From NCBI RefSeq assembly GCF_037031285.1, contig NZ_JAYEZO010000001.1:1736001-1800000 (forward strand): a DNA stretch of 64,000 nucleotides. Direction: 5' to 3'. The position numbers were made by a program, and so were the translations under genes. Each line of letters starts with the position of its first letter. Position 1 is the first letter of the stretch. Of this stretch, positions 1-64,000 are shown piece after piece. The notes under the pieces were generated by a model that worked only from the letters and a program-made list of their open reading frames with translations, ran no database searches and was not told the DNA's origin. The DNA is from Halobellus sp. LT62 (GTDB lineage Archaea; Halobacteriota; Halobacteria; Halobacteriales; Haloferacaceae).

Positions 1-356
1 TTGATCTCGTCGTCGAGGTACGCGAGCGCGGCATCGACGAATCGGCGGTGGGACTTCTCGTGAGTGCGCTGTTTCGCGCCGGCCTTTCGCAGTACGACGG
101 GGCCGAGATACGGGATCTTCCGCCCCGGTGGCGGGGAGAACGCCGCCGTGAGCGGACCCTTCCGGAGTTCGAAAATCGGCAAGAGGCCGACGGGTTCTTC
201 TCCCTTGTAGCCGACGAGCGGGTGTAACGTCGTCCCGGTGTGGTCCGCGAAGACGTCAAGCGCCTCGCGGCGGTGAAACGGCGTGGCTCCGCCGGCGCGG
301 TCGACGAGGCGGTTCCACGCTTCGTCGTCGTGGAGGGTGCGGACGTCGATACTCAT
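1..356 (-). CDS. FemAB-like GNAT acyltransferase, N-terminal part (cut by window edge)
   Basis: The first 118 codons of a gene that runs off the left end of the window. I translated it directly: it begins MSIDVRTLHDDEAWNRLV and contains a proline-rich stretch (FSPPPGRKIPYLGPVVL) that aligns with the same region of the complete protein at 7098-8102, so the two are paralogues. The family is the FemAB/GNAT fold, which transfers amino-acyl or acyl groups, in bacteria to cell-wall precursors. Archaeal members sit in glycan clusters and probably modify surface sugars or lipids; that role is inferred. Its ATG overlaps the stop of the upstream phosphatase (ATGA), so the two are probably translated together. 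Confidence 0.8.
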   Translation of the reverse strand, partial: MSIDVRTLHDDEAWNRLVDRAGGATPFHRREALDVFADHTGTTLHPLVGYKGEEPVGLLPIFELRKGPLTAAFSPPPGRKIPYLGPVVLRKAGAKQRTHEKSHRRFVDAALAYLDDEI

Positions 357-1981
357 TCTAGATATCCGATATCCGCCAGACGCGTCTCGACGTCGGCGTC
401 GTCCGTCGCGACGGTCTCACCGCGGTAAGGCGGATACGATTCGGTTCCGGGCGGCTCGACGATCGGGAGGACCGTCCCGTCCATCCGGTCACTGACGGGA
501 ACGCCGAGCGTCGCCAGAACCGTGGGAGCGACGTCGAACAGGTGTGCGCCCTCGATGGTCTCCGACTCGACGTCCGATCCGGCGACGCCGATGATGCCGT
601 GGCGTTTGTGTGTCCACGGTTCGCGCGGCGAGCCGAAGGTATCCTCGCGGAGCGACGCCGAGAGCGTGTGCTCGAATTCCCTCGGGACGAGTATGATATC
701 TGGGGCCTCCTCGATGTAGGGGCCGTGAAACACCTCTTCGCGCGGGATCACACCATCAAAAACAGGCTCGCTCTCGGGCGTTTGAAGCGATTCGAACGTC
801 TCGATGAGTTCGGCGCGGACGTCCCGATACTCGTCGGGGCTCACCGTCCCGTCGGGCTCGCGTCCTTCGAGATTGAGTCGGAGTCCGAGTTCGATTCGAT
901 CGCGGAGGTACGCCGTCGAATCCGGGAAGTCGACCGTCTCTTCGGCGGCCGCGGCGAGATCGGGCGGAACGACGCGTAACACGAGTCCGTCGAGTCGGAG
1001 TCGCCGCAGAACGGCTTCGATCCGCTGGCTGGTGATCCCAACGTTCGCCGCGGCGGCGAGGGCTCGGATGGCTAGCGAAGAGTCGTCGGGGGACGCGACC
1101 TCGCCGGTGTCACCGGTCCGGAGCCGCTCCGTCGAGATCTTCGACCACGACGGTTTCTCACCGTCGGTGGTCGTCTCGACGTACCCGCGGTCACGAAGGA
1201 GCACGTTCGGACGGACCTCATAACCCGAGCAGGGGCCGATCCCGTGATCGCTGACGATCACGACCGTCTTGGGCGGAAACGCCTTTATCGTGGCTTCGAC
1301 CTCCGCGTCGATCGCGGCGTACACCCGATCTGGCGCGTCGCCGTCGGGGAACTCGTGGAAGACGGTGTCGCTCTGTTGGAACTGCACGAACGCGAACTCC
1401 GGGTCTTCCCGGTCGAGCAGGTAGCGAAACGCCTTCCCGCGCATTCCGATCAGTTCCTCGTAGCCGTCTACGCGTTCGTCTTTCGAGGCCCCCTCGCGGA
1501 GTTGCCTGTTGTAGAGTCGGTACTCGCCGATCGCGTCTCGGACCTCCTCGAGGAGCCCGGACGGGTGGCACTCGGGGTCCTCCGGCGCAATGTAGCCCGG
1601 AATCAACGCCCCCTCGAACGACGAGGGCGGATGCGTGACCGGCACGTTCACGACGACGCTCGTGAGCCCCTGTGCGGAACAGAGATCCCAGAGCGTCCGC
1701 TCTCTGACGTCCGTCGAGTTGACCACGTCCCAGTCGTAGCCGTCGAACCGAAGAAACCCGTAGACGCCGTGTTTCCCCGGGTTGACACCGGTGTAAATCG
1801 ACGGCCACGCACTCGGCGTCCACGGCGGCAGTTGCGATTCGAGCGGACCGCTCGCTCCCGACGCCAAAATCGACTCGATCGTCGGCACGGTCCCGCGAGA
1901 GAGTCGGGAGAGCACGTCCCCGCTGAGCGCGTCGATCCCGATCACGAGCGTTCGGGGACCCGCTGCACCTGTCTCAGACAT
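353..1981 (-). CDS. Alkaline phosphatase superfamily phosphodiesterase/nucleotide pyrophosphatase
   Basis: A 542-residue AlkP-superfamily hydrolase of the type I phosphodiesterase/nucleotide pyrophosphatase branch, predicted cytoplasmic because no signal peptide is visible. Features seen: an N-terminal metal-binding Asp in VIGIDALSG, a likely nucleophile segment TPSAWPSIYTG about 40 residues later, and a later metal-site motif SDHGIGP near residue 245. The start chosen is the ATG at 1981, giving MSETGAAG. A GTG six codons upstream is possible, but a TAACAAAGCC box lies 28.5 bp above the ATG, which fits a leaderless start there. It is co-transcribed with the FemAB-like gene through an ATGA overlap. 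Substrate unknown; a phosphorylated glycan or nucleotide sugar is a reasonable guess from context. Confidence 0.87.
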   Translation of the reverse strand: MSETGAAGPRTLVIGIDALSGDVLSRLSRGTVPTIESILASGASGPLESQLPPWTPSAWPSIYTGVNPGKHGVYGFLRFDGYDWDVVNSTDVRERTLWDLCSAQGLTSVVVNVPVTHPPSSFEGALIPGYIAPEDPECHPSGLLEEVRDAIGEYRLYNRQLREGASKDERVDGYEELIGMRGKAFRYLLDREDPEFAFVQFQQSDTVFHEFPDGDAPDRVYAAIDAEVEATIKAFPPKTVVIVSDHGIGPCSGYEVRPNVLLRDRGYVETTTDGEKPSWSKISTERLRTGDTGEVASPDDSSLAIRALAAAANVGITSQRIEAVLRRLRLDGLVLRVVPPDLAAAAEETVDFPDSTAYLRDRIELGLRLNLEGREPDGTVSPDEYRDVRAELIETFESLQTPESEPVFDGVIPREEVFHGPYIEEAPDIILVPREFEHTLSASLREDTFGSPREPWTHKRHGIIGVAGSDVESETIEGAHLFDVAPTVLATLGVPVSDRMDGTVLPIVEPPGTESYPPYRGETVATDDADVETRLADIGYLE

Positions 1982-2004
1982 ACGCCGGAAATCGCACACA
2001 GTTC

Positions 2005-2014
2005 GGCTTTGTTA
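2005..2014 (-). promoter_or_regulatory. TAACAAAGCC box upstream of the phosphatase gene
   Basis: On the minus strand the box reads TAACAAAGCC, centred 28.5 bp upstream of the ATG at 1981. This is where a haloarchaeal TATA box would sit for a leaderless mRNA, but the sequence is not a classic TTTAWA box. The same 10-mer recurs at 7065, 15165 and 19383. Confidence 0.5.
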
Positions 2015-2275
2015 GCCCCACGATACGCCCGAATCTGTCGTCGGATGCACGGATTTCGCGGTGCCTCTCGGAAGTCGACCAACGGCGAAACCGACCTCGC
2101 CGATCTGGGAGTGTCGTCGGTTGCAGGTGAGCAGTCGGAGACCGCGCGATCACGGGGAAAACGGAAAGATCGACATCGATGAAAACGATTCTGTAGGGCT
2201 GTGTACCGCGAAATTAGCTTCTCTGGTAAACCCCCGACTGCGTCGAAGTCTGGCGCTACGGCGGAACGTATCGCA

Positions 2276-2283
2276 TAACAAAG
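2276..2283 (+). promoter_or_regulatory. TAACAAAG box, likely promoter of the acyltransferase operon
   Basis: TAACAAAG followed immediately by TGCTCCAG. The leader upstream of glmS has the same box followed by GTGCTCCAG, so the two promoters share sequence beyond the box itself. If it acts like the other copies, transcription would begin near 2308 and leave a long untranslated leader before 2456. Confidence 0.35.
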
Positions 2284-2455
2284 TGCTCCAGCGGAGATGG
2301 TCCGACAGATCACCCGACGGTTGGAACACCGTCGCGGACGGACGATCTAGCGCAGTTACCACCGCTATGAGACGCAGTTACAACCTGAGTAAACCGAACC
2401 GGAGTAGAGCCACCGATCGTCGGGCATCGAGCGGCAGTCAACCGCACGCGGGCAG

Positions 2456-3067
2456 ATGACGAAGTCGAACGACTCCCGCCCGGACGCGGTGGGAACCGAC
2501 ACCGGGATCGACGCCGACACCGAGATCGACGACGGCGTGCGAATCGGTGGCGACGACAGCGACGCCCCGACGGTGATCGGCGCTGGGGCGCGGATCCGCT
2601 CGGGGACGGTTATCTATCCGGACGTGCGGATCGGCGAGAACTTCACGACCGGGCACGACGCGGTCGTCCGCGAGGACACGTGGATCGGCGACGACGTGCT
2701 CGTCGGGACGAAAACCGTGATCGACGGCACCACGACGATCGGCGATCGGACGAGCCTCCAGACCGGCGTCTACGTCCCCAGCGAAACGTCGATCGGATCC
2801 GACGTGTTCGTCGGCCCACGGGCGGTGCTGACAAACGATCCCTACCCCGCTCGGACCGACGTCGAGCTGGTTGGGCCGGCGTTGAAAGACGGCGTCAGCG
2901 TCGGGGCGAACGCGACGCTGTTACCGGGGGTCACGATCGGTGAACGAGCGTTCGTCGCGGCCGGGGCAGTCGTCACCGAGGACGTTCCCCCGGAAACGCT
3001 CGCGGTCGGCGCGCCGGCGAGACACCGGCCGCTCCCCCCCGAACTCGACGGGAGGAACGAGCTCTGA
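2456..3067 (+). CDS. Hexapeptide-repeat (left-handed beta-helix) N-acyltransferase
   Basis: 203 residues made almost entirely of hexapeptide repeats of the kind found in trimeric left-handed beta-helix acyltransferases (for example [44 protein letters not shown]), ending in the typical [18 protein letters not shown] segment. Family members such as WbpD/WlbB acetylate amino groups on UDP-sugars using acetyl-CoA; this specific substrate is inferred. It is first in an operon: its TGA shares one base with the ATG of the nucleotide-sugar dehydrogenase (TGATG), and a DUF354 protein and a deacetylase follow. Together they look like a route to an N-acetylated uronic acid used in surface glycan. Confidence 0.88.
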
Positions 3068-4575
3068 TGACCGGACTCTACGAGTCCGATCTCACACCGT
3101 CAGCGCAGCGAGACGCCTTGGTGAGCGGAGAGGTTCCGATTGCCGTGTACGGGCTGGGGAAGATGGGCCTGCCCGTCGCGTCGGTGCTGGCGGACGTGAC
3201 GGGTTCTGTGATCGGTGCCGACGTCGACCAAGACGTCGTCGACGCCGTTCGGCACGGGGAGTGTCACGTCACGGGGGAGCCCGGGCTGCCGGAGCTCGTC
3301 GCCGAAATGGTCGCCGCGGACCGACTGCGAGCGGTGTCAGACCCCACTGAAGCCGCCGAGTCCGCGGCGGTGCACGTCATCGTCGTGCCGACGCTCTTAG
3401 ACGACTCCGACGAGGTGGATTTATCCGCGCTCGGGTCGGTGCTACGCGACATCGCCGCGGGGCTCGATCCCGGCGACACCGTCTGTCTGGAATCGACGGT
3501 GCCGCCGCGGACGTGCGAGGACGTCGTCGTCCCGCGGCTGGCCGGTCGCAGCGGCCTCGACCCGGCCTCGTTCGGCGTCGCGTTCTGCCCGGAGCGGACA
3601 CTCAGCGGACGCGCGCTGACGGACATCAGGGAGGCGTACCCGAAAGTCGTCGGCGGCGTCGACGACGAGAGCACTAGGGTCGCCGCGCTGCTGTACGACG
3701 AAGTGACCGAAAACGACGTCATCACGCTCCCGGACGCGACGACCGCCGAGGCGACGAAAGTGTTCAGCGGCGTCTACCGCGACGTCAACATCGCGCTGGC
3801 GAACGAGTTCGCCCGGTACGCAGACGAGCTAGCCATCGACGTCAGAGACGCCATCTCCGCCGCCAACAGTCAGCCCCACGCCAACATCCTCTCGCCGGGG
3901 CCCGGCGTCGGCGGGCACTGTATCCCGGTGTACCCACACTTCCTGCTCTCGCCGTTCGACGTCGAAAGCCCCCTCACGCGAGTCGGACGCGCGGTCAACG
4001 AGTCGATGCCCGCGTTCACGGTCGACCTCGTGCGCGACGCGCTGGCGGACGCCGGCGTCGAGACCGCGGACGCGACGGTGCTCCTCCTGGGGACGACGTA
4101 CCGTCCCGGCGTGGCGGAGACGCGGAACAGCCCCGCCCTGCCGATCGCGGAGGGGCTGGCGAAGTACGGCGCGGACGTCTACAGCAGCGACCCGGTCGTC
4201 GACGGTCCCGACCAAATTGCCGCCGAACCGGTCTCACTGCGACAGGGCCTCGATCTCGATCCGGACGCGATCGTCGTCGTGACGCCGCACGAGGAGTTCA
4301 CGTCGATCGATTGGGCGAACGTCGAGCCGACGGTCGTCGTCGACTGTCACGACGCCCTCGGTCTGGACGGGACCGCGCACGCCGAGTACGCTATCGGGTC
4401 CCCGAGAGCGCGGGCGACGGTAGCAGCCGAAGCGGGCGCGGCTGAAAACACGACACGCAGCGATTCGGAAGCGGTGAGTCACGGATCCGACGGGACAGAT
4501 CGAACTGCGACCGTTTTCGACGGGGGAGACCTCGGTGCCGCGAGTCGGGAGGGGGGCGACCGGAGCGAGCGATGA
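3067..4575 (+). CDS. UDP-N-acetylmannosaminuronate-type nucleotide sugar dehydrogenase
   Basis: 502 residues of the UDP-glucose/GDP-mannose dehydrogenase family. It oxidises the C6 alcohol of a nucleotide sugar to the acid in two NAD-dependent steps. Seen: Rossmann motif YGLGKMGLP near residue 30, central domain, catalytic Cys285 in the motif GPGVGGHCIPV, and the C-terminal UDP-binding domain (LLLGTTYRPGV, AETRNSPAL). The family usually ends near residue 430-440; about 50 extra residues after 445 are polar, low in complexity and probably disordered. It overlaps the preceding gene by one base and the next gene by four (ATGA), showing tight coupling. WecC/WbpA-like function is likely, but the exact sugar cannot be read from sequence. 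Confidence 0.9.
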   Translation: MTGLYESDLTPSAQRDALVSGEVPIAVYGLGKMGLPVASVLADVTGSVIGADVDQDVVDAVRHGECHVTGEPGLPELVAEMVAADRLRAVSDPTEAAESAAVHVIVVPTLLDDSDEVDLSALGSVLRDIAAGLDPGDTVCLESTVPPRTCEDVVVPRLAGRSGLDPASFGVAFCPERTLSGRALTDIREAYPKVVGGVDDESTRVAALLYDEVTENDVITLPDATTAEATKVFSGVYRDVNIALANEFARYADELAIDVRDAISAANSQPHANILSPGPGVGGHCIPVYPHFLLSPFDVESPLTRVGRAVNESMPAFTVDLVRDALADAGVETADATVLLLGTTYRPGVAETRNSPALPIAEGLAKYGADVYSSDPVVDGPDQIAAEPVSLRQGLDLDPDAIVVVTPHEEFTSIDWANVEPTVVVDCHDALGLDGTAHAEYAIGSPRARATVAAEAGAAENTTRSDSEAVSHGSDGTDRTATVFDGGDLGAASREGGDRSER

Positions 4576-5702
4576 GCCGCGTCCAGTTCGACGTCACGCA
4601 TCCGGCGCACGTGCACCTGTTCAGACACGCGATCGGGGAACTCGTCGCCGACGGGAACACCGTCGCGGTCAGTTCGCGGGAGAAGGAGATCACGACCGAC
4701 CTGCTCGACGCGTACGGCATCGAACACACGGTCCTCTCCGAGAAGGGAGTCCGGAAGGCGGCGCTGCTCTCCGAGTGGGTCCTCCGAGATGTGAGGACGC
4801 TGCGGTTCGCCGCCCGCTTCGATCCCGACGTGATCGTGAGCCGACTCAGCCCGACAGCGGTGCACGCCGCGGCGATGGTTGGGGCGGGGTCGGTGGCGTT
4901 TCACGACCACGAGGGGACGAACCGGTTGGCGAGTCTCCTTGCACCGTTCACCGACCGACTCTGCACGCCATCGACGTTCGAGGCTGACTTCGGCGCGTCG
5001 CACGATCGCCACGACGGCGTCCAAGAGTTGGCGTACCTCCACCCCGATCGGTTCGAACCGAACCGCGAACGGTTGCGCGAATTTGGGGTGAACCCGGACG
5101 AGCCGTACGTAGTCCTTCGGTTCGTCGAGATGGGCGCGCATCACGACGTCGGCTTATCAGGCATCTCGGCGGCCGCGAAGCGACGGCTCGTCGACGAACT
5201 ATCCGCGGACGCGGCGGTGTACGTTTCCTCGGAGGGAGCGGTCCCGACGGAAACCGACGCGGAGCCGGTTCCCGTTCCGCCCGCGCTGATGCACGACCTC
5301 CTGAGCGAGGCGTCGCTCTTCGTCACCGACTCGAACACGATGGCGACCGAGGCCGGCCTCTTGGGCACGCCGACGATCAGGTCGGGCGCGTACGCGGAGA
5401 CAACCGAGTTCAGTAACTTCGAGGTGCTCGCCGAGGCGGGCCTCGTCGAATCGGTCCCCGCGGAGGATCGCGCCGTCGAGCGCGCAGTAACGCTGTTCGA
5501 AGATCCGAACGCCGAGCGTCGGTGGCAGCGGCGACGGGACGACTACGTCGCCGACAAACCCGACCTCACCGACTACATCGTCGACACGACACTTTCGGTC
5601 GCGACGGACGCGCCGCGCGAGACCGACGTGAGCGCCCGGCGACACCGAGGGCTGGAGGACGAACCAGCGCGAGCGGTCCCGCGAGGAGAGGGCGATGACT
5701 GA
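4572..5702 (+). CDS. DUF354 family protein (GT-B glycosyltransferase-like)
   Basis: 376 residues. The start FDVTHPAHVHLFRHAI followed by a segment on returning from the substrate loop (VSSREKEITTDLLD) is characteristic of DUF354, a family with the two-domain GT-B fold seen in glycosyltransferases and UDP-GlcNAc 2-epimerases. A late segment, SNTMATEAGLLGTPTIRS, resembles the donor-sugar binding region of GT-B enzymes. The last 40 residues are charged and poorly conserved-looking. It lies between the nucleotide-sugar dehydrogenase (ATGA overlap) and the deacetylase (8-base overlap), so it probably uses the sugar made by its neighbours. No enzyme activity has been assigned to the family that I can cite with confidence. 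Confidence 0.85.
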   Translation: MSRVQFDVTHPAHVHLFRHAIGELVADGNTVAVSSREKEITTDLLDAYGIEHTVLSEKGVRKAALLSEWVLRDVRTLRFAARFDPDVIVSRLSPTAVHAAAMVGAGSVAFHDHEGTNRLASLLAPFTDRLCTPSTFEADFGASHDRHDGVQELAYLHPDRFEPNRERLREFGVNPDEPYVVLRFVEMGAHHDVGLSGISAAAKRRLVDELSADAAVYVSSEGAVPTETDAEPVPVPPALMHDLLSEASLFVTDSNTMATEAGLLGTPTIRSGAYAETTEFSNFEVLAEAGLVESVPAEDRAVERAVTLFEDPNAERRWQRRRDDYVADKPDLTDYIVDTTLSVATDAPRETDVSARRHRGLEDEPARAVPRGEGDD

Positions 5703-6660
5703 GATCGAGTCGGCAACCGCGGCGGACGACGGTGTCAGGGAACGCGTCGAGGCCCGTCGTCGGCGACAGGTCCCCGAGGGCAAGTCGTTCGCGCTTTGTC
5801 TCACGCACGACGTCGACCGTCCGTACAAGACGTATCAGTCGATCTACTACGCGGTTAGTCAAGGGAAGCTCTCGCAACTGAAATCGCTGCTTCCGGGGCG
5901 GAATCCGTACTGGTCGTTCGATCGGATCAAAGCGATCGAGTCCGACCTCGGCGTCCGCTCCTCGTTCAACTTCCTCGACGAGCAGTCGCTCTTCACCGAC
6001 CGGCCGCGGCGAGAGCTCCTCAGCCCGGAGTCGTGGATGCGCTATGCCGGGCGATACGAGCTCACCGATCCGAAGATCATCGATCTGATCCACGACCTCG
6101 ACGCGGGCGGGTGGGAGATCGGGCTACACGGGTCCTACGACTCCTACCGGGACCGCGAGCGGCTTCGCGCCGAGAAACGGGGCCTCGAATCGGTGTTGGG
6201 TCGGGAAGTCTCCGGAATCAGACAGCATCACCTCAACCTCTCGGTGCCCGATACGTGGCGACACCACTCGGCGATCGGTCTCGACTACGACACGTCTCTC
6301 GGATCGTCGGTCGAGTACGGGTTCCAGCACGGCTATGGGATCGTGCGTCCCTTCGACGACTCGTTCGTCGTGTTCCCGCTGACCGCGATGGAAATCGCGT
6401 TGCCCATCGACCGCGATCCGCAGGCCGCGTGGGAGGTCGTCGAATCGCTCCTCCTCGAAGCCCGAGAGAACGGTGCGGTGATGAGCGTGCTCTGGCATCC
6501 GCGGTTCTTCTGCGAGGACACGCCGGCGTACGGCCCGCTCTACGAGCGGTTAATCGAGCGCGCGCTGGAACTCGACGCGTGGGTCGGGCCCCCCGGGGAG
6601 TTATACGAACGGCTCGATCACCCCTCGTCGACGGCGGGTCACGCGTCTCCCTCGGACTGA
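5695..6660 (+). CDS. Polysaccharide deacetylase-like (NodB homology) protein
   Basis: 321 residues with NodB-type features: an early LTHDVDRP motif (Asp39, Asp41) corresponding to the catalytic and metal aspartates, and GLHGSYDSYRD around His145 for the metal histidine. A late VLWHPRFF fits the final motif. The family removes N-acetyl groups from polysaccharides or lipid-linked sugars in a metal-dependent reaction. There is no signal peptide, so it presumably acts on a cytoplasmic precursor. It is last in the four-gene glycan operon and overlaps the DUF354 gene by eight bases. Its 3' end also overlaps the opposing DUF5789 gene by 22 bp. Confidence 0.82.
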   Translation: MTEIESATAADDGVRERVEARRRRQVPEGKSFALCLTHDVDRPYKTYQSIYYAVSQGKLSQLKSLLPGRNPYWSFDRIKAIESDLGVRSSFNFLDEQSLFTDRPRRELLSPESWMRYAGRYELTDPKIIDLIHDLDAGGWEIGLHGSYDSYRDRERLRAEKRGLESVLGREVSGIRQHHLNLSVPDTWRHHSAIGLDYDTSLGSSVEYGFQHGYGIVRPFDDSFVVFPLTAMEIALPIDRDPQAAWEVVESLLLEARENGAVMSVLWHPRFFCEDTPAYGPLYERLIERALELDAWVGPPGELYERLDHPSSTAGHASPSD

Positions 6661-6896
6661 TACGGCTCGCCGACCGCCTCGCGGGGGAGCGTGTTGTGCA
6701 GTTCCGATTCGAGGTCCTCCGCCGACTCGAACCTGTCGCTCGACGTCTCTTCGATCAGCTCGCCGAAGTTCTCCGAGCCGTCCGCCAACAGGAGCGTGAC
6801 GTCTGCGAACTCGTCGGCCGCGTTCGCGCGGTCGATCGGATACTCCAGCGTTTCGAGCGCCTCTCTGACGTGGCTGAATTTCACTTCTCTGCCCAT
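6639..6896 (-). CDS. DUF5789-type small haloarchaeal protein
   Basis: 85 residues from MGREVKFSHVREALE to YQSEGDA. The ORF is open further upstream, but the acidic, conserved-looking part begins at this ATG (6896). It matches my memory of DUF5789, a small haloarchaeal family of unknown function, by the opening KFS and by its length. It is convergent with the deacetylase and overlaps its last 22 bp, so the tails of two genes share DNA. No catalytic residues or membrane segments are visible. Confidence 0.72.
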   Translation of the reverse strand: MGREVKFSHVREALETLEYPIDRANAADEFADVTLLLADGSENFGELIEETSSDRFESAEDLESELHNTLPREAVGEPYQSEGDA

Positions 6897-7064
6897 ACCT
6901 TTCGTACGTCGACACGATACTTGAAGCTGCTCCGTCGGAGAGTGATTCGAGGGCGGACTCGCCCGGGGTAGTGCGGGCGAGAACGAGCTAATCACACGAC
7001 TCCGTCGACGAGAGGTCGTCGTATGCGCCGAGAGCGTGCAGGTGATATGACAGTATGAGCGAGT

Positions 7065-7074
7065 TAACAAAGCC
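7065..7074 (+). promoter_or_regulatory. TAACAAAGCC box upstream of the FemAB-like gene
   Basis: Exact copy of the box, centred 28.5 bp before the ATG at 7098. It is followed by a small stem-loop at 7073-7088. Confidence 0.5.
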
Positions 7075-7088
7075 TCCGAGACCGGAGG
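7073..7088 (+). repeat. Inverted repeat CCTCCG-AGAC-CGGAGG covering a Shine-Dalgarno-like site
   Basis: Perfect 6-bp stem with a 4-base loop directly after the promoter-like box. The right arm contains GGAGG nine bases before the ATG. If the transcript includes this region, the stem would hide the ribosome site; if the mRNA is leaderless, it is DNA-level only. Confidence 0.4.
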
Positions 7089-7097
7089 ATACACCCA

Positions 7098-8102
7098 ATG
7101 GAACTCGAACGGCTCTCGCTATCGGAGTGGGACGACGCACTCCCGAAAACCGGATTCGAGGTGTTCCACTTCCCGGAGGCGCTGTCCGTGCTCGACGATC
7201 ACACGCCCGGGCAAATGGAGTTACTCGGCGGATTCAAAGGCGACAGACCGACGGCACTGATCCCGGTTTTCGTTCGAGAGCACGCGGTGGGCCGGGTCGT
7301 GACCTCACCGCCGCCGGGGATGGGCGTTCCCCGCCTCGGTCCGGTTTTGATGCCAGCGAGTCCGAAGCGTCGGAAACAGGAGAAAGTGAACCAGACCTTC
7401 GCGGAACTCGTCATCGACGAACTGGGTCTCACCGCCTCGACGACACTGTTTTCGATGGTGTGTCACTCTCGATTCAGCGATCCCCGGCCGTTCGGCTGGG
7501 CCGACTTCGACGTCGGGACGCGATTCACCTATCGGCTCGATCTCGCCGGCCGGGAACCAGAATCGGTGCTCTCGACCGCGAGTAAGAGTCTCCGCCGCGA
7601 GGTGAACGACGCCCGCGAGTTAGATCTCAGCGTCGATCGCGAAGGGATCGATTCCGTAAAGCGGATCTTCGAGGACACGCGCGACCGATACGCCGAACAG
7701 GGCGAGACCTTCCCCCAGACGTGGCCGTACGTCCGTGACCTCTTCACGGCACTCGGTGAGTACGCGAGGGTCTACGTCGCCAGAGACGGTGACGGCGAAT
7801 TTCTCACCGGCGTCACAGTCCTGTACTCCCCCCAAGACGCGTACTTCTGGCAGGGCGGCAGTCGGACGGTTCACGACGGCGTCGCCGTGAACAGCCTGCT
7901 CCACTGGCGCGTGATCGACGACATCATTCGGGATCCGCCGGTAGAGACCCTCCGATTCTACGACCTGCACGGAGCCAACACCGAGCGGCTCTGTCGCTAC
8001 AAGAGCAAATTCGGCGGCGATCTGATCCCGTATCACTCCGTCGATACGAACGGGTACCGTATGGACGTCGCAAAGCGCGTCTACGAGCGGTTCGTGCGGT
8101 GA
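7098..8102 (+). CDS. FemAB-like GNAT acyltransferase
   Basis: 334 residues, complete paralogue of the truncated protein at 1-356. Two GNAT-like halves are apparent: an N-terminal part with the proline-rich TSPPPGMGVPRLGP segment, and a C-terminal part with VNSLLHWRVIDDII and the ending LCRYKSKFGGDLIPYHS, which is typical of FemAB-like or BioF2-like acetyltransferases. In bacteria these attach amino acids to lipid-linked cell-wall precursors. In archaea without murein, the acceptor is more likely a glycan or glycolipid; this is inference. It is followed after four bases by a glycosyltransferase gene, so the two are one transcription unit. Confidence 0.85.
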   Translation: MELERLSLSEWDDALPKTGFEVFHFPEALSVLDDHTPGQMELLGGFKGDRPTALIPVFVREHAVGRVVTSPPPGMGVPRLGPVLMPASPKRRKQEKVNQTFAELVIDELGLTASTTLFSMVCHSRFSDPRPFGWADFDVGTRFTYRLDLAGREPESVLSTASKSLRREVNDARELDLSVDREGIDSVKRIFEDTRDRYAEQGETFPQTWPYVRDLFTALGEYARVYVARDGDGEFLTGVTVLYSPQDAYFWQGGSRTVHDGVAVNSLLHWRVIDDIIRDPPVETLRFYDLHGANTERLCRYKSKFGGDLIPYHSVDTNGYRMDVAKRVYERFVR

Positions 8103-8106
8103 TTCG

Positions 8107-9030
8107 ATGCGGGTGCTCAGCCTCGTCACCAACAGTCACTCGCGGTTCTACCGCCAGCAGTGCGCCGGGCTCACCGAGCGCGGTCACGAGGTCAATACGG
8201 TGGCCGTGCCGGGTCGCTCGAAGGAGTCCGGGCGGTCGCCGTGGACCTACGCCAAGTACTATCCGCGCGTCGTCGCCGCCTCGTTCGGCGACTACGACCT
8301 CGTCCACGCGAACTACGGTCTGAGCGCACCGCCGGCGGTCGCGCAACCATCACTGCCGACCGTGCTCTCGCTTTGGGGGAGCGATCTGATGGGCACGTAC
8401 GGGTGGCTCTCGCGGTACTGCGCGCGGTTCGCAGAGGAGGTGATCGTGATGTCACCGGAGATGGCCGCGCTCCTCGATCGTCCGACGCACGTGATCCCGC
8501 ACGGGATCGACCTCGAACTGTTCCGACCGCTGCCGCAGTCGTTCGCGCGACGGGAGGTAGGCTGGGACGACGACGCCTATCAGGTGCTTTTCCCGTACCG
8601 CCCCTCCCGCCCGTTGAAGAACTTCGAGCGCGCGGAGCGCGTCGTCGACATCGCTCGCGAGCGCGTCGACCGACCGATCGAACTCCGAGTGGCGATCGAC
8701 GTCGAACACAGCCGGATGCCAGTGTTGATGAACGCCGCGGACGCGGTGCTGCTCACGTCGAAGCGCGAGGGGTCGCCGAACACGGTGAAAGAGGCGATGG
8801 CGTGTAACGTTCCGGTGATCGCCACCGACGTCGGCGATCTCGCGGAGCGACTGGAGCCGATCTCACGCTCGGCGGTCAGCGACGACGATACCGCGCTCGC
8901 CGCCGCGCTCGCGGAGACTCTCCGCGCGGGAGAGCGCTCCGATGGCCGCGAGGCGATCGCCGAGATCGGCCTGCAGCGACAGCTTGACCGGCTCGAATCG
9001 GTGTTCGAGCAGGCTGTAGACGCGGCGTGA
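8107..9030 (+). CDS. Glycosyltransferase family 4 (GT-B) enzyme
   Basis: 307 residues. It starts MRVLSLVTNSHSRFYRQQ, has the acceptor-domain turn TERGHEVNTVAVPG, and a C-terminal donor-binding segment SKREGSPNTVKEAMACN that ends VPVIATDVGD, with the catalytic-type Glu of retaining GT4 enzymes. It is shorter than the usual 360-400 residues, mainly in the linker before the donor domain. Expected to move a sugar from a nucleotide donor to a growing glycan at the cytoplasmic membrane face. It forms an operon with the FemAB-like gene and converges with the ATP-grasp gene. Confidence 0.88.
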   Translation: MRVLSLVTNSHSRFYRQQCAGLTERGHEVNTVAVPGRSKESGRSPWTYAKYYPRVVAASFGDYDLVHANYGLSAPPAVAQPSLPTVLSLWGSDLMGTYGWLSRYCARFAEEVIVMSPEMAALLDRPTHVIPHGIDLELFRPLPQSFARREVGWDDDAYQVLFPYRPSRPLKNFERAERVVDIARERVDRPIELRVAIDVEHSRMPVLMNAADAVLLTSKREGSPNTVKEAMACNVPVIATDVGDLAERLEPISRSAVSDDDTALAAALAETLRAGERSDGREAIAEIGLQRQLDRLESVFEQAVDAA

Positions 9031-9061
9031 GGGCTGGAACGATGCCGTTCGATATCCCGCA

Positions 9062-10171
9062 TCAACTTCCGAGAAACGGAGAGACGACCGCTTTTGCCCC
9101 CTCCACGAGATGCGGAAGCGGATCGCTCGCAGAGAGGTTCGTGCCCGTCCGCGCCGAGACGAGGTCGCCGGCGACCGCGGGCGTCGAATCGGGGCGGGCG
9201 ACGGCGTGTTGGATGTCTCCCGAGAGCGGCCAGTGAAACCGCCGAGAGGAAAACGAGAAGTCGGGACGGGTTCCGTCCCGGAGATAGCGTACCATCGCTG
9301 CGGGGAAGTCCAGTCCCGAAGCGATCGCGAGGTCGAGCGAGCCCCAGAACTTCGGGTTGATCTCGATCAGGTTCGGCGTCCCGGACGCGTCGCGTTTGAA
9401 CTCGACCATCACCGGTCCGTTCCAGCCCAGGGCATCGAGGATTTGAGTCCCGTACTCGGTGAGCGTCTCGTCGGTGATCGATTCCGCACAGGCGCTCTTG
9501 CCGCCCGTCGGCGGGAACTCTCGGATTCTCCTGTGTGAGTAGGTACCCGCCGGTTCACCGCCGAGGTAGAGCGCGAAAAAGCCACAGCCCTCCCCGGGGA
9601 GGTACTCCTGTGCGAGCGGTGAGTCCGCGTACCGCTCGGCGTAATCGTCGACCGCCGCGCGCAGTTCCGTCTCCGAGGAGACGTACTCGACGTATCTGGG
9701 GACTGATTCTGTTCCGGCCTTGACGACGATCGGAAACCCGAGGTCCGCCGCGTCCGAGAGGCTGCCCGCGGGATCGAGCTTCACTGTTTCCGGCGCGGGG
9801 ACCTCAAGCGCTCTCGCGAGGAGGTAGCTCCGCCATTTGTCCTGTGCGATCCGCATCGAATCGCGGCTCGGGAGGACGTCGTCGACCGGGGCGGCCAGCG
9901 AGTCGCGGTACTCCGAGAACACGTTGGTCGTCCAACCGCCGACCGGAAGCACGTATCCGTAGCCGAAGCGGTCGATGACCTCGTTCACGCCGTCGACGTA
10001 CGCCCCCGGCGAGGTCCGTCTGACCCGGTGCTGTCCGTCCGCGAATCGAGACATCCCGGCCATCGAACGCCGATACGACGAAACGACGCCCGTCCGCGAG
10101 GCGACAGGCGCGACCGATCGGAGTACCGAGAGCGACTTTTTCATCATTCCGTCGGTTATGAGGACCTCCAT
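9062..10171 (-). CDS. ATP-grasp domain ligase
   Basis: 369 residues beginning MEVLITDGMMKKSLSVLRS. Order: a pre-ATP-grasp Rossmann-like region with GYGYVLPVGG and the ATP-grasp domain (FPIVVKAGTES for nucleotide-binding Lys; YLPGEGCGFFALYLGG; GPVMVEFKRD and LIEINPKFWGSLDLA for the Mg-binding Glu/Asn). Such carboxylate-amine ligases join a carboxyl group to an amine or thiol using ATP. In glycan clusters they may add amino acids to sugar acids, which would fit the uronic-acid genes nearby, but the substrates are not known. Convergent with the GT4 gene. Confidence 0.85.
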   Translation of the reverse strand: MEVLITDGMMKKSLSVLRSVAPVASRTGVVSSYRRSMAGMSRFADGQHRVRRTSPGAYVDGVNEVIDRFGYGYVLPVGGWTTNVFSEYRDSLAAPVDDVLPSRDSMRIAQDKWRSYLLARALEVPAPETVKLDPAGSLSDAADLGFPIVVKAGTESVPRYVEYVSSETELRAAVDDYAERYADSPLAQEYLPGEGCGFFALYLGGEPAGTYSHRRIREFPPTGGKSACAESITDETLTEYGTQILDALGWNGPVMVEFKRDASGTPNLIEINPKFWGSLDLAIASGLDFPAAMVRYLRDGTRPDFSFSSRRFHWPLSGDIQHAVARPDSTPAVAGDLVSARTGTNLSASDPLPHLVEGAKAVVSPFLGS

Positions 10172-10450
10172 ACTCCCTACTCAACGCGAAACCACAAAAC
10201 CGCACGTGACAGGTACTTGTCTTTGGTGCCGTAAGATGAGCGTACGCCGCAGAGGTGGGGGTGTGCCGCGCCGACCACACCGAGTGGTGCCAACGCAGAT
10301 GTGCCACCGCACGACGACGAGGCGTGTGGCTCACGAGGCCCGATCGGAGCCGTGTTTCCGGTCGCTAGCTCCGAGGTAGACGGACTCGAACCGACGGCGC
10401 TTCCACGATAATTACCGCCTTACAAAGCCGCGAGCGGCACCGCTATCGGT
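10172..10450. promoter_or_regulatory. Divergent promoter region of the ATP-grasp and epimerase genes
   Basis: About 280 bp without a gene. Its right end holds the promoter-like box of the epimerase operon; the ATP-grasp gene has no copy of that box and I do not see a clear TATA element for it. Confidence 0.4.
10420..10429 (+). promoter_or_regulatory. TTACAAAGCC box upstream of the epimerase gene
   Basis: One mismatch from TAACAAAGCC, centred 26.5 bp before the ATG at 10451. It runs into a perfect inverted repeat GCCGC-GA-GCGGC at 10427-10438. Confidence 0.42.
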
Positions 10451-11446
10451 ATGACAGATCTCCCGCTGCCGGAAGCTGATCTCGGAGACGCGACCGTGCT
10501 CATAACCGGCGGTGCCGGGTTCATCGGAGGCCACTTGGCGGCGGCCTTGCTGCCCGAAAACGAGGTTCGCGTCCTCGACGACTACTCGACCGGTGAGACG
10601 TCGAACGTCCCGGACGGTGCGGCGGTGTTCTGCGCGGACGTCCGAAACGAGGACGCCCTCGAACGCGCGATGGCGGGCGTCGACGTGGTGTTTCACCTCG
10701 CCGCGGTCGTCAGCGTCGAAACGTCCGTCGAGAATCCCGTCGAAGTCCACCGCGTGAACGTCGACGGGACGTTGGCGGTGCTCGAACGCGCCCGCGACGA
10801 GAACGCTCGCGTGGTAGTGGCGTCGAGCGCGGCCGTGTACGGCGAACCGACCGGTTTGCCGGTGAACGAGGACGCAGACACCGATCCACTGTCTCCGTAC
10901 GGAGCCGATAAACTGGCCGCGGACACGTACGCCAGAGTGTACGCTGACGTCTACGACCTTCCGGTTGCAGTCCTTCGATTTTTCAATGTCTACGGACCGG
11001 GGCAACGGGGCCCCTACAGCGGTGTCGTCGACGCGTTCTTACAGCGCGCTTTCGCAGACGAGCCGCTGGTTGTCCACGGTGACGGCGAACAGACCCGAGA
11101 CTTCGTCCACGTTACCGACGTGGTTCGGGCGCTACTCACCGCCGCGTCGACGGAGCACACGGGACTGGCGTTCAACGTCGGCACCGGCAGCTCGGTCTCG
11201 ATCAACGAACTCGCCGACGTGATACGCGATGCGACCGGCGCAACCGCCGGCGTCGACCACGAGCGCGCACGCCCGGGCGACATTCGCCACAGCCGGGCCG
11301 ACTGCACCCGAATGCGGGAGCTACTCGGCGTGCAGCCGACCGTCTCGCTGCGGGAGGGAGTCGAACACCTCGTCTCCTACCGACTGGACCGGGCAGCCAA
11401 CGCGACGGGCCGAGACGAGGCAATCAGTGACTCCATCGCGGAATGA
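10451..11446 (+). CDS. NAD-dependent epimerase/dehydratase (UDP-glucose 4-epimerase-like)
   Basis: 331 residues of the extended SDR family. Seen: NAD-binding TGGAGFIGGHL near residue 19, the catalytic Ser region VVASSAAVYGEP, YGADK carrying the catalytic Tyr and Lys near residue 150, and the nucleotide-sugar region RFFNVYGPGQRGPYSGV. The C-terminal third (RARPGDIRHSRAD) is typical of GalE/WbpP-type enzymes. It interconverts epimers of a UDP-sugar. The stop overlaps the aminotransferase start (ATGA), so the keto/epimer product may be the substrate of the next gene. Confidence 0.88.
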   Translation: MTDLPLPEADLGDATVLITGGAGFIGGHLAAALLPENEVRVLDDYSTGETSNVPDGAAVFCADVRNEDALERAMAGVDVVFHLAAVVSVETSVENPVEVHRVNVDGTLAVLERARDENARVVVASSAAVYGEPTGLPVNEDADTDPLSPYGADKLAADTYARVYADVYDLPVAVLRFFNVYGPGQRGPYSGVVDAFLQRAFADEPLVVHGDGEQTRDFVHVTDVVRALLTAASTEHTGLAFNVGTGSSVSINELADVIRDATGATAGVDHERARPGDIRHSRADCTRMRELLGVQPTVSLREGVEHLVSYRLDRAANATGRDEAISDSIAE

Positions 11447-12552
11447 CGCACCACGTCGCGCCGATCCGTCCCCGGTTCAGATTCAGCTGGCTGCTGGACC
11501 CGTGCCCTCGGTCGATCGGTTGGCTCGACGACGACTCGTGGATACCGCGCGGGCACCGGCGGGTGTATCGATGGGCGAAACAGGGGCTGACGGCGGCGTT
11601 CGAGACAGTCAAACCGGAGGAAACGGTGCTTCTTCCCGCCTACGCACCGGGCGGCGTCACGTGGGCGGCACGTAACGCTGGGCTCGACGTCCGGTACTAC
11701 CCGGTCTCCGCCGATCTCACGCTGCCACTCGCCGAAATCAGGCAGCGAATTCGGTCGATCGGCCCCGCGGCGATCCAAGTCATCCACTACTTCGGCTTCG
11801 TCGACGAGGGATTCGACGAACTCGTCTCCATCGCCCACGAGCACGACGCGCTGGTGATCGAAGACTGTGCGCGGGGGTTGTTCGGTCGCGACGAGAACGG
11901 ACGATTACTCGGATCCCGAGGAGATTTTGCCGTGTTTTGTCCACACAAGACGCTGCCGGTCCCCGACGGTGGAATCGTCGTCTCGCAGACCGATGCGAGG
12001 CTTCCGGAGGCACCCCCGACGTGGAACTGGCGTCACGACGCCCAGTACCTCTTCGGCTCGCTTCGAGATCGAATTCCCGTCGATCTCGTACCGGAGGCCC
12101 TGCTCGGTCAGTTTCACTCCAGCGACGCCGAGGAGGTAGCACCGGAGGAATCGTTGGCTGGACCCAGTCCACTCACGTCGTTCGGACTCGCTCGGTGCCA
12201 GCCGGCGGCCGTCAGATCGGCGAGACAGGCCCGATATCGCGTCCTCAGGGCGCTTCTCGACGGAAGCGACGAGTTCCGAGTGCTCTCGGGCGACGTATAC
12301 GACGGCGCGTGCCCGTACGGCGTCGTCGGGATCGCAGACTCCGCCACGGCGCGCCAGCAACTGTTTCGAGAGCTTCAAACGGACGGGCTCCCGTGCGAAG
12401 CGCTCACGTGGCCGCCGGTGTACCGACACGAGGAGGTACACGGCTTCGAGGAGTCGACAGCCCTGCGAAATCAGCTGTTAGTGCTGCCGACGCACCAGCA
12501 GTTGTCGTGGAGTACGATCGGCCGGATAGCCGCACACGTCATCGAATGGTGA
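11443..12552 (+). CDS. DegT/DnrJ/EryC1/StrS-type PLP aminotransferase-like protein
   Basis: 369 residues with the fold-type I pattern of sugar aminotransferases: VLLPAYAPGGVTWAAR in the cofactor region, IQVIHYFGF, LVIEDCARGLFG with the PLP-pairing Asp, and CPHKTLPVPDGG with the Schiff-base Lys169. The family transfers an amino group, usually from glutamate, to a keto-sugar nucleotide. The N-terminal 40 residues lack the usual sugar-binding loop, and the C-terminal part diverges from typical members, so the substrate is uncertain. Overlaps the epimerase by four bases; ends 15 bp from the opposing ParB-like gene. Confidence 0.8.
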   Translation: MTHHVAPIRPRFRFSWLLDPCPRSIGWLDDDSWIPRGHRRVYRWAKQGLTAAFETVKPEETVLLPAYAPGGVTWAARNAGLDVRYYPVSADLTLPLAEIRQRIRSIGPAAIQVIHYFGFVDEGFDELVSIAHEHDALVIEDCARGLFGRDENGRLLGSRGDFAVFCPHKTLPVPDGGIVVSQTDARLPEAPPTWNWRHDAQYLFGSLRDRIPVDLVPEALLGQFHSSDAEEVAPEESLAGPSPLTSFGLARCQPAAVRSARQARYRVLRALLDGSDEFRVLSGDVYDGACPYGVVGIADSATARQQLFRELQTDGLPCEALTWPPVYRHEEVHGFEESTALRNQLLVLPTHQQLSWSTIGRIAAHVIEW

Positions 12553-12566
12553 CAGCCATCGGATGG

Positions 12567-13514
12567 CTACGTCCTCGCGTTCTCGATGAGGGGAGCGAGG
12601 TCCGGGTGGTCGCGAAGCCGCCCGCGGAGTTCGCCGCCGTCTTCGAGAAACGTCGCGACGGCGTCTCGACAAGCGGCCCACTCGTCGTGTCGCCGGAAGA
12701 TAACCACCGGAACGACCTCGACGCCGAGGACCTTCGCGATGGCCAAGCGGTTGCGTCCGTCCGAGAACAACAGCTCGCCGTCGCGGCCGACGTCGACCGC
12801 GATTTCGTCGTTGATGATCCGTTCTGCGACCGTCTGTCGGCGGCGTTCGATTGGATCGTCGACGCCGGACTCCACCAGTTGTCGCTGACTGAGAAAGCCG
12901 TGTTCACGGATCGACTCGTACAGCTGATCGAGCCGGTCACAACGGTCGTAAAAGTCCGCTCGGGACGTACAGCCCCACCGTTCCCTCCCGTCGTCGATCT
13001 CCGCGACGACCCGGTCGAAGAACGCGGTTTCGTCCCACGGGACGCCGTCTTTGTAGTGGCTCTCGAACGCGCAAAACACGTCGGTATCGCGGAAGCGGAT
13101 CTCGCAGCGATCCCAGTCTCCGTCGGCGACGGTCCCGAAGCGACGGAACCGCGGGCGGGTCGACCGCGCCGAGAGCCGGACGATGCGCCCCGGATCGACC
13201 CACGCTACTCGATACGGTTCGATAGGGGCCGAGTGTCGGCGGTTGTATCGCCAGCACGTGAGGCGTACGATGGCGTCGGCGTACACCGACCGACCGAGAC
13301 GAAGCTGTGTCTCGAACGCGGGGAACGCATCGAAGAGCATCCGCCCGAATCGCCGGAGTGACGAATCGAGCGACGTGCCGAACTGGCCCGCGAGGCCATC
13401 CGACGGCTCGATCGCGGATTCGGCGGGCCCGCGGGGCATCGGTACGGGTTCGCGCGGCGGTCGCTCCGGAGCGCGCCGGCCCTCCACAGCGGGGCCAGAC
13501 GGGGGAGGATCCAT
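12567..13514 (-). CDS. ParB-like nuclease-domain protein in a glycan cluster
   Basis: 315 residues. The C-terminal third has a ParB/sulfiredoxin-like segment: the helix region IERRRQTVAERI, then LLFSDGRNRLAIAKVLG and the hydrophobic strand VEVVPVVIFRRHDEW. The N-terminal half is basic and cysteine-poor, with a conserved-looking patch FRDTDVFCAFESHYKDGVPW. The first 25 residues are proline-rich and the true start may be internal. ParB-fold proteins bind DNA or hydrolyse nucleotides, but this one sits alone beside sugar genes and lacks a partner ParA. I infer a role in glycan biology only from position. Convergent with the aminotransferase. Confidence 0.72.
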   Translation of the reverse strand: MDPPPSGPAVEGRRAPERPPREPVPMPRGPAESAIEPSDGLAGQFGTSLDSSLRRFGRMLFDAFPAFETQLRLGRSVYADAIVRLTCWRYNRRHSAPIEPYRVAWVDPGRIVRLSARSTRPRFRRFGTVADGDWDRCEIRFRDTDVFCAFESHYKDGVPWDETAFFDRVVAEIDDGRERWGCTSRADFYDRCDRLDQLYESIREHGFLSQRQLVESGVDDPIERRRQTVAERIINDEIAVDVGRDGELLFSDGRNRLAIAKVLGVEVVPVVIFRRHDEWAACRDAVATFLEDGGELRGRLRDHPDLAPLIENART

Positions 13515-14417
13515 AGCGATCAGGTACCCGAAATCCGAATCAACGGCTCCGAAACGAGCCGTGCAATCGCGGCGGTCGGGACGCCGTACGTTCGACTGAT
13601 AGATGCGGGATAGCCCGAGACGACACCGCGGGACAGGTCACGGAGGCGCATACTTCGTTCGAACGGTCCGGTCACGCTGGAAGCCGACGTGAACGAACCA
13701 GTTTGTATTGCTCCGGATACCGAGGATACGGACTGACTACGTTCGACGTCGGAGAGCCGCCCGCGGATCCCACAGGACGCTCAACCGCCACGACGACACA
13801 CGTTTGGGGAGGTTGCCGATCCGAGCGTCGTCGAGCGCGTAGGAGAGCCGAAACAGGACGTCCGGAACAGACGACGGGAGTTGGCGAGTCGCTAAACGAA
13901 TCGATAACGCAAAGTAACGTTCCGATACTGAGACGATACCCGACACAAAAGTCAGGTGGTTTTAATATTGTGCTTCTTAATAGTGTGTTTGTCACAAGAA
14001 AAACACCTATGGGCTGTGGCCGAGAATAAGACTTCCATCGAGATGAGGCGAAAAAGGTAACAACGGAGCGATCCATTCGTATGCAACAGACTACCACAAA
14101 TTCGAGGGTGGAGTGTCGCGAGCGCCAGCGGATATACCGGCGCGTACCGACCGGAACGGGTCCCCGTGCTCGATCCAGTCGAGGGGCGGCCGATCGGCGG
14201 TTTAGTAAGCCCTCGAGGGCTATACGGCCTCCGGGAGTTCCCCTCAGTATTCCGGGAGTGGACCGCGTTGCACCCGTGCAATCGCACCGAAGACGCAGGA
14301 GGTGGGTATGACACCGCGCGTCCGCGGTCCCCAGTCAGTACCGGGACGACACCTCGGCGCGAAGAGCTCCCTGAATCGAGTTTTCGCAGTTGCCCTCACA
14401 GTGACGAGTAACGAGTT
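13515..14417. other. Intergenic region without a clear gene
   Basis: About 900 bp. The centre (13950-14000) is AT-rich with runs such as TTTTAATATTG and may hold promoter elements. Several ORFs of 60-140 codons are open but are arginine- and serine-rich, not acidic like real genes here, and have no recognisable motif. The region could hold decayed gene remnants; I see nothing I can name. Confidence 0.45.
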
Positions 14418-14987
14418 ATGAGCGTATCAACACAGCAACACGAAGAACGGAGCGGCACCGAAGCGGAGTCAACAGAGACAGCGGAGGCGAGTCACGACGT
14501 CAGGCAGGGCGGGCCGTCACTGGACGTCATCTTCGACGTGCTCAGAAACCGCCGTCGACGGCTCGTGATGCAGGCGGTAGAGGAGTGCAACGGGGAAACG
14601 ACGCTGAGTGACCTCGCCGAGCACATCGGCGGAATCGAGAACGACAAACCGCCGGAGGCGCTCAACGCGCAGGAGCGAAAGCGCGTGTACGTCGGCCTGT
14701 ATCAGTGCCACCTGCCGAAGATGCACGACGCCGGCGCGATCGAGTTCGACAAGGACCGCGGGACCGTCGAGCGGGGAGAAGTCACCGAACGGTATCACAA
14801 GTACCTCCAACGAGAGGTTGAAGGGGGCTCACCGTGGCCGACGTACTACGGAGCGCTCGCCGGCGGCACGTTTTTCCTCTACGTCGGGACCGTCGCGCTC
14901 GTCGGCCCGCAACCGGTCGTCGCAGTCGCCTCGCTCGTTCTCATCGGCGCACTGTCGGCGTATCACTGGAAGAACGAATCGGCCTGA
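14418..14987 (+). CDS. DUF7344-type winged-helix protein with two C-terminal membrane helices
   Basis: 189 residues: an acidic, serine/threonine-rich tail of 35 residues, a winged-helix domain (LDVIFDVLRNRRRRLVMQAV, then TLSDLAEHI and YVGLYQCHLPKMHDAG), then two hydrophobic segments near residues 136-158 and 160-180. This layout matches the haloarchaeal DUF7344 group. It is probably a membrane-tethered transcription regulator, although no target is visible. It stands alone between the ParB-like gene and glmS, and may sense the cell surface, which is a guess from its anchor and its neighbours. Confidence 0.82.
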   Translation: MSVSTQQHEERSGTEAESTETAEASHDVRQGGPSLDVIFDVLRNRRRRLVMQAVEECNGETTLSDLAEHIGGIENDKPPEALNAQERKRVYVGLYQCHLPKMHDAGAIEFDKDRGTVERGEVTERYHKYLQREVEGGSPWPTYYGALAGGTFFLYVGTVALVGPQPVVAVASLVLIGALSAYHWKNESA

Positions 14988-15309
14988 AAACCGCGGAGCG
15001 AATCGACCTGAGAACCGCTGACCGAGGGTTCACGCGCTGATTTTGCGGCATAATTAGGAGACCTCCGCATACGGCTGTGAGAGGGTTGTCACGGGGATCA
15101 CGGTCATCGTGTCGGCATCGCTACAGCGACCACCTAACTGGTGTTGGTTCTGAGTGTCTCATCATAACAAAGCCCGGTGCTCCAGTCGAATACAGCCGTC
15201 CGCTTCGGTTCGGTTCCGGGCGGGTCACACAACGTATGGTCCCACAACGCAGATTCGATAGTTCACGGACGAGTCGTACCGAAACCGACGAGAGAGCGAG
15301 GGTGTAAAG
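14988..15309. promoter_or_regulatory. Intergenic region and leader upstream of glmS
   Basis: About 320 bp. It contains the TAACAAAGCC box at 15165-15174. If transcription starts about 28 bp after the box centre (near 15198), glmS has a leader of about 110 nt. That leader holds a 23-codon ORF (ATG 15236, stop 15305-15307) that ends two bases before the glmS ATG. It might couple translation, but it has no recognisable content. Confidence 0.4.
15165..15174 (+). promoter_or_regulatory. TAACAAAGCC box upstream of glmS
   Basis: Exact copy of the box on the coding strand, followed by GTGCTCCAG, a 9-mer whose last eight bases (TGCTCCAG) also follow the box at 2276. It lies about 140 bp before the glmS start, so it would give a leadered transcript, unlike the copies at 2005 and 7065. 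Confidence 0.42.
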
Positions 15310-17262
15310 ATGTGTGGTATCATCGTCCGCGCCGGTGTCGGCGACGCCCTCGGAGAGCTCTTGACCGGCCTCCGAAACCTCGAGTACCGCGGGTACGACT
15401 CCGCCGGGGTGGCACTCCGGCGGAACGACGGAGAGATCGTCGTCTGCAAACGCGAGGGCGAGACAGACGCCCTCGAAGCCGACCTCGACAGTGACCGCCT
15501 GAGCGGTTCAGTGGGGATCGGACATACCCGGTGGAGCACGCACGGCGCTCCCTCCGACGCCAACGCCCACCCACATACCGACGGGTCAAACCGGGTCGCA
15601 GTCGTTCACAACGGGATCATCCGAAACTACGAGACACTCAGACGCGAACTCCGAGATCGAGGCCACGAGTTCACCAGTGAGACCGACACCGAGGTTATTC
15701 CGCATCTCGTCGCCGACGCGCTCGACGCCGGTATCGATCCCGAGACGGCGTTCCGATCGGCGATAGACCGGATCGAGGGGAGTTACGCGATCGCGATGGT
15801 CGTCGACGGTCGCGAGGAGGTGTACGCGACACGGCGCGGATCGCCGTTGGTCTTGGGGGTCGGCGAGACCGCGAACTACCTCGCGAGCGACGTCCCCGCC
15901 TTCCTCGAGTTCACCGACCGCGTGGTGTATCTCGAAGATGACGACGTCGTCGTCGTCGACGCCGAGGGCTATCAGATCTCCGACGTGGCCGGCGATCCGA
16001 TCGAACGGACCGTCGAGACGGTGGACTGGGACGCCGGGGACGCCAGGAAGGGCGTGTACAATCACTTTATGCGAAAAGAGATCGACGAACAGCCCGTCTC
16101 GCTCAGACAGACTATCAACGGCCGGATCGAGGGCGGAAAGAGCGTCCTTTCGGAGTTCCCGCAGGGATCGCTCGCGGACGTCGACGAGGTGATCTTCGTC
16201 GCCTGCGGCACCTCGTATCACGCGGGGATGTACGGCTGTACGCTGCTTCGGCGACGGGGTATTCCGGCGACAGCGGTTCCCGCCAACGAGTTCGCGCACG
16301 AACCGATGCCCGTCACGGACCGCACACTCGTAATTGCCGTGACACAGAGCGGCGAAACCGCCGACACACTGGCGTCGTTGCGGGCGGCAAACAGCTCGCC
16401 GGCACGAACGCTCGCGGTGACCAACGTGGTCGGCTCCACGGCGGCGAGGGAAGCCAACGACGCGCTCTTCATCCGCGCGGGGCCCGAGATCGGCGTCGCC
16501 GCGACGAAGACGTTCTCCTCGCAGGTCGCCGCGATCGCGCTGCTGGCCGATCGGCTGGAAGACGACGGAGCGGGACAGAGCGCGGGATGGTCGACGGCCG
16601 AGGAGACTGATCGATCCGCGGATCAGATCGATCGATCGGTTTCGACGACCGCAACGAAGAATCGCGAAGGCGCGAACGGTCGGACTGGAGGAGGCGATCG
16701 CGCGGAGAACGACGGCCAAACCGCGTACGACAACGGTGATGTTTCCGAACTTCGCGCGTTGCCGGACCACGTCGAAACCGTCGTCGGCGACGGCAATGCG
16801 GCGCGTTTGGCCACACAGTACGCAGATGCGGACTCGTACTTCTTCATCGGCCGGGGCGTCGGGTATCCAGTGGCGCTGGAAGGCGCGCTGAAGTTCAAGG
16901 AGATAACCTACGAGCACGCCGAGGGGTTCGCGGCCGGAGAGCTGAAACACGGGCCGCTCGCGCTCGTGACACCCGCCACCGTCGTCGTCGCGATCTTCAC
17001 CGGTCGCAACGACGAGCGGACGCTTCACAACATCCGCGAGGCGCAGAGCCGCGGTGCGCCCGTCATCGGAATCGGTCCCGAATCCGCCACGGACGTTCGA
17101 GAGAAAGTCGACGAGTATCTGTCTTATCCCGACGTCGGACCGAACCTAGCCGGGATCCTCGCCAACGTCCACCTGCAGTTGCTCGCGTATCACGCCGCGG
17201 AAATTCGCGATCGAGCGATCGACAAACCGCGAAACCTGGCGAAAAGCGTCACAGTCGAGTGA
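15310..17262 (+). CDS. glmS: Glutamine-fructose-6-phosphate aminotransferase (isomerizing)
   Basis: 650 residues. It makes glucosamine 6-phosphate from fructose 6-phosphate and glutamine, the entry to UDP-GlcNAc-type sugars used by the glycan genes upstream. Seen: N-terminal glutaminase domain with nucleophile Cys2 (MCGIIVRAG), YRGYDSAG and HTRWSTHG motifs; first SIS domain with ACGTSYHAGMYG and TQSGETADT; second SIS domain with FIGRGVGYPVALEGALK and the C-terminal KPRNLAKSVTVE. About 60 low-complexity residues (roughly 418-477) are inserted between the SIS domains, which makes it longer than the usual 600 or so. A cytoplasmic enzyme; the insertion sits in the linker and should not touch the active sites. 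Confidence 0.95.
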   Translation: MCGIIVRAGVGDALGELLTGLRNLEYRGYDSAGVALRRNDGEIVVCKREGETDALEADLDSDRLSGSVGIGHTRWSTHGAPSDANAHPHTDGSNRVAVVHNGIIRNYETLRRELRDRGHEFTSETDTEVIPHLVADALDAGIDPETAFRSAIDRIEGSYAIAMVVDGREEVYATRRGSPLVLGVGETANYLASDVPAFLEFTDRVVYLEDDDVVVVDAEGYQISDVAGDPIERTVETVDWDAGDARKGVYNHFMRKEIDEQPVSLRQTINGRIEGGKSVLSEFPQGSLADVDEVIFVACGTSYHAGMYGCTLLRRRGIPATAVPANEFAHEPMPVTDRTLVIAVTQSGETADTLASLRAANSSPARTLAVTNVVGSTAAREANDALFIRAGPEIGVAATKTFSSQVAAIALLADRLEDDGAGQSAGWSTAEETDRSADQIDRSVSTTATKNREGANGRTGGGDRAENDGQTAYDNGDVSELRALPDHVETVVGDGNAARLATQYADADSYFFIGRGVGYPVALEGALKFKEITYEHAEGFAAGELKHGPLALVTPATVVVAIFTGRNDERTLHNIREAQSRGAPVIGIGPESATDVREKVDEYLSYPDVGPNLAGILANVHLQLLAYHAAEIRDRAIDKPRNLAKSVTVE

Positions 17263-17395
17263 CTATCGAGCGGTTCGATGTCCAGTATGAGCGGTGCTGT
17301 ATCCGGAATAGAAGCAGGACTCAGGGGGTGGCACGGAGTGGGAGACGCAGAGAGTCAGAGAGTGGAGTACGTGAGAGAGACAGGGAGAAAACGAA

Positions 17396-17602
17396 TTAGG
17401 GCGCGTTGCTCGTCGGCCATCGGATCCCCGCGCTGGCCTCCTTCTCCTCTGTCTCCGTCCGCATCGCAGCCTCGCCGACCGCCAGTTCGGTACGGGTGAG
17501 ACAGTTGAGACAACCGTGAACCGTGTTGTCCAAGCCGAACACCCGAACGAACTGTTTGCTGACGGCCGCACCGCACCGTTCACACTGCCGGTTCGTGTCC
17601 AT
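17396..17602 (-). CDS. DUF7563-type small zinc-finger-like protein
   Basis: 68 residues from MDTNRQCERCGAAVSKQFVRVF onward, with two CxxC pairs (CERC and CLNC) 27 residues apart that could bind one zinc ion. This matches the small haloarchaeal DUF7563 group. An ATG seven codons upstream (17623) and a GTG at 17629 are also possible starts. The C-terminal 25 residues after the finger look poorly constrained. Function unknown; proteins of this size with a zinc ribbon often bind nucleic acid or another protein. Confidence 0.68.
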   Translation of the reverse strand: MDTNRQCERCGAAVSKQFVRVFGLDNTVHGCLNCLTRTELAVGEAAMRTETEEKEASAGIRWPTSNAP

Positions 17603-17623
17603 CGTGTACCTTCGATCTGGCAT

Positions 17624-18061
17624 ACACACCCCGATTGCCGAATATGGTCTTGGTTATGTGGGAGGTAATAGAACGGCCGATTGTTCACAGAGGAGTACCG
17701 AAGGGCACACCCCGAGAGTGTGGTACCGCCCCCGCGAGAACTGTTCACACGGATCCTTTCGGACAGTACGGGGGGAAATCGTCCGTAGTAGGTGTCGGCA
17801 ACCACGGTCTAACGGGGTGATAACGAAGGCAGTGGGGGATGTGGTTCCGAACGCCCGGAGCGCCCGACGGTCACCCCCCCACCCCCCTTCACTGGCCCCC
17901 ACACGATGCGTCGGGTTCTCGGGCAATTTTTCGGCCACCGGTCAGTACCCACCGAACACGCATCCATACGCGAGCGACGGCCAAACCCGTGAGTACGAAT
18001 CTCTCTGACGAATCCGCAAAGACGAATCCACAATAAGCCGAAACGAAACTGACCGAGAGCC
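17624..18061. other. Intergenic region without a clear gene
   Basis: About 440 bp, including a C-rich run near 17873-17888. Open frames here are short shadows with no family resemblance. I see no RNA gene or clear promoter. Confidence 0.45.
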
Positions 18062-19255
18062 TCAGGAACCGGGACCGAGGAGACGCGGTGCGTTCGTTGA
18101 GGGCATCGAAGCGGGCGTCGTTCCCGCGACGAACGTCTCTGACCCCGCGACTAGGGCGCGCGACACCGTCGGCGGCGACGCCGGATCGACGACGATTACG
18201 TCGGCGCGCGCACCGGTTTCGAGTCGCCCTCGATTGTCGAGCCCGACCGCGTCGGCCGGGTTCCTCGTCACTCGGTTCACCCGCTCGTAAAGCGGTTCAC
18301 CCGTGTCAGTGAGAGCCGCTGCGAGGAGCGACGGCGGGTGGTAGTCGGCACAGAGAACGTCGACGAGACCCTCGTCGATCGCCTCGCGAGCCGAGAGGTT
18401 ATCCCAGAGGCTCCCGCCGCGAACGAGGTTGGGGGCACCCATCGCGATACCGATGCCTCGGTTCGCGGCGCGTCGCGCGGCCGCGAGAGTCAGCGGGTAC
18501 TCGCTGATCGAGACACCGCACGCGGCCATCCGGTCGACGGTCGCCGCGCTCTCGTCGTCGTGCGACGCGAGCGGAACGCCGAGACGGTCCGCCAGCGTCG
18601 CCATACGCTCGACAAGGTCGTCGCGTTCCGATTGTGAGAACGACCTTCTCTCGGTGGCGGCCCGAGCGACGGTATCAGCCGACCACCCGCGGTTCTCTCC
18701 GTAGTGTTGCTCGAACTGCTCGCGATCGAACTGCCCCTCCTCGGGCGCGTGGTGCATCACTGAGAGGAGGTCCACGGAGACGTCCGAAGCCAGCCGCTCG
18801 ACCGCCTCCACGCTCCGTTCGACCAGTTCGCATCGAGCGTGAAACCGGTTGTCGGCGATCGTGTACGACGCCGAGTCGATCTCGCGGGCGATGGCCGCCG
18901 CGTCATCGAGCGACCGGGCGTCGTCGGGAGCGTCCTCGAAGGCGACGGCGTGAAACTTGGTCGTCACACCGTTGAACAGGTTCGTTCGATCCGCCGACGC
19001 GAGAGCGGTTTGGGCGTCGACCGGGGCGTCAGACCGCGGGTACAGGTGGCTCTCGATGTCGTCTCCGTGGAGATCGACGAGTCCCGGCAGGACGAGCTGT
19101 CCGTCGACGTCGATCGATCTCACACCCGCCATCGATCGGGGTGTCGTCTCTCCGACGTGCGTGATCTGGCCGTTCGCGACCACCACGCGACCGCCTTCGA
19201 TGGTGCGCGTCGGTGTGACGACTCGGCCGTTTTTGAGCTCTATCGGTCGGGTCAT
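18062..19255 (-). CDS. phnM: PhnM-like phosphonate-pathway amidohydrolase (alpha-D-ribose 1-methylphosphonate 5-triphosphate diphosphatase family)
   Basis: 397 residues of the amidohydrolase superfamily, PhnM branch. Seen: metal-binding GLVDLHGDDIESHLYPR near residue 55, LLSVMHHAPEEGQF, LASHDDES, EYPLTLAAARRA, and VLCADYHPPSLLAAA with the late catalytic Asp. Canonical PhnM splits pyrophosphate from ribosyl-phosphonate triphosphate before C-P lyase acts. No other phn gene is visible in the window, so the substrate may differ. The ATG at 19255 overlaps the stop of a 35-codon ORF (ATGA), and a TAACAAAGCC box precedes that ORF. Confidence 0.85.
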   Translation of the reverse strand: MTRPIELKNGRVVTPTRTIEGGRVVVANGQITHVGETTPRSMAGVRSIDVDGQLVLPGLVDLHGDDIESHLYPRSDAPVDAQTALASADRTNLFNGVTTKFHAVAFEDAPDDARSLDDAAAIAREIDSASYTIADNRFHARCELVERSVEAVERLASDVSVDLLSVMHHAPEEGQFDREQFEQHYGENRGWSADTVARAATERRSFSQSERDDLVERMATLADRLGVPLASHDDESAATVDRMAACGVSISEYPLTLAAARRAANRGIGIAMGAPNLVRGGSLWDNLSAREAIDEGLVDVLCADYHPPSLLAAALTDTGEPLYERVNRVTRNPADAVGLDNRGRLETGARADVIVVDPASPPTVSRALVAGSETFVAGTTPASMPSTNAPRLLGPGS

Positions 19256-19359
19256 CGAATCCGAACTGACCCCCGGACAACCCGCGGTGACGAACGTAAT
19301 TCGGCCCGGTTTAACAGTAGATGACTCTGTCTCGCGGTACTAATTGGAGCGTGCGACAT
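19252..19359 (-). CDS. Short leader ORF translationally coupled to the phnM-like gene
   Basis: 35 codons plus TGA, too short for a normal ORF scan. I translated it by hand: it starts MSHAPISTARQSHLLLNR. Its ATG lies exactly 28.5 bp below the centre of a TAACAAAGCC box, the same spacing as at 1981 and 7098, so a leaderless mRNA would begin with this ORF. Its TGA overlaps the phnM-like ATG in an ATGA. The peptide is basic rather than acidic and resembles no family I know, so it may serve only to bring ribosomes to the next gene. Confidence 0.4.
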   Translation of the reverse strand: MSHAPISTARQSHLLLNRAELRSSPRVVRGSVRIR

Positions 19360-19382
19360 ACTTCGAACCGACGAGGAAATAC

Positions 19383-19392
19383 GGCTTTGTTA
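19383..19392 (-). promoter_or_regulatory. TAACAAAGCC box upstream of the phnM leader ORF
   Basis: Exact 10-mer on the minus strand, centred 28.5 bp before the ATG at 19359 and about 130 bp before the phnM-like start. This copy lies outside the glycan genes, so the element is not glycan-specific. Confidence 0.45.
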
Positions 19393-19636
19393 ATCACCGT
19401 ACGGGTTCTGACTGCGGGAAGTCCGTCGTGGTAGTAGGTTACTACCCGAAGAAAGAAAGAGTGAGGATAGGCGAGATATATAATATAAATTTATATGTAA
19501 TATTGATTTGGTAAATAAAACAATAAATAGTCAAAGATCTAATAAACGACGATTATACCCTATTCTTCTTATTTTTAAATGTTGGAGATCTTATTTATAC
19601 AGTTAAAATTATTATTTCATATGAATCATCGGAAGG
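19393..19636. other. AT-rich intergenic block
   Basis: About 240 bp downstream of the monooxygenase and upstream of the phnM promoter. The part from 19470 to 19620 is very AT-rich with long A/T runs. It may hold a terminator for the monooxygenase operon, but I see no clear hairpin. No gene. Confidence 0.45.
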
Positions 19637-21727
19637 CTACTGATCCGGAACCCGCCGGGGGAAGAGACACAGATCCGCCCGGCCGGTCGCAACGAGCGTG
19701 TTCACTTTGTCGACGGACGTCGTCGGCGCAGTCGCGATCGTGGAAATCCCGGTTTCGTTGCGGAGATCGTCACTGAAATCGCTCGGACCCGATTGATCGA
19801 GGGCACGCGAGCCACGCTGCGCGTCGACGGGGGCGACCACATCACAGCCGACCGTCGCGAGTCGATCTGCGATTTCGAACGCATCCGTCATCGATATTCC
19901 CGTTGGTTCCGCCCCAGAAACAGGGATCGTGACGCCCAAGGCGTTCGAATCGGGCCACGACTGAGAGACTGCTGAAACGACGTCTCGGAGGAGTTCAGTG
20001 CGGTCGTCGAGCGACCCTTCGAGAGCGAGGAGATCGCCGAACAGCGAATCGGTACCGCCGTCGATCTGGAGGTACTCGAATCCAGCGTCGGCCGCCCGCC
20101 GCGCTGCATCCGAGAAGTTCTCGACGACCGCTTCGCGCTGAGATGACGAGAGTGCATCCGGCGCGAACTCGGCTGGCCGAACCGGATACTCGTCGCTGAG
20201 TCGCGGAGCCCACGTCGATTCTCGTTCCTTGTATCCCCCGGATTCGAGAATTTGAGCCTCAACGCCACCGTGAGCGCCCGCGTGAAGTAACCGCGTTCCG
20301 ACGGTGACGTCCGCGGGGACGGACGCGAGGACATCGGCCCACGCGTCGGTATGTTCCTCGGTGTACAACCCCGGTGATCCGGTGGTTCGACGCGCGTCCG
20401 GAGCGACGGCGAGCGGTTCCGTGAGCACCAGTCCAGGACCGTCCGCGGCGGCGTCGGGCACCATCGACAGTTGTTGGGTGGACGGTGTGCCGTCGACCGC
20501 GGAAAATGTCGTTTCGAGCGGTCGAACGAACCGGTTTTCGAGGCGGGTGCCGCCGACATCGAGGGGTTGATACGCCGGGGGAAGCACCGAGTCGCCCGGC
20601 GTCGTCCGTGCGAACCACTCGTCGAACGCCTGCACGAACGACGGATCCCGTCGCTTCAGACTCCCGTAGGTGAGCCGACCGCTCCGCGTGAGATGGTGCA
20701 CCGCGAACTGTCGCGGGGGCAGGTCGTAGTATCGCGCGACCTTCTCGAAGTGGATTCGGCTGCGCTCCGCCGCCGAGAGAAGGTTATCGACGAACGGCCG
20801 CCTCGATGCCTCATAGGCCGAAAGCGCCCGTTCGATGTCGTCGTGAGACTCGAACGTCTCCATCAGTCCGATTGCGTCCTCCATCGCGAGCGTCGTTCCC
20901 GATCCGATCGAATAGTGGGCTGTGTGGGCCGCATCGCCGAGGAGGACCATATTGTCGTGGTGCCAGCGCTCGTTCGTCACCGTCTCGAATCGCCGCCACT
21001 GGTCCTGTTGGGACAGCAGCGAGTGTCCGCCGAGGTGGTCGGCGAACACGTCTTCGAGGTAGGAGAGGTACTCCGACTCGCTGGCCTGTTCGAGGCCGGA
21101 CCGTTCCCACGTCTCCGCGTCGCAGTCGACGATGAACGTGCTCGTCGGGCTCGGGTACGTGTGCGCACACCAGATGCCGTCGTCGTTCTCGACGAAGATG
21201 TGCGTGAGCGCCTCGAAGTCCTGCTCGGTGCCGAACCACGAAAAACGCGCTTCGCCCTCGACGATGTCGGTGCCGAACTCGTCGGCGAACGCGTCGCGCG
21301 AGCGACTGTGGATACCGTCTGCGAAGATGCAGAGGTCGGATTCAGCCGCCAGTTCCCCCGGCTCTGAGATGGTCGTCTCGAACTGGAGATCGACGCCGAC
21401 GTCCCGACAGCGATCTTGCAGCACCGTGAGCAGATCAGTCCGCATCATACTCGCGAACGTGTTGCCGCCGCAGCGATAGCGTTCGTCGCCGTAACGGATG
21501 TCGAACGGATCCCAACGCTCGAAGTTTTCGGTGATCGCTCGATGAGAGGGGGCGTCGGCCTCGGCGAGGTTCGAGATCGTTCGATCGGGGAAGACGATCC
21601 CCCAGCCGTACGTTACGCCCTGTGGATTGCGCTCGTAGACGGTGACGTCCCAGTCGGAGTGGGTCTTCTTGAGCAGGATGCTCGCGTACAGTCCGCCGGG
21701 GCCGCCACCGATGATGTTGACGTTCAT
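19637..21727 (-). CDS. Aromatic acyl-CoA monooxygenase fused to an old-yellow-enzyme-like domain
   Basis: 696 residues in two parts. Residues 1-370 form a flavin monooxygenase: GGGPGG at 7-12 and LLGDAAHTAHYSIGSGTTLA at 263-282. Residues 390-696 resemble the old-yellow-enzyme half of 2-aminobenzoyl-CoA monooxygenase/reductase and salicylyl-CoA 5-hydroxylase (FSAVDGTP, TRLLHAGAHGG, LRNETGISTIA). Those enzymes hydroxylate an aromatic CoA thioester, with or without ring reduction. Here the usual E-L-H-x-A-H-G motif of the second half is replaced by YLQIDGGTDSLF, and the protein stops about 70-80 residues early, so the reductase half may be inactive. Co-directional with a transporter and facing a CoA ligase. 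Confidence 0.87.
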   Translation of the reverse strand: MNVNIIGGGPGGLYASILLKKTHSDWDVTVYERNPQGVTYGWGIVFPDRTISNLAEADAPSHRAITENFERWDPFDIRYGDERYRCGGNTFASMMRTDLLTVLQDRCRDVGVDLQFETTISEPGELAAESDLCIFADGIHSRSRDAFADEFGTDIVEGEARFSWFGTEQDFEALTHIFVENDDGIWCAHTYPSPTSTFIVDCDAETWERSGLEQASESEYLSYLEDVFADHLGGHSLLSQQDQWRRFETVTNERWHHDNMVLLGDAAHTAHYSIGSGTTLAMEDAIGLMETFESHDDIERALSAYEASRRPFVDNLLSAAERSRIHFEKVARYYDLPPRQFAVHHLTRSGRLTYGSLKRRDPSFVQAFDEWFARTTPGDSVLPPAYQPLDVGGTRLENRFVRPLETTFSAVDGTPSTQQLSMVPDAAADGPGLVLTEPLAVAPDARRTTGSPGLYTEEHTDAWADVLASVPADVTVGTRLLHAGAHGGVEAQILESGGYKERESTWAPRLSDEYPVRPAEFAPDALSSSQREAVVENFSDAARRAADAGFEYLQIDGGTDSLFGDLLALEGSLDDRTELLRDVVSAVSQSWPDSNALGVTIPVSGAEPTGISMTDAFEIADRLATVGCDVVAPVDAQRGSRALDQSGPSDFSDDLRNETGISTIATAPTTSVDKVNTLVATGRADLCLFPRRVPDQ

Positions 21728-21803
21728 GAGAGAGTGTGTCGAATTAGGGCGCTCACAGTCGCGTTCGCGACGTGAGCGGTGGTTTCAGTATGCTGTGCAG
21801 CGG

Positions 21804-23285
21804 TTACCAGATGTTCTCGAACAGCTGTTCGTACTGTTTCACCTTATCCTTGGGGGGTTTCTCCGTGGCGTAGGCGACGAGCACCATCAGAACGATTTGG
21901 GTCACGACGAGGGGAACGAACGGCAGGAATCCGAACGTCAGACTGGCCGGAAGCAGGCCCAGTTCGAACGCCCAGATGCCGATGAATCCCCAGATCAGTC
22001 CGGCGTACGCCGCGTACTTGTTCGAGCGACGCCAGTAGAACGCCGAGCAGATGGGGAAGAACATCAACCCATAGCCGGAGAACGCGAACGTCGCGGTATC
22101 GACGATGCTGTCGCGGGTGAGCATCGCGCCAGCGAAGGCGGCGAGGAAGATGAGGATCAAGAACCCGCGTGTGTAGTAGATCTCGCGGTACTCCCCGATG
22201 TGGAAGAACTCCCGGAGGACGTCCTCGGTGAAGAACGTGCTCAAGGTGAGCACCTGTCCGTCCAGACTGGACATCAGCGCCGCGAGAATCCCCGCGAGCG
22301 CGAACCCGACGACCCACACGGGGAGCGTTTGTTGGACCAACGTCGGAAGAATGAAGTCTGGATTCGCCAAGTCCGGGAACTGCGCCACGCCCCAAAACCC
22401 CAAGAGAACCGCCGGAGTCCAGACGACGATGACCGCGATCGGGTACAGCACTGCAGTCTGCTGTAGGTTCTTCACGGAGCGGGCGGTCATATACCGCACG
22501 AACAGGTGCGGGAACATAAACGCGCCAAGGGCGACGATTAGTCCCTGTGAGAACCACGGACGGGGTTGGAACGGCGGAATACCGCCCCTGTTCAGAAGGA
22601 CTCCGTCGTTGATCTGTGCGACCGCCGCCGTGGCGCTCTCGAAGCCGCCCAACCGAGTGGGCACCCAGAAGAACATCGCGAGGAGAAAGACGATGAAGAC
22701 GGCACCTTGGAAGGCGTTCGTCCAACCGGTACCGCGCATCCCGCCCTGATAGACGTAGCCGCCGACGACGAGGAGGACGATCGCGGCACCCAACCAGTAC
22801 GGGACAACTCCGCCGGTGAGCGCCTCGAAGACGATACCGCCTCCCTGAACGCCGACGAGGATGTAAGGGATCGTCCAGATAGTGAACATCAGCATCGCTA
22901 CGAGACCGAGATACGACGCGTCCCACCGGTGATTGATGATCTGGGCGGGCGTGATGTGACCGAACTCCTTGCCGACCATCCAGATCCGGTATCCCACCGT
23001 CATCAAGAAAACGGGGAATAAGAACGCGAACAGCACGACGAAGAACCCGAACGCCCCGGCACCAGCACTGTACGCCAAACCGGGGGCACCGATCATCACG
23101 ACAGCGGTCATATTCGTCGCGAACAGCGCAGCCAGCAGGATGATCGTGCTGAAGGAGCGATCCGCCATCAGGTAATCCTCTCGCGAGGTGCCGGTCGCAC
23201 GCGCGGCCACGTGGCCGACGCCCAGCACGATGAGTAAGTACGCGGCCGTGATGCCGATAATCAGGAGATTCGAGCTCGAAACCAT
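21804..23285 (-). CDS. Sodium:solute symporter (SSS family)
   Basis: 493 residues with about 13 hydrophobic segments. It opens with SSNLLIIGITAAYLLIVLGVG and has the SSS hallmarks RATGTSREDYLMADRS and GRVGYQGGMRGTGWTNAFQG-like core (here VYQGGMRGTGWTNAFQGA). It also has LFVRYMTARSVKNLQQTA and ALMSSLDGQVLTLSTFFTEDV. It would import an organic acid or similar solute with Na+, and its place beside an aromatic acyl-CoA monooxygenase suggests an aromatic acid. Its ATG overlaps the stop of the DUF3311 gene by one base, and the monooxygenase starts 76 bp downstream, so the three are likely one transcript. Confidence 0.9.
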   Translation of the reverse strand: MVSSSNLLIIGITAAYLLIVLGVGHVAARATGTSREDYLMADRSFSTIILLAALFATNMTAVVMIGAPGLAYSAGAGAFGFFVVLFAFLFPVFLMTVGYRIWMVGKEFGHITPAQIINHRWDASYLGLVAMLMFTIWTIPYILVGVQGGGIVFEALTGGVVPYWLGAAIVLLVVGGYVYQGGMRGTGWTNAFQGAVFIVFLLAMFFWVPTRLGGFESATAAVAQINDGVLLNRGGIPPFQPRPWFSQGLIVALGAFMFPHLFVRYMTARSVKNLQQTAVLYPIAVIVVWTPAVLLGFWGVAQFPDLANPDFILPTLVQQTLPVWVVGFALAGILAALMSSLDGQVLTLSTFFTEDVLREFFHIGEYREIYYTRGFLILIFLAAFAGAMLTRDSIVDTATFAFSGYGLMFFPICSAFYWRRSNKYAAYAGLIWGFIGIWAFELGLLPASLTFGFLPFVPLVVTQIVLMVLVAYATEKPPKDKVKQYEQLFENIW

Positions 23286-23584
23286 TATTCACCACCGTTC
23301 CCGACCGTCGAGGAGTCCGTCGAAGTCGCGTCTCCGTCGATAGTCGCTTCGTGTTCGGCTGGCGGTTCGGGAGCGAGCACGTACATCACTGCGAGAATGG
23401 CGGTCCCGACTAACAGGAACGCGACGTCGTAGGCGATCTGTACGGGGATCCACCCGAAGACGAGTGCCTGTGAGTTCATCAGTCCGAGCAATTCGCTCTG
23501 ATGCAAGACGACCATCGCGAGCACCGCCCCCAGTAGGGCGATCCGCACCGGTCGCTTCGGTGTCCAAAAGCTATCGCCGATCAT
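23285..23584 (-). CDS. DUF3311 small membrane partner of the SSS symporter
   Basis: 99 residues from MIGDSFWTPKRPVRIALLGA. Two hydrophobic segments (about 14-35 and 50-75, ending LVGTAILAVMYVLAP) followed by an acidic, serine/threonine-rich tail. DUF3311 proteins are found directly upstream of sodium:solute symporters and are thought to be accessory subunits; that is what the one-base overlap with the symporter gene shows here too. A GTG five codons earlier (23599) is an alternative start. Confidence 0.82.
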   Translation of the reverse strand: MIGDSFWTPKRPVRIALLGAVLAMVVLHQSELLGLMNSQALVFGWIPVQIAYDVAFLLVGTAILAVMYVLAPEPPAEHEATIDGDATSTDSSTVGNGGE

Positions 23585-23601
23585 GATAACGATACCCACG
23601 T

Positions 23602-23624
23602 TTGAAACAAGGGTACTTGAAACT
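23602..23624. repeat. Direct repeats TTGAAAC in the divergent promoter region
   Basis: TTGAAAC occurs at 23602-23608 and 23618-23624, 16 bp apart, between the start of the transporter operon and the CoA ligase gene. The first copy is part of GTTTGAAAC. A minus-strand TATA-like CTTTATAG lies just beyond. A regulator such as one of the nearby IclR proteins could bind here; this is inference. Confidence 0.3.
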
Positions 23625-23701
23625 ATCTATAAAGTACGTTAATATTCGACCTTCGTAGCAACGAGGTGGCTGTCAGCGTTTGCGGCCGGTAACACTATAG
23701 A

Positions 23702-23707
23702 TTTATC
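23702..23707 (+). promoter_or_regulatory. TATA-like box (TTTATC) of the CoA ligase gene
   Basis: In the context CTATAGATTTATCACG, centred about 33 bp before the ATG at 23738. Confidence 0.4.
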
Positions 23708-23737
23708 ACGCTGGATTAGCTACGTGACACCGTATCA

Positions 23738-25450
23738 ATGACCGCAGGAGAGTCTACGGATACGTCCTCGTTAGCCGGATACGTCCCGTTCGACGCGCAG
23801 CGGCAGCAGTCCTACGTCGAAGAGGGATACTGGCGGAACGAGACGTTCCACGAGGTGGTCGACCGGCACGCTGAATCGACGCCTGACCAAACGGCGCTCG
23901 TCGGACCGAAGCGCGAATTGACCTACGCAGAACTCGCGAAGAACACACGACAGATTGCGGCGTATTTCCTCGGTGAACTCGGCCTCCGTCCGAACGAGCG
24001 GGTAGTGTTCCAATTGCCGAACTGTACGGAGTTCGTCGAAGCGTTCCTCGCCTGTTCGCGGATCGGCGTGATCCCGGTGATGGTTCTCCCGCGTCACCGC
24101 GAGGCGGAAGCGAACCACGTGGTGGAGTTGACTGACGCGCGTGCGTACGTCGTCGATCACGACAGGTACCCGAGCGGGTTCGACTTCGTCGATCTGGCCG
24201 ATGACGTCCGAACGTCGCACGACTGTCTCGACCACGTGATTACCGTCGTCGACGAGGAGACCGACGCTGTAGATGGGTGTGTGACGTTCAGTTCGATGCG
24301 GGACGAGCAGTGGACCGAGCGGCATAGTGAAAACGTCGCAGAGAGGACTGTCGATCCGACAGAACCCGGTGTGATGCTGCTCTCCGGCGGGACTACTGGA
24401 CTGCCGAAGGCGATTCCACGGACCCACAACGATTACGTGTTCCAGTGGGAGAAGATGGCCGAGGTCGCCGGGGTCGAAGACGACTGGGTGGCCTTTCCGA
24501 GCGTCCCGATCGGACACAACGCTTCGCTGAACTGTATCGTCGGTGCTGCGCTGTGGCGTGGGGCGACCGTCGCAGTCGAGCCAACGCTGAAGCCGGAGAG
24601 CCTGATGGCGTTCATCGAACGGGTCGGCGGTAGCTACACGCTGCCGATGCCGACGCAGATATTGGATATCTTGGATCATCCGGACGTCGACCAGTACGAT
24701 TTGACGTCGCTGAAGGTCCTCGTCAGCGGTGGACAGAAGGTCCCGCCCGCGGTCGTCGAGCAGTCGGTCGATCGTTGGGGAGTCGGGTTCTGCAACATCT
24801 TCGGGATGGCGGAGGGACCGTTAATCTGCTCTCGTCCCGACGACGCCGTCGAAATACAGGCCAACACCGTCGGGCGTCCGATCGCCCCGGAAGCCGACGA
24901 AATTCGCATCGTCGGCGGCGACCGCGAGGACGAACTCGACGCCGGAGAACCCGGCGAACTCTCCGTGCGTGGACCCGGATTCTTCACGGGCTATTTCAGA
25001 AATGAGGAGGAGAACGCCGAAAACTTCTCTGCGAACGGCTGGTTCTTTACCGAGGACGTGCTCGCGCGGCGACCCGACGGAAATCTCCAAGTGTTCGGAC
25101 GAATGAAGGACACGATCATCCGCGGCGGAGAGAACATCTACGCGCCGGGCGTCGAAGACGAACTCATCGAACACCCGAAAATCGCGAACGTGGCCATCAT
25201 CGGCGTCCCAGACGACCGTCTCGGAGAGCGTCCCGCTGCGGTCGTGGAATTGGCTGACGGCGTCGAAGAGATTACGCTCGAAGAGATATCCGCGTTCTTG
25301 GACGAGCGAGGAATCGCCGTATTCAAACGCCCCGAACGGCTGGCTACCGTGCGCTCACTCCCGCGGACGGAGGTCGGTAAAATCGAGAAGAAAGAGCTCG
25401 AAGATCGAATACTCGATCTGATCGAGTCGCCCGAATCGGACACCGAGTAG
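23738..25450 (+). CDS. Acyl-CoA synthetase/AMP ligase, aryl-acid type
   Basis: 570 residues of the adenylate-forming family. Seen: P-loop MLLSGGTTGLPKAIPRTH near residue 212, YTLPMPTQILDIL, GVGFCNIFGMAEGP (A5 motif), GWFFTEDVLARR, hinge and A8 region FGRMKDTIIRGGENIYAPGVED, and catalytic Lys548 in RTEVGKIEKKEL. The overall shape is closest to 2,3-dihydroxybenzoate-AMP ligases and 2-aminobenzoate/salicylate-CoA ligases. It would activate an aromatic acid with ATP and CoA, supplying the neighbouring acyl-CoA monooxygenase. Transcribed away from the transporter operon through a shared 150-bp region; an IclR regulator follows on the same strand. Confidence 0.88.
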   Translation: MTAGESTDTSSLAGYVPFDAQRQQSYVEEGYWRNETFHEVVDRHAESTPDQTALVGPKRELTYAELAKNTRQIAAYFLGELGLRPNERVVFQLPNCTEFVEAFLACSRIGVIPVMVLPRHREAEANHVVELTDARAYVVDHDRYPSGFDFVDLADDVRTSHDCLDHVITVVDEETDAVDGCVTFSSMRDEQWTERHSENVAERTVDPTEPGVMLLSGGTTGLPKAIPRTHNDYVFQWEKMAEVAGVEDDWVAFPSVPIGHNASLNCIVGAALWRGATVAVEPTLKPESLMAFIERVGGSYTLPMPTQILDILDHPDVDQYDLTSLKVLVSGGQKVPPAVVEQSVDRWGVGFCNIFGMAEGPLICSRPDDAVEIQANTVGRPIAPEADEIRIVGGDREDELDAGEPGELSVRGPGFFTGYFRNEEENAENFSANGWFFTEDVLARRPDGNLQVFGRMKDTIIRGGENIYAPGVEDELIEHPKIANVAIIGVPDDRLGERPAAVVELADGVEEITLEEISAFLDERGIAVFKRPERLATVRSLPRTEVGKIEKKELEDRILDLIESPESDTE

Positions 25451-25857
25451 TACCGCAGAGCGGATCGGTTGTCTCAATTTCTGTGTTCTGTAGCGCCGCA
25501 AGCGATTGGTGTAGTACCTCGAATGCGAGTTGGCGTCGTCCAGCTCGTTCAACTGGCAGACGACCGGAGCTCCTGAGAACTGGATGTGATGATGTATCAC
25601 GATGTGCAACCGACGATCCGAACAAGGCGGATATATATCTCACAGGATGCAGATAGTACGAATAGAATTGGGCTGATAGATCGAATAGTAGTGTATTTCT
25701 TCGTGTAAAAGACCACAATATCCAGATCTGACAGATATTATAAAAATTCCACGTCACGGAATATCAGCGGGAAAACCGAGGAACGGTCGTGAATGACTCG
25801 ACTGGCGTTGCACGAGGCGGAACAAATTTGTAGGAGTCGATAATAGAAGATAGCGAA
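25451..25857. promoter_or_regulatory. AT-rich intergenic region upstream of an IclR gene
   Basis: About 400 bp; 25620-25760 is AT-rich with ATATATAT and other A/T tracts. Close to the IclR start, at 25822-25831, is the 10-bp palindrome ACAAATTTGT, about 31 bp before the ATG. It could serve as both core promoter and operator for the regulator. No gene. Confidence 0.4.
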
Positions 25858-26622
25858 ATGAACGCACCACCTCGGGACACAATCAAGTCGGACGAAACAC
25901 TCCTAGAGATACTCGACGCGCTTCACAGTCTCGAAACAGCCACGCTGACAGCGATCGCGTCGGAAGTCGGCGTCTCCAAGAGTACGGTTCACAGACACTT
26001 AGAAACGCTCCGAGCGCAGCGGTTCGTCGACAAGCGTGACGACGAGTACGTTCTGGGACTCGAGTTTCTCCGGTATGGCGGGGCGGCCCGCGAACGCTAC
26101 TCGTTTCATCGCCAATCGAAATCGATCGTCCAACAGGTGGCCGACCAGACCGGTGAGTTCGTCGGATTCCTCGTCGAAGAACAGGGCGTCGGCACGTTCA
26201 TCTACTGTGAGATGGGGACGGAGGGAGTTCCGTCGGAGGCGAGAGTCGGACAGAACGTGTTTCTCCACCAATCGGCGTCCGGAAAAGCGATTCTCGCGTT
26301 TCTTCCGGAGGACCGACGGGACCGGATACTCGAACGGTACGGACTGCCGCCACGGACGGAGCAGACGTTGACCGATATGGACGAACTGCGCGCTGATCTC
26401 AGTGACGTCCGAGAGCGGGGGTACGCTTACGCCCACGAGGAGTACACGACGGGACTTCGAGCGGTGGCCGCACCCGCTTTCGACGCCCAAGACGACGTCA
26501 TCGGAAGCCTCGTCGTCGCCGGACCGACCCACAGGATGCGCGGCGAGCGCTTCGAGTCAGACCTGCCGGAACTGGTCACGGGTGCCGTAAAGGAGTTTCA
26601 ACTCACTATCTCATACACGTGA
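25858..26622 (+). CDS. IclR family transcriptional regulator
   Basis: 254 residues. N-terminal winged helix (LLEILDALHSLETATLTAI, recognition helix region VSKSTVHRHLETL), then the IclR effector-binding domain with FLHQSASGKAILAFLPE, ERGYAYAHEEYTTGLRAVAAP and IGSLVVAGPTHRM. Such proteins bind a small organic acid and act on neighbouring operons. Its place after the aryl-acid ligase suggests it controls that module. Convergent with a second IclR gene, 57 bp away. The effector is not known. Confidence 0.92.
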   Translation: MNAPPRDTIKSDETLLEILDALHSLETATLTAIASEVGVSKSTVHRHLETLRAQRFVDKRDDEYVLGLEFLRYGGAARERYSFHRQSKSIVQQVADQTGEFVGFLVEEQGVGTFIYCEMGTEGVPSEARVGQNVFLHQSASGKAILAFLPEDRRDRILERYGLPPRTEQTLTDMDELRADLSDVRERGYAYAHEEYTTGLRAVAAPAFDAQDDVIGSLVVAGPTHRMRGERFESDLPELVTGAVKEFQLTISYT

Positions 26623-26679
26623 CGGCTACCGAGACATACATAACACGCGTACGTCCGTTAGGTGATTTCGAGACACGCG

Positions 26680-27495
26680 TTAGCTAAACGTCGGGAACTC
26701 CTCGTCGGTCTCTTCCATATTGATGTTCACCTCGATGACGTTCGCCGTGTTGACGACGTCCTCGATCAGTTGTTTGTGGTAGTCAGCACGCTTCATTCGA
26801 CGAACGGGGCCGGATACGCTGATCGATCCGAGGACGCGCCCGTGACGGTTCGTCACCGGCGCACCGATGGCTTGCAGTCCGGTGATCTCCTCCTCATCGT
26901 TGAGAGAGTAGCCACGTTCACGTATCGTGTCGAGCTCCTCGAACAGGTCCTCACGGTCGGTGATCGTCGAGTCGGTCTTCGCCGGAAGTCCGTACTTGTC
27001 GACGATCCACTCGACGCGTTCGCGCGGGAGATGCGCCAATATCGCCTTCCCTGTCGCCGAAAAATGGAGGTAATCCGCGCGCTGAAGCTTGTTCACTTGG
27101 TAGTCGCTGCCGACGGCTTTCTCGCCGCTCACCTTGTAGAGATTGACCCCCAGTCCGTGCTGTTCGGTGGCGAGGTGAGCGAACTCGCCGGTCGTTTCGG
27201 CGAGCTCTTCGAGTTCGGGCTTCCCGATCCGATAGAGCGTGTTCTGATATCGTACGTACTCGCCGACAAGCAGAAACTGCAACGAGAGCCGGTAGGTGTC
27301 GCCCTCCTTGACGACGAACTTCTCCGCGCGAAGCGTACTGAGGTAGTTGTAGACGACGCTCTTCGAGAGGTCCAAGTACTCCGCTAATTCGGTGACGCCG
27401 GCCCCGTCTAACTCCTCTAAGGCCCGAATGAGATCGAACGCGCGCGATACCGTCTTCAAGGTCCGCGGCGAACCGGTCGGCCGTTCGTCCGTCAT
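26680..27495 (-). CDS. IclR family transcriptional regulator
   Basis: 271 residues. Winged helix (FDLIRALEELDGAGVTELAEYLD, then LSKSVVYNYLSTL) and effector domain (LHFSATGKAILAHLPRE, ERGYSLNDEEEITGLQAIGAP, VLGSISVSGPVRRM). Unlike its convergent neighbour, it is transcribed away from the M20 hydrolase, so its target could be either the aromatic or the amide module. Both regulators point at each other, a layout that may have arisen from joining two separately regulated islands. Confidence 0.92.
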   Translation of the reverse strand: MTDERPTGSPRTLKTVSRAFDLIRALEELDGAGVTELAEYLDLSKSVVYNYLSTLRAEKFVVKEGDTYRLSLQFLLVGEYVRYQNTLYRIGKPELEELAETTGEFAHLATEQHGLGVNLYKVSGEKAVGSDYQVNKLQRADYLHFSATGKAILAHLPRERVEWIVDKYGLPAKTDSTITDREDLFEELDTIRERGYSLNDEEEITGLQAIGAPVTNRHGRVLGSISVSGPVRRMKRADYHKQLIEDVVNTANVIEVNINMEETDEEFPTFS

Positions 27496-27849
27496 ACCTG
27501 TTGTTCTGGTCCGTGCGACTATAGTTGTTTGTATTTCGTAAACCCGCAGTTTCGAGGTGTCGAGTTCAACCCCTCGGAGACGGCGTTCAGGGACGTCCGC
27601 GAACGAGTTGAAATATCGAAAACGCCAATTACTGGGTATTCATCGGCAATGAAGGCCGAATACGACCTCGTTCACATACAGCAGAAAAACGGGTCGTCGT
27701 TCCGGCCGAGGACGGAGACCAAACGATTGCGTATCAGCGTCGACGACGTGTTACCGATCGACGGGCCAACGGGCTGGCGAATCGAAAAGGCGTCGAGAGC
27801 CAAAGTGATCCACGGAGAAGCAAGAGTGCGCTATTCAGACGAGGAAACG
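27496..27849. other. Intergenic region without a clear gene
   Basis: About 350 bp between an IclR promoter and the 3' end of the M20 hydrolase. One plus-strand ORF of 142 codons is open across it (27529-27957) but overlaps the opposing hydrolase and its sequence resembles no family, so I treat it as non-coding. Confidence 0.45.
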
Positions 27850-29097
27850 CTATTCGGACGCCAGTCGTGCGAGCGCACCCGCGAGCACTCGCGTCGCGTC
27901 CGCACAGTCCTCCCAGTCAGTCCACTCGAGCGGATTGTGAGAGATCCCGTCCCGTGACGGCGCAAAGAGCAGCGCGGCGTCGGTCACGTCAGCGACGTGC
28001 ATCGTGTCGTGGCCCGCGCCGGAGTGGAGGTCGATCGTATCGAGGCCGCCGTCGGCCCCCGCGGCGTGGAGCGCATCGCGGCAGCGCCGACTCATTTCGA
28101 TCGGGCGACGGTCCCACGGATGCTCGAGCGACGTTTCGACGGCTCTGTCGGATTCGATCCGGTCGAGACTCGATCTCGCGGCGTCGATGACGTGAGTGAT
28201 CGAGTCGTAGTCGACGTCGCGGACGTCGAGGGTGAGCGACACCCGACCCGGGATCACGTTGGGCGCGTTCGGCGACACGTCGAGCTTCCCGACGGTGGCG
28301 ACAGCCGACTCCGAAACCGATCGGCGGTCGTTCGTCGCTCGTTCGACGTCGAGGACGAACTCGCTGGCGGCCGCGAGCGCGTCCCTTCGTTCGTCCATAA
28401 ACGTCGATCCGGCGTGATCGGCCTCGCCGGACAGTTCGACCTGACACCGGGAGAGACCGACGATGGTCGTAACCACACCGCCGACGGCGTCGGCAGCTAC
28501 CAAACGCTCGGCCTGTTCGATGTGGAGTTCGATCCACGCATCCCACGCGGCCGCGTCGAGCCGGCCCTCCCCGCAGTAGCCGATATCCGCGAGCGCGTCG
28601 CCCAGTGGAACGCCGTCGGCGTCCTCGATATCGAGTGCCGTTTGGACCGTCATATCACCCGCTGCGACCGCCGAACCGATCAGTCCCCCGTCGAAGCGTT
28701 GGCCCTCCTCCTCGGTGAAACAGACGACTTCGATCGGCCGGGCGGGCTCGGCGGCAGCGTCCTGCATCGCCCGGATGCTCTCCAACCCGGCGTACACGCC
28801 GAGCGGACCGTCGAAAATTCCGCCCTCCGGGACAGAGTCCAAGTGACTCCCGGTCGCCACAGCGGCAGCGTCAGGGTTGGCACTGTCTGGGACCCAGCGT
28901 CCGACGATGTTGCCGACCTCGTCGATCGAGATCGAGAGGTCGGCGTCGCGGAGTCGTTCGCAGAAGAATTCTCGGGCCCGCCGGTCGGCTTCGCTGCCGG
29001 TGAGAACCGTCCGTCCACGGCCCTCGTCGGTGGGAACGGCTCCGAACTCCGCGTTGGACTCGATGTCGCTTCGGAGTCGCTGCTGGTTGATCTGCAT
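27850..29097 (-). CDS. M20 family amidohydrolase (allantoate/N-carbamoyl-amino-acid hydrolase type)
   Basis: 415 residues of the Zn-dependent M20 family, hydantoinase/carbamoylase (HyuC-like) branch. Metal and catalytic residues: ATGSHLDSVPEGGIFDG (His85, Asp87, Asp96) and CFTEEEGQRF (Glu130, Glu131). Dimerisation domain with ELHIEQAERL, then LDVRDVDYDS and a late metal His in LHSGAGHDTMHVAD. Members hydrolyse allantoate, ureidoglycolate, N-carbamoyl amino acids or beta-ureidopropionate. It is divergent from a dipeptide-type ABC operon, and a DUF1028 protein lies past that operon, suggesting uptake and breakdown of an amide or carbamoyl compound. Confidence 0.9.
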   Translation of the reverse strand: MQINQQRLRSDIESNAEFGAVPTDEGRGRTVLTGSEADRRAREFFCERLRDADLSISIDEVGNIVGRWVPDSANPDAAAVATGSHLDSVPEGGIFDGPLGVYAGLESIRAMQDAAAEPARPIEVVCFTEEEGQRFDGGLIGSAVAAGDMTVQTALDIEDADGVPLGDALADIGYCGEGRLDAAAWDAWIELHIEQAERLVAADAVGGVVTTIVGLSRCQVELSGEADHAGSTFMDERRDALAAASEFVLDVERATNDRRSVSESAVATVGKLDVSPNAPNVIPGRVSLTLDVRDVDYDSITHVIDAARSSLDRIESDRAVETSLEHPWDRRPIEMSRRCRDALHAAGADGGLDTIDLHSGAGHDTMHVADVTDAALLFAPSRDGISHNPLEWTDWEDCADATRVLAGALARLASE

Positions 29098-29231
29098 AGC
29101 GCGTATTCGCTGTGTCTATCTTCTCCTATATTATCCTATCGTCTATCTGTGGGTGGGGGGCTGGTCAGTTCGACGCATAATACTGCGTATTCCAAAATAT
29201 TTATATGATAGTGTATTCTCTGACGAGCCAT
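29098..29231. promoter_or_regulatory. Divergent promoter region with three GYGTATTC repeats
   Basis: 134 bp between the M20 hydrolase and the ABC binding protein. GCGTATTC occurs at 29101-29108 and 29185-29192, and GTGTATTC at 29211-29218, all in the same direction. A TATA-like TATTTATATG at 29198-29207 lies about 29 bp before the ATG at 29232, between the second and third repeats. Placed this way the repeats could be regulator sites; unproven. Confidence 0.4.
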
Positions 29232-30905
29232 ATGCAAGAGAATGGCAAGGAGGTAGAGTCAACTACGGATAATGATAACGGGTCGGGACGCCTCGGGCGT
29301 CGGACCTTCCTCGGTACCGCCGCGGCGACGGGTGCGGCCGCGCTCGCTGGGTGTTCGGGCGGCGGTTCCGGTGACGGCTCCGGCGACGACTCCGGCGACG
29401 GGAGTGGCGGGGATAGCAGCGGCGATTCCGGGACGGGAACGGAGTCGTCCGGGAACCCGAAACAGGGCGGCACGCTGAACTGGGGCGGCGCGGTCCCCGT
29501 GCAGGGGCTCGATCCCCACATCGACACCTCCGCGGCGTCGAAGCGCGTCCTCGAGAACATCTACGAGGAGGTCGTCGCACTGCAGGACGACTACTCGATC
29601 GAACCACACCTCGCGGAGTCGATGGAACAGTCCGAGGACAACACGCTCCTGACGTTCGAGCTCCGCGAAGGCGTCACGTTCCACAACGGAAAGGAGATGA
29701 CCTCCAAAGACGTGCTCGCGACGTACGAGCGCGTTCAAAACGGCGATTACCTCGCGACGGGCTTTTTCGAGTACGTCGAGGAACTCCGCGCTCCCGACGA
29801 CTACACCTTCGAGATCCAGCTCACCGAACCGTTCGCGCCCTTCCTCGCGAAGATGGCGACGGCGGAGCTCTCGGTGATGCCCGCCGAGAACGCCGAGAAG
29901 GACATGGTCGAGGAGCCGATCGGCACCGGTCCCTACAAGTTCGAGAGCCGTGAGATCGAGACCTCGTTCACGATGGTCCGCAACGAGGACTACTGGGGCG
30001 CATCCGAGGAGGATGGCCCGTTCATCGACACGATCGTCAAGAGCGAGATCCCCGATTCGAGCGTCCGACTCCAGTCGTTCCAAGCCGGCGAGTACGACTT
30101 CATCAACGGCGTCGCTCCCAAGGACGTGTCCACCGTCGAACAGAATCCCGACGCCAGGTTCGAGCGGCAGTTCCCGAAGTCGCTCGTCTACCTCGGACTG
30201 AACTGCGACGAGGAACCCTTCGACAACAAGGACGCCCGCCTCGCGCTCGATTACGCGATCGACAAGGAAAAAGTCGCAGAGGCGGCCCTGTACGGCACCG
30301 GACAGACGACCGCATCGCCCGCAGCACCCGGCAGCCCGTGGGTCCACCCGGACATCGGACCTCGCGAGCGCGACCTCGACAAGGTGCAGGAACACCTCGA
30401 CGCCGCCGGGATGCCCGACGGCTACTCCGCGACGTTCAAGGTCCCGCAGTCGTACCCCGCACAGGTCCAAGCCGCCGAGGTCATCGCGGGCGACGCCGCG
30501 GAGGCCGGAATCGATCTGGAAATCCAACAGATCACGTGGAACTCTTGGCTCTCGGACGTCTTCACCGACCAAAACTTCCAAGCGACGACGAGTTCCTACC
30601 TCGCGCTGTGGTACCCCGACGTTTCGTTCTACAAGTTCCTCCACCCGAACGGGGCGTTCTTCTTCACCAACTGGGTCAACGAGGACTACAACTCTCTGGT
30701 CGAGGAGGCCCGAACGCTGTACGACGAGGACCAGCGGGCGGATCTGTACCACCAAGCGACGGAGATTCTCCACGAAGAGCGTGCGGGACACCTCTTCCTG
30801 TGGTGGCAGCCCAGCCTGTACGCGGCAGCCCCGCAGTACAAAGGTGACATCGGTGCGCCGGACGGATCGACGCTCCAGTTTTCGGACAACTGGCTCGACA
30901 GGTAA
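29232..30905 (+). CDS. ABC transporter substrate-binding lipoprotein, family 5 (dipeptide/oligopeptide type)
   Basis: 557 residues. N-terminal twin-arginine signal (GRRTFLGTAAATGAAALAG) ending at a lipobox Cys (LAGCSG), then a Gly/Ser/Asp-rich linker typical of haloarchaeal lipoproteins. The mature part has family-5 features: GGTLNWGGAVPVQGLDPH, EPHLAESMEQS, FELREGVTFHNGKEMT and VYLGLNCDEEPFDNKDAR. The ORF is open upstream to 29205, but the TATA box position and the signal peptide favour the ATG at 29232. It binds a peptide or other amide outside the membrane and feeds the permeases that follow. Confidence 0.92.
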   Translation: MQENGKEVESTTDNDNGSGRLGRRTFLGTAAATGAAALAGCSGGGSGDGSGDDSGDGSGGDSSGDSGTGTESSGNPKQGGTLNWGGAVPVQGLDPHIDTSAASKRVLENIYEEVVALQDDYSIEPHLAESMEQSEDNTLLTFELREGVTFHNGKEMTSKDVLATYERVQNGDYLATGFFEYVEELRAPDDYTFEIQLTEPFAPFLAKMATAELSVMPAENAEKDMVEEPIGTGPYKFESREIETSFTMVRNEDYWGASEEDGPFIDTIVKSEIPDSSVRLQSFQAGEYDFINGVAPKDVSTVEQNPDARFERQFPKSLVYLGLNCDEEPFDNKDARLALDYAIDKEKVAEAALYGTGQTTASPAAPGSPWVHPDIGPRERDLDKVQEHLDAAGMPDGYSATFKVPQSYPAQVQAAEVIAGDAAEAGIDLEIQQITWNSWLSDVFTDQNFQATTSSYLALWYPDVSFYKFLHPNGAFFFTNWVNEDYNSLVEEARTLYDEDQRADLYHQATEILHEERAGHLFLWWQPSLYAAAPQYKGDIGAPDGSTLQFSDNWLDR

Positions 30906-30922
30906 CTCACCGAAAGCCATCG

Positions 30923-31876
30923 ATGTACAATTACGTTTTACGGCGCGTCGGATTCATGGCGGTAACGCTGTTCTTAGTGACGCTTATCGCGTTCGCCGTC
31001 ACGAACATTCTCCCCGGAAACGTCGCGCTCGTGATACTGGGCCCGAACGCGACAGAGGAGTCACTCGCCGCGCTCGAAGCGCAGTTGGGGCTCAATCGAC
31101 CGCTGTACATACAGTATTTCGACTGGGTGTTGGGACTCCTCCAAGGAGATATGGGTCAGTCGCTCCGCTTCGGTGAGCCGGTCACGGCGCTCATCGCCGA
31201 ACGGCTCCCCCGCTCGCTGTTGCTCGCGGTGACCGCGACGCTCATCGCCGTCGCGCTCTCGATCCCGCTCGGGGTCTACGCCGCAGTCAACCAGAACGAA
31301 GCGCCCGATCTGACCGCGTCGATGTTCGCGTTCATCGGGATCTCGATGCCCATCTTCCTGTGGGGGCTGGTCTTCATCCTCGTGTTCGCCGTCTGGTTTA
31401 ACCTCTTTCCGACCGGCGGCTACGTCTCGCCGACCGAGAACCTCGTCGGTTCGGTAAAGCGGTTGGTGCTCCCGGCGGGGGCGATGGGCTTCGCACTCAC
31501 GGCATACATCATGCGAATGACTCGATCGTCGATGCTGGAGGTGCTGAGCGCCGAGTACATCAAGCTCGCTCGCGCGAAGGGGATGAGCCAGCGGGTCGTC
31601 GTGCTCAGGCACGCGCTGAAGAACGCGGTGATCCCGGTCATCACCGTCATCGCGTTCCAGTTCAGCTACGCCTTCGGCGGCGTCGTCGTGCTCGAAGAGG
31701 TGTTCTTCTGGCCCGGCATCGGTCGCCTGACGCTGACGGCCATTCAGAGCCGCGACATCCCGCTCATCCAGGGATGCATCATCGTCGTCGCACTGATCTA
31801 CATGATATCGAACTTCGCCGCGGACCTGCTGTACGCGTACTTCGATCCGCGGATCAGATACGGAGGTGAAGAGTAA
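30923..31876 (+). CDS. ABC transporter permease, DppB type
   Basis: 317 residues, six membrane segments. It begins NYVLRRVGFMAVTLFLVTLI, has the extracytoplasmic loop LGLNRPLYIQYFDWVLGLLQGDMGQS typical of DppB, and the ATPase-coupling EAA loop EYIKLARAKGMSQRVVVLRHALKN region (EYIKLARAKG). Forms the channel with the next gene, whose start overlaps its stop by one base (TAATG). Confidence 0.93.
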   Translation: MYNYVLRRVGFMAVTLFLVTLIAFAVTNILPGNVALVILGPNATEESLAALEAQLGLNRPLYIQYFDWVLGLLQGDMGQSLRFGEPVTALIAERLPRSLLLAVTATLIAVALSIPLGVYAAVNQNEAPDLTASMFAFIGISMPIFLWGLVFILVFAVWFNLFPTGGYVSPTENLVGSVKRLVLPAGAMGFALTAYIMRMTRSSMLEVLSAEYIKLARAKGMSQRVVVLRHALKNAVIPVITVIAFQFSYAFGGVVVLEEVFFWPGIGRLTLTAIQSRDIPLIQGCIIVVALIYMISNFAADLLYAYFDPRIRYGGEE

Positions 31877-32781
31877 TGGCCGTCGAACAGCACCGCGATG
31901 AGGGCGAAGACGAGGGATTCCTCTCGGAGTCGCAAAAAGAGCGCATCGACAACTTCGCACGGAAGTTCCGATCGAACACGAAGGCGATGGTCGGACTGTT
32001 CCTCGTGGTCTCGCTGATCCTCGTCGCCGTGTTCGCGCCGTTCATCGCCCCGTACGGAATGAACGAGACGAGTATCGAAGACCGGACGGAGGCACCGTCG
32101 GTCGAGCATCCGTTCGGCACGGACGATCTCGGGCGCGACATCTTCAGCCGCGTCGTTCTCGGCAGCCGAATCTCGCTGTACGTCGGCTTCGGCGCGATCT
32201 CCGGCGCGCTCCTCGTCGGGGCCGTCGTCGGCGTCATATCCGGATACGCCGGGGGACTCACGGACGAAGTGATAATGCGGGTGATGGACGCCGCGATGGC
32301 GTTCCCACCCGTGTTACTGGCACTGACGTTGCTCGTCGTGCTGGGTCCAGAGTTGGTGAACGTGATCATCGCGCTCGCGTTCGTCTACACGCCGTACATC
32401 GCGCGCGTCTCGCGCAGCGCGGCGCTCGCCGAGCGCAACGAGGCCTACGTCGAGTCGGCCGTCGCGCGCGGCGAGAGCGATACGAGAATCGTCTTCAGTG
32501 AGGTGTTCCCGAACTGCACGGCACCCATCCTCGTCCAAGGGTCGCTCAACGTCTCGTTCGCGATTCTGGCCGAGGCCAGTCTCTCTTTCCTCGGACTCGG
32601 CGCACAGCCGCCGCGTCCGTCGTGGGGACTGATGATCAACACCGGTCGAGGGTTCATGGAGACCGCACCGTGGATGCTGCTGTTCCCGGCGCTGGCGATC
32701 GGCATCGCCGTCGTCGGGTTCAACATGCTCGGTGACGGCCTCCGCGACGTCCTCGATCCGAAAGTGGAGGCGATAGAATGA
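31876..32781 (+). CDS. ABC transporter permease, DppC type
   Basis: 301 residues. Cytoplasmic N-terminal 45 residues, one membrane segment ([21 protein letters not shown]), the DppC-type loop [21 protein letters not shown], then five more segments with the EAA-type loop near [17 protein letters not shown]. Second half of the channel. Overlaps the ATPase gene by four bases (ATGA). Confidence 0.93.
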
Positions 32782-34952
32782 GCACACAGCGCATCGAAAA
32801 CGCAGAGCCCGCCGACGGCGTCGAGGAATCGACGGATGCAGAGGCACCCCTCCTCGACGTCCGGGGGCTTCGCACCGAGTTCCGGACGGAAGACGACCCG
32901 GTCGTCGCCTCCAACGGCGTGTCGTTCTCGTTGGACCGCGGCGAGACGATGGGTCTCGTGGGCGAATCCGGCGCGGGCAAATCGGTCACCGCGCGGTCGC
33001 TGATGCGTCTGATCGATCCGCCGGGCGAGATCACGGGCGGCGAAGTCGTCTTCGACGGCGAGGACCTGTTGAAGAAGTCCGAAAAGCAGATGCGCGACAT
33101 CCGGGGCAACCGGATCGCGATGATTCCGCAGGATCCGATGTCCTCGCTGAACCCGGTGATGACGGTCGGCGAGCAGATCATCGAGACGATTCGGCGGCAT
33201 CAGGACGTCTCCAAGTCGGAGGCGCGTGAGCTCGCGATCGAGTGGATGGACGAGGTCGGAATTCCGGACGCCGGAGAGCGCATCGACGACTACCCGCACG
33301 AGTTCTCCGGCGGAATGCGCCAGCGCGTCCTCGTCGCGATCGGCTTCTCGTGCGAGCCCGACCTGATCATCGCCGACGAGCCGACGACCGCGCTCGACGT
33401 CACGACGCAGGCGAAGATCCTCGACCTGCTCAACGAGATGCAGGCGCGGGAGAACACGGCCGTCCTGATGATCACGCACAACCTCGGGGTCGTCGCGCAG
33501 ACGTGCGACCACGTCGGCGTGATGTACGCGGGCAACCTCGTCGAGACGTCGGAGTTAGACGACCTCTTCGAGCGGCCGCGGCACCCCTACACGCGGGCGC
33601 TGATCGACTCGATCCCCGAGGTCGACACCGATTACGACGAGCTCCCGACGCTCGACGGTGCGATGCCGGACCTCTCGGATCTCCCGAACGGTTGTAACTT
33701 CGCGCCGCGGTGTCCGCACGCGACCGACGAGTGTCGATCCGGCGGCGATCCCTCTCTCGACAGCGTCGGCGACGACTCCTCGCGCGCGGCGTGTATCCAC
33801 GCCGAGGAGTTGGACCTCTCCGAGAGCACCGCAGCGAAAGCCGGAAGCGGACGAAAGGAGATCGACCGCTCCGGCGAACCGCTGTTCGAGGTCCGCAACC
33901 TGAAGAAGTACTTCAGCGCGGGCGAAGGGGTGCTCGGGAACGTCCGGCTCTCGTGGGACGGCGGCGGGTTACCGTCGATCGAGCGCCGGTACGTCAAGGC
34001 CGTCGACGACGTGAGTTTCGACATCTACCCCGGCGAGACCGTCGGCCTCGTCGGCGAGTCCGGCTGTGGGAAGTCGACCGTCGCCCGGACCGCGCTCCGA
34101 CTGTTGGAACCGACCGACGGCGAGGTCTACTTCGAGGGCGAGCCGGTCCACGAACTCGGATCGGGGGCGATTCGAAGCCTACGCCGGGAGATGCAGATCA
34201 TCTTCCAAGACCCGCACAGTTCGCTCAACCCGCGGAAGCCGGTCGGCCGGATCATCGGCCGCGCGATGGAGCGACACGACATCGCGACCGGCGAGGAGAA
34301 ACGCGAACGCGTTCGAGAGCTCTTAGAGCGCGTCGGCCTCTCGGGCGACGCCGCGAGCAAGTACCCCCACGAGTTCTCCGGCGGCCAACAGCAGCGCGTC
34401 GCCATCGCGCACGCGCTCGCCGTCGAGCCGAAGCTGATCGTCTGTGACGAGCCGGTTTCGGCCCTCGACGTGAGTGTGCAGGCACAGATCCTCAATCTGC
34501 TGAACGAGATCCAAGCGGACTCGGACATCTCGTATCTGTTCATCTCGCACAACATCGGCGTCGTCCGCCACATCTGCGATCGCGTCGCAGTGATGTATCT
34601 CGGCAAAATCGCCGAGTTCGGACGCATCGGGGACGTCTTCTCCGCGCCGTTCCACCCGTACACCGAGAGCCTGTTGTCCGCGGTGCCGCACGCCGATCCG
34701 AACCGGAAGACCGACCGGATCCTCTTGGAGGGCAGCGTTCCGAGCCCGATCAATCCGCCCTCGGGCTGTCCGTTCCAGACTCGGTGCCCGAAGAAGATCG
34801 GCGACGTCTGCGAGACGGACGTACCGGAACTGGAGGCCGTCGGCGACGGCGACCATCAGATCTCCTGTCACCTCTCTATCGAGGAGATGAGCGAGCGCGG
34901 TTCGTTCATTAGCACGGAACCGAGCGGCGTCGAAACGGCCGAATCAGACTGA
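32778..34952 (+). CDS. Fused dipeptide ABC transporter ATPase (DppD-DppF type)
   Basis: 724 residues with two complete ATP-binding cassettes in one chain. First: Walker A GESGAGKS, signature [10 protein letters not shown], and C-terminal oligopeptide-transporter Cys motif [14 protein letters not shown]. Second: Walker A GESGCGKS, signature [10 protein letters not shown], Walker [13 protein letters not shown], and [15 protein letters not shown]. In many genomes these are separate DppD and DppF proteins. Drives uptake through the two permeases; the four genes (binding protein to ATPase) form one operon. Confidence 0.93.
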
Positions 34953-34977
34953 TCGGTCGAAGCCCGCGGGGCCGTAC

Positions 34978-35667
34978 TCAGTATTTGACGCCGAAATTCA
35001 GCAGTTCTTCGGGGTAGTCGTCGAACACCTCGTCGGTCTCAGTCCGCACCCGCTCTCTCGCCTCACGCGCTTCCGCAAGTAACGCGCGGAGGTCCGAGAC
35101 CGGCGTCTCAGAGCGGTCGATTCGGAGGTTGTGGTAGAACTGCGGTTCGGGCGCGTGAACGAGTATCGCCGCGCTCAGTTCGCCGCGGTCGTCGCCGCCG
35201 GCGCGTTCGCCCGCTTCGAGCGCCGAGACGAGTCGTTCGGGCATATCCCCCGCCGCGGATTCGTATGCGTCCGCCACAGCCTCGACGACATCAGGGCCCG
35301 TGAGGAGGTTTCCCGCGACGGTGTAGTGCTCGCCCACGCGGTGGCCCGCCCACTCGCTGCACTCCTCGCCGGTGAAGGCGAACTCCGTCTCGGCGTCGAC
35401 GCCGTGGACCTGCCGATAGGACGCGTACTCGTCGGCCGCGAGCAGCGACTCGAACGCCTCGTCGACCCGTTCGCCGGCGTCGACGCGGGCGACCGTGTCG
35501 CGACCGTGCTCCGTCTTCGTGAACGCCTGCGTGAGTGCCGCCGCGTTCTCACTCACGTACGGACAGGTCGCGCCGACCGCGACTGTACCAGTCGTCACCG
35601 CGGCACCGAACGTGTTGGTCTCGGGATCGTGCGCCGCTATCGAGAACGTGCCGGGAGTGTATCGCAT
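34978..35667 (-). CDS. DUF1028 protein (Ntn-hydrolase-like)
   Basis: 229 residues. It starts MRYTPGTFSIAAHDPETNTFGAAV and has the family blocks VAVGATCPYVSENAAALTQ, EFAFTGEECSEWAGHRVG, YTVAGNLLTGPDVVEAVADA and ERAGGDDRGELSAAILV. DUF1028 is predicted to have an Ntn-hydrolase-like fold; biochemical function is not established to my knowledge. Family members are often next to peptide/amide transporters and amidohydrolases, as here, so it may process the imported compound. An ATG six codons upstream (35685) is also possible. Converges with the ATPase gene. Confidence 0.88.
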   Translation of the reverse strand: MRYTPGTFSIAAHDPETNTFGAAVTTGTVAVGATCPYVSENAAALTQAFTKTEHGRDTVARVDAGERVDEAFESLLAADEYASYRQVHGVDAETEFAFTGEECSEWAGHRVGEHYTVAGNLLTGPDVVEAVADAYESAAGDMPERLVSALEAGERAGGDDRGELSAAILVHAPEPQFYHNLRIDRSETPVSDLRALLAEAREARERVRTETDEVFDDYPEELLNFGVKY

Positions 35668-36391
35668 TGCTTCGGTTCGTGTCATCGTGTGGAACCGCTA
35701 AATAGGTGCCCGTCTCGGTCGCCGTCGCGTGCGACACGCGGTCGTCGATTCACACCGGTTCGTACACACCGCGATCCGTCGGCGAACCACAGGAGGCGAC
35801 AAGTGGGGGATAGCAAAATCTTACACATAGATAAGTATGACAGATTACGTTTAATTTTTTGATGATTCTCGCGTAAATGTCGGTACCGGCCTGAAACAAG
35901 ACTTTTTAGAATAGTCGTGCTATTGTATAACAATCGAATCGGACAAATTTCAATGATACGATCCCGGAAGATTAGCTAACAAAGGTACGACTGTTATTTT
36001 CTCCCCCGGAAATACTATAAGATAGTATCGTATACTCGAACTGGCTCCGGTATCTGGTAGTTCCAGAAGAGTATCGAAAATATATGTTCGAACTTGTGTT
36101 TTATACCTACAAAAGTGGAGTAAATTCGAGTATTTGGGTGTTATCCGTATGTGTTTGGCAGGAGAGTTGGGGATACGTTTCGATCGGAAAATCGGCCTCC
36201 TATCCGGAGGCACGAAGCGGCAGTGACGTCTCCGGAAGGCTCAGTCGCTTCACCCAAGCCACAGCGGAGTGCCGCGAAACGCCGTCCGATACTCGTAGCG
36301 GTGTGACTTTCTTGCCATCGCTTCCGAACGCGATGCGAGTATATTCGATTATACGAAACTATTATCATCCTATGGGAATACGTACCATTCA
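35668..36391. promoter_or_regulatory. Long AT-rich intergenic region upstream of an IclR gene
   Basis: About 720 bp without a gene. It holds a TAACAAAG variant (35973-35980), a 13-bp inverted repeat AGTAT-CGT-ATACT at 36024-36036, and GTATA-TTCGAT-TATAC at 36339-36354, 38 bp before the IclR ATG. The two repeats share TATACTCG in opposite orientation (36031-36038 and 36336-36343). I take them as likely operator sites of the regulator that follows. Confidence 0.42.
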
Positions 36392-37189
36392 ATGTCGGAT
36401 ACTGGCTCGACGGTGAAGACGACGCAGACGTCGCTGGAGATCGTTTCGACGATTCGAGAGCGCGGAGGCGTGCGGACGAACGAGATCGTCGAAGCACACG
36501 ATGTCGCCAAGAGCACGGCTCACAAGCATCTGACCACACTCGAACGCGCCGGATTTCTGCGGAAGGTCGGCGAACGGTACTACATCGGTTACAAGTTCCT
36601 GAATCTCGGTGAGTACGCTCGCGAACAGTGGCCGTGGTTCACGGCGGTCAAAGCCGGCGTCGAGGAGTTGGCCGAGCGGACCGAAGAGGAGTGTGACTTC
36701 GTCGTCGACGACCACGGGCAGATAATCACCATCGTCGAGTCCTACCACAAGTGGGCCAAATACGGGAGCGGCGACGGGACCAAGCGCTATCGAGCGAACA
36801 TCGGGACCTACTACCCGATGCACGCCACCGGTTCGGGTCTCGCGATACTGGCGTCGTATCCCCGGTCCCGGGTCGAAGCGATACTCGACAAGTGGGAGCT
36901 TCCCGCACTCACCGACCAGACGATCACCTCCCGATCGGAGCTGTTCGACGAGCTCGATCGCATCGAGGAGCGCGGGTACTCGATCGGCGACCAGTATTAC
37001 GCCGAGGGACTGCGAAGCGTCGGGACGGTCGTCACGGGAGCGGACGGGACTCCCCTAGGAGCGCTCAGCGTCTCGGGACCGAGCTATCGGATCGACGGGT
37101 CGGTGCTCGACCGCGAGATCCCGCGTGCGATCACCGACGTCGCGTCGTCGATCGAAGCCGAAGTGGAGTCCATCGCCGGCCCCGTCTGA
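36392..37189 (+). CDS. IclR family transcriptional regulator
   Basis: 265 residues: winged helix (LEIVSTIRERGGVRTNEIVEA, then VAKSTAHKHLTTLERAG) and effector domain (YYPMHATGSGLAILASYP, ERGYSIGDQYYAEGLRSVGT, LGALSVSGPSYRI). It is 84 bp upstream of, and in the same direction as, an alcohol dehydrogenase-aldehyde dehydrogenase pair, which it probably controls. It may also control itself through the inverted repeats before its start. Confidence 0.92.
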   Translation: MSDTGSTVKTTQTSLEIVSTIRERGGVRTNEIVEAHDVAKSTAHKHLTTLERAGFLRKVGERYYIGYKFLNLGEYAREQWPWFTAVKAGVEELAERTEEECDFVVDDHGQIITIVESYHKWAKYGSGDGTKRYRANIGTYYPMHATGSGLAILASYPRSRVEAILDKWELPALTDQTITSRSELFDELDRIEERGYSIGDQYYAEGLRSVGTVVTGADGTPLGALSVSGPSYRIDGSVLDREIPRAITDVASSIEAEVESIAGPV

Positions 37190-37273
37190 GCGTCCGCGTG
37201 GTACGCAAGTACGAATCGACGGGTATTCACGTGGGAGAAGATTTTTGGTAAGTGGTCACACACGTCAAGTCGT

Positions 37274-38338
37274 ATGCGAGCAGCAGTACTCGAAGAGTAC
37301 GAGGAGCCGTTAGCGATCAGAGACGTCGAACGCCCGAGCCCGGACCCCGACGGCGTCGTCGCGCGCGTCGACGCCTGCGGCGTCTGTCGCAGCGACTGGC
37401 ACGGCTGGGTCGGTAACTGGGAGTGGTTCGACTACAAGCCGCCGCGAGGACATATCCTCGGACACGAGCCCTCCGGAACCGTCGTCGAGGTCGGCGAGGA
37501 CGTCGAATCCGTCAGCGAGGGCGACGAGGTCGCGATTCCCTTCAATTTCGCCTGCGGGCACTGCCACGAGTGCCGCGTCGGATACGAGAACCTCTGTGAG
37601 AACCACCTCGGACTCGGGTTCCAAGAGGGCGCACCCGGCGCGTTCGCCGAGGAGGTGCCGATCCCGCACGCCGACATCAACGCCGTTCCGCTCCCCGACG
37701 GCGTCGATCAGGTGGAGGTCGCCGGGATGGGCTGTCGGTACATGACCGCCTACCGCGGGATGGCTCACCAAGCGGACGTCAGCCGCGGCGAGTACGTCGT
37801 GATCTACGGCCTCGGTGGCATCGGCCTCTCGGCGGTGCAGATCGCCAACGCGCTCGGCGGCAACGTGATCGGCGTCGATCTGATGGACGAGAAACTGGAG
37901 ATGGCAGCGGAACTCGGCGCGGTCGCAACCGTCGACGGATCGGAAGTCGACGATCCCGTCGAGGAGGTCAGAGACATCACCGACGGCGGCGCGCACGTCT
38001 CCTTGGACGCGCTCGGAATCGAGGAGACCTGCAAGAACGCGGTTAACTCGTTGCGAACTCGCGGTCGCCACGTCCAGATCGGTCTCACGACGAAGGAGCA
38101 GCACGGGTACAACTCGCTTCCGACCGATACCATCGTGATGAACGAGATCGAGATCAACGGCTCCAGCGGCCTCCCGCCGTCGAAGTACGGCGAGATGTTC
38201 CGGATGGTCGAACACGGGAAGTTAGATCCCGGGGCGATCATCACCGACGAGATCGGACTCGAAGGCGTCACCGACGAGCTCGAAGCGATGACGGACTACC
38301 AGACGGTCGGCATCCCCGTCGTCACCCAGTTCGCCTGA
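37274..38338 (+). CDS. Zinc-dependent alcohol dehydrogenase (medium-chain family)
   Basis: 354 residues. Catalytic zinc region ACGVCRSDWHGWVGNW (Cys) and ILGHEPSG (His, Glu); structural zinc Cys set in CGHCHECRVGYENLCENH; Rossmann motif YGLGGIGLSAVQIANALGG. The family oxidises primary or secondary alcohols with NAD(P). The stop is three bases before the aldehyde dehydrogenase gene, so the two probably act in sequence: alcohol to aldehyde to acid. The substrate is not evident. Confidence 0.92.
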   Translation: MRAAVLEEYEEPLAIRDVERPSPDPDGVVARVDACGVCRSDWHGWVGNWEWFDYKPPRGHILGHEPSGTVVEVGEDVESVSEGDEVAIPFNFACGHCHECRVGYENLCENHLGLGFQEGAPGAFAEEVPIPHADINAVPLPDGVDQVEVAGMGCRYMTAYRGMAHQADVSRGEYVVIYGLGGIGLSAVQIANALGGNVIGVDLMDEKLEMAAELGAVATVDGSEVDDPVEEVRDITDGGAHVSLDALGIEETCKNAVNSLRTRGRHVQIGLTTKEQHGYNSLPTDTIVMNEIEINGSSGLPPSKYGEMFRMVEHGKLDPGAIITDEIGLEGVTDELEAMTDYQTVGIPVVTQFA

Positions 38339-38341
38339 GCG

Positions 38342-39880
38342 ATGGTCCGATCGGACACGCGAGACGCGATTCGGCAGCGGCACCGCGAGGCCCACACCGA
38401 GGCGCTTCTCACCGTCGATGTCGGGCCGTGGATCGACGGGGAGACGAGAACCGACGAGGGCATAGGCGGCGAATCGGTCGCGACGATCGATCCGGTGATC
38501 GACGAGCCGATCGTCGAGGTCCCCGCCTGCGACGATACCGGGGTCGATCGCGCGGTCGACGCCGCGTGGGACGCCTACGAGCGAACGTGGCGCGAGACGA
38601 CGCCGAGAGAGCGTTCAGAACGGCTCTCCGAGTGGATCGACGCGATCGAAGACCACAGCGAGGAGCTGACCAGACTGGAGTCGCTCGACACGGGGAAGAC
38701 GCTCGAGGAGGCGCGCGGCGAGGTCGAAGGGACGATCGACACGCTTCGGTACTACGCCTCGATCGTGCGCGCACAGACCGGCGATCAGATCCCGGCAGGA
38801 GGGGAGTTACACCTCTACACCCGCTCGGAGCCGTACGGCGTCGTCGGACAGGTGACGCCGTGGAACTTCCCGGCGTGGGCGGCGGCGTGGAAACTGGGCC
38901 CCGCGCTCGCCGCCGGGAACTGCGCCGTGCTCAAGCCCTCGGCGCACGCCCCGCTGAGCACGTTGCGAATGGCGCAGCTCTCTGAGGACGTACTACCGGA
39001 CGGCGTCGTGAACGTCCTCACGGGGCGGGGGTCGACGGTTGGCGAGGCACTCACACAGCATAAGGGAATCCGAAAGGTATCGTTCACCGGAAGCGAGAGC
39101 GTCGGCGAGGGAGTGATGCGAACGGCCGCCGGACGTATCGCGCCGGTGACCCTCGAACTGGGTGGGAAGTCCCCGCTCCTCGTCTTCCCCGACGCGGACC
39201 TCGACAAAGCCGCCGACGCCGCGGCCGACGGGGTCTACTACAGTACCGGTGAGATCTGCGATGCGCTCTCGCGGGTCCTCGTCCACGAGGACGTCCGCGA
39301 CGAGTTCGTCGGTCGGTTCGTCGACCGCGCGGAGGAATACGTCCTCGGCGACCCACTGGTCGAAGGGACGACGATGGGACCGCTCACGAACCGAGAGCAG
39401 TACGACACCGTCCGGGGGTACATCGACGCGGGAATCGAAGCGGGGGCGACGCTGAAAGTCGGCGGCGACGTGCCCGAAGATCCCGCGCTCGCGGACGGCC
39501 ACTACGTCGAACCCACCGCCTTCGCCGACGTCGACAACGATATGCAGATCGCCCGCGAGGAGATCTTCGGCCCGGTCCAGACCATCCAGTCGTTCGAGGC
39601 GTACGACGAGGCGATCGCGTTGGCGAACGACACGAAGTACGGGCTCGCGGCCGGCATCGCGACCGAATCAACTGACCTCGCACACGGCGCGGCGGCCGAC
39701 TTAGAGGCCGGGATCGTCTACGTCAACGCCTACGGTCCGATCCTGCCCGAAGGCCCCTACGGCGGGTTCAAGCGATCCGGAATCGGCCGCGATCTGGGCG
39801 AGGAGGCGATCGATCACTACAGGCAGACCAAGACGGTCTACGTCAATCTCGACGATCCCGCCGGCGCGGGCGGATCGTAG
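38342..39880 (+). CDS. NAD(P)-dependent aldehyde dehydrogenase
   Basis: 512 residues of the ALDH superfamily. Seen: VGQVTPWNFPAWAAAWKLGP, VSFTGSESVGEG (cofactor), general-base Glu in VTLELGGKSP, nucleophile Cys306 in YSTGEICDALSR, EEIFGPVQTIQSF, and GPYGGFKRSGIGRDLG near the end. The residues flanking the catalytic Cys (GEICDALSR) differ from the common GQxCxAxSR, which may mark a particular subgroup. Converts the aldehyde from the preceding dehydrogenase into a carboxylic acid. Confidence 0.92.
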   Translation: MVRSDTRDAIRQRHREAHTEALLTVDVGPWIDGETRTDEGIGGESVATIDPVIDEPIVEVPACDDTGVDRAVDAAWDAYERTWRETTPRERSERLSEWIDAIEDHSEELTRLESLDTGKTLEEARGEVEGTIDTLRYYASIVRAQTGDQIPAGGELHLYTRSEPYGVVGQVTPWNFPAWAAAWKLGPALAAGNCAVLKPSAHAPLSTLRMAQLSEDVLPDGVVNVLTGRGSTVGEALTQHKGIRKVSFTGSESVGEGVMRTAAGRIAPVTLELGGKSPLLVFPDADLDKAADAAADGVYYSTGEICDALSRVLVHEDVRDEFVGRFVDRAEEYVLGDPLVEGTTMGPLTNREQYDTVRGYIDAGIEAGATLKVGGDVPEDPALADGHYVEPTAFADVDNDMQIAREEIFGPVQTIQSFEAYDEAIALANDTKYGLAAGIATESTDLAHGAAADLEAGIVYVNAYGPILPEGPYGGFKRSGIGRDLGEEAIDHYRQTKTVYVNLDDPAGAGGS

Positions 39881-39956
39881 TTCCGCTCGGACCGTGAGAC
39901 CGAACGGCAGCCAAACGTTTTTTTCAGAGAAGCCGGATACTCCGACAGAGAGAACG

Positions 39957-40979
39957 ATGGGACTAGTAGACACGCTCAAACGGAAGCTCAATCAGGAGAA
40001 CGCATCGCGTGACACCGCCGGGATGGACAAGGAGCCGGGAGTGACTCGAATCTTCTACGCCACCGACATCCACGGCTCCACGGCCTGTTGGCGGAAGTTC
40101 ATCAACAGCGCCGACTTCTACGACGCCGACGTGTTAGTGCTCGGCGGCGACACCACTGGAAAGGCGATCTTTCCGATCGTCGACGAGGGCGATCGATACA
40201 CGTACACCCGGCAGGGCGACGAGCACACGATCACCGACGACGGCGAACTTGACGAGCTACTCGAAACACTCGAGAACACGGGCTATTACCCGTACGTGAT
40301 GGACGAGTCCGAGTACGAGAGCCTACAGAACGCCGACGACGCCGACGAGCGACAGAACGAGATCTTCATCTCGGAGATGAAATCGCGAATCGAGGAGTGG
40401 ATCGAATTCGGCGAGGAGCGCCTCGACGATACGCCGGTGTACGCCAGCCCCGGTAACGACGATCCCTTCGAGATCGACGCGGTGTGGGAATCATCCGATC
40501 TGGTCCGCCTCGTTGAGGGCGAGGTCGTCGAACTCGACCAAGGCTATCAGATGGCCAGTTCCGGCTGGACGCATCCGACACCGTGGGACACCGACCGCGA
40601 GGAGTCCGAAGCGGAGCTCAGAGAGCGGCTCGAACGCGTCGTCGGAAAGGTCGACGACTACGACCGCGCGATCTTCAACTTCCACGAGCCGCCGTACGAC
40701 TCGGGCCTCGACGAGGCACCCGAACTGGACGAGGACCTGCGACCCAAGTTCGGTGCGCAGTCGACGGAACCCGTCGGGAGCGAGTCCGTCAAAGAAATCA
40801 TCGAGGAGTACCAGCCGCCGCTCTCGCTGCACGGGCACATCCACGAGTCCCGCGGGCAGACCGAAATCGGTGAGACGACCGCGATCAACCCCGGAAGCGT
40901 CTACTCGGAAGGATCGTTACAGGGGGCCGTCATCGACCTGACGCCCGAGGTCGACGTCGTCGGGTTGGTCAGGGGGTAG
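39957..40979 (+). CDS. Metallophosphoesterase (calcineurin-like)
   Basis: 340 residues. Metallophosphoesterase motifs in order: YATDIHGSTACW, VLGGDTTGK, SPGNDD, and HGHIHESRG. The ORF is open further upstream (39894), but the ATG at 39957 follows a purine-rich site and gives the natural N-terminus. About 90 residues between the second and third motifs, rich in Asp and Glu, are longer than usual and may form a lid. Substrate unknown; it stands next to a nucleotidyltransferase-like gene in the same direction. Confidence 0.85.
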   Translation: MGLVDTLKRKLNQENASRDTAGMDKEPGVTRIFYATDIHGSTACWRKFINSADFYDADVLVLGGDTTGKAIFPIVDEGDRYTYTRQGDEHTITDDGELDELLETLENTGYYPYVMDESEYESLQNADDADERQNEIFISEMKSRIEEWIEFGEERLDDTPVYASPGNDDPFEIDAVWESSDLVRLVEGEVVELDQGYQMASSGWTHPTPWDTDREESEAELRERLERVVGKVDDYDRAIFNFHEPPYDSGLDEAPELDEDLRPKFGAQSTEPVGSESVKEIIEEYQPPLSLHGHIHESRGQTEIGETTAINPGSVYSEGSLQGAVIDLTPEVDVVGLVRG

Positions 40980-41027
40980 GTTTAACTACCGGCGTAAGAT
41001 GCTACACGGTAGCAAGGTGAGATCGTC

Positions 41028-41780
41028 GTGAGCCAAACCGAACCGCGGTCCGACCCGATCGAAGAGGCCCAACGAGTCATCGAGCGCGCCGACGAACGCG
41101 GCTTGACCGTTCGGTTGATCGGCGGAACCGCGATCAACCGCCACGCCGAGACGGCCCGTGAGGAACCGTTCAAACGCGGGTACCGCGACGTCGATTTCGT
41201 CGGACGGCGCGAGGAGGAACAGGAGATGACCGAGCTGATGCTCGATTTGGGCTACGAGGCGAACGAGCGGTTCAACACGATGCGCCGTTTCCGACTAGAG
41301 TTCTTCGATCCGGTGAACGAACGGAAGGCCGATTACGTCATCGATCGATTCGATTTCTGTCACGCTTGGGGCCTCCGCGACCGGATCGACCTCGACCATC
41401 CGACGGTCCCGATCGAGGACCTACTGCTCTCGAAACTGCAGATCGTGGAGGTCTCGGACCGCGACGTCCGCGATATCGTCGCGATGATCGCCGACCACGC
41501 CGTCGAAGCCGGGAGCGACGATACGGAAGTGATCGATTCGGCGTACATCGCCGGCCTCTGTAGCAGCGACTGGGGGCTGTGGCGGACGGTCACCTACAGC
41601 CTCGACCGGGTCCGCGAGTACGTCGAATCGAACGACGTGCCGATCGACGAAGAGGCGGTGTTCTCGCGTCTCGATAGTCTCAGAGGCAGGATCGACGACA
41701 ACGCGAAAAGCCTCCGATGGAGGCTCCGCTCGATCATCGGCGAGCACAAGCAGTGGTACAAACGGCCCGAACTCGGCTGA
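41028..41780 (+). CDS. Nucleotidyltransferase-like protein (AbiEii/NTase superfamily)
   Basis: 250 residues starting at GTG. RLIGGTAINRHAE with Gly-Gly, RGYRDVDFVGRRE supplying the Asp-x-Asp of the NTase fold, KADYVIDRFDF with a third Asp, and VPIEDLLLSKLQIVE, which matches the AbiEii-type region. These resemble proteins that transfer a nucleotide to RNA, protein or an antibiotic, including toxins of toxin-antitoxin systems. No antitoxin-like gene is adjacent, so a toxin role is not supported. A small stem GCTAC-ACG-GTAGC precedes the start. Confidence 0.72.
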   Translation: MSQTEPRSDPIEEAQRVIERADERGLTVRLIGGTAINRHAETAREEPFKRGYRDVDFVGRREEEQEMTELMLDLGYEANERFNTMRRFRLEFFDPVNERKADYVIDRFDFCHAWGLRDRIDLDHPTVPIEDLLLSKLQIVEVSDRDVRDIVAMIADHAVEAGSDDTEVIDSAYIAGLCSSDWGLWRTVTYSLDRVREYVESNDVPIDEEAVFSRLDSLRGRIDDNAKSLRWRLRSIIGEHKQWYKRPELG

Positions 41781-41946
41781 CGCGTCCCGAGTGGTGACTC
41801 TCGGCTTCTGATTCCGGCTGAATCGGATGCGAGACCGGCCCGAACCGCGGTTCTTTCGCTCGCGGGACTCCGGGTCGTGCATACCGCGTCAACAAAAAGG
41901 AAAACGTGAATTTGCAGACGCCGAGGCCGTGGCGTCGTGCTGACGA

Positions 41947-43533
41947 TCAGTCCTTCGGGATCTCCGAGTGGAGGTTGCCGAGATCGACGCCCTCCTGCGC
42001 CCGGTAGTACTTCATTCCGAGGTAGATGATCGCCGAGAGGAGATACAGAACGCCGAGGAAGCCCATCGAGCGCGCGTTGTTGAGCCCGTAGACGCTCTCG
42101 GTCGCCCACAGGTAGAACACCGAGAGCAGGATCAGCACGTACACGCCGGCGACGATCGAGACGACCGGAACGCCCGCGATCGTGTACTTCGACACGGGGT
42201 TCTTCGAGAACAGCTCCGGACGCCGCCACGGGAACAGCATACACGCGATCGTCGAGCCGAGGAACGTCACGGCGATGGCGAACGTCGCGGCGAGCGTGAG
42301 CGTCTGAAAGCCCGGCGCGAAGAAGTAGATCACCGTGAGGATCGCGGCCGGAATCGCCATCAACAGGATGGCGTAAATCGGCGTGTTGTACCGGCCCTTG
42401 ACCTCGGAGAACACCTCTGGGATCGTCCGGTCGAACGCCGTCGCGAAAATGACGCGCGTCGACGAGAGGAACACCGTCCCCGACCACGCGAAGAACCAGC
42501 CGGCCATCAGGATCGCCATCAGTTTCGCGAGGATCCCGTTGCCCATCGCGATCGCCGCGATCGTCGTCGGCGAGGAGAGCCACTGTTGGGCACCCGCGCC
42601 GACGAAGTAGTTGTAGTTCAGCGCCTGATAGAACGTGTACCCGACCGCGGAGTCGAAGAGCGGCCACAGGACGATCGCCAGCGCCGCGGCGGCGATCAGC
42701 GCGCCCTCGAAGACGCCGAACATCTTCTTGAACTCGCCCGCTTCGCGAACTTCACCGAAGAGCGTCGAGCCCCAAACGGTCCACATAATCCAGAACAACA
42801 GCATCGGGAAGAGCTTGTACGACGCCCCCCAGTTGAGACTCCACAGCGACGCGAAGCTGACTGAGGTCCCTTCGATGACGCCGTTGTACGTCACGTCCAT
42901 TCCCCACGCGGTCATCTGAGCGTCGAACGCCGACTGAAACTGCGAGGGGCTCGTCGTGAGCAGGCCGCCGATGAAGAGGAGCATACCGACGACCCCCACG
43001 TAGAACAGCGCCTGCTGGATTCGCGCGTACCACTTCATTCCGAGGCTGACGTAGAGGAACACGAACGCGACGACGATCATCGAAGAGGTGAAAAGTCCCA
43101 TACTGGAGTTCCAGAAGTTCGCCAGTTCGACGAACCCGAACAGCGCCGAAATCGGGCCGAGCACGAGCCACGAGAGGATCGACCCGTAGATCGGCACCCA
43201 CAACCACAGAATAAACACCCAGCCGGGCCACGAGAGGAAGAAGCCCCAGAAACCGCTCAACAGGCGGCTCTGCCACACGTAGTCGCCACCGACGCGCGGC
43301 ATCGACGCCACGAGCGTCGCGTAGACGACGTTCTGTAACGTGATCGCGACAACGGCAATGAGCGTCGCCAGTATGGGGCTTCCCTGCGGAATGAACGCGT
43401 TAAACGTCCAGATGTAGAACCCCAACGTCACGATGTTCACTGACAGGAACGCGTATATTCCTGCGTCGTACGATGACCAATCACGGACTAAGCCCGTGGC
43501 TTCTCGAACGAAGAGGGTATCATCCCCTGACAT
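41947..43533 (-). CDS. APC superfamily amino acid/amine permease
   Basis: 528 residues with about 12-13 hydrophobic helices. Starts MSGDDTLFVREATGLVRD and has MPRVGGDYVWQSRLLSG in the substrate-region helix, VWGSTLFGEVREAGEF, SSTRVIFATAFDRTIPEVF (a typical APC loop) and RYNTPIYAILLM. Brings in an amino acid or amine. It stands alone, with an AT-rich promoter region upstream. An ATG six codons earlier (43551) is possible. Confidence 0.9.
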   Translation of the reverse strand: MSGDDTLFVREATGLVRDWSSYDAGIYAFLSVNIVTLGFYIWTFNAFIPQGSPILATLIAVVAITLQNVVYATLVASMPRVGGDYVWQSRLLSGFWGFFLSWPGWVFILWLWVPIYGSILSWLVLGPISALFGFVELANFWNSSMGLFTSSMIVVAFVFLYVSLGMKWYARIQQALFYVGVVGMLLFIGGLLTTSPSQFQSAFDAQMTAWGMDVTYNGVIEGTSVSFASLWSLNWGASYKLFPMLLFWIMWTVWGSTLFGEVREAGEFKKMFGVFEGALIAAAALAIVLWPLFDSAVGYTFYQALNYNYFVGAGAQQWLSSPTTIAAIAMGNGILAKLMAILMAGWFFAWSGTVFLSSTRVIFATAFDRTIPEVFSEVKGRYNTPIYAILLMAIPAAILTVIYFFAPGFQTLTLAATFAIAVTFLGSTIACMLFPWRRPELFSKNPVSKYTIAGVPVVSIVAGVYVLILLSVFYLWATESVYGLNNARSMGFLGVLYLLSAIIYLGMKYYRAQEGVDLGNLHSEIPKD

Positions 43534-43847
43534 AATCGACCTCCGTGACAACGCTGATCACGTCAACACTTAACAGTGGTGGTTAGCGTGCAGATCGTTC
43601 GGACACCGTGCGTAGATCGAACGCGGTAATTCATAATATATTATAGAAATCAGTACTAGTAAATAATATTATTATTCAAGGTAGCACGAATTACTATGAA
43701 TCCTATTTTTTGGAGGATACTGAGGTTGTATAGGATAAATTAAGTATGTTTATTTATAAAGTGATATTCAATAAGTAGAATCAATTCAGCTTCTTCGATC
43801 GAGTACCGAGTCGGGCAACTGGCAGTCAGTTCCGATTTCCGGGGCAG
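43534..43847. other. AT-rich intergenic region
   Basis: About 310 bp between the permease promoter and the 3' end of the methyltransferase. 43620-43780 is strongly AT-rich (for example AATATATTATAG). No gene or clear palindrome seen. Confidence 0.45.
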
Positions 43848-44738
43848 CTACGGGGCCCGATAGAGCAAGTCGTACTGGTGAGCGCTGTAAAATAACGTTC
43901 CACCGGCGAGTTGTCGCCGTCGCGTCGACAGCCACGAGTCGAACTGGCCGGGTGCGTGTTCGGTGGTCGCGAGCGCTCGCTCGACGAACCGAAGGATTTG
44001 AGAGAGGAAGTACCGCTCGTCCGCAACGTATCGCCCCTTACGCGGGCGTACGATCCAGTCCGAACTCGCCGCCGCGAGAAGGTCACCCTCGCCTTGGCCG
44101 AACCGGTGAGCCAAGTGCCGCCCCGCGCGGACGTCCCGTCCCGGCGCAGTACCCATCGCCGCGTGGTACGCCCGCTCGACTGCCTCGTCGGCCGGGTGGT
44201 CCGGTTGGAAGATCGTTCCGCCATCGAACGTCAGCGGGAGGTACGCCAGTCCACCGGACGTGAGCGCGGACTCGATTGCAGAGGTGAGTCGCGAAAGCGG
44301 GACCAGATCCGCGAACGACTGCGCGACCACGAGGTCGACCCCAGCCGACGATTCGAGGGCATCGAGCGCGTCACCAACCCCGAAGGAGACGCCGAGATCC
44401 CCGACAACGAAATCGCGGCCCCCAGAGACCTTCCGGGACGTCGAACCGTGTGCGCTGGGGTCCTCGGAAACTCGGTGACCGTCCCAGCGGAGCGCTGCCG
44501 GACGAGCGCGGCGAGCGAAAGAGACGATTCGTTCGTCGGTGTCGATTCCACGATACTGTCCCGCGTCGACGCCCCACGAGAGCAGTTGTGGGACAGTCAC
44601 GCCGGTCCCACAACCCGCCTCGACGATCAGCGGTTCCTCGGGGAGCGCCGCGAGCAGTCGGTCGCGGACGCGTGGCGATCGGGCACGATCATCGACGGAT
44701 CGCTTCGATTCCAAGTACCGCGGACGTGCGTGCTTCAT
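43848..44738 (-). CDS. Class I SAM-dependent methyltransferase
   Basis: 296 residues from MKHARPRYLESKRSVDDRAR. Motif I is LIVEAGCGTGVTVPQLLSWG, followed by the acidic residue of motif II in YRGIDTDERIVSF, then LDLVVAQSFADLVPL. The C-terminal part (YLPLTFDGGTIFQP, GRYVADERYF) may define the acceptor. The ATG overlaps the stop of the pterin-synthase-like gene (ATGA); the ORF is open further upstream but that would eat into the neighbour. Last gene of a three-gene operon whose product is unknown. Confidence 0.85.
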   Translation of the reverse strand: MKHARPRYLESKRSVDDRARSPRVRDRLLAALPEEPLIVEAGCGTGVTVPQLLSWGVDAGQYRGIDTDERIVSFARRARPAALRWDGHRVSEDPSAHGSTSRKVSGGRDFVVGDLGVSFGVGDALDALESSAGVDLVVAQSFADLVPLSRLTSAIESALTSGGLAYLPLTFDGGTIFQPDHPADEAVERAYHAAMGTAPGRDVRAGRHLAHRFGQGEGDLLAAASSDWIVRPRKGRYVADERYFLSQILRFVERALATTEHAPGQFDSWLSTRRRQLAGGTLFYSAHQYDLLYRAP

Positions 44739-45142
44739 TCGTTCAGGCGACGAGTGTGGCTCGCCCACGAGACCTCGTCCTCCCATATCCGGACGGTCAG
44801 CCCCGTTGGTGTCGGGTCGACTAAGCGCTCTTCGACACGGTCACCGAACAGGCGAGCGAAATGTTCGATACTGGGGTTCAGCCCCTCGAACTCGGGGAGA
44901 TCGTTGAGAAGGGCATCCCGATAGTGGCCTTCGAGCACGTCCAGAACGCCTTCGACTGCATCGATATCGACAAGATAGCCGAAATCGCCGAGATGGGGGC
45001 CCGTGAAGTGGAGTTCAACCGTGAAGTGATGGCTGTGAACGTCGCCCTCTGGTCCCGGATCGGGAACGGTGAGAAAGTGCTGTGCGACGAAATCTCTGGT
45101 GACGGACAGTTCGTACGCGTCGGTGGTGTCAGTTCCGGACAT
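44735..45142 (-). CDS. 6-pyruvoyl-tetrahydropterin/6-carboxytetrahydropterin synthase-like protein
   Basis: 135 residues, family length. His residues in FVAQHFL and HSHHFTVELHF correspond to the three zinc ligands; LVDIDAVEGVLDVLEGH and NPSIEHFARLF match the rest of the fold (conserved Glu after Asn-Pro). The catalytic Cys expected just before the His-x-His motif is not present: the sequence there is EGDVHSHHF. It may therefore catalyse a different reaction on a pterin-like or other triphosphate substrate, or only bind it. It lies between the BchC-like dehydrogenase and the methyltransferase with four-base overlap to the latter. Confidence 0.85.
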   Translation of the reverse strand: MSGTDTTDAYELSVTRDFVAQHFLTVPDPGPEGDVHSHHFTVELHFTGPHLGDFGYLVDIDAVEGVLDVLEGHYRDALLNDLPEFEGLNPSIEHFARLFGDRVEERLVDPTPTGLTVRIWEDEVSWASHTRRLNE

Positions 45143-45160
45143 AGTATCGGTCGTATCGTC

Positions 45161-46195
45161 TCAGTCGTAGGTGAGGAGGACTTGGAGGACACCGTCGCCG
45201 CGGTCATCGAGTAGTCGATACGCCTCGGACGCCTCGGCGAACGGAATTCGATGGGTGATGAGCGACGCGACGTCCACCGCGGCGAGGCGTTCCAGTGCCA
45301 CCGACGAGCGACGGGATTTCGTCCACCGGCCCCGAGTCTCCGGTGCGAGCGTGCTCACTTGGCTCGATTCCACGGAGATCCGATCGCGATGGAACGACGT
45401 GCCGAGATCGAGGGTCGCCGGTTTCTCGCCGTACCACGAGCCGACGATGACGCGGCCGTCGTAGCCCGCAGCGGCGACGGCGGTGTCGAGAGTCTGCGGT
45501 CGCCCGGAAAGCTCATACACCAGGTCGGCACCGCTTCGAGGAGAACCGTCGGGGGCTGATCCACCCGCACCGCCGATATCGAGAACCGTGTTCAGTTCCT
45601 CCGGAGCGACGGCGACGTCTGCGCCCATCGCTTCGGCCCGGTCGCGGCGTTCGGCGATCGGTTCGACGGCAATGAGCCGTCCGAGCGGAAACGACGAGAG
45701 AATCCCGATCGTGCAGAGGCCGACCACGCCCGCGCCGAACACGACGACGTCCTCGCCGATCCGGGGTCGTCCGTCGAGCACGAGCGAGGTGGCCGTTTCG
45801 ACCGACGGAAAGACCGCCATCGTCGACGGGGCGATCCCGTCGGGGACGGGGATCGCGTTCTCCGGAGCCACCGAAACGTGCGTCTCGTGGGGCGCGAACG
45901 CGAACACCGACCGCCCGAGCCACTCGTCGTCGACCGCCTCCCCGACAGCCACGACGTCGCCCACCGCAGCGTACCCGTACCGGAGCGGGAAAGAGAGGTC
46001 TCCGTCGAGCGTCTCGAGCGTCTCGTCGGCCGGGAGTTCCGCAGGTGCCTCTCCTCGGTAGATGAGCAGTTCAGTTCCGGCACTGACGCCGGAGATGTTT
46101 GTTTCGACGAGCAGCTCTTCGGGGCCGAAATCCACGGTCGTCCGCCTGATCGCCGTCTCGTGCGGAGCGGTGAAGTACAGCGATCTTCTGTTCAT
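45161..46195 (-). CDS. BchC-like medium-chain dehydrogenase lacking zinc cysteines
   Basis: 344 residues from MNRRSLYFTAPHETAIRRTT. The N-terminal half has ISGVSAGTELLIYRGEAP and FPLRYGYAAVGDVVAVG, close in pattern to BchC (bacteriochlorophyllide dehydrogenase) rather than to alcohol dehydrogenases: the usual GxCGSD cysteine and the four structural-zinc cysteines are absent. The Rossmann motif is VVVFGAGVVGLCTIGIL. The ending SSQVSTLAPETRGRW is typical of this subgroup. It is first in the three-gene operon and probably reduces or oxidises a ring substituent; the substrate is not known. The ORF is open far upstream, but this ATG fits the family start. Confidence 0.83.
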   Translation of the reverse strand: MNRRSLYFTAPHETAIRRTTVDFGPEELLVETNISGVSAGTELLIYRGEAPAELPADETLETLDGDLSFPLRYGYAAVGDVVAVGEAVDDEWLGRSVFAFAPHETHVSVAPENAIPVPDGIAPSTMAVFPSVETATSLVLDGRPRIGEDVVVFGAGVVGLCTIGILSSFPLGRLIAVEPIAERRDRAEAMGADVAVAPEELNTVLDIGGAGGSAPDGSPRSGADLVYELSGRPQTLDTAVAAAGYDGRVIVGSWYGEKPATLDLGTSFHRDRISVESSQVSTLAPETRGRWTKSRRSSVALERLAAVDVASLITHRIPFAEASEAYRLLDDRGDGVLQVLLTYD

Positions 46196-46830
46196 TGGTT
46201 CGGTTCCGGCGGTGTCAGTGGAACGAACGGGTCGCAGACGGTTCCGGAAACACCGCCCGCCGGTGAAACCGCCCCACGAACGAGCTGATCTCGACAGCGT
46301 TGGTACACAGTTCAGTAGTGTGGTGCGTTTTGCGCGGTATTCATACTGTCGGCCATATTGTCGCCTGAGAGGAAAAGATAGCGTGCGGAGAGTCCATCCG
46401 AATACCACATCGAGACGACTCGCTGTTTGTTCTTTCTACTCAAGAGAGTACCTCATAACTCTGAAAAAGTCTATATAAAAGGTAGAATTGAAAATTATTG
46501 TACTAGTGATCAACAAATAGGATACTAACAATAACTTCTAGTCTACTAACGTCACGAATCCAGATGTGTAAATATAAAATGGTTTATAATAATGATAGTA
46601 TTGTATAATGATCTAATTCGGGGTTCAAGTCGGCACCATCGAGAGCAATGTATCGGCTAGATCGACCGGTCCGCTCCGTAATATGCATAAAGAATATGTA
46701 GTAGTACGGTAGAAAACCGTATGAGGAGTGGGGAACCGTTCGATGTAGTGACTAGGTCTCCCCTCTCAGTGACGACACCCTACTCCTCGATTATTTCGGA
46801 TCGGAAGCGGCCAACGCCAGTGTTCTGACG
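46196..46830. other. AT-rich intergenic region between two operons
   Basis: About 630 bp. The stretch 46460-46620 is strongly AT-rich with TATATAAAAGG and TATAAAATGG-like sequences that could serve as core promoters, possibly for the BchC-like operon, although the distance is large. A GGTTCAAGTC at 46622 recalls a tRNA T-arm but no cloverleaf fits. No ORF of note. Confidence 0.45.
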
Positions 46831-47634
46831 TTATTCACTCCACACTGCGTCGACAGACGCTCGCTCGTGGATGATGCGGTCGAGTGCGGAAATGACGGCC
46901 GTGGGGTCCTCGGTCTTCCAGATCGATCGGCCGATCATAATTCCGCGTGCACCACTCGCTATCGCTCCGTCGACGTCGGTGAGCATCGCTGCGGTCGTCC
47001 CAGACTTCGGGCCGCCGAGGATCATCACCGGGACCGGTGAGTGTTCGACGATCGGTTCGAACGTTTCAACGTCTCCGGTGTACGGGAGTTTCAGGATGTC
47101 AGCGCCGTATTCCCAAGCCATACGGGCGGCCCGTGCCACGTACTCCGGATGCGTTTCCAGTTCAGCGGGGACCCGTTCGCCCCACATCACCGGTTCGACG
47201 ACGAGCGGGACGTCCGTCCCACGGAGCTGTTCGGCCATTTCGGCGATGTACGAGAGGTTCCGTCGGAACAGCTGTCGGTCGTCGCGACCGAACACGAGCA
47301 CCACTTTGACGCCGACCGGCTCAAGTTCCAACAGTAGTTCGGGATCGAATCCGGGAGTCCACACGTCGTGGCCGTCGTCGAACCCCGGACGCGTGGAGTT
47401 TGTCACGATATCTGCCGTCACGACGACGTCGACGCCGGCGTTCGCGATCAGTTCTCGATAGCGACGCGCGAAGTGTGGACCGACGAGAATCGCGTCCGGG
47501 TCGCCGTCCAAGACGGACCGAAGCGTCGCTTCCGGATCGCGGAACCCCTCCGTGGCACCGAGACTGAGGCCGTGATCGATGGCCGTGACGAGCGCGTTTC
47601 CCGATGCGGTGTCTAACAAGTCGTAATCGTCCAT
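46831..47634 (-). CDS. Class I aldolase, DhnA/LsrF-type (FBA class I-like)
   Basis: 267 residues. The start TASGNALVTAIDHGLSLG and the Schiff-base segment ADILKLPYTGD are characteristic of the archaeal-type class I aldolase group (DhnA, LsrF); GGPKSGTTAAML and ARGIMIGRSIWK form the phosphate-binding region. It cleaves a phosphorylated keto-sugar, probably the product of the PfkB kinase encoded 59 bp upstream. The family handles fructose, tagatose, sulfofructose and autoinducer-type phosphates, so the sugar cannot be named. The ATG chosen is internal to a longer ORF (47691), because the conserved region starts right after it. Confidence 0.87.
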   Translation of the reverse strand: MDDYDLLDTASGNALVTAIDHGLSLGATEGFRDPEATLRSVLDGDPDAILVGPHFARRYRELIANAGVDVVVTADIVTNSTRPGFDDGHDVWTPGFDPELLLELEPVGVKVVLVFGRDDRQLFRRNLSYIAEMAEQLRGTDVPLVVEPVMWGERVPAELETHPEYVARAARMAWEYGADILKLPYTGDVETFEPIVEHSPVPVMILGGPKSGTTAAMLTDVDGAIASGARGIMIGRSIWKTEDPTAVISALDRIIHERASVDAVWSE

Positions 47635-47693
47635 TGTCGCGTCCTCGGTCTGAGTGAGTCGACGACCGACAAAGTGTTTGGGGTTCGGCAACC

Positions 47694-48845
47694 TCAGACC
47701 GAGAGCAGTTCCTCGTATTCGTGTACGACATCGACGATCTCGTCGAAGGCGGGCGGGGAGCCGGTCCGGACGAAGTGGTTCGCGACGGCGTTACCCAGCA
47801 CCAGAGAGGCCGGATCGTCGAGGCCCTGCAGCAGCCCGAGCGAAAGGCCGGCGTTGAAGTGATCGCCCGCGCTCGTCGTTATTTCGGGTTCGGCCACTTT
47901 CGGGACGTCAACGCGAGCGGTCCCGGCGTCCGAAACGGAGACCGAAAAGTCCACGTTGTGACCGACGAAGCGCGTCACGTCCACGTGGTCGTACACAGTC
48001 GTTACCGCCGAGGTAAACGATCGCCCCGGGTCGTCGGTCGTCAGCATATCCGCCAGCGCGAGCGTCTCGACGCGGTTGGCGCTCACCGTGAGCGACGTGA
48101 CCGAGGCGAGGCGCTCCAACGCCTCGATTCCGGGCTGAATCTGTTCGTCGGGTAGCTGACGGATGTCACCGGGATCGAACAGGACCTCTTCGGGCGGGTC
48201 CGAGAGCATCGGCCAGACTTCCTCGCGGATTCCGTCGATGATTGCTGGAAGTCGGGGCATCACGGTCCAATATCCGATACCGAAGAGATCGGTTCCGTCG
48301 ATGCGCTCGGCGAGAGCGGTGGGTGAAATACGCTCGGAAAACGACTCCCAGTCGAACCGGAGATAACTCCCCGGTTCGATGAGCATACACTTCCCGTCGT
48401 CGAACTCCACGGCGTGTGTTTCGCCGGGCTCACCGATCGAAACCATCTCGTACTCGCCGAACTCCGTTTGGAACGTCTCGCGCGGCGGCGTCCCGAACGT
48501 CCCGACCAACGTCGGATCGTATCCGATGCCGCCGTAAAACCGAGTCAAGTGGGACGTATGGCCACCCAATCGGGTCCCGTCGTTGACCCATTCGATCGCG
48601 ATCGAGCTGTTTTCATCGGCCGAGGCGCGAAAGCGGTCGGCGAGCGAATCGAGCGTCCGGATCGGCGTGTACGACTCCGGATCGCGGCGCGTGTCGACCA
48701 TCCGCTGGACGGAGTCGACGAACCCATCGAAGCCGAAGACGACGTTCCCGCCGCCGACGGCGTCTGGTAGCTGTCGCTGGCAGGCGGGTATCGCCTCCGC
48801 TGTCGTAACGTCCGGCTCGAAATCAGTCGTATCCGAAGTCGTCAT
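47694..48845 (-). CDS. PfkB family carbohydrate kinase
   Basis: 383 residues. The C-terminal signature TSAGDHFNAGLSLGLLQG supplies the anion hole and catalytic Asp of PfkB kinases, and FGFDGFVDSVQRMV with RLGGHTSHLTRFYGG forms the sugar-binding side. It is longer and more divergent than standard members, and the second signature has SAGD in place of GAGD. It phosphorylates a sugar or keto-deoxy acid with ATP. Pairs with the class I aldolase downstream, a kinase-aldolase arrangement also used for tagatose, inositol-derived, sulfoquinovose-derived and keto-deoxy sugars. Confidence 0.88.
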   Translation of the reverse strand: MTTSDTTDFEPDVTTAEAIPACQRQLPDAVGGGNVVFGFDGFVDSVQRMVDTRRDPESYTPIRTLDSLADRFRASADENSSIAIEWVNDGTRLGGHTSHLTRFYGGIGYDPTLVGTFGTPPRETFQTEFGEYEMVSIGEPGETHAVEFDDGKCMLIEPGSYLRFDWESFSERISPTALAERIDGTDLFGIGYWTVMPRLPAIIDGIREEVWPMLSDPPEEVLFDPGDIRQLPDEQIQPGIEALERLASVTSLTVSANRVETLALADMLTTDDPGRSFTSAVTTVYDHVDVTRFVGHNVDFSVSVSDAGTARVDVPKVAEPEITTSAGDHFNAGLSLGLLQGLDDPASLVLGNAVANHFVRTGSPPAFDEIVDVVHEYEELLSV

Positions 48846-48894
48846 AGCTCATCGAACATTGTTTGGATGGTAGTTACCCGAACGGATACGTGAG

Positions 48895-49344
48895 TCAGTT
48901 GTCGCGGACGAACGTGACGGGGCACGGCGCAGACAGCAGTACCTCCTGCGCTGTCGAGCCGAAGACGGCCTTTCCGGTGGGCGAGCGTCGACGACCGCCG
49001 ACAACGAGTAGATCGGAGCCGAGATCGTCAGCCAACTGGACGATCTGTTCGCCGCGAGATCCCACGTTGCCGCGGATCTCGTAAGCGATCCCCTCCTCTT
49101 CGAACACCTCGGCGATCGATCGAGTCGCCGAGTGGCGCTCGGCCACGCGGTCCGGCGTGGCGTCCGACGAATCCGCTAAATTGAGCCGATCGATCGTGGA
49201 ATCGTACTGTTTCTCGCTGAAAACGTGAGCCAACACGACCGTCGCTCCCGCCGGACCGGCGATATCGACGACCAGTTGTGCCATTCGCTCCGCGCGATCG
49301 GAGTCTTCAGCACCCACTGCGAGTAACACTGAGTTCAGCGCCAT
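48895..49344 (-). CDS. Universal stress protein (UspA family)
   Basis: 149 residues. Starts MALNSVLLAVGAEDS; ATP-binding motif near the end, VVGGRRRSPTGKAVFGSTAQEVL (matching the G-x2-G-x9-G-S/T pattern), then CPVTFVRDN. Binds ATP and helps cells under stress; often found within sugar and transport operons of haloarchaea. It has its own strong TATA box (49371-49380). Confidence 0.9.
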   Translation of the reverse strand: MALNSVLLAVGAEDSDRAERMAQLVVDIAGPAGATVVLAHVFSEKQYDSTIDRLNLADSSDATPDRVAERHSATRSIAEVFEEEGIAYEIRGNVGSRGEQIVQLADDLGSDLLVVGGRRRSPTGKAVFGSTAQEVLLSAPCPVTFVRDN

Positions 49345-49370
49345 ACCCCCACCTCAGAGCGGAGCGCCTT

Positions 49371-49380
49371 ATATTTATAT
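49371..49380 (-). promoter_or_regulatory. TATA box of the universal stress protein gene
   Basis: On the minus strand ATATAAATAT, centred about 31 bp before the ATG at 49344. A near-classic archaeal TATA box giving a leaderless or almost leaderless mRNA. Confidence 0.6.
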
Positions 49381-49488
49381 CCCGTACCGACGGTTTCGGC
49401 GGTCGTGAATCCGCGATCGACGAGTGAGGCGGCTACCAAACGAGGCAGAGAGATCGGCCGCCTCCGCTTCGATCCACAGGACTCCGTT

Positions 49489-50523
49489 CTACACTTCTCC
49501 GACCGAGATCATTCCCTTGATCACGGTGGGTTCCATCGCGCGGTCGAACGCGTCGTCGATGTTCGAGAGCGACGCTTCGAAATCGACCATATCGGCGACG
49601 TCGACGACGTCGTCGGCGAGAAGGTCGATGGCTGCACCGTAGGTGTTCGCATAGCGGAACGAACCGTGGACGTCCAGTTCGTTGTCGATCACGTCGAGGA
49701 CGTCGAACGGGACTTCCGCCTCGTCGGCCAACCCGACGAGCACGACCGTTCCACCGCGTCGGACCCCGTCAAGCGTCGACCTGATCGACGGCTCAGCGCC
49801 GGACGCCTCGACGACGACGTCGGCACCGACACCGTCGGTGTACTCGTCGACGGCGTCGTCGAGGCTCGTCTCCGCGACGTTTACCGCGCGGTCGATTCCG
49901 CGATCGCGGGCGTATTCGAGCTTTTCGGGGACGATATCCGTGATGAGCACGTCCGTCGCTCCCGCGGCGCGAGCGGCGTCGGCGACCAGCAGGCCGATCG
50001 GCCCCGCACCGGTGACGAGGACCGTATCGCCAGTCGCGACGTTTCCACGGCGAACGGCGTGGATCCCGACCGAGAGGGGCTCGCACAGGGCACCTTCGAG
50101 CGTCGACACGCTCTCGGGGAGCTTGTAGGCGAAATCCGCCGGCCACGCGACGTACTCGGCGAACGCCCCGTCGTGCGGTGGCGTCGCCATAAACTCCACC
50201 GCCTCGCACAGGTGGTACTCCCCGCGTTTGCAGTGTGCGCAGCGGCGGCACGGAACGCCGGGTTCCAACGCGACGCGATCGCCGGGTTCGAGGTCCGAGA
50301 CGTCGTCGCCGACGGCGATAACCTCTCCGGCGCTCTCGTGGCCGAGGATCAGCGGGTCCTCGACGACGTAGTCGCCGATCCGACCGTGGTTGTAGTAGTG
50401 CACGTCCGACCCGCAGATTCCGACCTCCCGAATCGCGACGAGTACGTCGGTCGGTCCCGGTTCCGGCCGGTCGCGATCGCGGAGTTCGAAACTCGTCGGT
50501 TCGACTAAGACAGCGGTCTGCAT
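49489..50523 (-). CDS. Sorbitol/xylitol-type zinc-dependent polyol dehydrogenase
   Basis: 344 residues. VGICGSDVHYYNHGRIG with catalytic Cys, LILGHESAG with His and Glu, VPCRRCAHCKRGEYHLCE with the structural zinc cysteines, LCEPLSVGIHAV, and TGAGPIGLLVADAARAAGA for NAD binding. The Tyr-Tyr-x-His-Gly stretch is typical of sorbitol, xylitol and L-iditol dehydrogenases. It interconverts a sugar alcohol and a ketose. Lies 79 bp downstream of the galactonate-dehydratase-like gene; the TTTTAGT sequence about 28 bp before the ATG may be its TATA box. Confidence 0.9.
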   Translation of the reverse strand: MQTAVLVEPTSFELRDRDRPEPGPTDVLVAIREVGICGSDVHYYNHGRIGDYVVEDPLILGHESAGEVIAVGDDVSDLEPGDRVALEPGVPCRRCAHCKRGEYHLCEAVEFMATPPHDGAFAEYVAWPADFAYKLPESVSTLEGALCEPLSVGIHAVRRGNVATGDTVLVTGAGPIGLLVADAARAAGATDVLITDIVPEKLEYARDRGIDRAVNVAETSLDDAVDEYTDGVGADVVVEASGAEPSIRSTLDGVRRGGTVVLVGLADEAEVPFDVLDVIDNELDVHGSFRYANTYGAAIDLLADDVVDVADMVDFEASLSNIDDAFDRAMEPTVIKGMISVGEV

Positions 50524-50602
50524 ATCGATCGGTACGATAATCGGTTACTAAAATCTACGGGTCGGCACGGCGGTACGCCCGCTTCAGTTTCGGAAGACGA
50601 CG

Positions 50603-51754
50603 TCACCACTCGGCAACGCTGCCGTCCTCGTGGTGCCAGACCGGGTTGTACCAGTTGACCTCCGCTTCGGCCTGTTTCCGGACGCGGTCCTCGTCGATTT
50701 CGATCCCGAGTCCCGGACCGGTCGGCCGTTCGACGTACCCGTTTCGGAACTCGAACGTCGCCGGGTCTTCGAGCAACGACAGCCGTTGGCTCTCGTCCGG
50801 GGTTTCGAGATTGAGATCTTGCTCTTGCATCACGACGTTCGGGGAGGAGAACCCGACCTGGAGACTGGCAGCGAACGCGATCGGGCCGAGCGGGCAGTGG
50901 GGGATGACGGCGACGTCGAACGTTTCCGCGAGTGCGGCCACCCTCCGAAGTTCGCTGATTCCGCCGACGTGTGTCACGTCCGGTTGGATAACCGATACCG
51001 CGTCCTCGACGAACAGTCGCTTGAAATCGTACCGCGAGTAGAACCGCTCGCCGGTCGCGATGGGGATCGTGGTCCGGTCGCTGATCGCGTCGAACCCGTC
51101 CGCGTGTTCCGGAAGCAGCGGCTGGTCGATGAACATCAGATCGTACGGTTCGAGCCGCCGGACGAGTTCGGCGGCCATCGGCTTGGAGACTCTCCCGTGG
51201 AAGTCGACGCCGAGGAACGCGTCGTCACCGACGGCGTCTCTGACGGCGGCCACCCGATCGATCGATCGATCCACGACCGCCGGCGTTTCGAGAAACCGGA
51301 ACTCCCGGGCGAAGTTGAGCTTGAAGGCGCGGTAGCCGTTCTCGTAGTCCTCGCGCGCTGACGTCGCGATCGTCTCGGGGTCCTCACCGCCGAGCCACTG
51401 GTAGACGAGCATCCGATCCCGGACATACCCGCCCAGTAGATCGTAGATCGGCGTGTCGTAGTAGCGGCCCTTGACGTCCCAGAGGGCTTGGTCGATTCCC
51501 GCGAGCGCGCTCATCAGGATGGGCCCACCGCGGAAATACCCGCTCTGATAGAGCTTCCGCCACTGGTACTCGATTCGAAGCGGGTCTGTCCCCAGCAGAT
51601 ACCCCTCGATCAGCTCTTCGACCGCCGTCCGGACGGTGTCGAGTCGTCCCTGAATGATCGGCTCTCCCCATCCGACGATCCCCTCGTCGGTCTCGAGTTT
51701 GAGCAATAGCCACCGTGGGGGAACGGCGAACAGTTCGTATCCGGTGATTTGCAT
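50603..51754 (-). CDS. Enolase-superfamily sugar-acid dehydratase, D-galactonate dehydratase-like
   Basis: 383 residues. It follows DgoD closely: MQITGYELFAVPPRWLLLKL, GGPILMSALAGIDQALWDVK, AFLGVDFHGRVSKP (Asp ligand and catalytic His), FIDQPLLPEHADGF, ATGERFYSRYDFKRL (Glu ligand) and PHCPLGPIAFAASLQ (second catalytic His). DgoD removes water from D-galactonate to give 2-keto-3-deoxygalactonate. One difference stands out: the second metal ligand, normally the first Glu of the EEP/EQP triad, is Asp here (IDQP). Starts at the ATG at 51754; divergent from the SDR gene. Confidence 0.88.
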   Translation of the reverse strand: MQITGYELFAVPPRWLLLKLETDEGIVGWGEPIIQGRLDTVRTAVEELIEGYLLGTDPLRIEYQWRKLYQSGYFRGGPILMSALAGIDQALWDVKGRYYDTPIYDLLGGYVRDRMLVYQWLGGEDPETIATSAREDYENGYRAFKLNFAREFRFLETPAVVDRSIDRVAAVRDAVGDDAFLGVDFHGRVSKPMAAELVRRLEPYDLMFIDQPLLPEHADGFDAISDRTTIPIATGERFYSRYDFKRLFVEDAVSVIQPDVTHVGGISELRRVAALAETFDVAVIPHCPLGPIAFAASLQVGFSSPNVVMQEQDLNLETPDESQRLSLLEDPATFEFRNGYVERPTGPGLGIEIDEDRVRKQAEAEVNWYNPVWHHEDGSVAEW

Positions 51755-51838
51755 ACACGTGATCACTCCGAGCATCCACTTGAATGGGCGGGCTCTTGCG
51801 ACTCGATAGAGAAATCGATGCGTCGCGGCGTCGCATAG

Positions 51839-51845
51839 TTTTAAT
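51839..51845 (+). promoter_or_regulatory. TATA-like box of the SDR gene
   Basis: TTTTAAT within ATAGTTTTAATTACC, centred about 33 bp before the ATG at 51875, in the 120-bp gap shared with the divergent dehydratase gene. Confidence 0.42.
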
Positions 51846-51874
51846 TACCGTGGACCCGCGAATACGCACGTAGT

Positions 51875-52648
51875 ATGAGCGCACTCGAACGGTTTTCCCT
51901 CGACGGAGAGGTAGCTATCGTCACCGGTGCGGCACAGGGACTCGGCAAGCAGATGGCGGCGGCACTCGCCGAAATGGGCGCGGACGTGGCGATCGCCGAC
52001 GTGAACGCTGAGAAGGCCGAACGCACGGCGGCGGAGCTCGACGGCGAGACGGACGTCATCGGCGTGCCGGTCGACGTCACCGACGAAGCGTCGGTCGAAA
52101 CGATGGTCGAAGCGGTCACCGACCGATTGGGGCCGATCGACGTCCTCGTCAATAACGCCGGCATCGTCGAGAACTCGCCCGCGGAGGAGACGAGTTTCGA
52201 TTCCTGGCGGCGGGTCGTCGCCGTCAACCTCGATGGGGTCTTCCTCTGTGCGAAACACGTCGGTCGGCAGATGTTGGACCGAGAGGAAGGACGGATCGTC
52301 AACATCTCCTCGATGTCCGGGTTCGACGCCAACGTCCCGCAGAAGCAGGCCAGCTACAACTCGACGAAGGCCGGCGTATCGATGCTCACGGAGTCGCTGG
52401 CCGTCGAGTGGGCCGACCGCGGCGTCCGCGTGAACGCCATCGCGCCGGGATATATGCGGACTGAGCTCGTCGACGAGACGCTCGAAGAGAGCCCCGAGAT
52501 GGAGGATACGTGGCTCGAAAACACGCCGATGGGTCGCCTCGGCCGACCCGAAGAGCTGCGCGAACTAGTACTGTATCTCGCGTCCGACGCCTCCTCGTAT
52601 ATGACCGGGTCGACGGTGCTGATCGACGGCGGGTACACGTCCCGATAG
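51875..52648 (+). CDS. Short-chain dehydrogenase/reductase
   Basis: 257 residues, classical SDR: TGAAQGLGKQMAAAL for NAD(P), VDVTDEASVETM, LVNNAGIVENSP, NISSMSGF with catalytic Ser, YNSTKAGVSMLTESL with Tyr and Lys, and the end TGSTVLIDGGYTSR. In sugar clusters such enzymes oxidise sugars, sugar acids or keto-deoxy acids. Divergent from the dehydratase, so it may make or use the same sugar acid; the substrate is inferred only from position. Confidence 0.9.
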   Translation: MSALERFSLDGEVAIVTGAAQGLGKQMAAALAEMGADVAIADVNAEKAERTAAELDGETDVIGVPVDVTDEASVETMVEAVTDRLGPIDVLVNNAGIVENSPAEETSFDSWRRVVAVNLDGVFLCAKHVGRQMLDREEGRIVNISSMSGFDANVPQKQASYNSTKAGVSMLTESLAVEWADRGVRVNAIAPGYMRTELVDETLEESPEMEDTWLENTPMGRLGRPEELRELVLYLASDASSYMTGSTVLIDGGYTSR

Positions 52649-52705
52649 CCCGACTGAGACCGATAGGACGGTCACCGAGAACGGTTGCTAATTTCTCTTG
52701 CGACG

Positions 52706-54166
52706 CTACTCCGCCGGGAGCGTCCGCATTCGTTCTTTCGCGTCCTCCCACGCCTCCGACGACGACGGCTCGTACGTTTCGAGCGCGAACGATTCCCCGA
52801 TGAGTCGACGGCCCGCTTCGACGTCCGGAAGCGTGCCGACGGCGACAGCCTGTGTCAGGACGTTTCCGACGGCCGTCGCCTCCACCGGACCGGTGGTCAC
52901 CGGTCGTCCCGTCGCGTCCGCGAGAAGCCGACAGAACAGCTCGTTGCGGACGCCGCCGCCGCCGAGGACGATCCGCTCGGGCGATCCCTCGACCGCTGCA
53001 GTCAACCGCTCGAACGCGAGCGCCGTCTTGGTCACGAGGCTGTCCAACAGACAGCGAGTGACCGCTCCCGGTGTGGTCGGGACCGGCTGTTCTGTCCGAC
53101 GGCAGTACGATCGGATCTGTTCGGGCATCGGCTCATCGATGGAGAAGCAAGAAGCGTCAGGATCGACCAGCGCCGTCCCCGTGTCCACTCGCTCGGCCGC
53201 GGACAGGAGGTGGTCATAATCCACCGACTCGCCGGCAGCCCGCCACGCCGTGCGACACTCCTCGAACAGGAAGAAGCCGTTGACGTTCTTCAGGAATCTG
53301 ACGGTGTCGTCGGCACCGAGTTCGTTCGAGAACGCGTGCTCGAACGCCGCGTCAGTGAGGACCGGTTCGTCCCGTTCGACGCCCAAGATGAACCACGAAC
53401 CCGTGTTCAAGAACGCGGCGTCGTCGGAGAGCGGGAGCCCGGCGACGGCCGCCGCCGTGTCGTGACTCGCGGGCGTGAGCAGTTCGAGCGGGGCTGACGG
53501 ATCGGGCGCGAACCGCTCGTCGACCCGACCGAGCCGTTCTCCGGGCTCGGCGAGTCGCGGGAGGAGGCCGGTCGGCAGCCCCAGTTCGTCGAGGAGGTCC
53601 GTCGCCCAGTCCCGACGGCCGGCGTCGACCATCTGGGTCGTCGAGGCGATCGTCACCTCGCCCGCGGGTCGACCGCCCAGCAGGAACGACAGCAGCTGCG
53701 GCATCAAGAGCAGCCTGTCGGCGCGTTCGAGCAGTTCCGGTTCACGGGCGGCGATCGTGTGGAGCTGCCACAGCGTGTTCGGCGTGTTCCAGTTCGTGAG
53801 GCCGGTGGCCTCGAACAGCCGTCGCTTTCCGACCGAATCGAACAGGTCCTCGCGTGTGGCAGTCACCTCGGGGTCGCGGTACGACGTCGGCGCGCGGACG
53901 AGTTCGCCGTCCGCGAGGAGACCGAAGTCCAGCCCCCACGTGTCGATGCCGACGGTGTCCACCCGATCGGCGCGGTCGGCGGCGGCCGCCAGTCCGGCCG
54001 CGATCTCGTCGACGAGCGCCTCGACGTCCCAGACGTACCGCCCGTCGCGTTCGATCGGCCCGTTGTCGAACCGATGTACTTCGCTAACCTCGAACGTCGA
54101 AGGGGTGACGGAGCCCAGATACACCGTTCCGCCGCTGGCACCGAGATCGATGGCAACGTGGTTCAT
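52706..54166 (-). CDS. FGGY carbohydrate kinase, rhamnulokinase-like
   Basis: 486 residues, FGGY kinase closest to RhaB: AIDLGASGGTVYLG, GIDTWGLDFGLLADGEL, PTSYRDPEVTATREDLF, NTPNTLWQLHTI, LLMPQLLSFLLGG, ASTTQMVDAGRRDW, TPASHDTAAAVAGLPL, FLKNVNGFFLFEECRTAW, and VLGGGGVRNELFC for ATP. It would phosphorylate a ketose such as rhamnulose or a relative. The ATG at 54166 fits the family start; an ATG six codons upstream lies against the stop of the aldolase gene, 18 bp away. Forms an operon with that aldolase. Confidence 0.9.
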   Translation of the reverse strand: MNHVAIDLGASGGTVYLGSVTPSTFEVSEVHRFDNGPIERDGRYVWDVEALVDEIAAGLAAAADRADRVDTVGIDTWGLDFGLLADGELVRAPTSYRDPEVTATREDLFDSVGKRRLFEATGLTNWNTPNTLWQLHTIAAREPELLERADRLLLMPQLLSFLLGGRPAGEVTIASTTQMVDAGRRDWATDLLDELGLPTGLLPRLAEPGERLGRVDERFAPDPSAPLELLTPASHDTAAAVAGLPLSDDAAFLNTGSWFILGVERDEPVLTDAAFEHAFSNELGADDTVRFLKNVNGFFLFEECRTAWRAAGESVDYDHLLSAAERVDTGTALVDPDASCFSIDEPMPEQIRSYCRRTEQPVPTTPGAVTRCLLDSLVTKTALAFERLTAAVEGSPERIVLGGGGVRNELFCRLLADATGRPVTTGPVEATAVGNVLTQAVAVGTLPDVEAGRRLIGESFALETYEPSSSEAWEDAKERMRTLPAE

Positions 54167-54184
54167 CGGCTCAGCTCCCGACAC

Positions 54185-54838
54185 TCACTGCCCGTAACTG
54201 TCGAGTTTCTCGCTCAGGCGGCCGATCTCGTCGTCCGGGAGGACCTCCGGGTCACCGATAGCGCGAGCCTGGTAGTGGATGCGGGCGCAGTACTCGACCA
54301 TCAGCGCCACGGTGTAGGCGTCTTCGAGAGAGTCGTCCGCGGTCAACACGCCGTGGTTGCGGAGCAGCGTCGCGTTGTAGGAGTCGCCGAGGGCGTCGAC
54401 CGCGGCCTCGCCCAGTTCGGCCGTCGCGTGCGTTGCATACTCCGAGGCCGGGACCTCCGTTCCGGTGAACGCGAGGAGGTAATGCGACGCCGGAATCGAC
54501 TCGCCGAGGGAGGCGAATGTCGTCGCGTACGGCGAGTGCGTGTGGACCACGCCGCCGACGTCGGGGCGCTCGCGGTAGACCGCGAGGTGCATCGGGACCT
54601 CCGTCGACGGGTCGACATCGCCCTCGACGACGTTGCCGTCGGTGTCGACAATCGGGACGTCGGACGGGTCGATGTCCGCGTACGGAATGCCCGACGGACT
54701 GATCGCGATGTGGTTCTCGTCGAGCCGAGCGCTGAGGTTGCCGCCGGTACCGGTCGTCAGGTCGTCCTCCAGCAGGCTTCGGCCGTACTCGCAGATGGCG
54801 CTACGCGTCTCGTAATGAGGGATTTCTGTCTCTGACAT
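54185..54838 (-). CDS. Class II aldolase, fuculose/rhamnulose-phosphate type
   Basis: 217 residues of the FucA/RhaD/AraD family. Key residues: GTGGNLSAR for the phosphate, catalytic Glu80 in DPSTEVPMH, zinc ligands His99 and His101 in VVHTHSPYATT, and His162 in LRNHGVLT. It cleaves a ketose 1-phosphate into dihydroxyacetone phosphate and an aldehyde. The kinase gene follows 18 bp downstream, so kinase and aldolase act in series. No isomerase is present in the window; one of the polyol dehydrogenases could supply the ketose instead. Confidence 0.9.
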   Translation of the reverse strand: MSETEIPHYETRSAICEYGRSLLEDDLTTGTGGNLSARLDENHIAISPSGIPYADIDPSDVPIVDTDGNVVEGDVDPSTEVPMHLAVYRERPDVGGVVHTHSPYATTFASLGESIPASHYLLAFTGTEVPASEYATHATAELGEAAVDALGDSYNATLLRNHGVLTADDSLEDAYTVALMVEYCARIHYQARAIGDPEVLPDDEIGRLSEKLDSYGQ

Positions 54839-54992
54839 TCGTACGTGATGTGAGTTGTCGCGGGATGGTAAATAACGCGGTGGTTCGATGCCTAGACGGC
54901 AACGTCGCGTCGGTGAAGACGGACACACGCCGAACGCGCAGGTCGTCTTCGGTTTTCGAAGGCGGGAAACGGTTCGTAAAGTGTTGCAGCGA

Positions 54993-55020
54993 TTCGTGAA
55001 GGGCTCCAGCCCTTCACGAA
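54993..55020. terminator. Perfect inverted repeat after the carbohydrate ABC operon
   Basis: TTCGTGAAGGGCT-CC-AGCCCTTCACGAA: 13-bp perfect arms with a 2-base spacer, 16 bp past the stop of the ABC ATPase gene (minus strand) and well before the aldolase promoter. There is no T-run after it. It may be a terminator or an RNA-processing stem; a protein-binding palindrome is also possible. Confidence 0.5.
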
Positions 55021-55036
55021 GAACAGCTCCGGTCGC

Positions 55037-56185
55037 TTACATTTGGCCTTCGAGCGCAACTTCGGCATCATCGCCGAGTTTGCGCTGATGGACGGTCTCA
55101 CCATCTTCACCGTCAAACAGGTGAACGTCCTCGTCGGGAACCTCGACGTACACCGACTCACCCTCGCTGATCGCTCGCTGTCCGTCGACCTCGACGATGA
55201 ACGTCCGGTCGGCGTCCTGATCCGTCGCACGGAGGTAGACGTACGAGATGCTACCCATCGGCTCGACCACGTCGACTGTGGCCTCCAGCTCGTGGCTGGA
55301 TCTGGCCGTCTCGTGGATCTGCGCGTCCTCCGGACGAACGCCCAACACGAGCTCGCTCTGGCTCCCGGCCGCCGACTGCATCTCTTGGGTGAGATCGAAA
55401 TCGAACCCGTCGAGGCGAAGCGTCCCGCCCTCGATCTGGCCCTCGAAGAAGTTCATCGACGGCGACCCGAGGAACCCGGCGACGAACCGGTTTGCCGGCC
55501 GGTAGAAGCACTCAAGCGGCGTGCCAACCTGCTGGAGTTCACCGTGGTTGAGGACGACGAGCCGGTCGCCCATCGTCATCGCCTCGGTCTGATCGTGCGT
55601 GACGTACAGCGTCGTCACGCCGAGTTCGTTCTGGAGGCGGTTGATCTCGGTTCGCATCTCGGTTCGAAGCTTCGCGTCGAGGTTCGAGAGGGGCTCGTCC
55701 ATCAGGAAGACGTCCGGGTTACGGACGATCGCCCGTCCGAGCGCCACCCGCTGCTGCTGACCGCCGGACATCTCGCCGGGAGTGTTGTCAAGCAGCCGAC
55801 CTATTCCCATCTTCTCGGCCGTCTCGCGGACGCGGGTCTCGATCTCGTCGTCGGCCATATCCGTCGACATCTTGAGACCGAACGCCATATTCTCCTCGAC
55901 GGTCATATTGGGGTACAGCGCGTAGTTCTGGAACACCATCGCGAGGTCGCGTGCCCGCGGGCCGAGTTCGTTAACGACCGTGTCGCCGATGACGACGTCA
56001 CCCTCGCTCTGTTTTTCGAGTCCCGCAACGATGCGCAGGAGCGTCGACTTGCCGCTGCCGGAGGGGCCGACGAACACGACGAACTCGCCGTCATCGATCC
56101 GGAGCGAGACGTCGTCGACGGCGACGATCTCGTCATCGCCGGACCCGAACCGCTTCGTGACGTCGTCGAGGTCTATCTTTGCCAT
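55037..56185 (-). CDS. Carbohydrate ABC transporter ATPase (MalK/UgpC type)
   Basis: 382 residues. Walker A GPSGSGKST, Q-loop MVFQNYALYPNMTVEENMAFGL, signature [15 protein letters not shown], Walker B VFLMDEPLSNLDAKL, switch His in TLYVTHDQTEAM, then a C-terminal TOBE-type regulatory domain (NFFEGQIEGGT, VLGVRPEDAQIH). Powers sugar uptake by the two permeases upstream. Last gene of a binding protein-permease-permease-ATPase operon, 85 bp after the second permease. Confidence 0.93.
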   Translation of the reverse strand: MAKIDLDDVTKRFGSGDDEIVAVDDVSLRIDDGEFVVFVGPSGSGKSTLLRIVAGLEKQSEGDVVIGDTVVNELGPRARDLAMVFQNYALYPNMTVEENMAFGLKMSTDMADDEIETRVRETAEKMGIGRLLDNTPGEMSGGQQQRVALGRAIVRNPDVFLMDEPLSNLDAKLRTEMRTEINRLQNELGVTTLYVTHDQTEAMTMGDRLVVLNHGELQQVGTPLECFYRPANRFVAGFLGSPSMNFFEGQIEGGTLRLDGFDFDLTQEMQSAAGSQSELVLGVRPEDAQIHETARSSHELEATVDVVEPMGSISYVYLRATDQDADRTFIVEVDGQRAISEGESVYVEVPDEDVHLFDGEDGETVHQRKLGDDAEVALEGQM

Positions 56186-56270
56186 CGGTCCCCTCCGAGA
56201 GATCGGTCGATCCCCGCGGCTACGGGGAGGTGGTTCGGAGACGGTTCGGCCGGTCGTGTGTGTAGCGCGT

Positions 56271-57146
56271 TCATTCTTTGATCACCACGCCGAAGCTGAG
56301 TCCGGCAGCGAGATACCTGTTGACCGCGATGACGAACAGAACGACAGGGATGATCGTCGCGGTAGTCGCCGCGGCGAGCATCCCCCATTCGATCTGGCGC
56401 ACACCGATGAACTGGTACACCTGCATCGTCACCGTCACCGCGTTGTTGTTCGTCAGCACCAACGAGAACAGCAGTTCGATCCACGCGAAGATGAAGCTGA
56501 TGATCGCGACCGAGAAGATGCCGGGCTTGGCCGCCGGCAGGATCACCTTTCGGAACGCCTGAAACTGCGTCGCACCGTCGACGCGTGCGGCCTCCTCGAG
56601 CGTCTCCGGGATGCCGTCGAAGAAGGCCTTCATCACCCACACGACCAACGAGATGTTGATCGTGATGTACATAAAGATCATCCCGATCCGCGTGTCGTAG
56701 AGGTTCAGCGCCCTGAAGATCACGAAGAACGGGATGATGACGGCGACGGGCGGGAGCATCCGCGAGGAGAGGATCCACACGAGGACGTCCCGCTGTTTCG
56801 GAATATCGTACCGCGAGAGCACGTACGCCGCCGGGACCCCGATCAGCAGGACGAGGATCACGGAGGCGCTGACCATAAACACGCTGTTGAAGAACGCGTT
56901 GACGAAGCTCGACTGCTGGAGCAACTGGATGTAGTTGTACACCGTCGGCAGGAAGATCCAGTCCGGCGGCAGCGAGATGGCGTCCCTCGGTGGCTTTAGC
57001 GACATCGAGACGATCCAGTAGAACGGGAAGAGGACCACGAACGACCAGACCAACAGCGCGGCGTGGCGGCCGACAGCGACGAGTCGCTCCCGGTTCGTCT
57101 TCGACAGTCGGCTGTCGGGCTGTCGCGGGTCGTCGACGGTCGCCAT
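56271..57146 (-). CDS. Carbohydrate ABC transporter permease, MalG type
   Basis: 291 residues, six hydrophobic segments. Begins MATVDDPRQPDSRLSKTNRE, then WSFVVLFPFYWIVSMSLKPP and the EAA loop EAARVDGATQFQAFRKVILP, which contacts the ATPase. Its ATG overlaps the stop of the MalF-type gene (ATGA). A GTG three codons upstream is an alternative. Confidence 0.92.
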   Translation of the reverse strand: MATVDDPRQPDSRLSKTNRERLVAVGRHAALLVWSFVVLFPFYWIVSMSLKPPRDAISLPPDWIFLPTVYNYIQLLQQSSFVNAFFNSVFMVSASVILVLLIGVPAAYVLSRYDIPKQRDVLVWILSSRMLPPVAVIIPFFVIFRALNLYDTRIGMIFMYITINISLVVWVMKAFFDGIPETLEEAARVDGATQFQAFRKVILPAAKPGIFSVAIISFIFAWIELLFSLVLTNNNAVTVTMQVYQFIGVRQIEWGMLAAATTATIIPVVLFVIAVNRYLAAGLSFGVVIKE

Positions 57147-58081
57147 CAGTCCCACACCCCCTCGAAGCCGACCTTGATGATCAGGATGTTACACAGCGCG
57201 ATGATGCCGACGAGGTAGACGATGGCGATCGCGGCCGCCCCGCCGAGGTCGACGAACGTGAACCCGGTCTGGAAGATGTTGATGCTCACCAACTCCGTCG
57301 CCGTCCCGGGGCCGCCGCTCGTGAGGCTGAACACCAGTCCGAACGTTCGGAACAGGTCGATCAGCCGAATCAGGATGGCGACGAACAGCACCGGCTTCAT
57401 ATACGGAATGATGACGTGGACGTAGCGACGCCAAAGGGGCGCGCCGTCGACGCGCGATGCTTCGAGCAGCGTCTTGGGGACCGAGGACATCCCCGCGTAG
57501 AAGATGATGAACATAAACGGGGTCCAGTTCCACGTGTCCACCAGAATCACCGTCAGCAACGGTACGTCACTGAGGAAGTTCGGAGCGACGAACGGCGTGA
57601 ACTGCTGGATCATATACGGGATGATCCCGATCTCGGTGTTCAGCATAATCCGTCCGATAGTCGCGAGCGAAACCGGCGCGACCGCCATCGGGATGATGAA
57701 GATGATTCGGTAGAACGTCTGCATCCGATCGGACTTGACACCGGTCACGAGCGCGGCGAGGACGAACCCGATGCCCGTCTCTAACGCCAACGCGCCGGCG
57801 ACGAACGTGATCGTGATCACGAAGGAGTTGATCGCCCCGCCGCTGGTGAACACCCGTTCGTAGTTCGCAAGCCCGTTGAACTGGCCCACCGTGTTCGGGT
57901 CGGTGAGCTGATACTTGACGAGGCTCAGATACAGGTCGTACGCTCCGGGGAAGATGGTGATCAGTAGCATCACGAGCACCATCGGCGTCATAAACCAGTA
58001 CGGGAGGTAGTCGTTCCACAGCTCCCGGAGCCTCGCCAGTCCCGATGGGGCCTGCGATGCGGTTTGAGTCGGTGTACTCAT
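57146..58081 (-). CDS. Carbohydrate ABC transporter permease, MalF type
   Basis: 311 residues: YLPYWFMTPMVLVMLLITIF in the first helix, FTSGGAINSFVITITFV, EASRVDGAPLWRRYVHVIIP as the EAA loop and FSLTSGGPGTATELVS near the end. Partner of the MalG-type permease. Starts 27 bp after the binding-protein gene. Confidence 0.92.
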   Translation of the reverse strand: MSTPTQTASQAPSGLARLRELWNDYLPYWFMTPMVLVMLLITIFPGAYDLYLSLVKYQLTDPNTVGQFNGLANYERVFTSGGAINSFVITITFVAGALALETGIGFVLAALVTGVKSDRMQTFYRIIFIIPMAVAPVSLATIGRIMLNTEIGIIPYMIQQFTPFVAPNFLSDVPLLTVILVDTWNWTPFMFIIFYAGMSSVPKTLLEASRVDGAPLWRRYVHVIIPYMKPVLFVAILIRLIDLFRTFGLVFSLTSGGPGTATELVSINIFQTGFTFVDLGGAAAIAIVYLVGIIALCNILIIKVGFEGVWD

Positions 58082-58108
58082 TTGGAGTCTTGAAGGCTGT
58101 CTGTCGTC

Positions 58109-59551
58109 TTACTCGCTGACGATGTCTTCGGCTGCCGACGCGGCGTCGGTCATCGCTTCCTCGGCGCTTTGAGAGCCGGCGATCGCTGTCTGCAGTTCCT
58201 CGGAGTAGGTCTGTCCCCACTCGGGGTACTGGCTGTCGAACGGATCCGGCGCGGCCTCCTGTAGCGACTCCAACGTCACGTCCGCGAAGTTTCCGCCGAC
58301 GCGGTCGCGGTACTCGTCGTTCTCCCAGACGGACTGTCGCACCGAGAAGCCGGCTCCGTTCTCCACGTGCATCCACGTGTTGGTCGGCTCCGAGGAGGCC
58401 CAGATCATGAACAGGAACGCCTCCTCGGAGTTCTCGGCGTTCTGTGACGTCGCGATCTGCCACGCGAACGCGTTCGGTGAGAACTCACCGTCGGCCGGCG
58501 ATGGCGCTTTGGCGACCGCGATCTGGTCGGCCACGTCCGAGGACTCGGGGTCGGTAAGACCGGGCCAAAACAGGTTCGCGTCGGAGACGATGTGTCCGGC
58601 ACCGCCGGACTGCATCGTCGAGAGGACGTCCGACCAGACCTGACTGGAGGCACCCTCCGGACCGTAGTCTTGGAGGAGGTTCACGTACCACTCCGCCGCG
58701 GCGATGGCCCCCTCCGAATCGAGTCCGGAGTCGCCCGGGTAGCTGTCCCAGAGCTCGGCACCGAACTGCCGGATGAACGTGTTGAGGATGTAGATGTTCA
58801 TTCCGTAGCCCTGCTGGCCGCGACCGACGGTCCCGACGATGTCGTCTTCCTCCTCGTGGATCGTCTGGGCGTTGGCGCGGAACTCCTCTAGCGTCTCGGC
58901 GACTTCGAGATCGTACTCGTCGTAGAGGTCCGATCGGTAGAACTGGGTCTGGACTTCGACGGTGATCGGCATTCCCGTCCACGTGTCGCTGTACCCGCCA
59001 CCGTGGGCCTGCCACCGCGTGGCCTCGAAGAGGTCGTCCATCCCGTACCACTCCTCGTCGTACATACTGTCGTCCTCGAAGTAGGGGTCGAGCGCCTGAA
59101 GCCACCCCGACTCGCGGAACTGATTGACGACCTGATCGAGGAAGAACACGTCCCACTCGCCGGCTCCCGTACTCACGTCGGTCAGCCGCTTCGTCCGGAA
59201 CTCCTGCTCGGGGAGGACGTTCCAGACGACCTCGATACCGGTTAACTCCTCGAAGACGGGAACCGCCGGTTCGATGGCGTCGACCCACGCGTGCTCGACG
59301 GCTCCGATGTTGATCGTCGAGCCCTCGAACTGCCGCCAGTCGATGTCCGCGTTCTCGTACTCGCTCAGTGGGATTGCGAGTTCCTCGGAATCCCCGCCGG
59401 AGTCGCCTCCACCGTCTCCCGAGTTGCTATCTCCCGTCCCAGTTCCACCGCCGCTGTCGCCGCCTCGCGTGCAGCCGGCGAGCCCGCCGAGTAGACCCAC
59501 GCCCGCTGCTTTGAGAAAATTACGCCTCTTTCGATTGCGTTGGCTCGTCAT
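58109..59551 (-). CDS. Carbohydrate ABC transporter substrate-binding lipoprotein (family 1)
   Basis: 480 residues. Twin-arginine signal KRRNFLKAAGVGLLGGLAGC with the lipid-attachment Cys at its end, then a Gly/Ser/Asp-rich linker and the extracellular sugar-binding domain (INIGAVEHAWVDAIEPAVPV, SGGAGHIVSDANLFWPG). An earlier ATG (59566) adds five residues. It captures the sugar for the transporter. Upstream, an AT-rich stretch (59580-59640) probably holds its promoter. Confidence 0.92.
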   Translation of the reverse strand: MTSQRNRKRRNFLKAAGVGLLGGLAGCTRGGDSGGGTGTGDSNSGDGGGDSGGDSEELAIPLSEYENADIDWRQFEGSTINIGAVEHAWVDAIEPAVPVFEELTGIEVVWNVLPEQEFRTKRLTDVSTGAGEWDVFFLDQVVNQFRESGWLQALDPYFEDDSMYDEEWYGMDDLFEATRWQAHGGGYSDTWTGMPITVEVQTQFYRSDLYDEYDLEVAETLEEFRANAQTIHEEEDDIVGTVGRGQQGYGMNIYILNTFIRQFGAELWDSYPGDSGLDSEGAIAAAEWYVNLLQDYGPEGASSQVWSDVLSTMQSGGAGHIVSDANLFWPGLTDPESSDVADQIAVAKAPSPADGEFSPNAFAWQIATSQNAENSEEAFLFMIWASSEPTNTWMHVENGAGFSVRQSVWENDEYRDRVGGNFADVTLESLQEAAPDPFDSQYPEWGQTYSEELQTAIAGSQSAEEAMTDAASAAEDIVSE

Positions 59552-59868
59552 CGTTGTCAGCCTCATTCCTCACGAATAAACCATCAGTAATAAATCTATC
59601 TATCAATAATATATCTTATATAGGCGCTTCGCACGCGCTCGCCCGAACAACCAACGCTCCCCAGACCCGTTTTGTGGAAACATTTTAATATGAGTTGCCG
59701 ATACACATACGTAGCGGAACTGTCGGAGCCACAGGCCTGCGGGGCGGCCCCGAAATGACCGATGGCACCGACCACAACCGAGTGGAACACAATGAGACGA
59801 CGAGACTCGACACGAGATGCGATCAGAATCGTGACGGTAACAGGCTGCGATACGGAGTCGAGCGACTG

Positions 59869-60903
59869 ATGCGGGCGGCGGCATTGACGGACGTCGGTTC
59901 GATCGACGTGCAAGAGCGCGAGCGACCGACGCCGGCCGACGACGAGGTAGTGGTTCGAATCGGTGCGTGTGGGGTCTGTATGACCGACTACCACATGTAC
60001 CACGGGACGTTCGACGTCGAGACGCCGATGGTTCCGGGCCACGAGAGCGCGGGGACGGTTGTCGATGTCGGGAGCGCAGTCGAGAGATACGACTCCGGAG
60101 ATCGGGTGGCGATCAATCCGACGGTCCCTTGCAACGCCTGTTCGTACTGTAAACACGGCGAGACGCATCTCTGTGAGAACAACACGAGTATCGGTGGTGC
60201 CGCCGACACCGTCCTCGACGGCGCGTTCGCGGAGTACGTACGTGTCCCACACACGAACGTCGAAGACATCGGAACGATGTCGTTCACGCAAGCCTCGCTG
60301 GCGGAACCGTTGGCATGTGGGCTTCACGGTGTCTCAAAGGTCGACTGCGCGCCGGGAGACGGCGTCGCGATCATCGGCGCGGGCCCGATCGGACTGCTCC
60401 TGCTACAGGCGTTCCGCAACGTCGGTGCCGCTCCGATCGTCGTCTCCGAACTCGACGACGATCGCCGGGCACTCGCCGCCGATCTCGGCGCTGACGCGAC
60501 CGTCGATCCCGACGCCGTTTCGGATCCGGTTTCGGCGATCAAACGGGCCGCGAACGGCCCCGTCGACGTCGGCGTGGAGGCGATCGGTCTCGTGCCGACG
60601 ATCGAGCAGGCGAACGCTGTGACCGCGAAGGGCGGCTCGACCCTCATCTTCGGTGTGCCCAAAGAAGACGCGCGGATAGACGTCAGTCCGTTCGACGTGT
60701 TCTTCGACGAGGTAGGCTATCGGGGATCGTATTCGCTCACAACCGAAGACTTCGAGCGGGCGGTGACGCTGCTCGAACACGATCGGATAGCGACGGACCC
60801 ACTGATCACCGACCACGTCGGACTCGATGACCTCCCCGAGACGTTTGAGCGGATGGAGAACACCGAGGGGTTGAAACACGTCGTTGTGCCGAGTTCGGAA
60901 TGA
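59869..60903 (+). CDS. Zinc-dependent polyol/threonine-type dehydrogenase
   Basis: 344 residues from MRAAALTDVGSIDVQERERP. Catalytic zinc residues in GACGVCMTDYHMYHGTF and MVPGHESAG, structural cysteines in VPCNACSYCKHGETHLCEN, LAEPLACGLHGV, and IIGAGPIGLLLLQAFRNVGA for NAD. The ORF is open to 59695 and an ATG at 59755 is closer to the TATA-like TTTTAATA near 59687, so an N-terminal extension of 38 residues cannot be excluded. It is divergent from the sugar transporter operon and probably oxidises an imported polyol or sugar. Confidence 0.88.
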   Translation: MRAAALTDVGSIDVQERERPTPADDEVVVRIGACGVCMTDYHMYHGTFDVETPMVPGHESAGTVVDVGSAVERYDSGDRVAINPTVPCNACSYCKHGETHLCENNTSIGGAADTVLDGAFAEYVRVPHTNVEDIGTMSFTQASLAEPLACGLHGVSKVDCAPGDGVAIIGAGPIGLLLLQAFRNVGAAPIVVSELDDDRRALAADLGADATVDPDAVSDPVSAIKRAANGPVDVGVEAIGLVPTIEQANAVTAKGGSTLIFGVPKEDARIDVSPFDVFFDEVGYRGSYSLTTEDFERAVTLLEHDRIATDPLITDHVGLDDLPETFERMENTEGLKHVVVPSSE

Positions 60904-61252
60904 ACCGTTCCGTCGGTTCACCTGTTCGAGTCCAGCGAACGACGGCATCGTCCTGAACCCCACGATAGTCGCGCATCGAACGCTGTTCGTAAACGCCGGT
61001 GTCGTCGGTCGTATCAGGCAATCTCTCGGTGTCATAGATCGATACTCACCCCCAGCACCGCACGGTGTAGGCAGTTGGACACGCGATGTTCTTCAGAGAT
61101 GAATAATTATATTTCGCCTAGAAGCGTAGTGAGAAATAGTAGAGTGTTAACGACCGTGATAGATTATGGTGGGCGGTCGCGGCCGTGTTGTGAGCCAAGT
61201 GTTCTGCTCTAATGAACACACTTTTGTCGATCGGCCGTAATTCGAAGTCGGA
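60904..61252. promoter_or_regulatory. Intergenic region upstream of an IclR gene
   Basis: About 350 bp without a gene; 61100-61140 is AT-rich. The main feature is the inverted repeat at 61199-61219 described separately. Confidence 0.45.
61199..61219. promoter_or_regulatory. Inverted repeat GTGTTC-N9-GAACAC, likely operator
   Basis: Perfect 6-bp arms separated by nine bases, about 35-55 bp before the ATG of the IclR gene at 61253. The position fits an autoregulatory operator. Confidence 0.45.
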
Positions 61253-62020
61253 ATGACTGACACACCGAAGTACGCTGTCGAGGCGACTGGGACGTCACTG
61301 CGAATCCTACGAACACTTATCGAATCGCCTGACGCCAAAGGAGTAACGGCCGTATCCCGAGAGGCAAACGTCGCCAAGAGCGTCGCGCACAACCATCTCG
61401 CGACGCTTCGAGCGCACGCCCTCGTAACGAAGCGGGGAACGCGATACGAGCCGTCGTTACGGCTGCTTTCACTCGGAGAAGAGGTTCGGAGAAACGTGCC
61501 GATCTATCGGAAAGCAAAGGAAGCCGTGGACAATTTAGCGGCCGCAACGGGGGAGACAGCCACGTTGTTCCTCAGAGAGAACGAGGCGGCGATTCCGATA
61601 TACATCGCCGACGGCGACGCCGAGTGGACTGCGCCGTTCATACTCGGCGAAGCGTTGCCGCTACACGCTAACGCACCGGGGAAGTGCCTCCTATCATTGC
61701 TGTCAGACGAGGACCTCGAGTCAGTGCTTTCGAGCTCCGAGTTGACCTCGTTCACCGATGCGACCACCACTGACAGCGACGAACTCCTCGCCGAGATCAG
61801 GCGGATCCGTGATGACGGCATAGCGTTCTGCAGAGGTGAACACTACGAGGGCGTGGTGGGCGTCGCTGCGCCGATCTCACTCGCAGACGACGACCGATCG
61901 ACCGCGCTCGGGGTGATCGGGCCTGTCAGCCGGCTAAACGGTCGATACCTAGAGGAGGACATTACCGGACAGGTGCTCAGTACGACGAAATCGGTAGAAG
62001 TTGATCTCGCTAGCACGTGA
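61253..62020 (+). CDS. IclR family transcriptional regulator
   Basis: 255 residues. Winged helix (LRILRTLIESPDAKGVTAV, then VAKSVAHNHLATLRAHA) and effector domain (LPLHANAPGKCLLSLLSDE, DGIAFCRGEHYEGVVGVAAP, LGVIGPVSRLNG). Follows the polyol dehydrogenase on the same strand and probably regulates the sugar island or the following hydantoinase gene. Confidence 0.92.
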   Translation: MTDTPKYAVEATGTSLRILRTLIESPDAKGVTAVSREANVAKSVAHNHLATLRAHALVTKRGTRYEPSLRLLSLGEEVRRNVPIYRKAKEAVDNLAAATGETATLFLRENEAAIPIYIADGDAEWTAPFILGEALPLHANAPGKCLLSLLSDEDLESVLSSSELTSFTDATTTDSDELLAEIRRIRDDGIAFCRGEHYEGVVGVAAPISLADDDRSTALGVIGPVSRLNGRYLEEDITGQVLSTTKSVEVDLAST

Positions 62021-62539
62021 ACCGTCCCTGTCGCCCTCCGGAACCGTTCAACCGACGAGGAGGATAACACAAGTACATCTGTTATCCTTTGGTCGGTGGT
62101 CTCTCTCGCCTCGGGCGGTCGGGGTTACGTCCTGCCCAAACACAACTGTATGTGGTCGTATCGCTCCCCAGCCGTGTTCGGTTTCGTGACGCCGGTGGAA
62201 CCATTATGTAGGATCACAATACTAATCAATTTTTAGATATTATTCTACTACTATCAACGATAAGTACTACTGTAGATCTTTGATTCATCATCACGTTGAT
62301 GTATTACTCGCTTTAACTGGCGTTATTTTTCTTTCGGTCATCTCGTTTATGCAACTAGTTCTTTAACTGATTGATATTTAATCTTAGACATATACTGAAT
62401 ATCTAAGTTTATGGCAGAGGGGATGGTTCGAGCTGAGTCACAACCGCAGAGATCGGTCGTACACCGAAGGCCCCGAACGCTCGATTAGCGGTCCTGCCCC
62501 GACAACTCATTATAAGTCAGTCCGGAAGCGACACCGACT
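62021..62539. promoter_or_regulatory. AT-rich intergenic region upstream of the hyuA-type gene
   Basis: About 520 bp. 62200-62420 is strongly AT-rich and contains an inverted repeat CTTAGA-N13-TCTAAG (62383-62407). TTATAA at 62510-62515 lies 27.5 bp before the ATG of a short ORF at 62540 and is the clearest core promoter here. Confidence 0.45.
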
Positions 62540-62662
62540 ATGTCGCGTAGCCGGAATATGCTGTCCAGCGACGATCTTCGCGGTGACGGGAGCCGAAAGA
62601 CGAGCAGATCCGTGCGTACCACAGTCGAGAGCGGGACAGGAGCCGTATCGAGGGTGTCCTGA
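62540..62662 (+). CDS. Short leader ORF directly upstream of the hydantoinase A gene
   Basis: 40 codons plus TGA. I translated it from ATG 62540: it starts MSRSRNMLSSDDLRGDG and is in the same frame as the hydantoinase gene, separated from it only by its own TGA (TGAATG). A TATA box sits 27.5 bp before its ATG, so a leaderless mRNA would begin with it. The peptide is serine- and arginine-rich and matches no family I know. It may be a real leader or an interrupted N-terminal extension; either way the promoter points at it, not at the main gene. Confidence 0.38.
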   Translation: MSRSRNMLSSDDLRGDGSRKTSRSVRTTVESGTGAVSRVS

Positions 62663-64000
62663 ATGGGCCGGAGACCGATCGGCGTCGACGTCGGCGGCAC
62701 GTTCACCGACGTCACGCTGTTGTGCGACGGCGAACTCGTGACCGCGAAAGTCCCGAGCACCGAGGACCAAAGCGAGGGCGTGCTGGCCGGGATCGAGAAG
62801 GCCTGTGAGGAGGCCGGGATCGAACCCGAGACGCTGACGGGGTTCTCCCACGCGATGACCGTCTCCGTCAACGCGCTCTTGGAGGACGCGGGCGCGAGGA
62901 CAGCGCTCGTCACCACCGCTGGCTTCCGCGACGTCCTCGAAATCGGGCGACAGGACCGACCGTCGCTGTACGATCTCGACGCCGAGAAGCGCACCCCGCT
63001 CGTTCCGCGCCGCCGCCGCTTCGAGGTGTCCGAGCGGGCGACCGTCGACGGGATCGAACAGTCGGTCGACGAAGCGGAAGTGCGGGCGATCGCCGACGAG
63101 ATCCGAGACGCCGACGCGGAGGCCGTCGCCGTTTCGCTGCTGCACGCGTACGCCCACCCGGAGAACGAGAGGCGCGTCGCGAGCACGCTGCGAGGGGAAC
63201 TCGAAATACCGGTGTCGGCGTCTCACGAAGTGCTCGCGGAGTTTCGCGAGTACGAGCGGACCTCGACGACGGTCGTCGACGCGTACGTCCGCCCGGCGAT
63301 CGACCGGTACGTCGGCCACCTCACCGAGCGCGCGAGCGAGGCCGGGATCCCACGGCCGCAGATTATGCAGGCGAACGGCGGCATTTCCGACGCCGACACG
63401 GTCAGAGAAAACGCCGTCTCGACGGTCCTCTCCGGACCTGCCGCGGGCGTCGTGGGCGCGAGCGCGATGGCGGGCGAGGAGGGTGAGGGCCTCGTCACCT
63501 TCGATATGGGCGGGACCTCCAGCGACGTGAGCCTCATCCGCGATGGCGAGGCCGAGCGGACGACCGAGGGCGTCATCAACGGCCGGCCGATCCGGACGCC
63601 GATGGTCGACATCGAGACGGTCGGCGCGGGCGGCGGGTCGATCGCGTGGGTCGACTCCGGCGGCGCGCTCCGAATCGGCCCGAAATCGGCCGGAGCGGAT
63701 CCGGGACCGGCCTGCTACGGCAACGGCGGCACCGAACCGACCGTCACGGACGCGAACCTCGTCTTGGGCTATATCGGGGAACGCACCAGCCTCGGCGGCG
63801 AGCTATCCCTCGACGCCGCGGCCGCCTACGAAGCCCTCACCGGTCTCGCCGACGAGGCGGGAATGGACGGCCCGCTCGACGCCGCCCGCGGGGTGTATCG
63901 CGTCGCGAACGCGAATATGACGCGGGCGATCCGCGCGGTGACCGTCGAGCGCGGCATCGACCCGCGGACGTTCGGGCTCGTCGCGTTCGGCGGTGCGGGG
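62663..64000 (+). CDS. Hydantoinase/oxoprolinase A subunit (N-methylhydantoinase type), 5' part
   Basis: The first 446 codons of a gene that runs off the right end. I translated it by hand, since it has no stop in the window. It begins MGRRPIGVDVGGTFTDVTLL, the ATPase-like N-terminal domain of HyuA, and continues with VLSGPAAGVVGASAMAG, LVTFDMGGTSSDVSLI, DIETVGAGGGSIAWVDSGG and ADPGPACYG, all hallmarks of the family. These enzymes hydrolyse hydantoins or 5-oxoproline with ATP, usually with a B subunit encoded just downstream. The ATG at 62663 is fixed by an in-frame TGA immediately before it. Confidence 0.92.
   Translation, partial: MGRRPIGVDVGGTFTDVTLLCDGELVTAKVPSTEDQSEGVLAGIEKACEEAGIEPETLTGFSHAMTVSVNALLEDAGARTALVTTAGFRDVLEIGRQDRPSLYDLDAEKRTPLVPRRRRFEVSERATVDGIEQSVDEAEVRAIADEIRDADAEAVAVSLLHAYAHPENERRVASTLRGELEIPVSASHEVLAEFREYERTSTTVVDAYVRPAIDRYVGHLTERASEAGIPRPQIMQANGGISDADTVRENAVSTVLSGPAAGVVGASAMAGEEGEGLVTFDMGGTSSDVSLIRDGEAERTTEGVINGRPIRTPMVDIETVGAGGGSIAWVDSGGALRIGPKSAGADPGPACYGNGGTEPTVTDANLVLGYIGERTSLGGELSLDAAAAYEALTGLADEAGMDGPLDAARGVYRVANANMTRAIRAVTVERGIDPRTFGLVAFGGAG

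Follow-up and report, generated by a model that had tools for sequence, protein, structure and literature searches.

A conserved dehydrogenase, tunnelling-fold protein and methyltransferase operon in Halobellus: core of a probable pathway from a riboflavin precursor to a pterin-type compound

Three adjacent genes of Halobellus sp. LT62, encoding a zinc-free dehydrogenase (ADH), a PTPS-like tunnelling-fold protein and a SAM methyltransferase (MT), constitute the core of a larger gene cluster present in Halobacteria and, among the bacteria, in Chloroflexota, Bacteroidota/Rhodothermota and Myxococcota; Actinobacteria have a sister form. We consider it probable that these genes form the core of a pathway, conserved and horizontally spread, which would convert DARoPP (2,5-diamino-6-ribosylamino-4(3H)-pyrimidinone 5'-phosphate), a ring-opened intermediate of riboflavin synthesis, into a glycosylated, methylated and possibly phosphodiester- or lipid-linked pterin-type compound. 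The gene set occurs in over half of the haloarchaea sampled and in many bacteria, and public records wrongly label its key protein as a queuosine enzyme. Should the proposal prove true, GTP-derived metabolism gains a branch that starts from a riboflavin precursor instead of dihydroneopterin, and the question of the PTPS-IV subfamily becomes tractable by genetics in haloarchaea that can be cultured.

The window analysed here is a stretch of 64,000 nucleotides, in which the trio (Table 1) corresponds to C1:1779848-1782195 of the 3.23 Mb assembly. The three open reading frames are placed as the preliminary description had them, all on one strand and tightly packed. The ATGA at 44738-44735 is common to the PTPS-like and MT genes, and this overlap makes 44738 the most likely start of the MT, rather than 44786, the limit of its open frame. 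The nearest relative of the PTPS-like protein is that of Halobellus rufus (84%). Adjoining the trio, positions 46831-51775 of the window hold a sugar-catabolism block composed of a DeoC/LacD-type aldolase, a ketohexokinase, a universal stress protein, a zinc sugar dehydrogenase and an enolase-superfamily enzyme.

Table 1. Features of the three-gene operon, in positions of the window
Feature	Position	Strand	Remarks
ADH, zinc-free medium-chain dehydrogenase, BchC-like, 344 aa	45161..46195	-	first operon gene; PF00107 E 1.5e-11
Gap from ADH stop to PTPS start, 18 nt	45143..45160		consistent with a single operon
PTPS-like tunnelling-fold protein, 135 aa, Glu for catalytic Cys	44735..45142	-	PF01242 E 2.2e-23
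Codon of PTPS-like E32	45047..45049	-	QueD catalytic-Cys position; invariant in 110/110
Codons of PTPS-like Y74-R75-D76 (YRD)	44915..44923	-	replace the QueD catalytic Asp-His region
MT, class I SAM methyltransferase, 296 aa	43848..44738	-	PF13649 E 2.5e-5, below cut-off; ATGA overlap

The PTPS-like protein had been described as keeping the zinc histidines and lacking the catalytic Cys, and the family alignment confirmed both points. The zinc-type residues H22, H36 and H38 and the ring-anchoring E121 are kept, E32 aligns exactly to the catalytic Cys of E. coli QueD (4ntm), four residues before the HGH, and the DH that precedes LND in QueD is replaced by RD. In 110 homologous loci, among which some species may count twice, E32, D76, N80 and H38 are invariant; such changes, shared by the whole family, are fixed features and not the decay of one gene. 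H36 is replaced by Asn in 8 of the 110 loci, and the proteins of Streptomyces and Microbacterium have Ala for the second His, so the full zinc site is not universal. The Asn is seen in one Chloroflexota branch (L132, L134-L136, L138-L142), which presents NSH for HSH and has lost a predicted zinc ligand. The AlphaFold model is a confident PTPS fold (pLDDT 91.8) and its best solved match is SCO6650 (3d7j, TM 0.79), followed by QueD. The protein presents ExxxHSH in place of the CxxxHGH motif of QueD, and the conserved Cys of the PTPS-II (biopterin) motif CxxxxxHGH is absent from its motif region. PTPS-III enzymes (folate, Plasmodium type) likewise have Glu instead of Cys as the likely base, but their Glu stands three residues before the His (ExxHGH), whereas that of the PTPS-like protein stands at -4, the Cys position, with G or N at -3.

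The best NCBIfam match of the ADH is the BchC model TIGR01202, with a score of 67.5 bits, far under the cut-off of 291.25, and identity with BchC was rejected on this basis. The ADH shares the MDR fold and the NAD(P)-binding domain with BchC and the zinc-binding MDR dehydrogenases, but differs from them by the absence of both the catalytic and the structural zinc ligands. In the alignment with the ordinary zinc dehydrogenase encoded at 49489-50523 of the window, ICGSD became SAGTE and GHE became GYA, and the structural-zinc Cys loop was not found. This loss, noticed before in the single protein as missing zinc cysteines, concerns both sites and holds throughout the family, in which the motifs GTE, GY, GSWYG and FHR are nearly invariant (68 relatives). 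The MT has a class I fold (pLDDT 91.2) and conserved Y-L-x2-K-x3-D-x-R and HQ-x-D motifs; sequence and fold searches for a clue to its substrate returned generic class I enzymes only. The claim that each of the three proteins departs from its relatives at the active site thus stands for the ADH and the PTPS-like protein; the MT has an ordinary fold and no telling relative.

Relatives of the PTPS-like protein are present in 171 of 292 Halobacteria genomes and strong matches in 21 of 301 Chloroflexota genomes; the named loci outside these groups include Salinibacter, other Bacteroidota and Myxococcota. We compared the gene order in the 77 trio-type loci with enough flanking DNA: the ADH gene is immediately upstream of the PTPS gene in 61, the MT gene downstream in 61, and both flank it in 49, which establishes the trio as a unit conserved in the same order. 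Since the PTPS-like proteins are only 50-60% alike across phyla, this order has been kept far beyond chance. A GT4 glycosyltransferase gene directly follows the PTPS gene in 51 of the 77 loci, including most of those outside the Halobellus group. It is absent between the PTPS and MT genes in the Halobellus type, where glycosylation may therefore differ. The trio of Halobellus limi is on a plasmid, and several other copies of the PTPS-like gene are also plasmid-borne.

Neighbour clustering and Pfam provided the partners of the trio in the larger cluster: a GTP cyclohydrolase (GCH), II or III; either a RibD reductase of archaeal type that lacks the deaminase (RibD_C) or a creatininase-type protein; the GT4; a CDP-alcohol phosphatidyltransferase (CDP-alcohol PT); a Gfo/Idh-AKR fusion; the small membrane protein DUF7475; and, in Chloroflexota, LPG_TM proteins. 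In bacterial clusters, GCH II occurs with the RibD_C reductase, either fused or adjacent; at least one of the two is beside the PTPS gene in 27 bacterial loci, of which 21 have both. In haloarchaea, GCH III is at most 8 kb from the PTPS gene in 20 of 43 loci, a linkage that could be incidental because riboflavin synthesis requires GCH III in any case. The cluster of Streptomyces fungicidicus comprises the CDP-alcohol PT, ADH, PTPS, GT4, MT, creatininase and ribA genes, that of Microbacterium the CDP-alcohol PT, ADH, PTPS, GT4, MT, LPG_TM and RibD genes, and Haloarcula halophila presents GT4, Gfo/Idh, CDP-alcohol PT, GCH IIa, ADH, PTPS and MT contiguously. A FolB gene is present in 4 of 5 sister PTPS-IV loci of Chloroflexota; in the PTPS-IV clusters L143, L144, L145 and L147 of this phylum, the FolB (dihydroneopterin aldolase) gene is flanked by those of a methyltransferase and of the RibD_C reductase. 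In the window, neither GCH II nor RibD_C is adjacent to the trio. The earlier remark that the usual partner enzymes are not adjacent is thus correct for this locus and not for the family, in which the cyclohydrolases are regular neighbours elsewhere. An undescribed pterin-related pathway, as first proposed, is still the best reading of what has proved to be a conserved unit, but the trio is only part of it, and the sister subfamily PTPS-IV, with its GCH II/RibD_C neighbourhood, is already in the literature.

In Halobellus sp. LT62 two separate loci probably share the pathway. The second, at a distance of about 118 kb from the trio, holds the Gfo/Idh-AKR fusion gene (C1:1900988-1903000), whose end is overlapped by a CDP-alcohol PT gene with an intact DGxxAR motif (the pair spans C1:1900988-1903850), and DUF7475 is upstream. 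In other haloarchaea these three genes directly adjoin the trio. The fusion occurs in 75 of 292 Halobacteria, and all 75 have the trio PTPS (hypergeometric 5e-22, 23 genera, uncorrected for phylogeny); shared ancestry inflates this 75/75 figure. GCH III and the archaeal reductase (ArfC) are encoded elsewhere in this genome.

Three lineages appear to arrive at one intermediate through different genes, which argues fairly strongly for DARoPP as the common precursor. GTP would be opened to DARoPP by GCH III, which makes a formylated intermediate, and a formamide hydrolase in haloarchaea, by GCH II in Chloroflexota and Bacteroidota, and by a Tyr-to-Met GCH II with a creatininase-type deformylase in Streptomyces. 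All 21 Chloroflexota/Bacteroidota cluster loci read retain the catalytic Tyr of GCH II, and none of them has a creatininase match. In S. fungicidicus, GCH II (L152:15645-17138) presents a Met instead of this Tyr (LRAMALQ) and a creatininase-family gene is beside it, a pairing read from this one cluster. SCO6655, with the same Tyr-to-Met change, reportedly stops at the formylated product. The creatininase family includes formamide hydrolases which turn the formylated product of GCH III into DARoPP (PMC9478397).

The reductase provides the second part of the precursor argument. The RibD_C protein of the bacterial clusters has no deaminase domain, scores 158 bits with the archaeal model versus 112 with the bacterial RibD model, and has 2azn and 6p8c as best solved RibD-type matches. 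The position of the Lys found in housekeeping RibD (a single sequence read) is occupied by S, T or C in 21 of 21 cluster proteins read and by N in the archaeal reductase of this genome. Judged from these sequences, the bacterial cluster reductase seems to act before deamination, a type which archaea already own. Reduction at this stage would keep the 2-amino group recognised by the PTPS fold. Salinibacter-type genomes have a separate full RibD, whereas ten of the Chloroflexota carriers tested, several of them MAGs, yielded no full bacterial RibD in addition to the cluster reductase. A role in riboflavin synthesis itself is disfavoured by the deaminase-free reductase and by these ten carriers.

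From DARoPP, the pathway that we propose would continue with the RibD_C/ArfC-type reductase acting before any deamination, so that the guanine-type 2-amino group stays. The PTPS-like protein would then bind the guanine-type ring via E121 and, with its His (zinc) site and E32/D76 in acid-base roles, either remodel the side chain or close the pterin ring. A ribityl chain, if the reductase makes it, blocks the usual pterin closure from ribose; the PTPS-like step would then involve other chemistry, or the reductase would act elsewhere. The zinc-free NAD(P) dehydrogenase would oxidise or reduce the side chain, the GT4 would add a sugar and the SAM enzyme a methyl group, and finally the CDP-alcohol PT and the Gfo/Idh-AKR sugar oxidoreductase would link the product to a lipid or a polyol via a phosphodiester. 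Our data underlie the gene membership and the precursor argument, while the chemistry from the PTPS-like step onwards and the product itself are what we infer. The PTPS fold and the FolB genes beside sister clusters give moderate support to the pterin character of the product; its glycosylation and methylation would follow from the class of the enzymes, and the enzyme class and the intact DGxxAR motif hint weakly at a lipid or phosphodiester linkage. That the trio makes a reduced, methylated ring compound, as was suggested at the outset, is plausible. More tentatively, the product may represent a novel class of glycosylated pterins with a lipid or phosphodiester linkage. A single pathway, common to haloarchaea, Salinibacter-type bacteria, Chloroflexota and Actinobacteria, would make them, its tunnelling-fold enzyme using a Glu as base and acting on a ring-opened GTP intermediate of the riboflavin route and not on the product of GCH I; we regard this wider proposal as possible rather than probable.

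The product could also be a soluble methylated and glycosylated, perhaps phosphodiester, tetrahydropterin, as in cyanobacteria or like the charged pterins of halobacteria, with a CDP-alcohol enzyme that is not lipid-directed. We hold this to be unlikely but deserving of serious attention, since it accounts for the association of the PTPS-like protein with GT4 and MT and for FolB in the sister loci. Charged halopterins were reported for halobacteria in the older literature; a literature search for halopterin names found no paper. To our knowledge, the known pterin glycosides start with GCH I, whereas the cluster neighbours are GCH II or III, and the recurrence of membrane-protein neighbours (CDP-alcohol PT, LPG_TM, DUF7475) also speaks against a soluble compound. 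Pterin glycosides as such are known bacterial products (PMC13259868).

It is rather improbable that the product stays a pyrimidine, i.e., a ribityl- or ribosyl-diaminopyrimidinone nucleoside, azapteridine or lumazine type, and never becomes a pterin. Reduction of the ribosyl chain would indeed block pterin closure, and the pseudoiodinine and toxoflavin pathways have recruited GCH II and RibD from riboflavin synthesis, along with methyltransferases (PMC9911603). Their clusters, however, contain no PTPS-like protein, GT4 or CDP-alcohol PT, and the present cluster differs from them by its archaeal-type, deaminase-free reductase. The neighbourhoods showed none of the remaining psd/tox enzyme types, and the PTPS-like and FolB folds otherwise bind pterins.

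Coming back to the pterin-type pathway that we favour, its key protein is nearest to PTPS-IV (COG0720; SCO6650, PDB 3d7j) in sequence, in fold and in the tree. This subfamily, already named, has GCH II (PF00925) and RibD_C (PF01872) in its neighbourhood (PMC5445326) and its function is not established in the literature (PMC5445326, PMC5041015); our literature search found no paper naming SCO6650 and no description of the full cluster. Both families lack the catalytic Cys, have YR-type residues in place of Asp-His, and share ADH, GT4, GCH II, RibD_C and CDP-alcohol PT neighbours. They differ by their signatures, FGPA-T/Q with HGH or HGA for PTPS-IV and GPE-G/N with HSH and YRD for the PTPS-like family (FGPAQ is not found in the latter and only GP is in common), and the Chloroflexota members of PTPS-IV, unlike the trio, are accompanied by another methyltransferase and FolB. 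In the PTPS tree, which contains long branches and was rooted for drawing only, the PTPS-like family is a clade of its own (100/100) beside PTPS-IV, in a joint group supported at 100/97. We read it as a sister clade, with its own signature, of an already named subfamily. The haloarchaeal proteins nest beside those of Bacteroidota/Rhodothermota (99/94), inside the bacterial spread, which suggests an acquisition by transfer from bacteria. PTPS-IV relatives on Streptomyces plasmids (L154, L160) stand alone; with two Streptomyces genomes having such a relative and no cluster, membership in PTPS-IV alone is no proof of the pathway. An F420-related role, mentioned as unpublished for PTPS-IV (PMC5041015), is very improbable here: F420 genes do occur in many carriers (haloarchaea, Chloroflexota), but only 171 of the 292 Halobacteria have the PTPS, and CofE is missing in 8 of 18 carrier genomes, namely 6 of 6 Bacteroidota/Rhodothermota and 2 of 2 Myxococcota tested, including a Salinibacter isolate genome (most others are MAGs). 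These eight carriers led us to disfavour the role.

Scarcely credible, finally, is a divergent QueD feeding archaeosine synthesis, which has for it that the genome contains no second PF01242 protein, and against it the replaced catalytic triad, the separation from QueD in the tree (100/97), the many haloarchaea that carry a second PTPS besides the PTPS-like protein, and the absence of QueC, and with it of the rest of the pathway, from this genome, QueC being absent from most Halobellus too. QueD (PTPS-I) shares the tunnelling fold, the His ligands and the ring-anchoring Glu with the PTPS-like family, but CxxxHGH, the catalytic Asp-His and the QueC/QueE context are its own, and the grouping with ordinary QueD enzymes that would have contradicted the first description was not seen. 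Motif, tree and QueC absence together disfavoured a QueD or queuosine role. Neither QueC nor QueE was seen in the PTPS-like neighbourhoods, and the contrast locus contained one true QueD, accompanied by QueE and FolE. Both QueD and QueC are missing from this genome and from most of the Halobellus sampled, so that either their archaeosine precursors must come from salvage or they lack the modification. Public records label the PTPS-like proteins of L152, L155, L156 and L157 as 6-carboxytetrahydropterin synthase with a queuosine GO term, a label which the missing catalytic residues leave unsupported.
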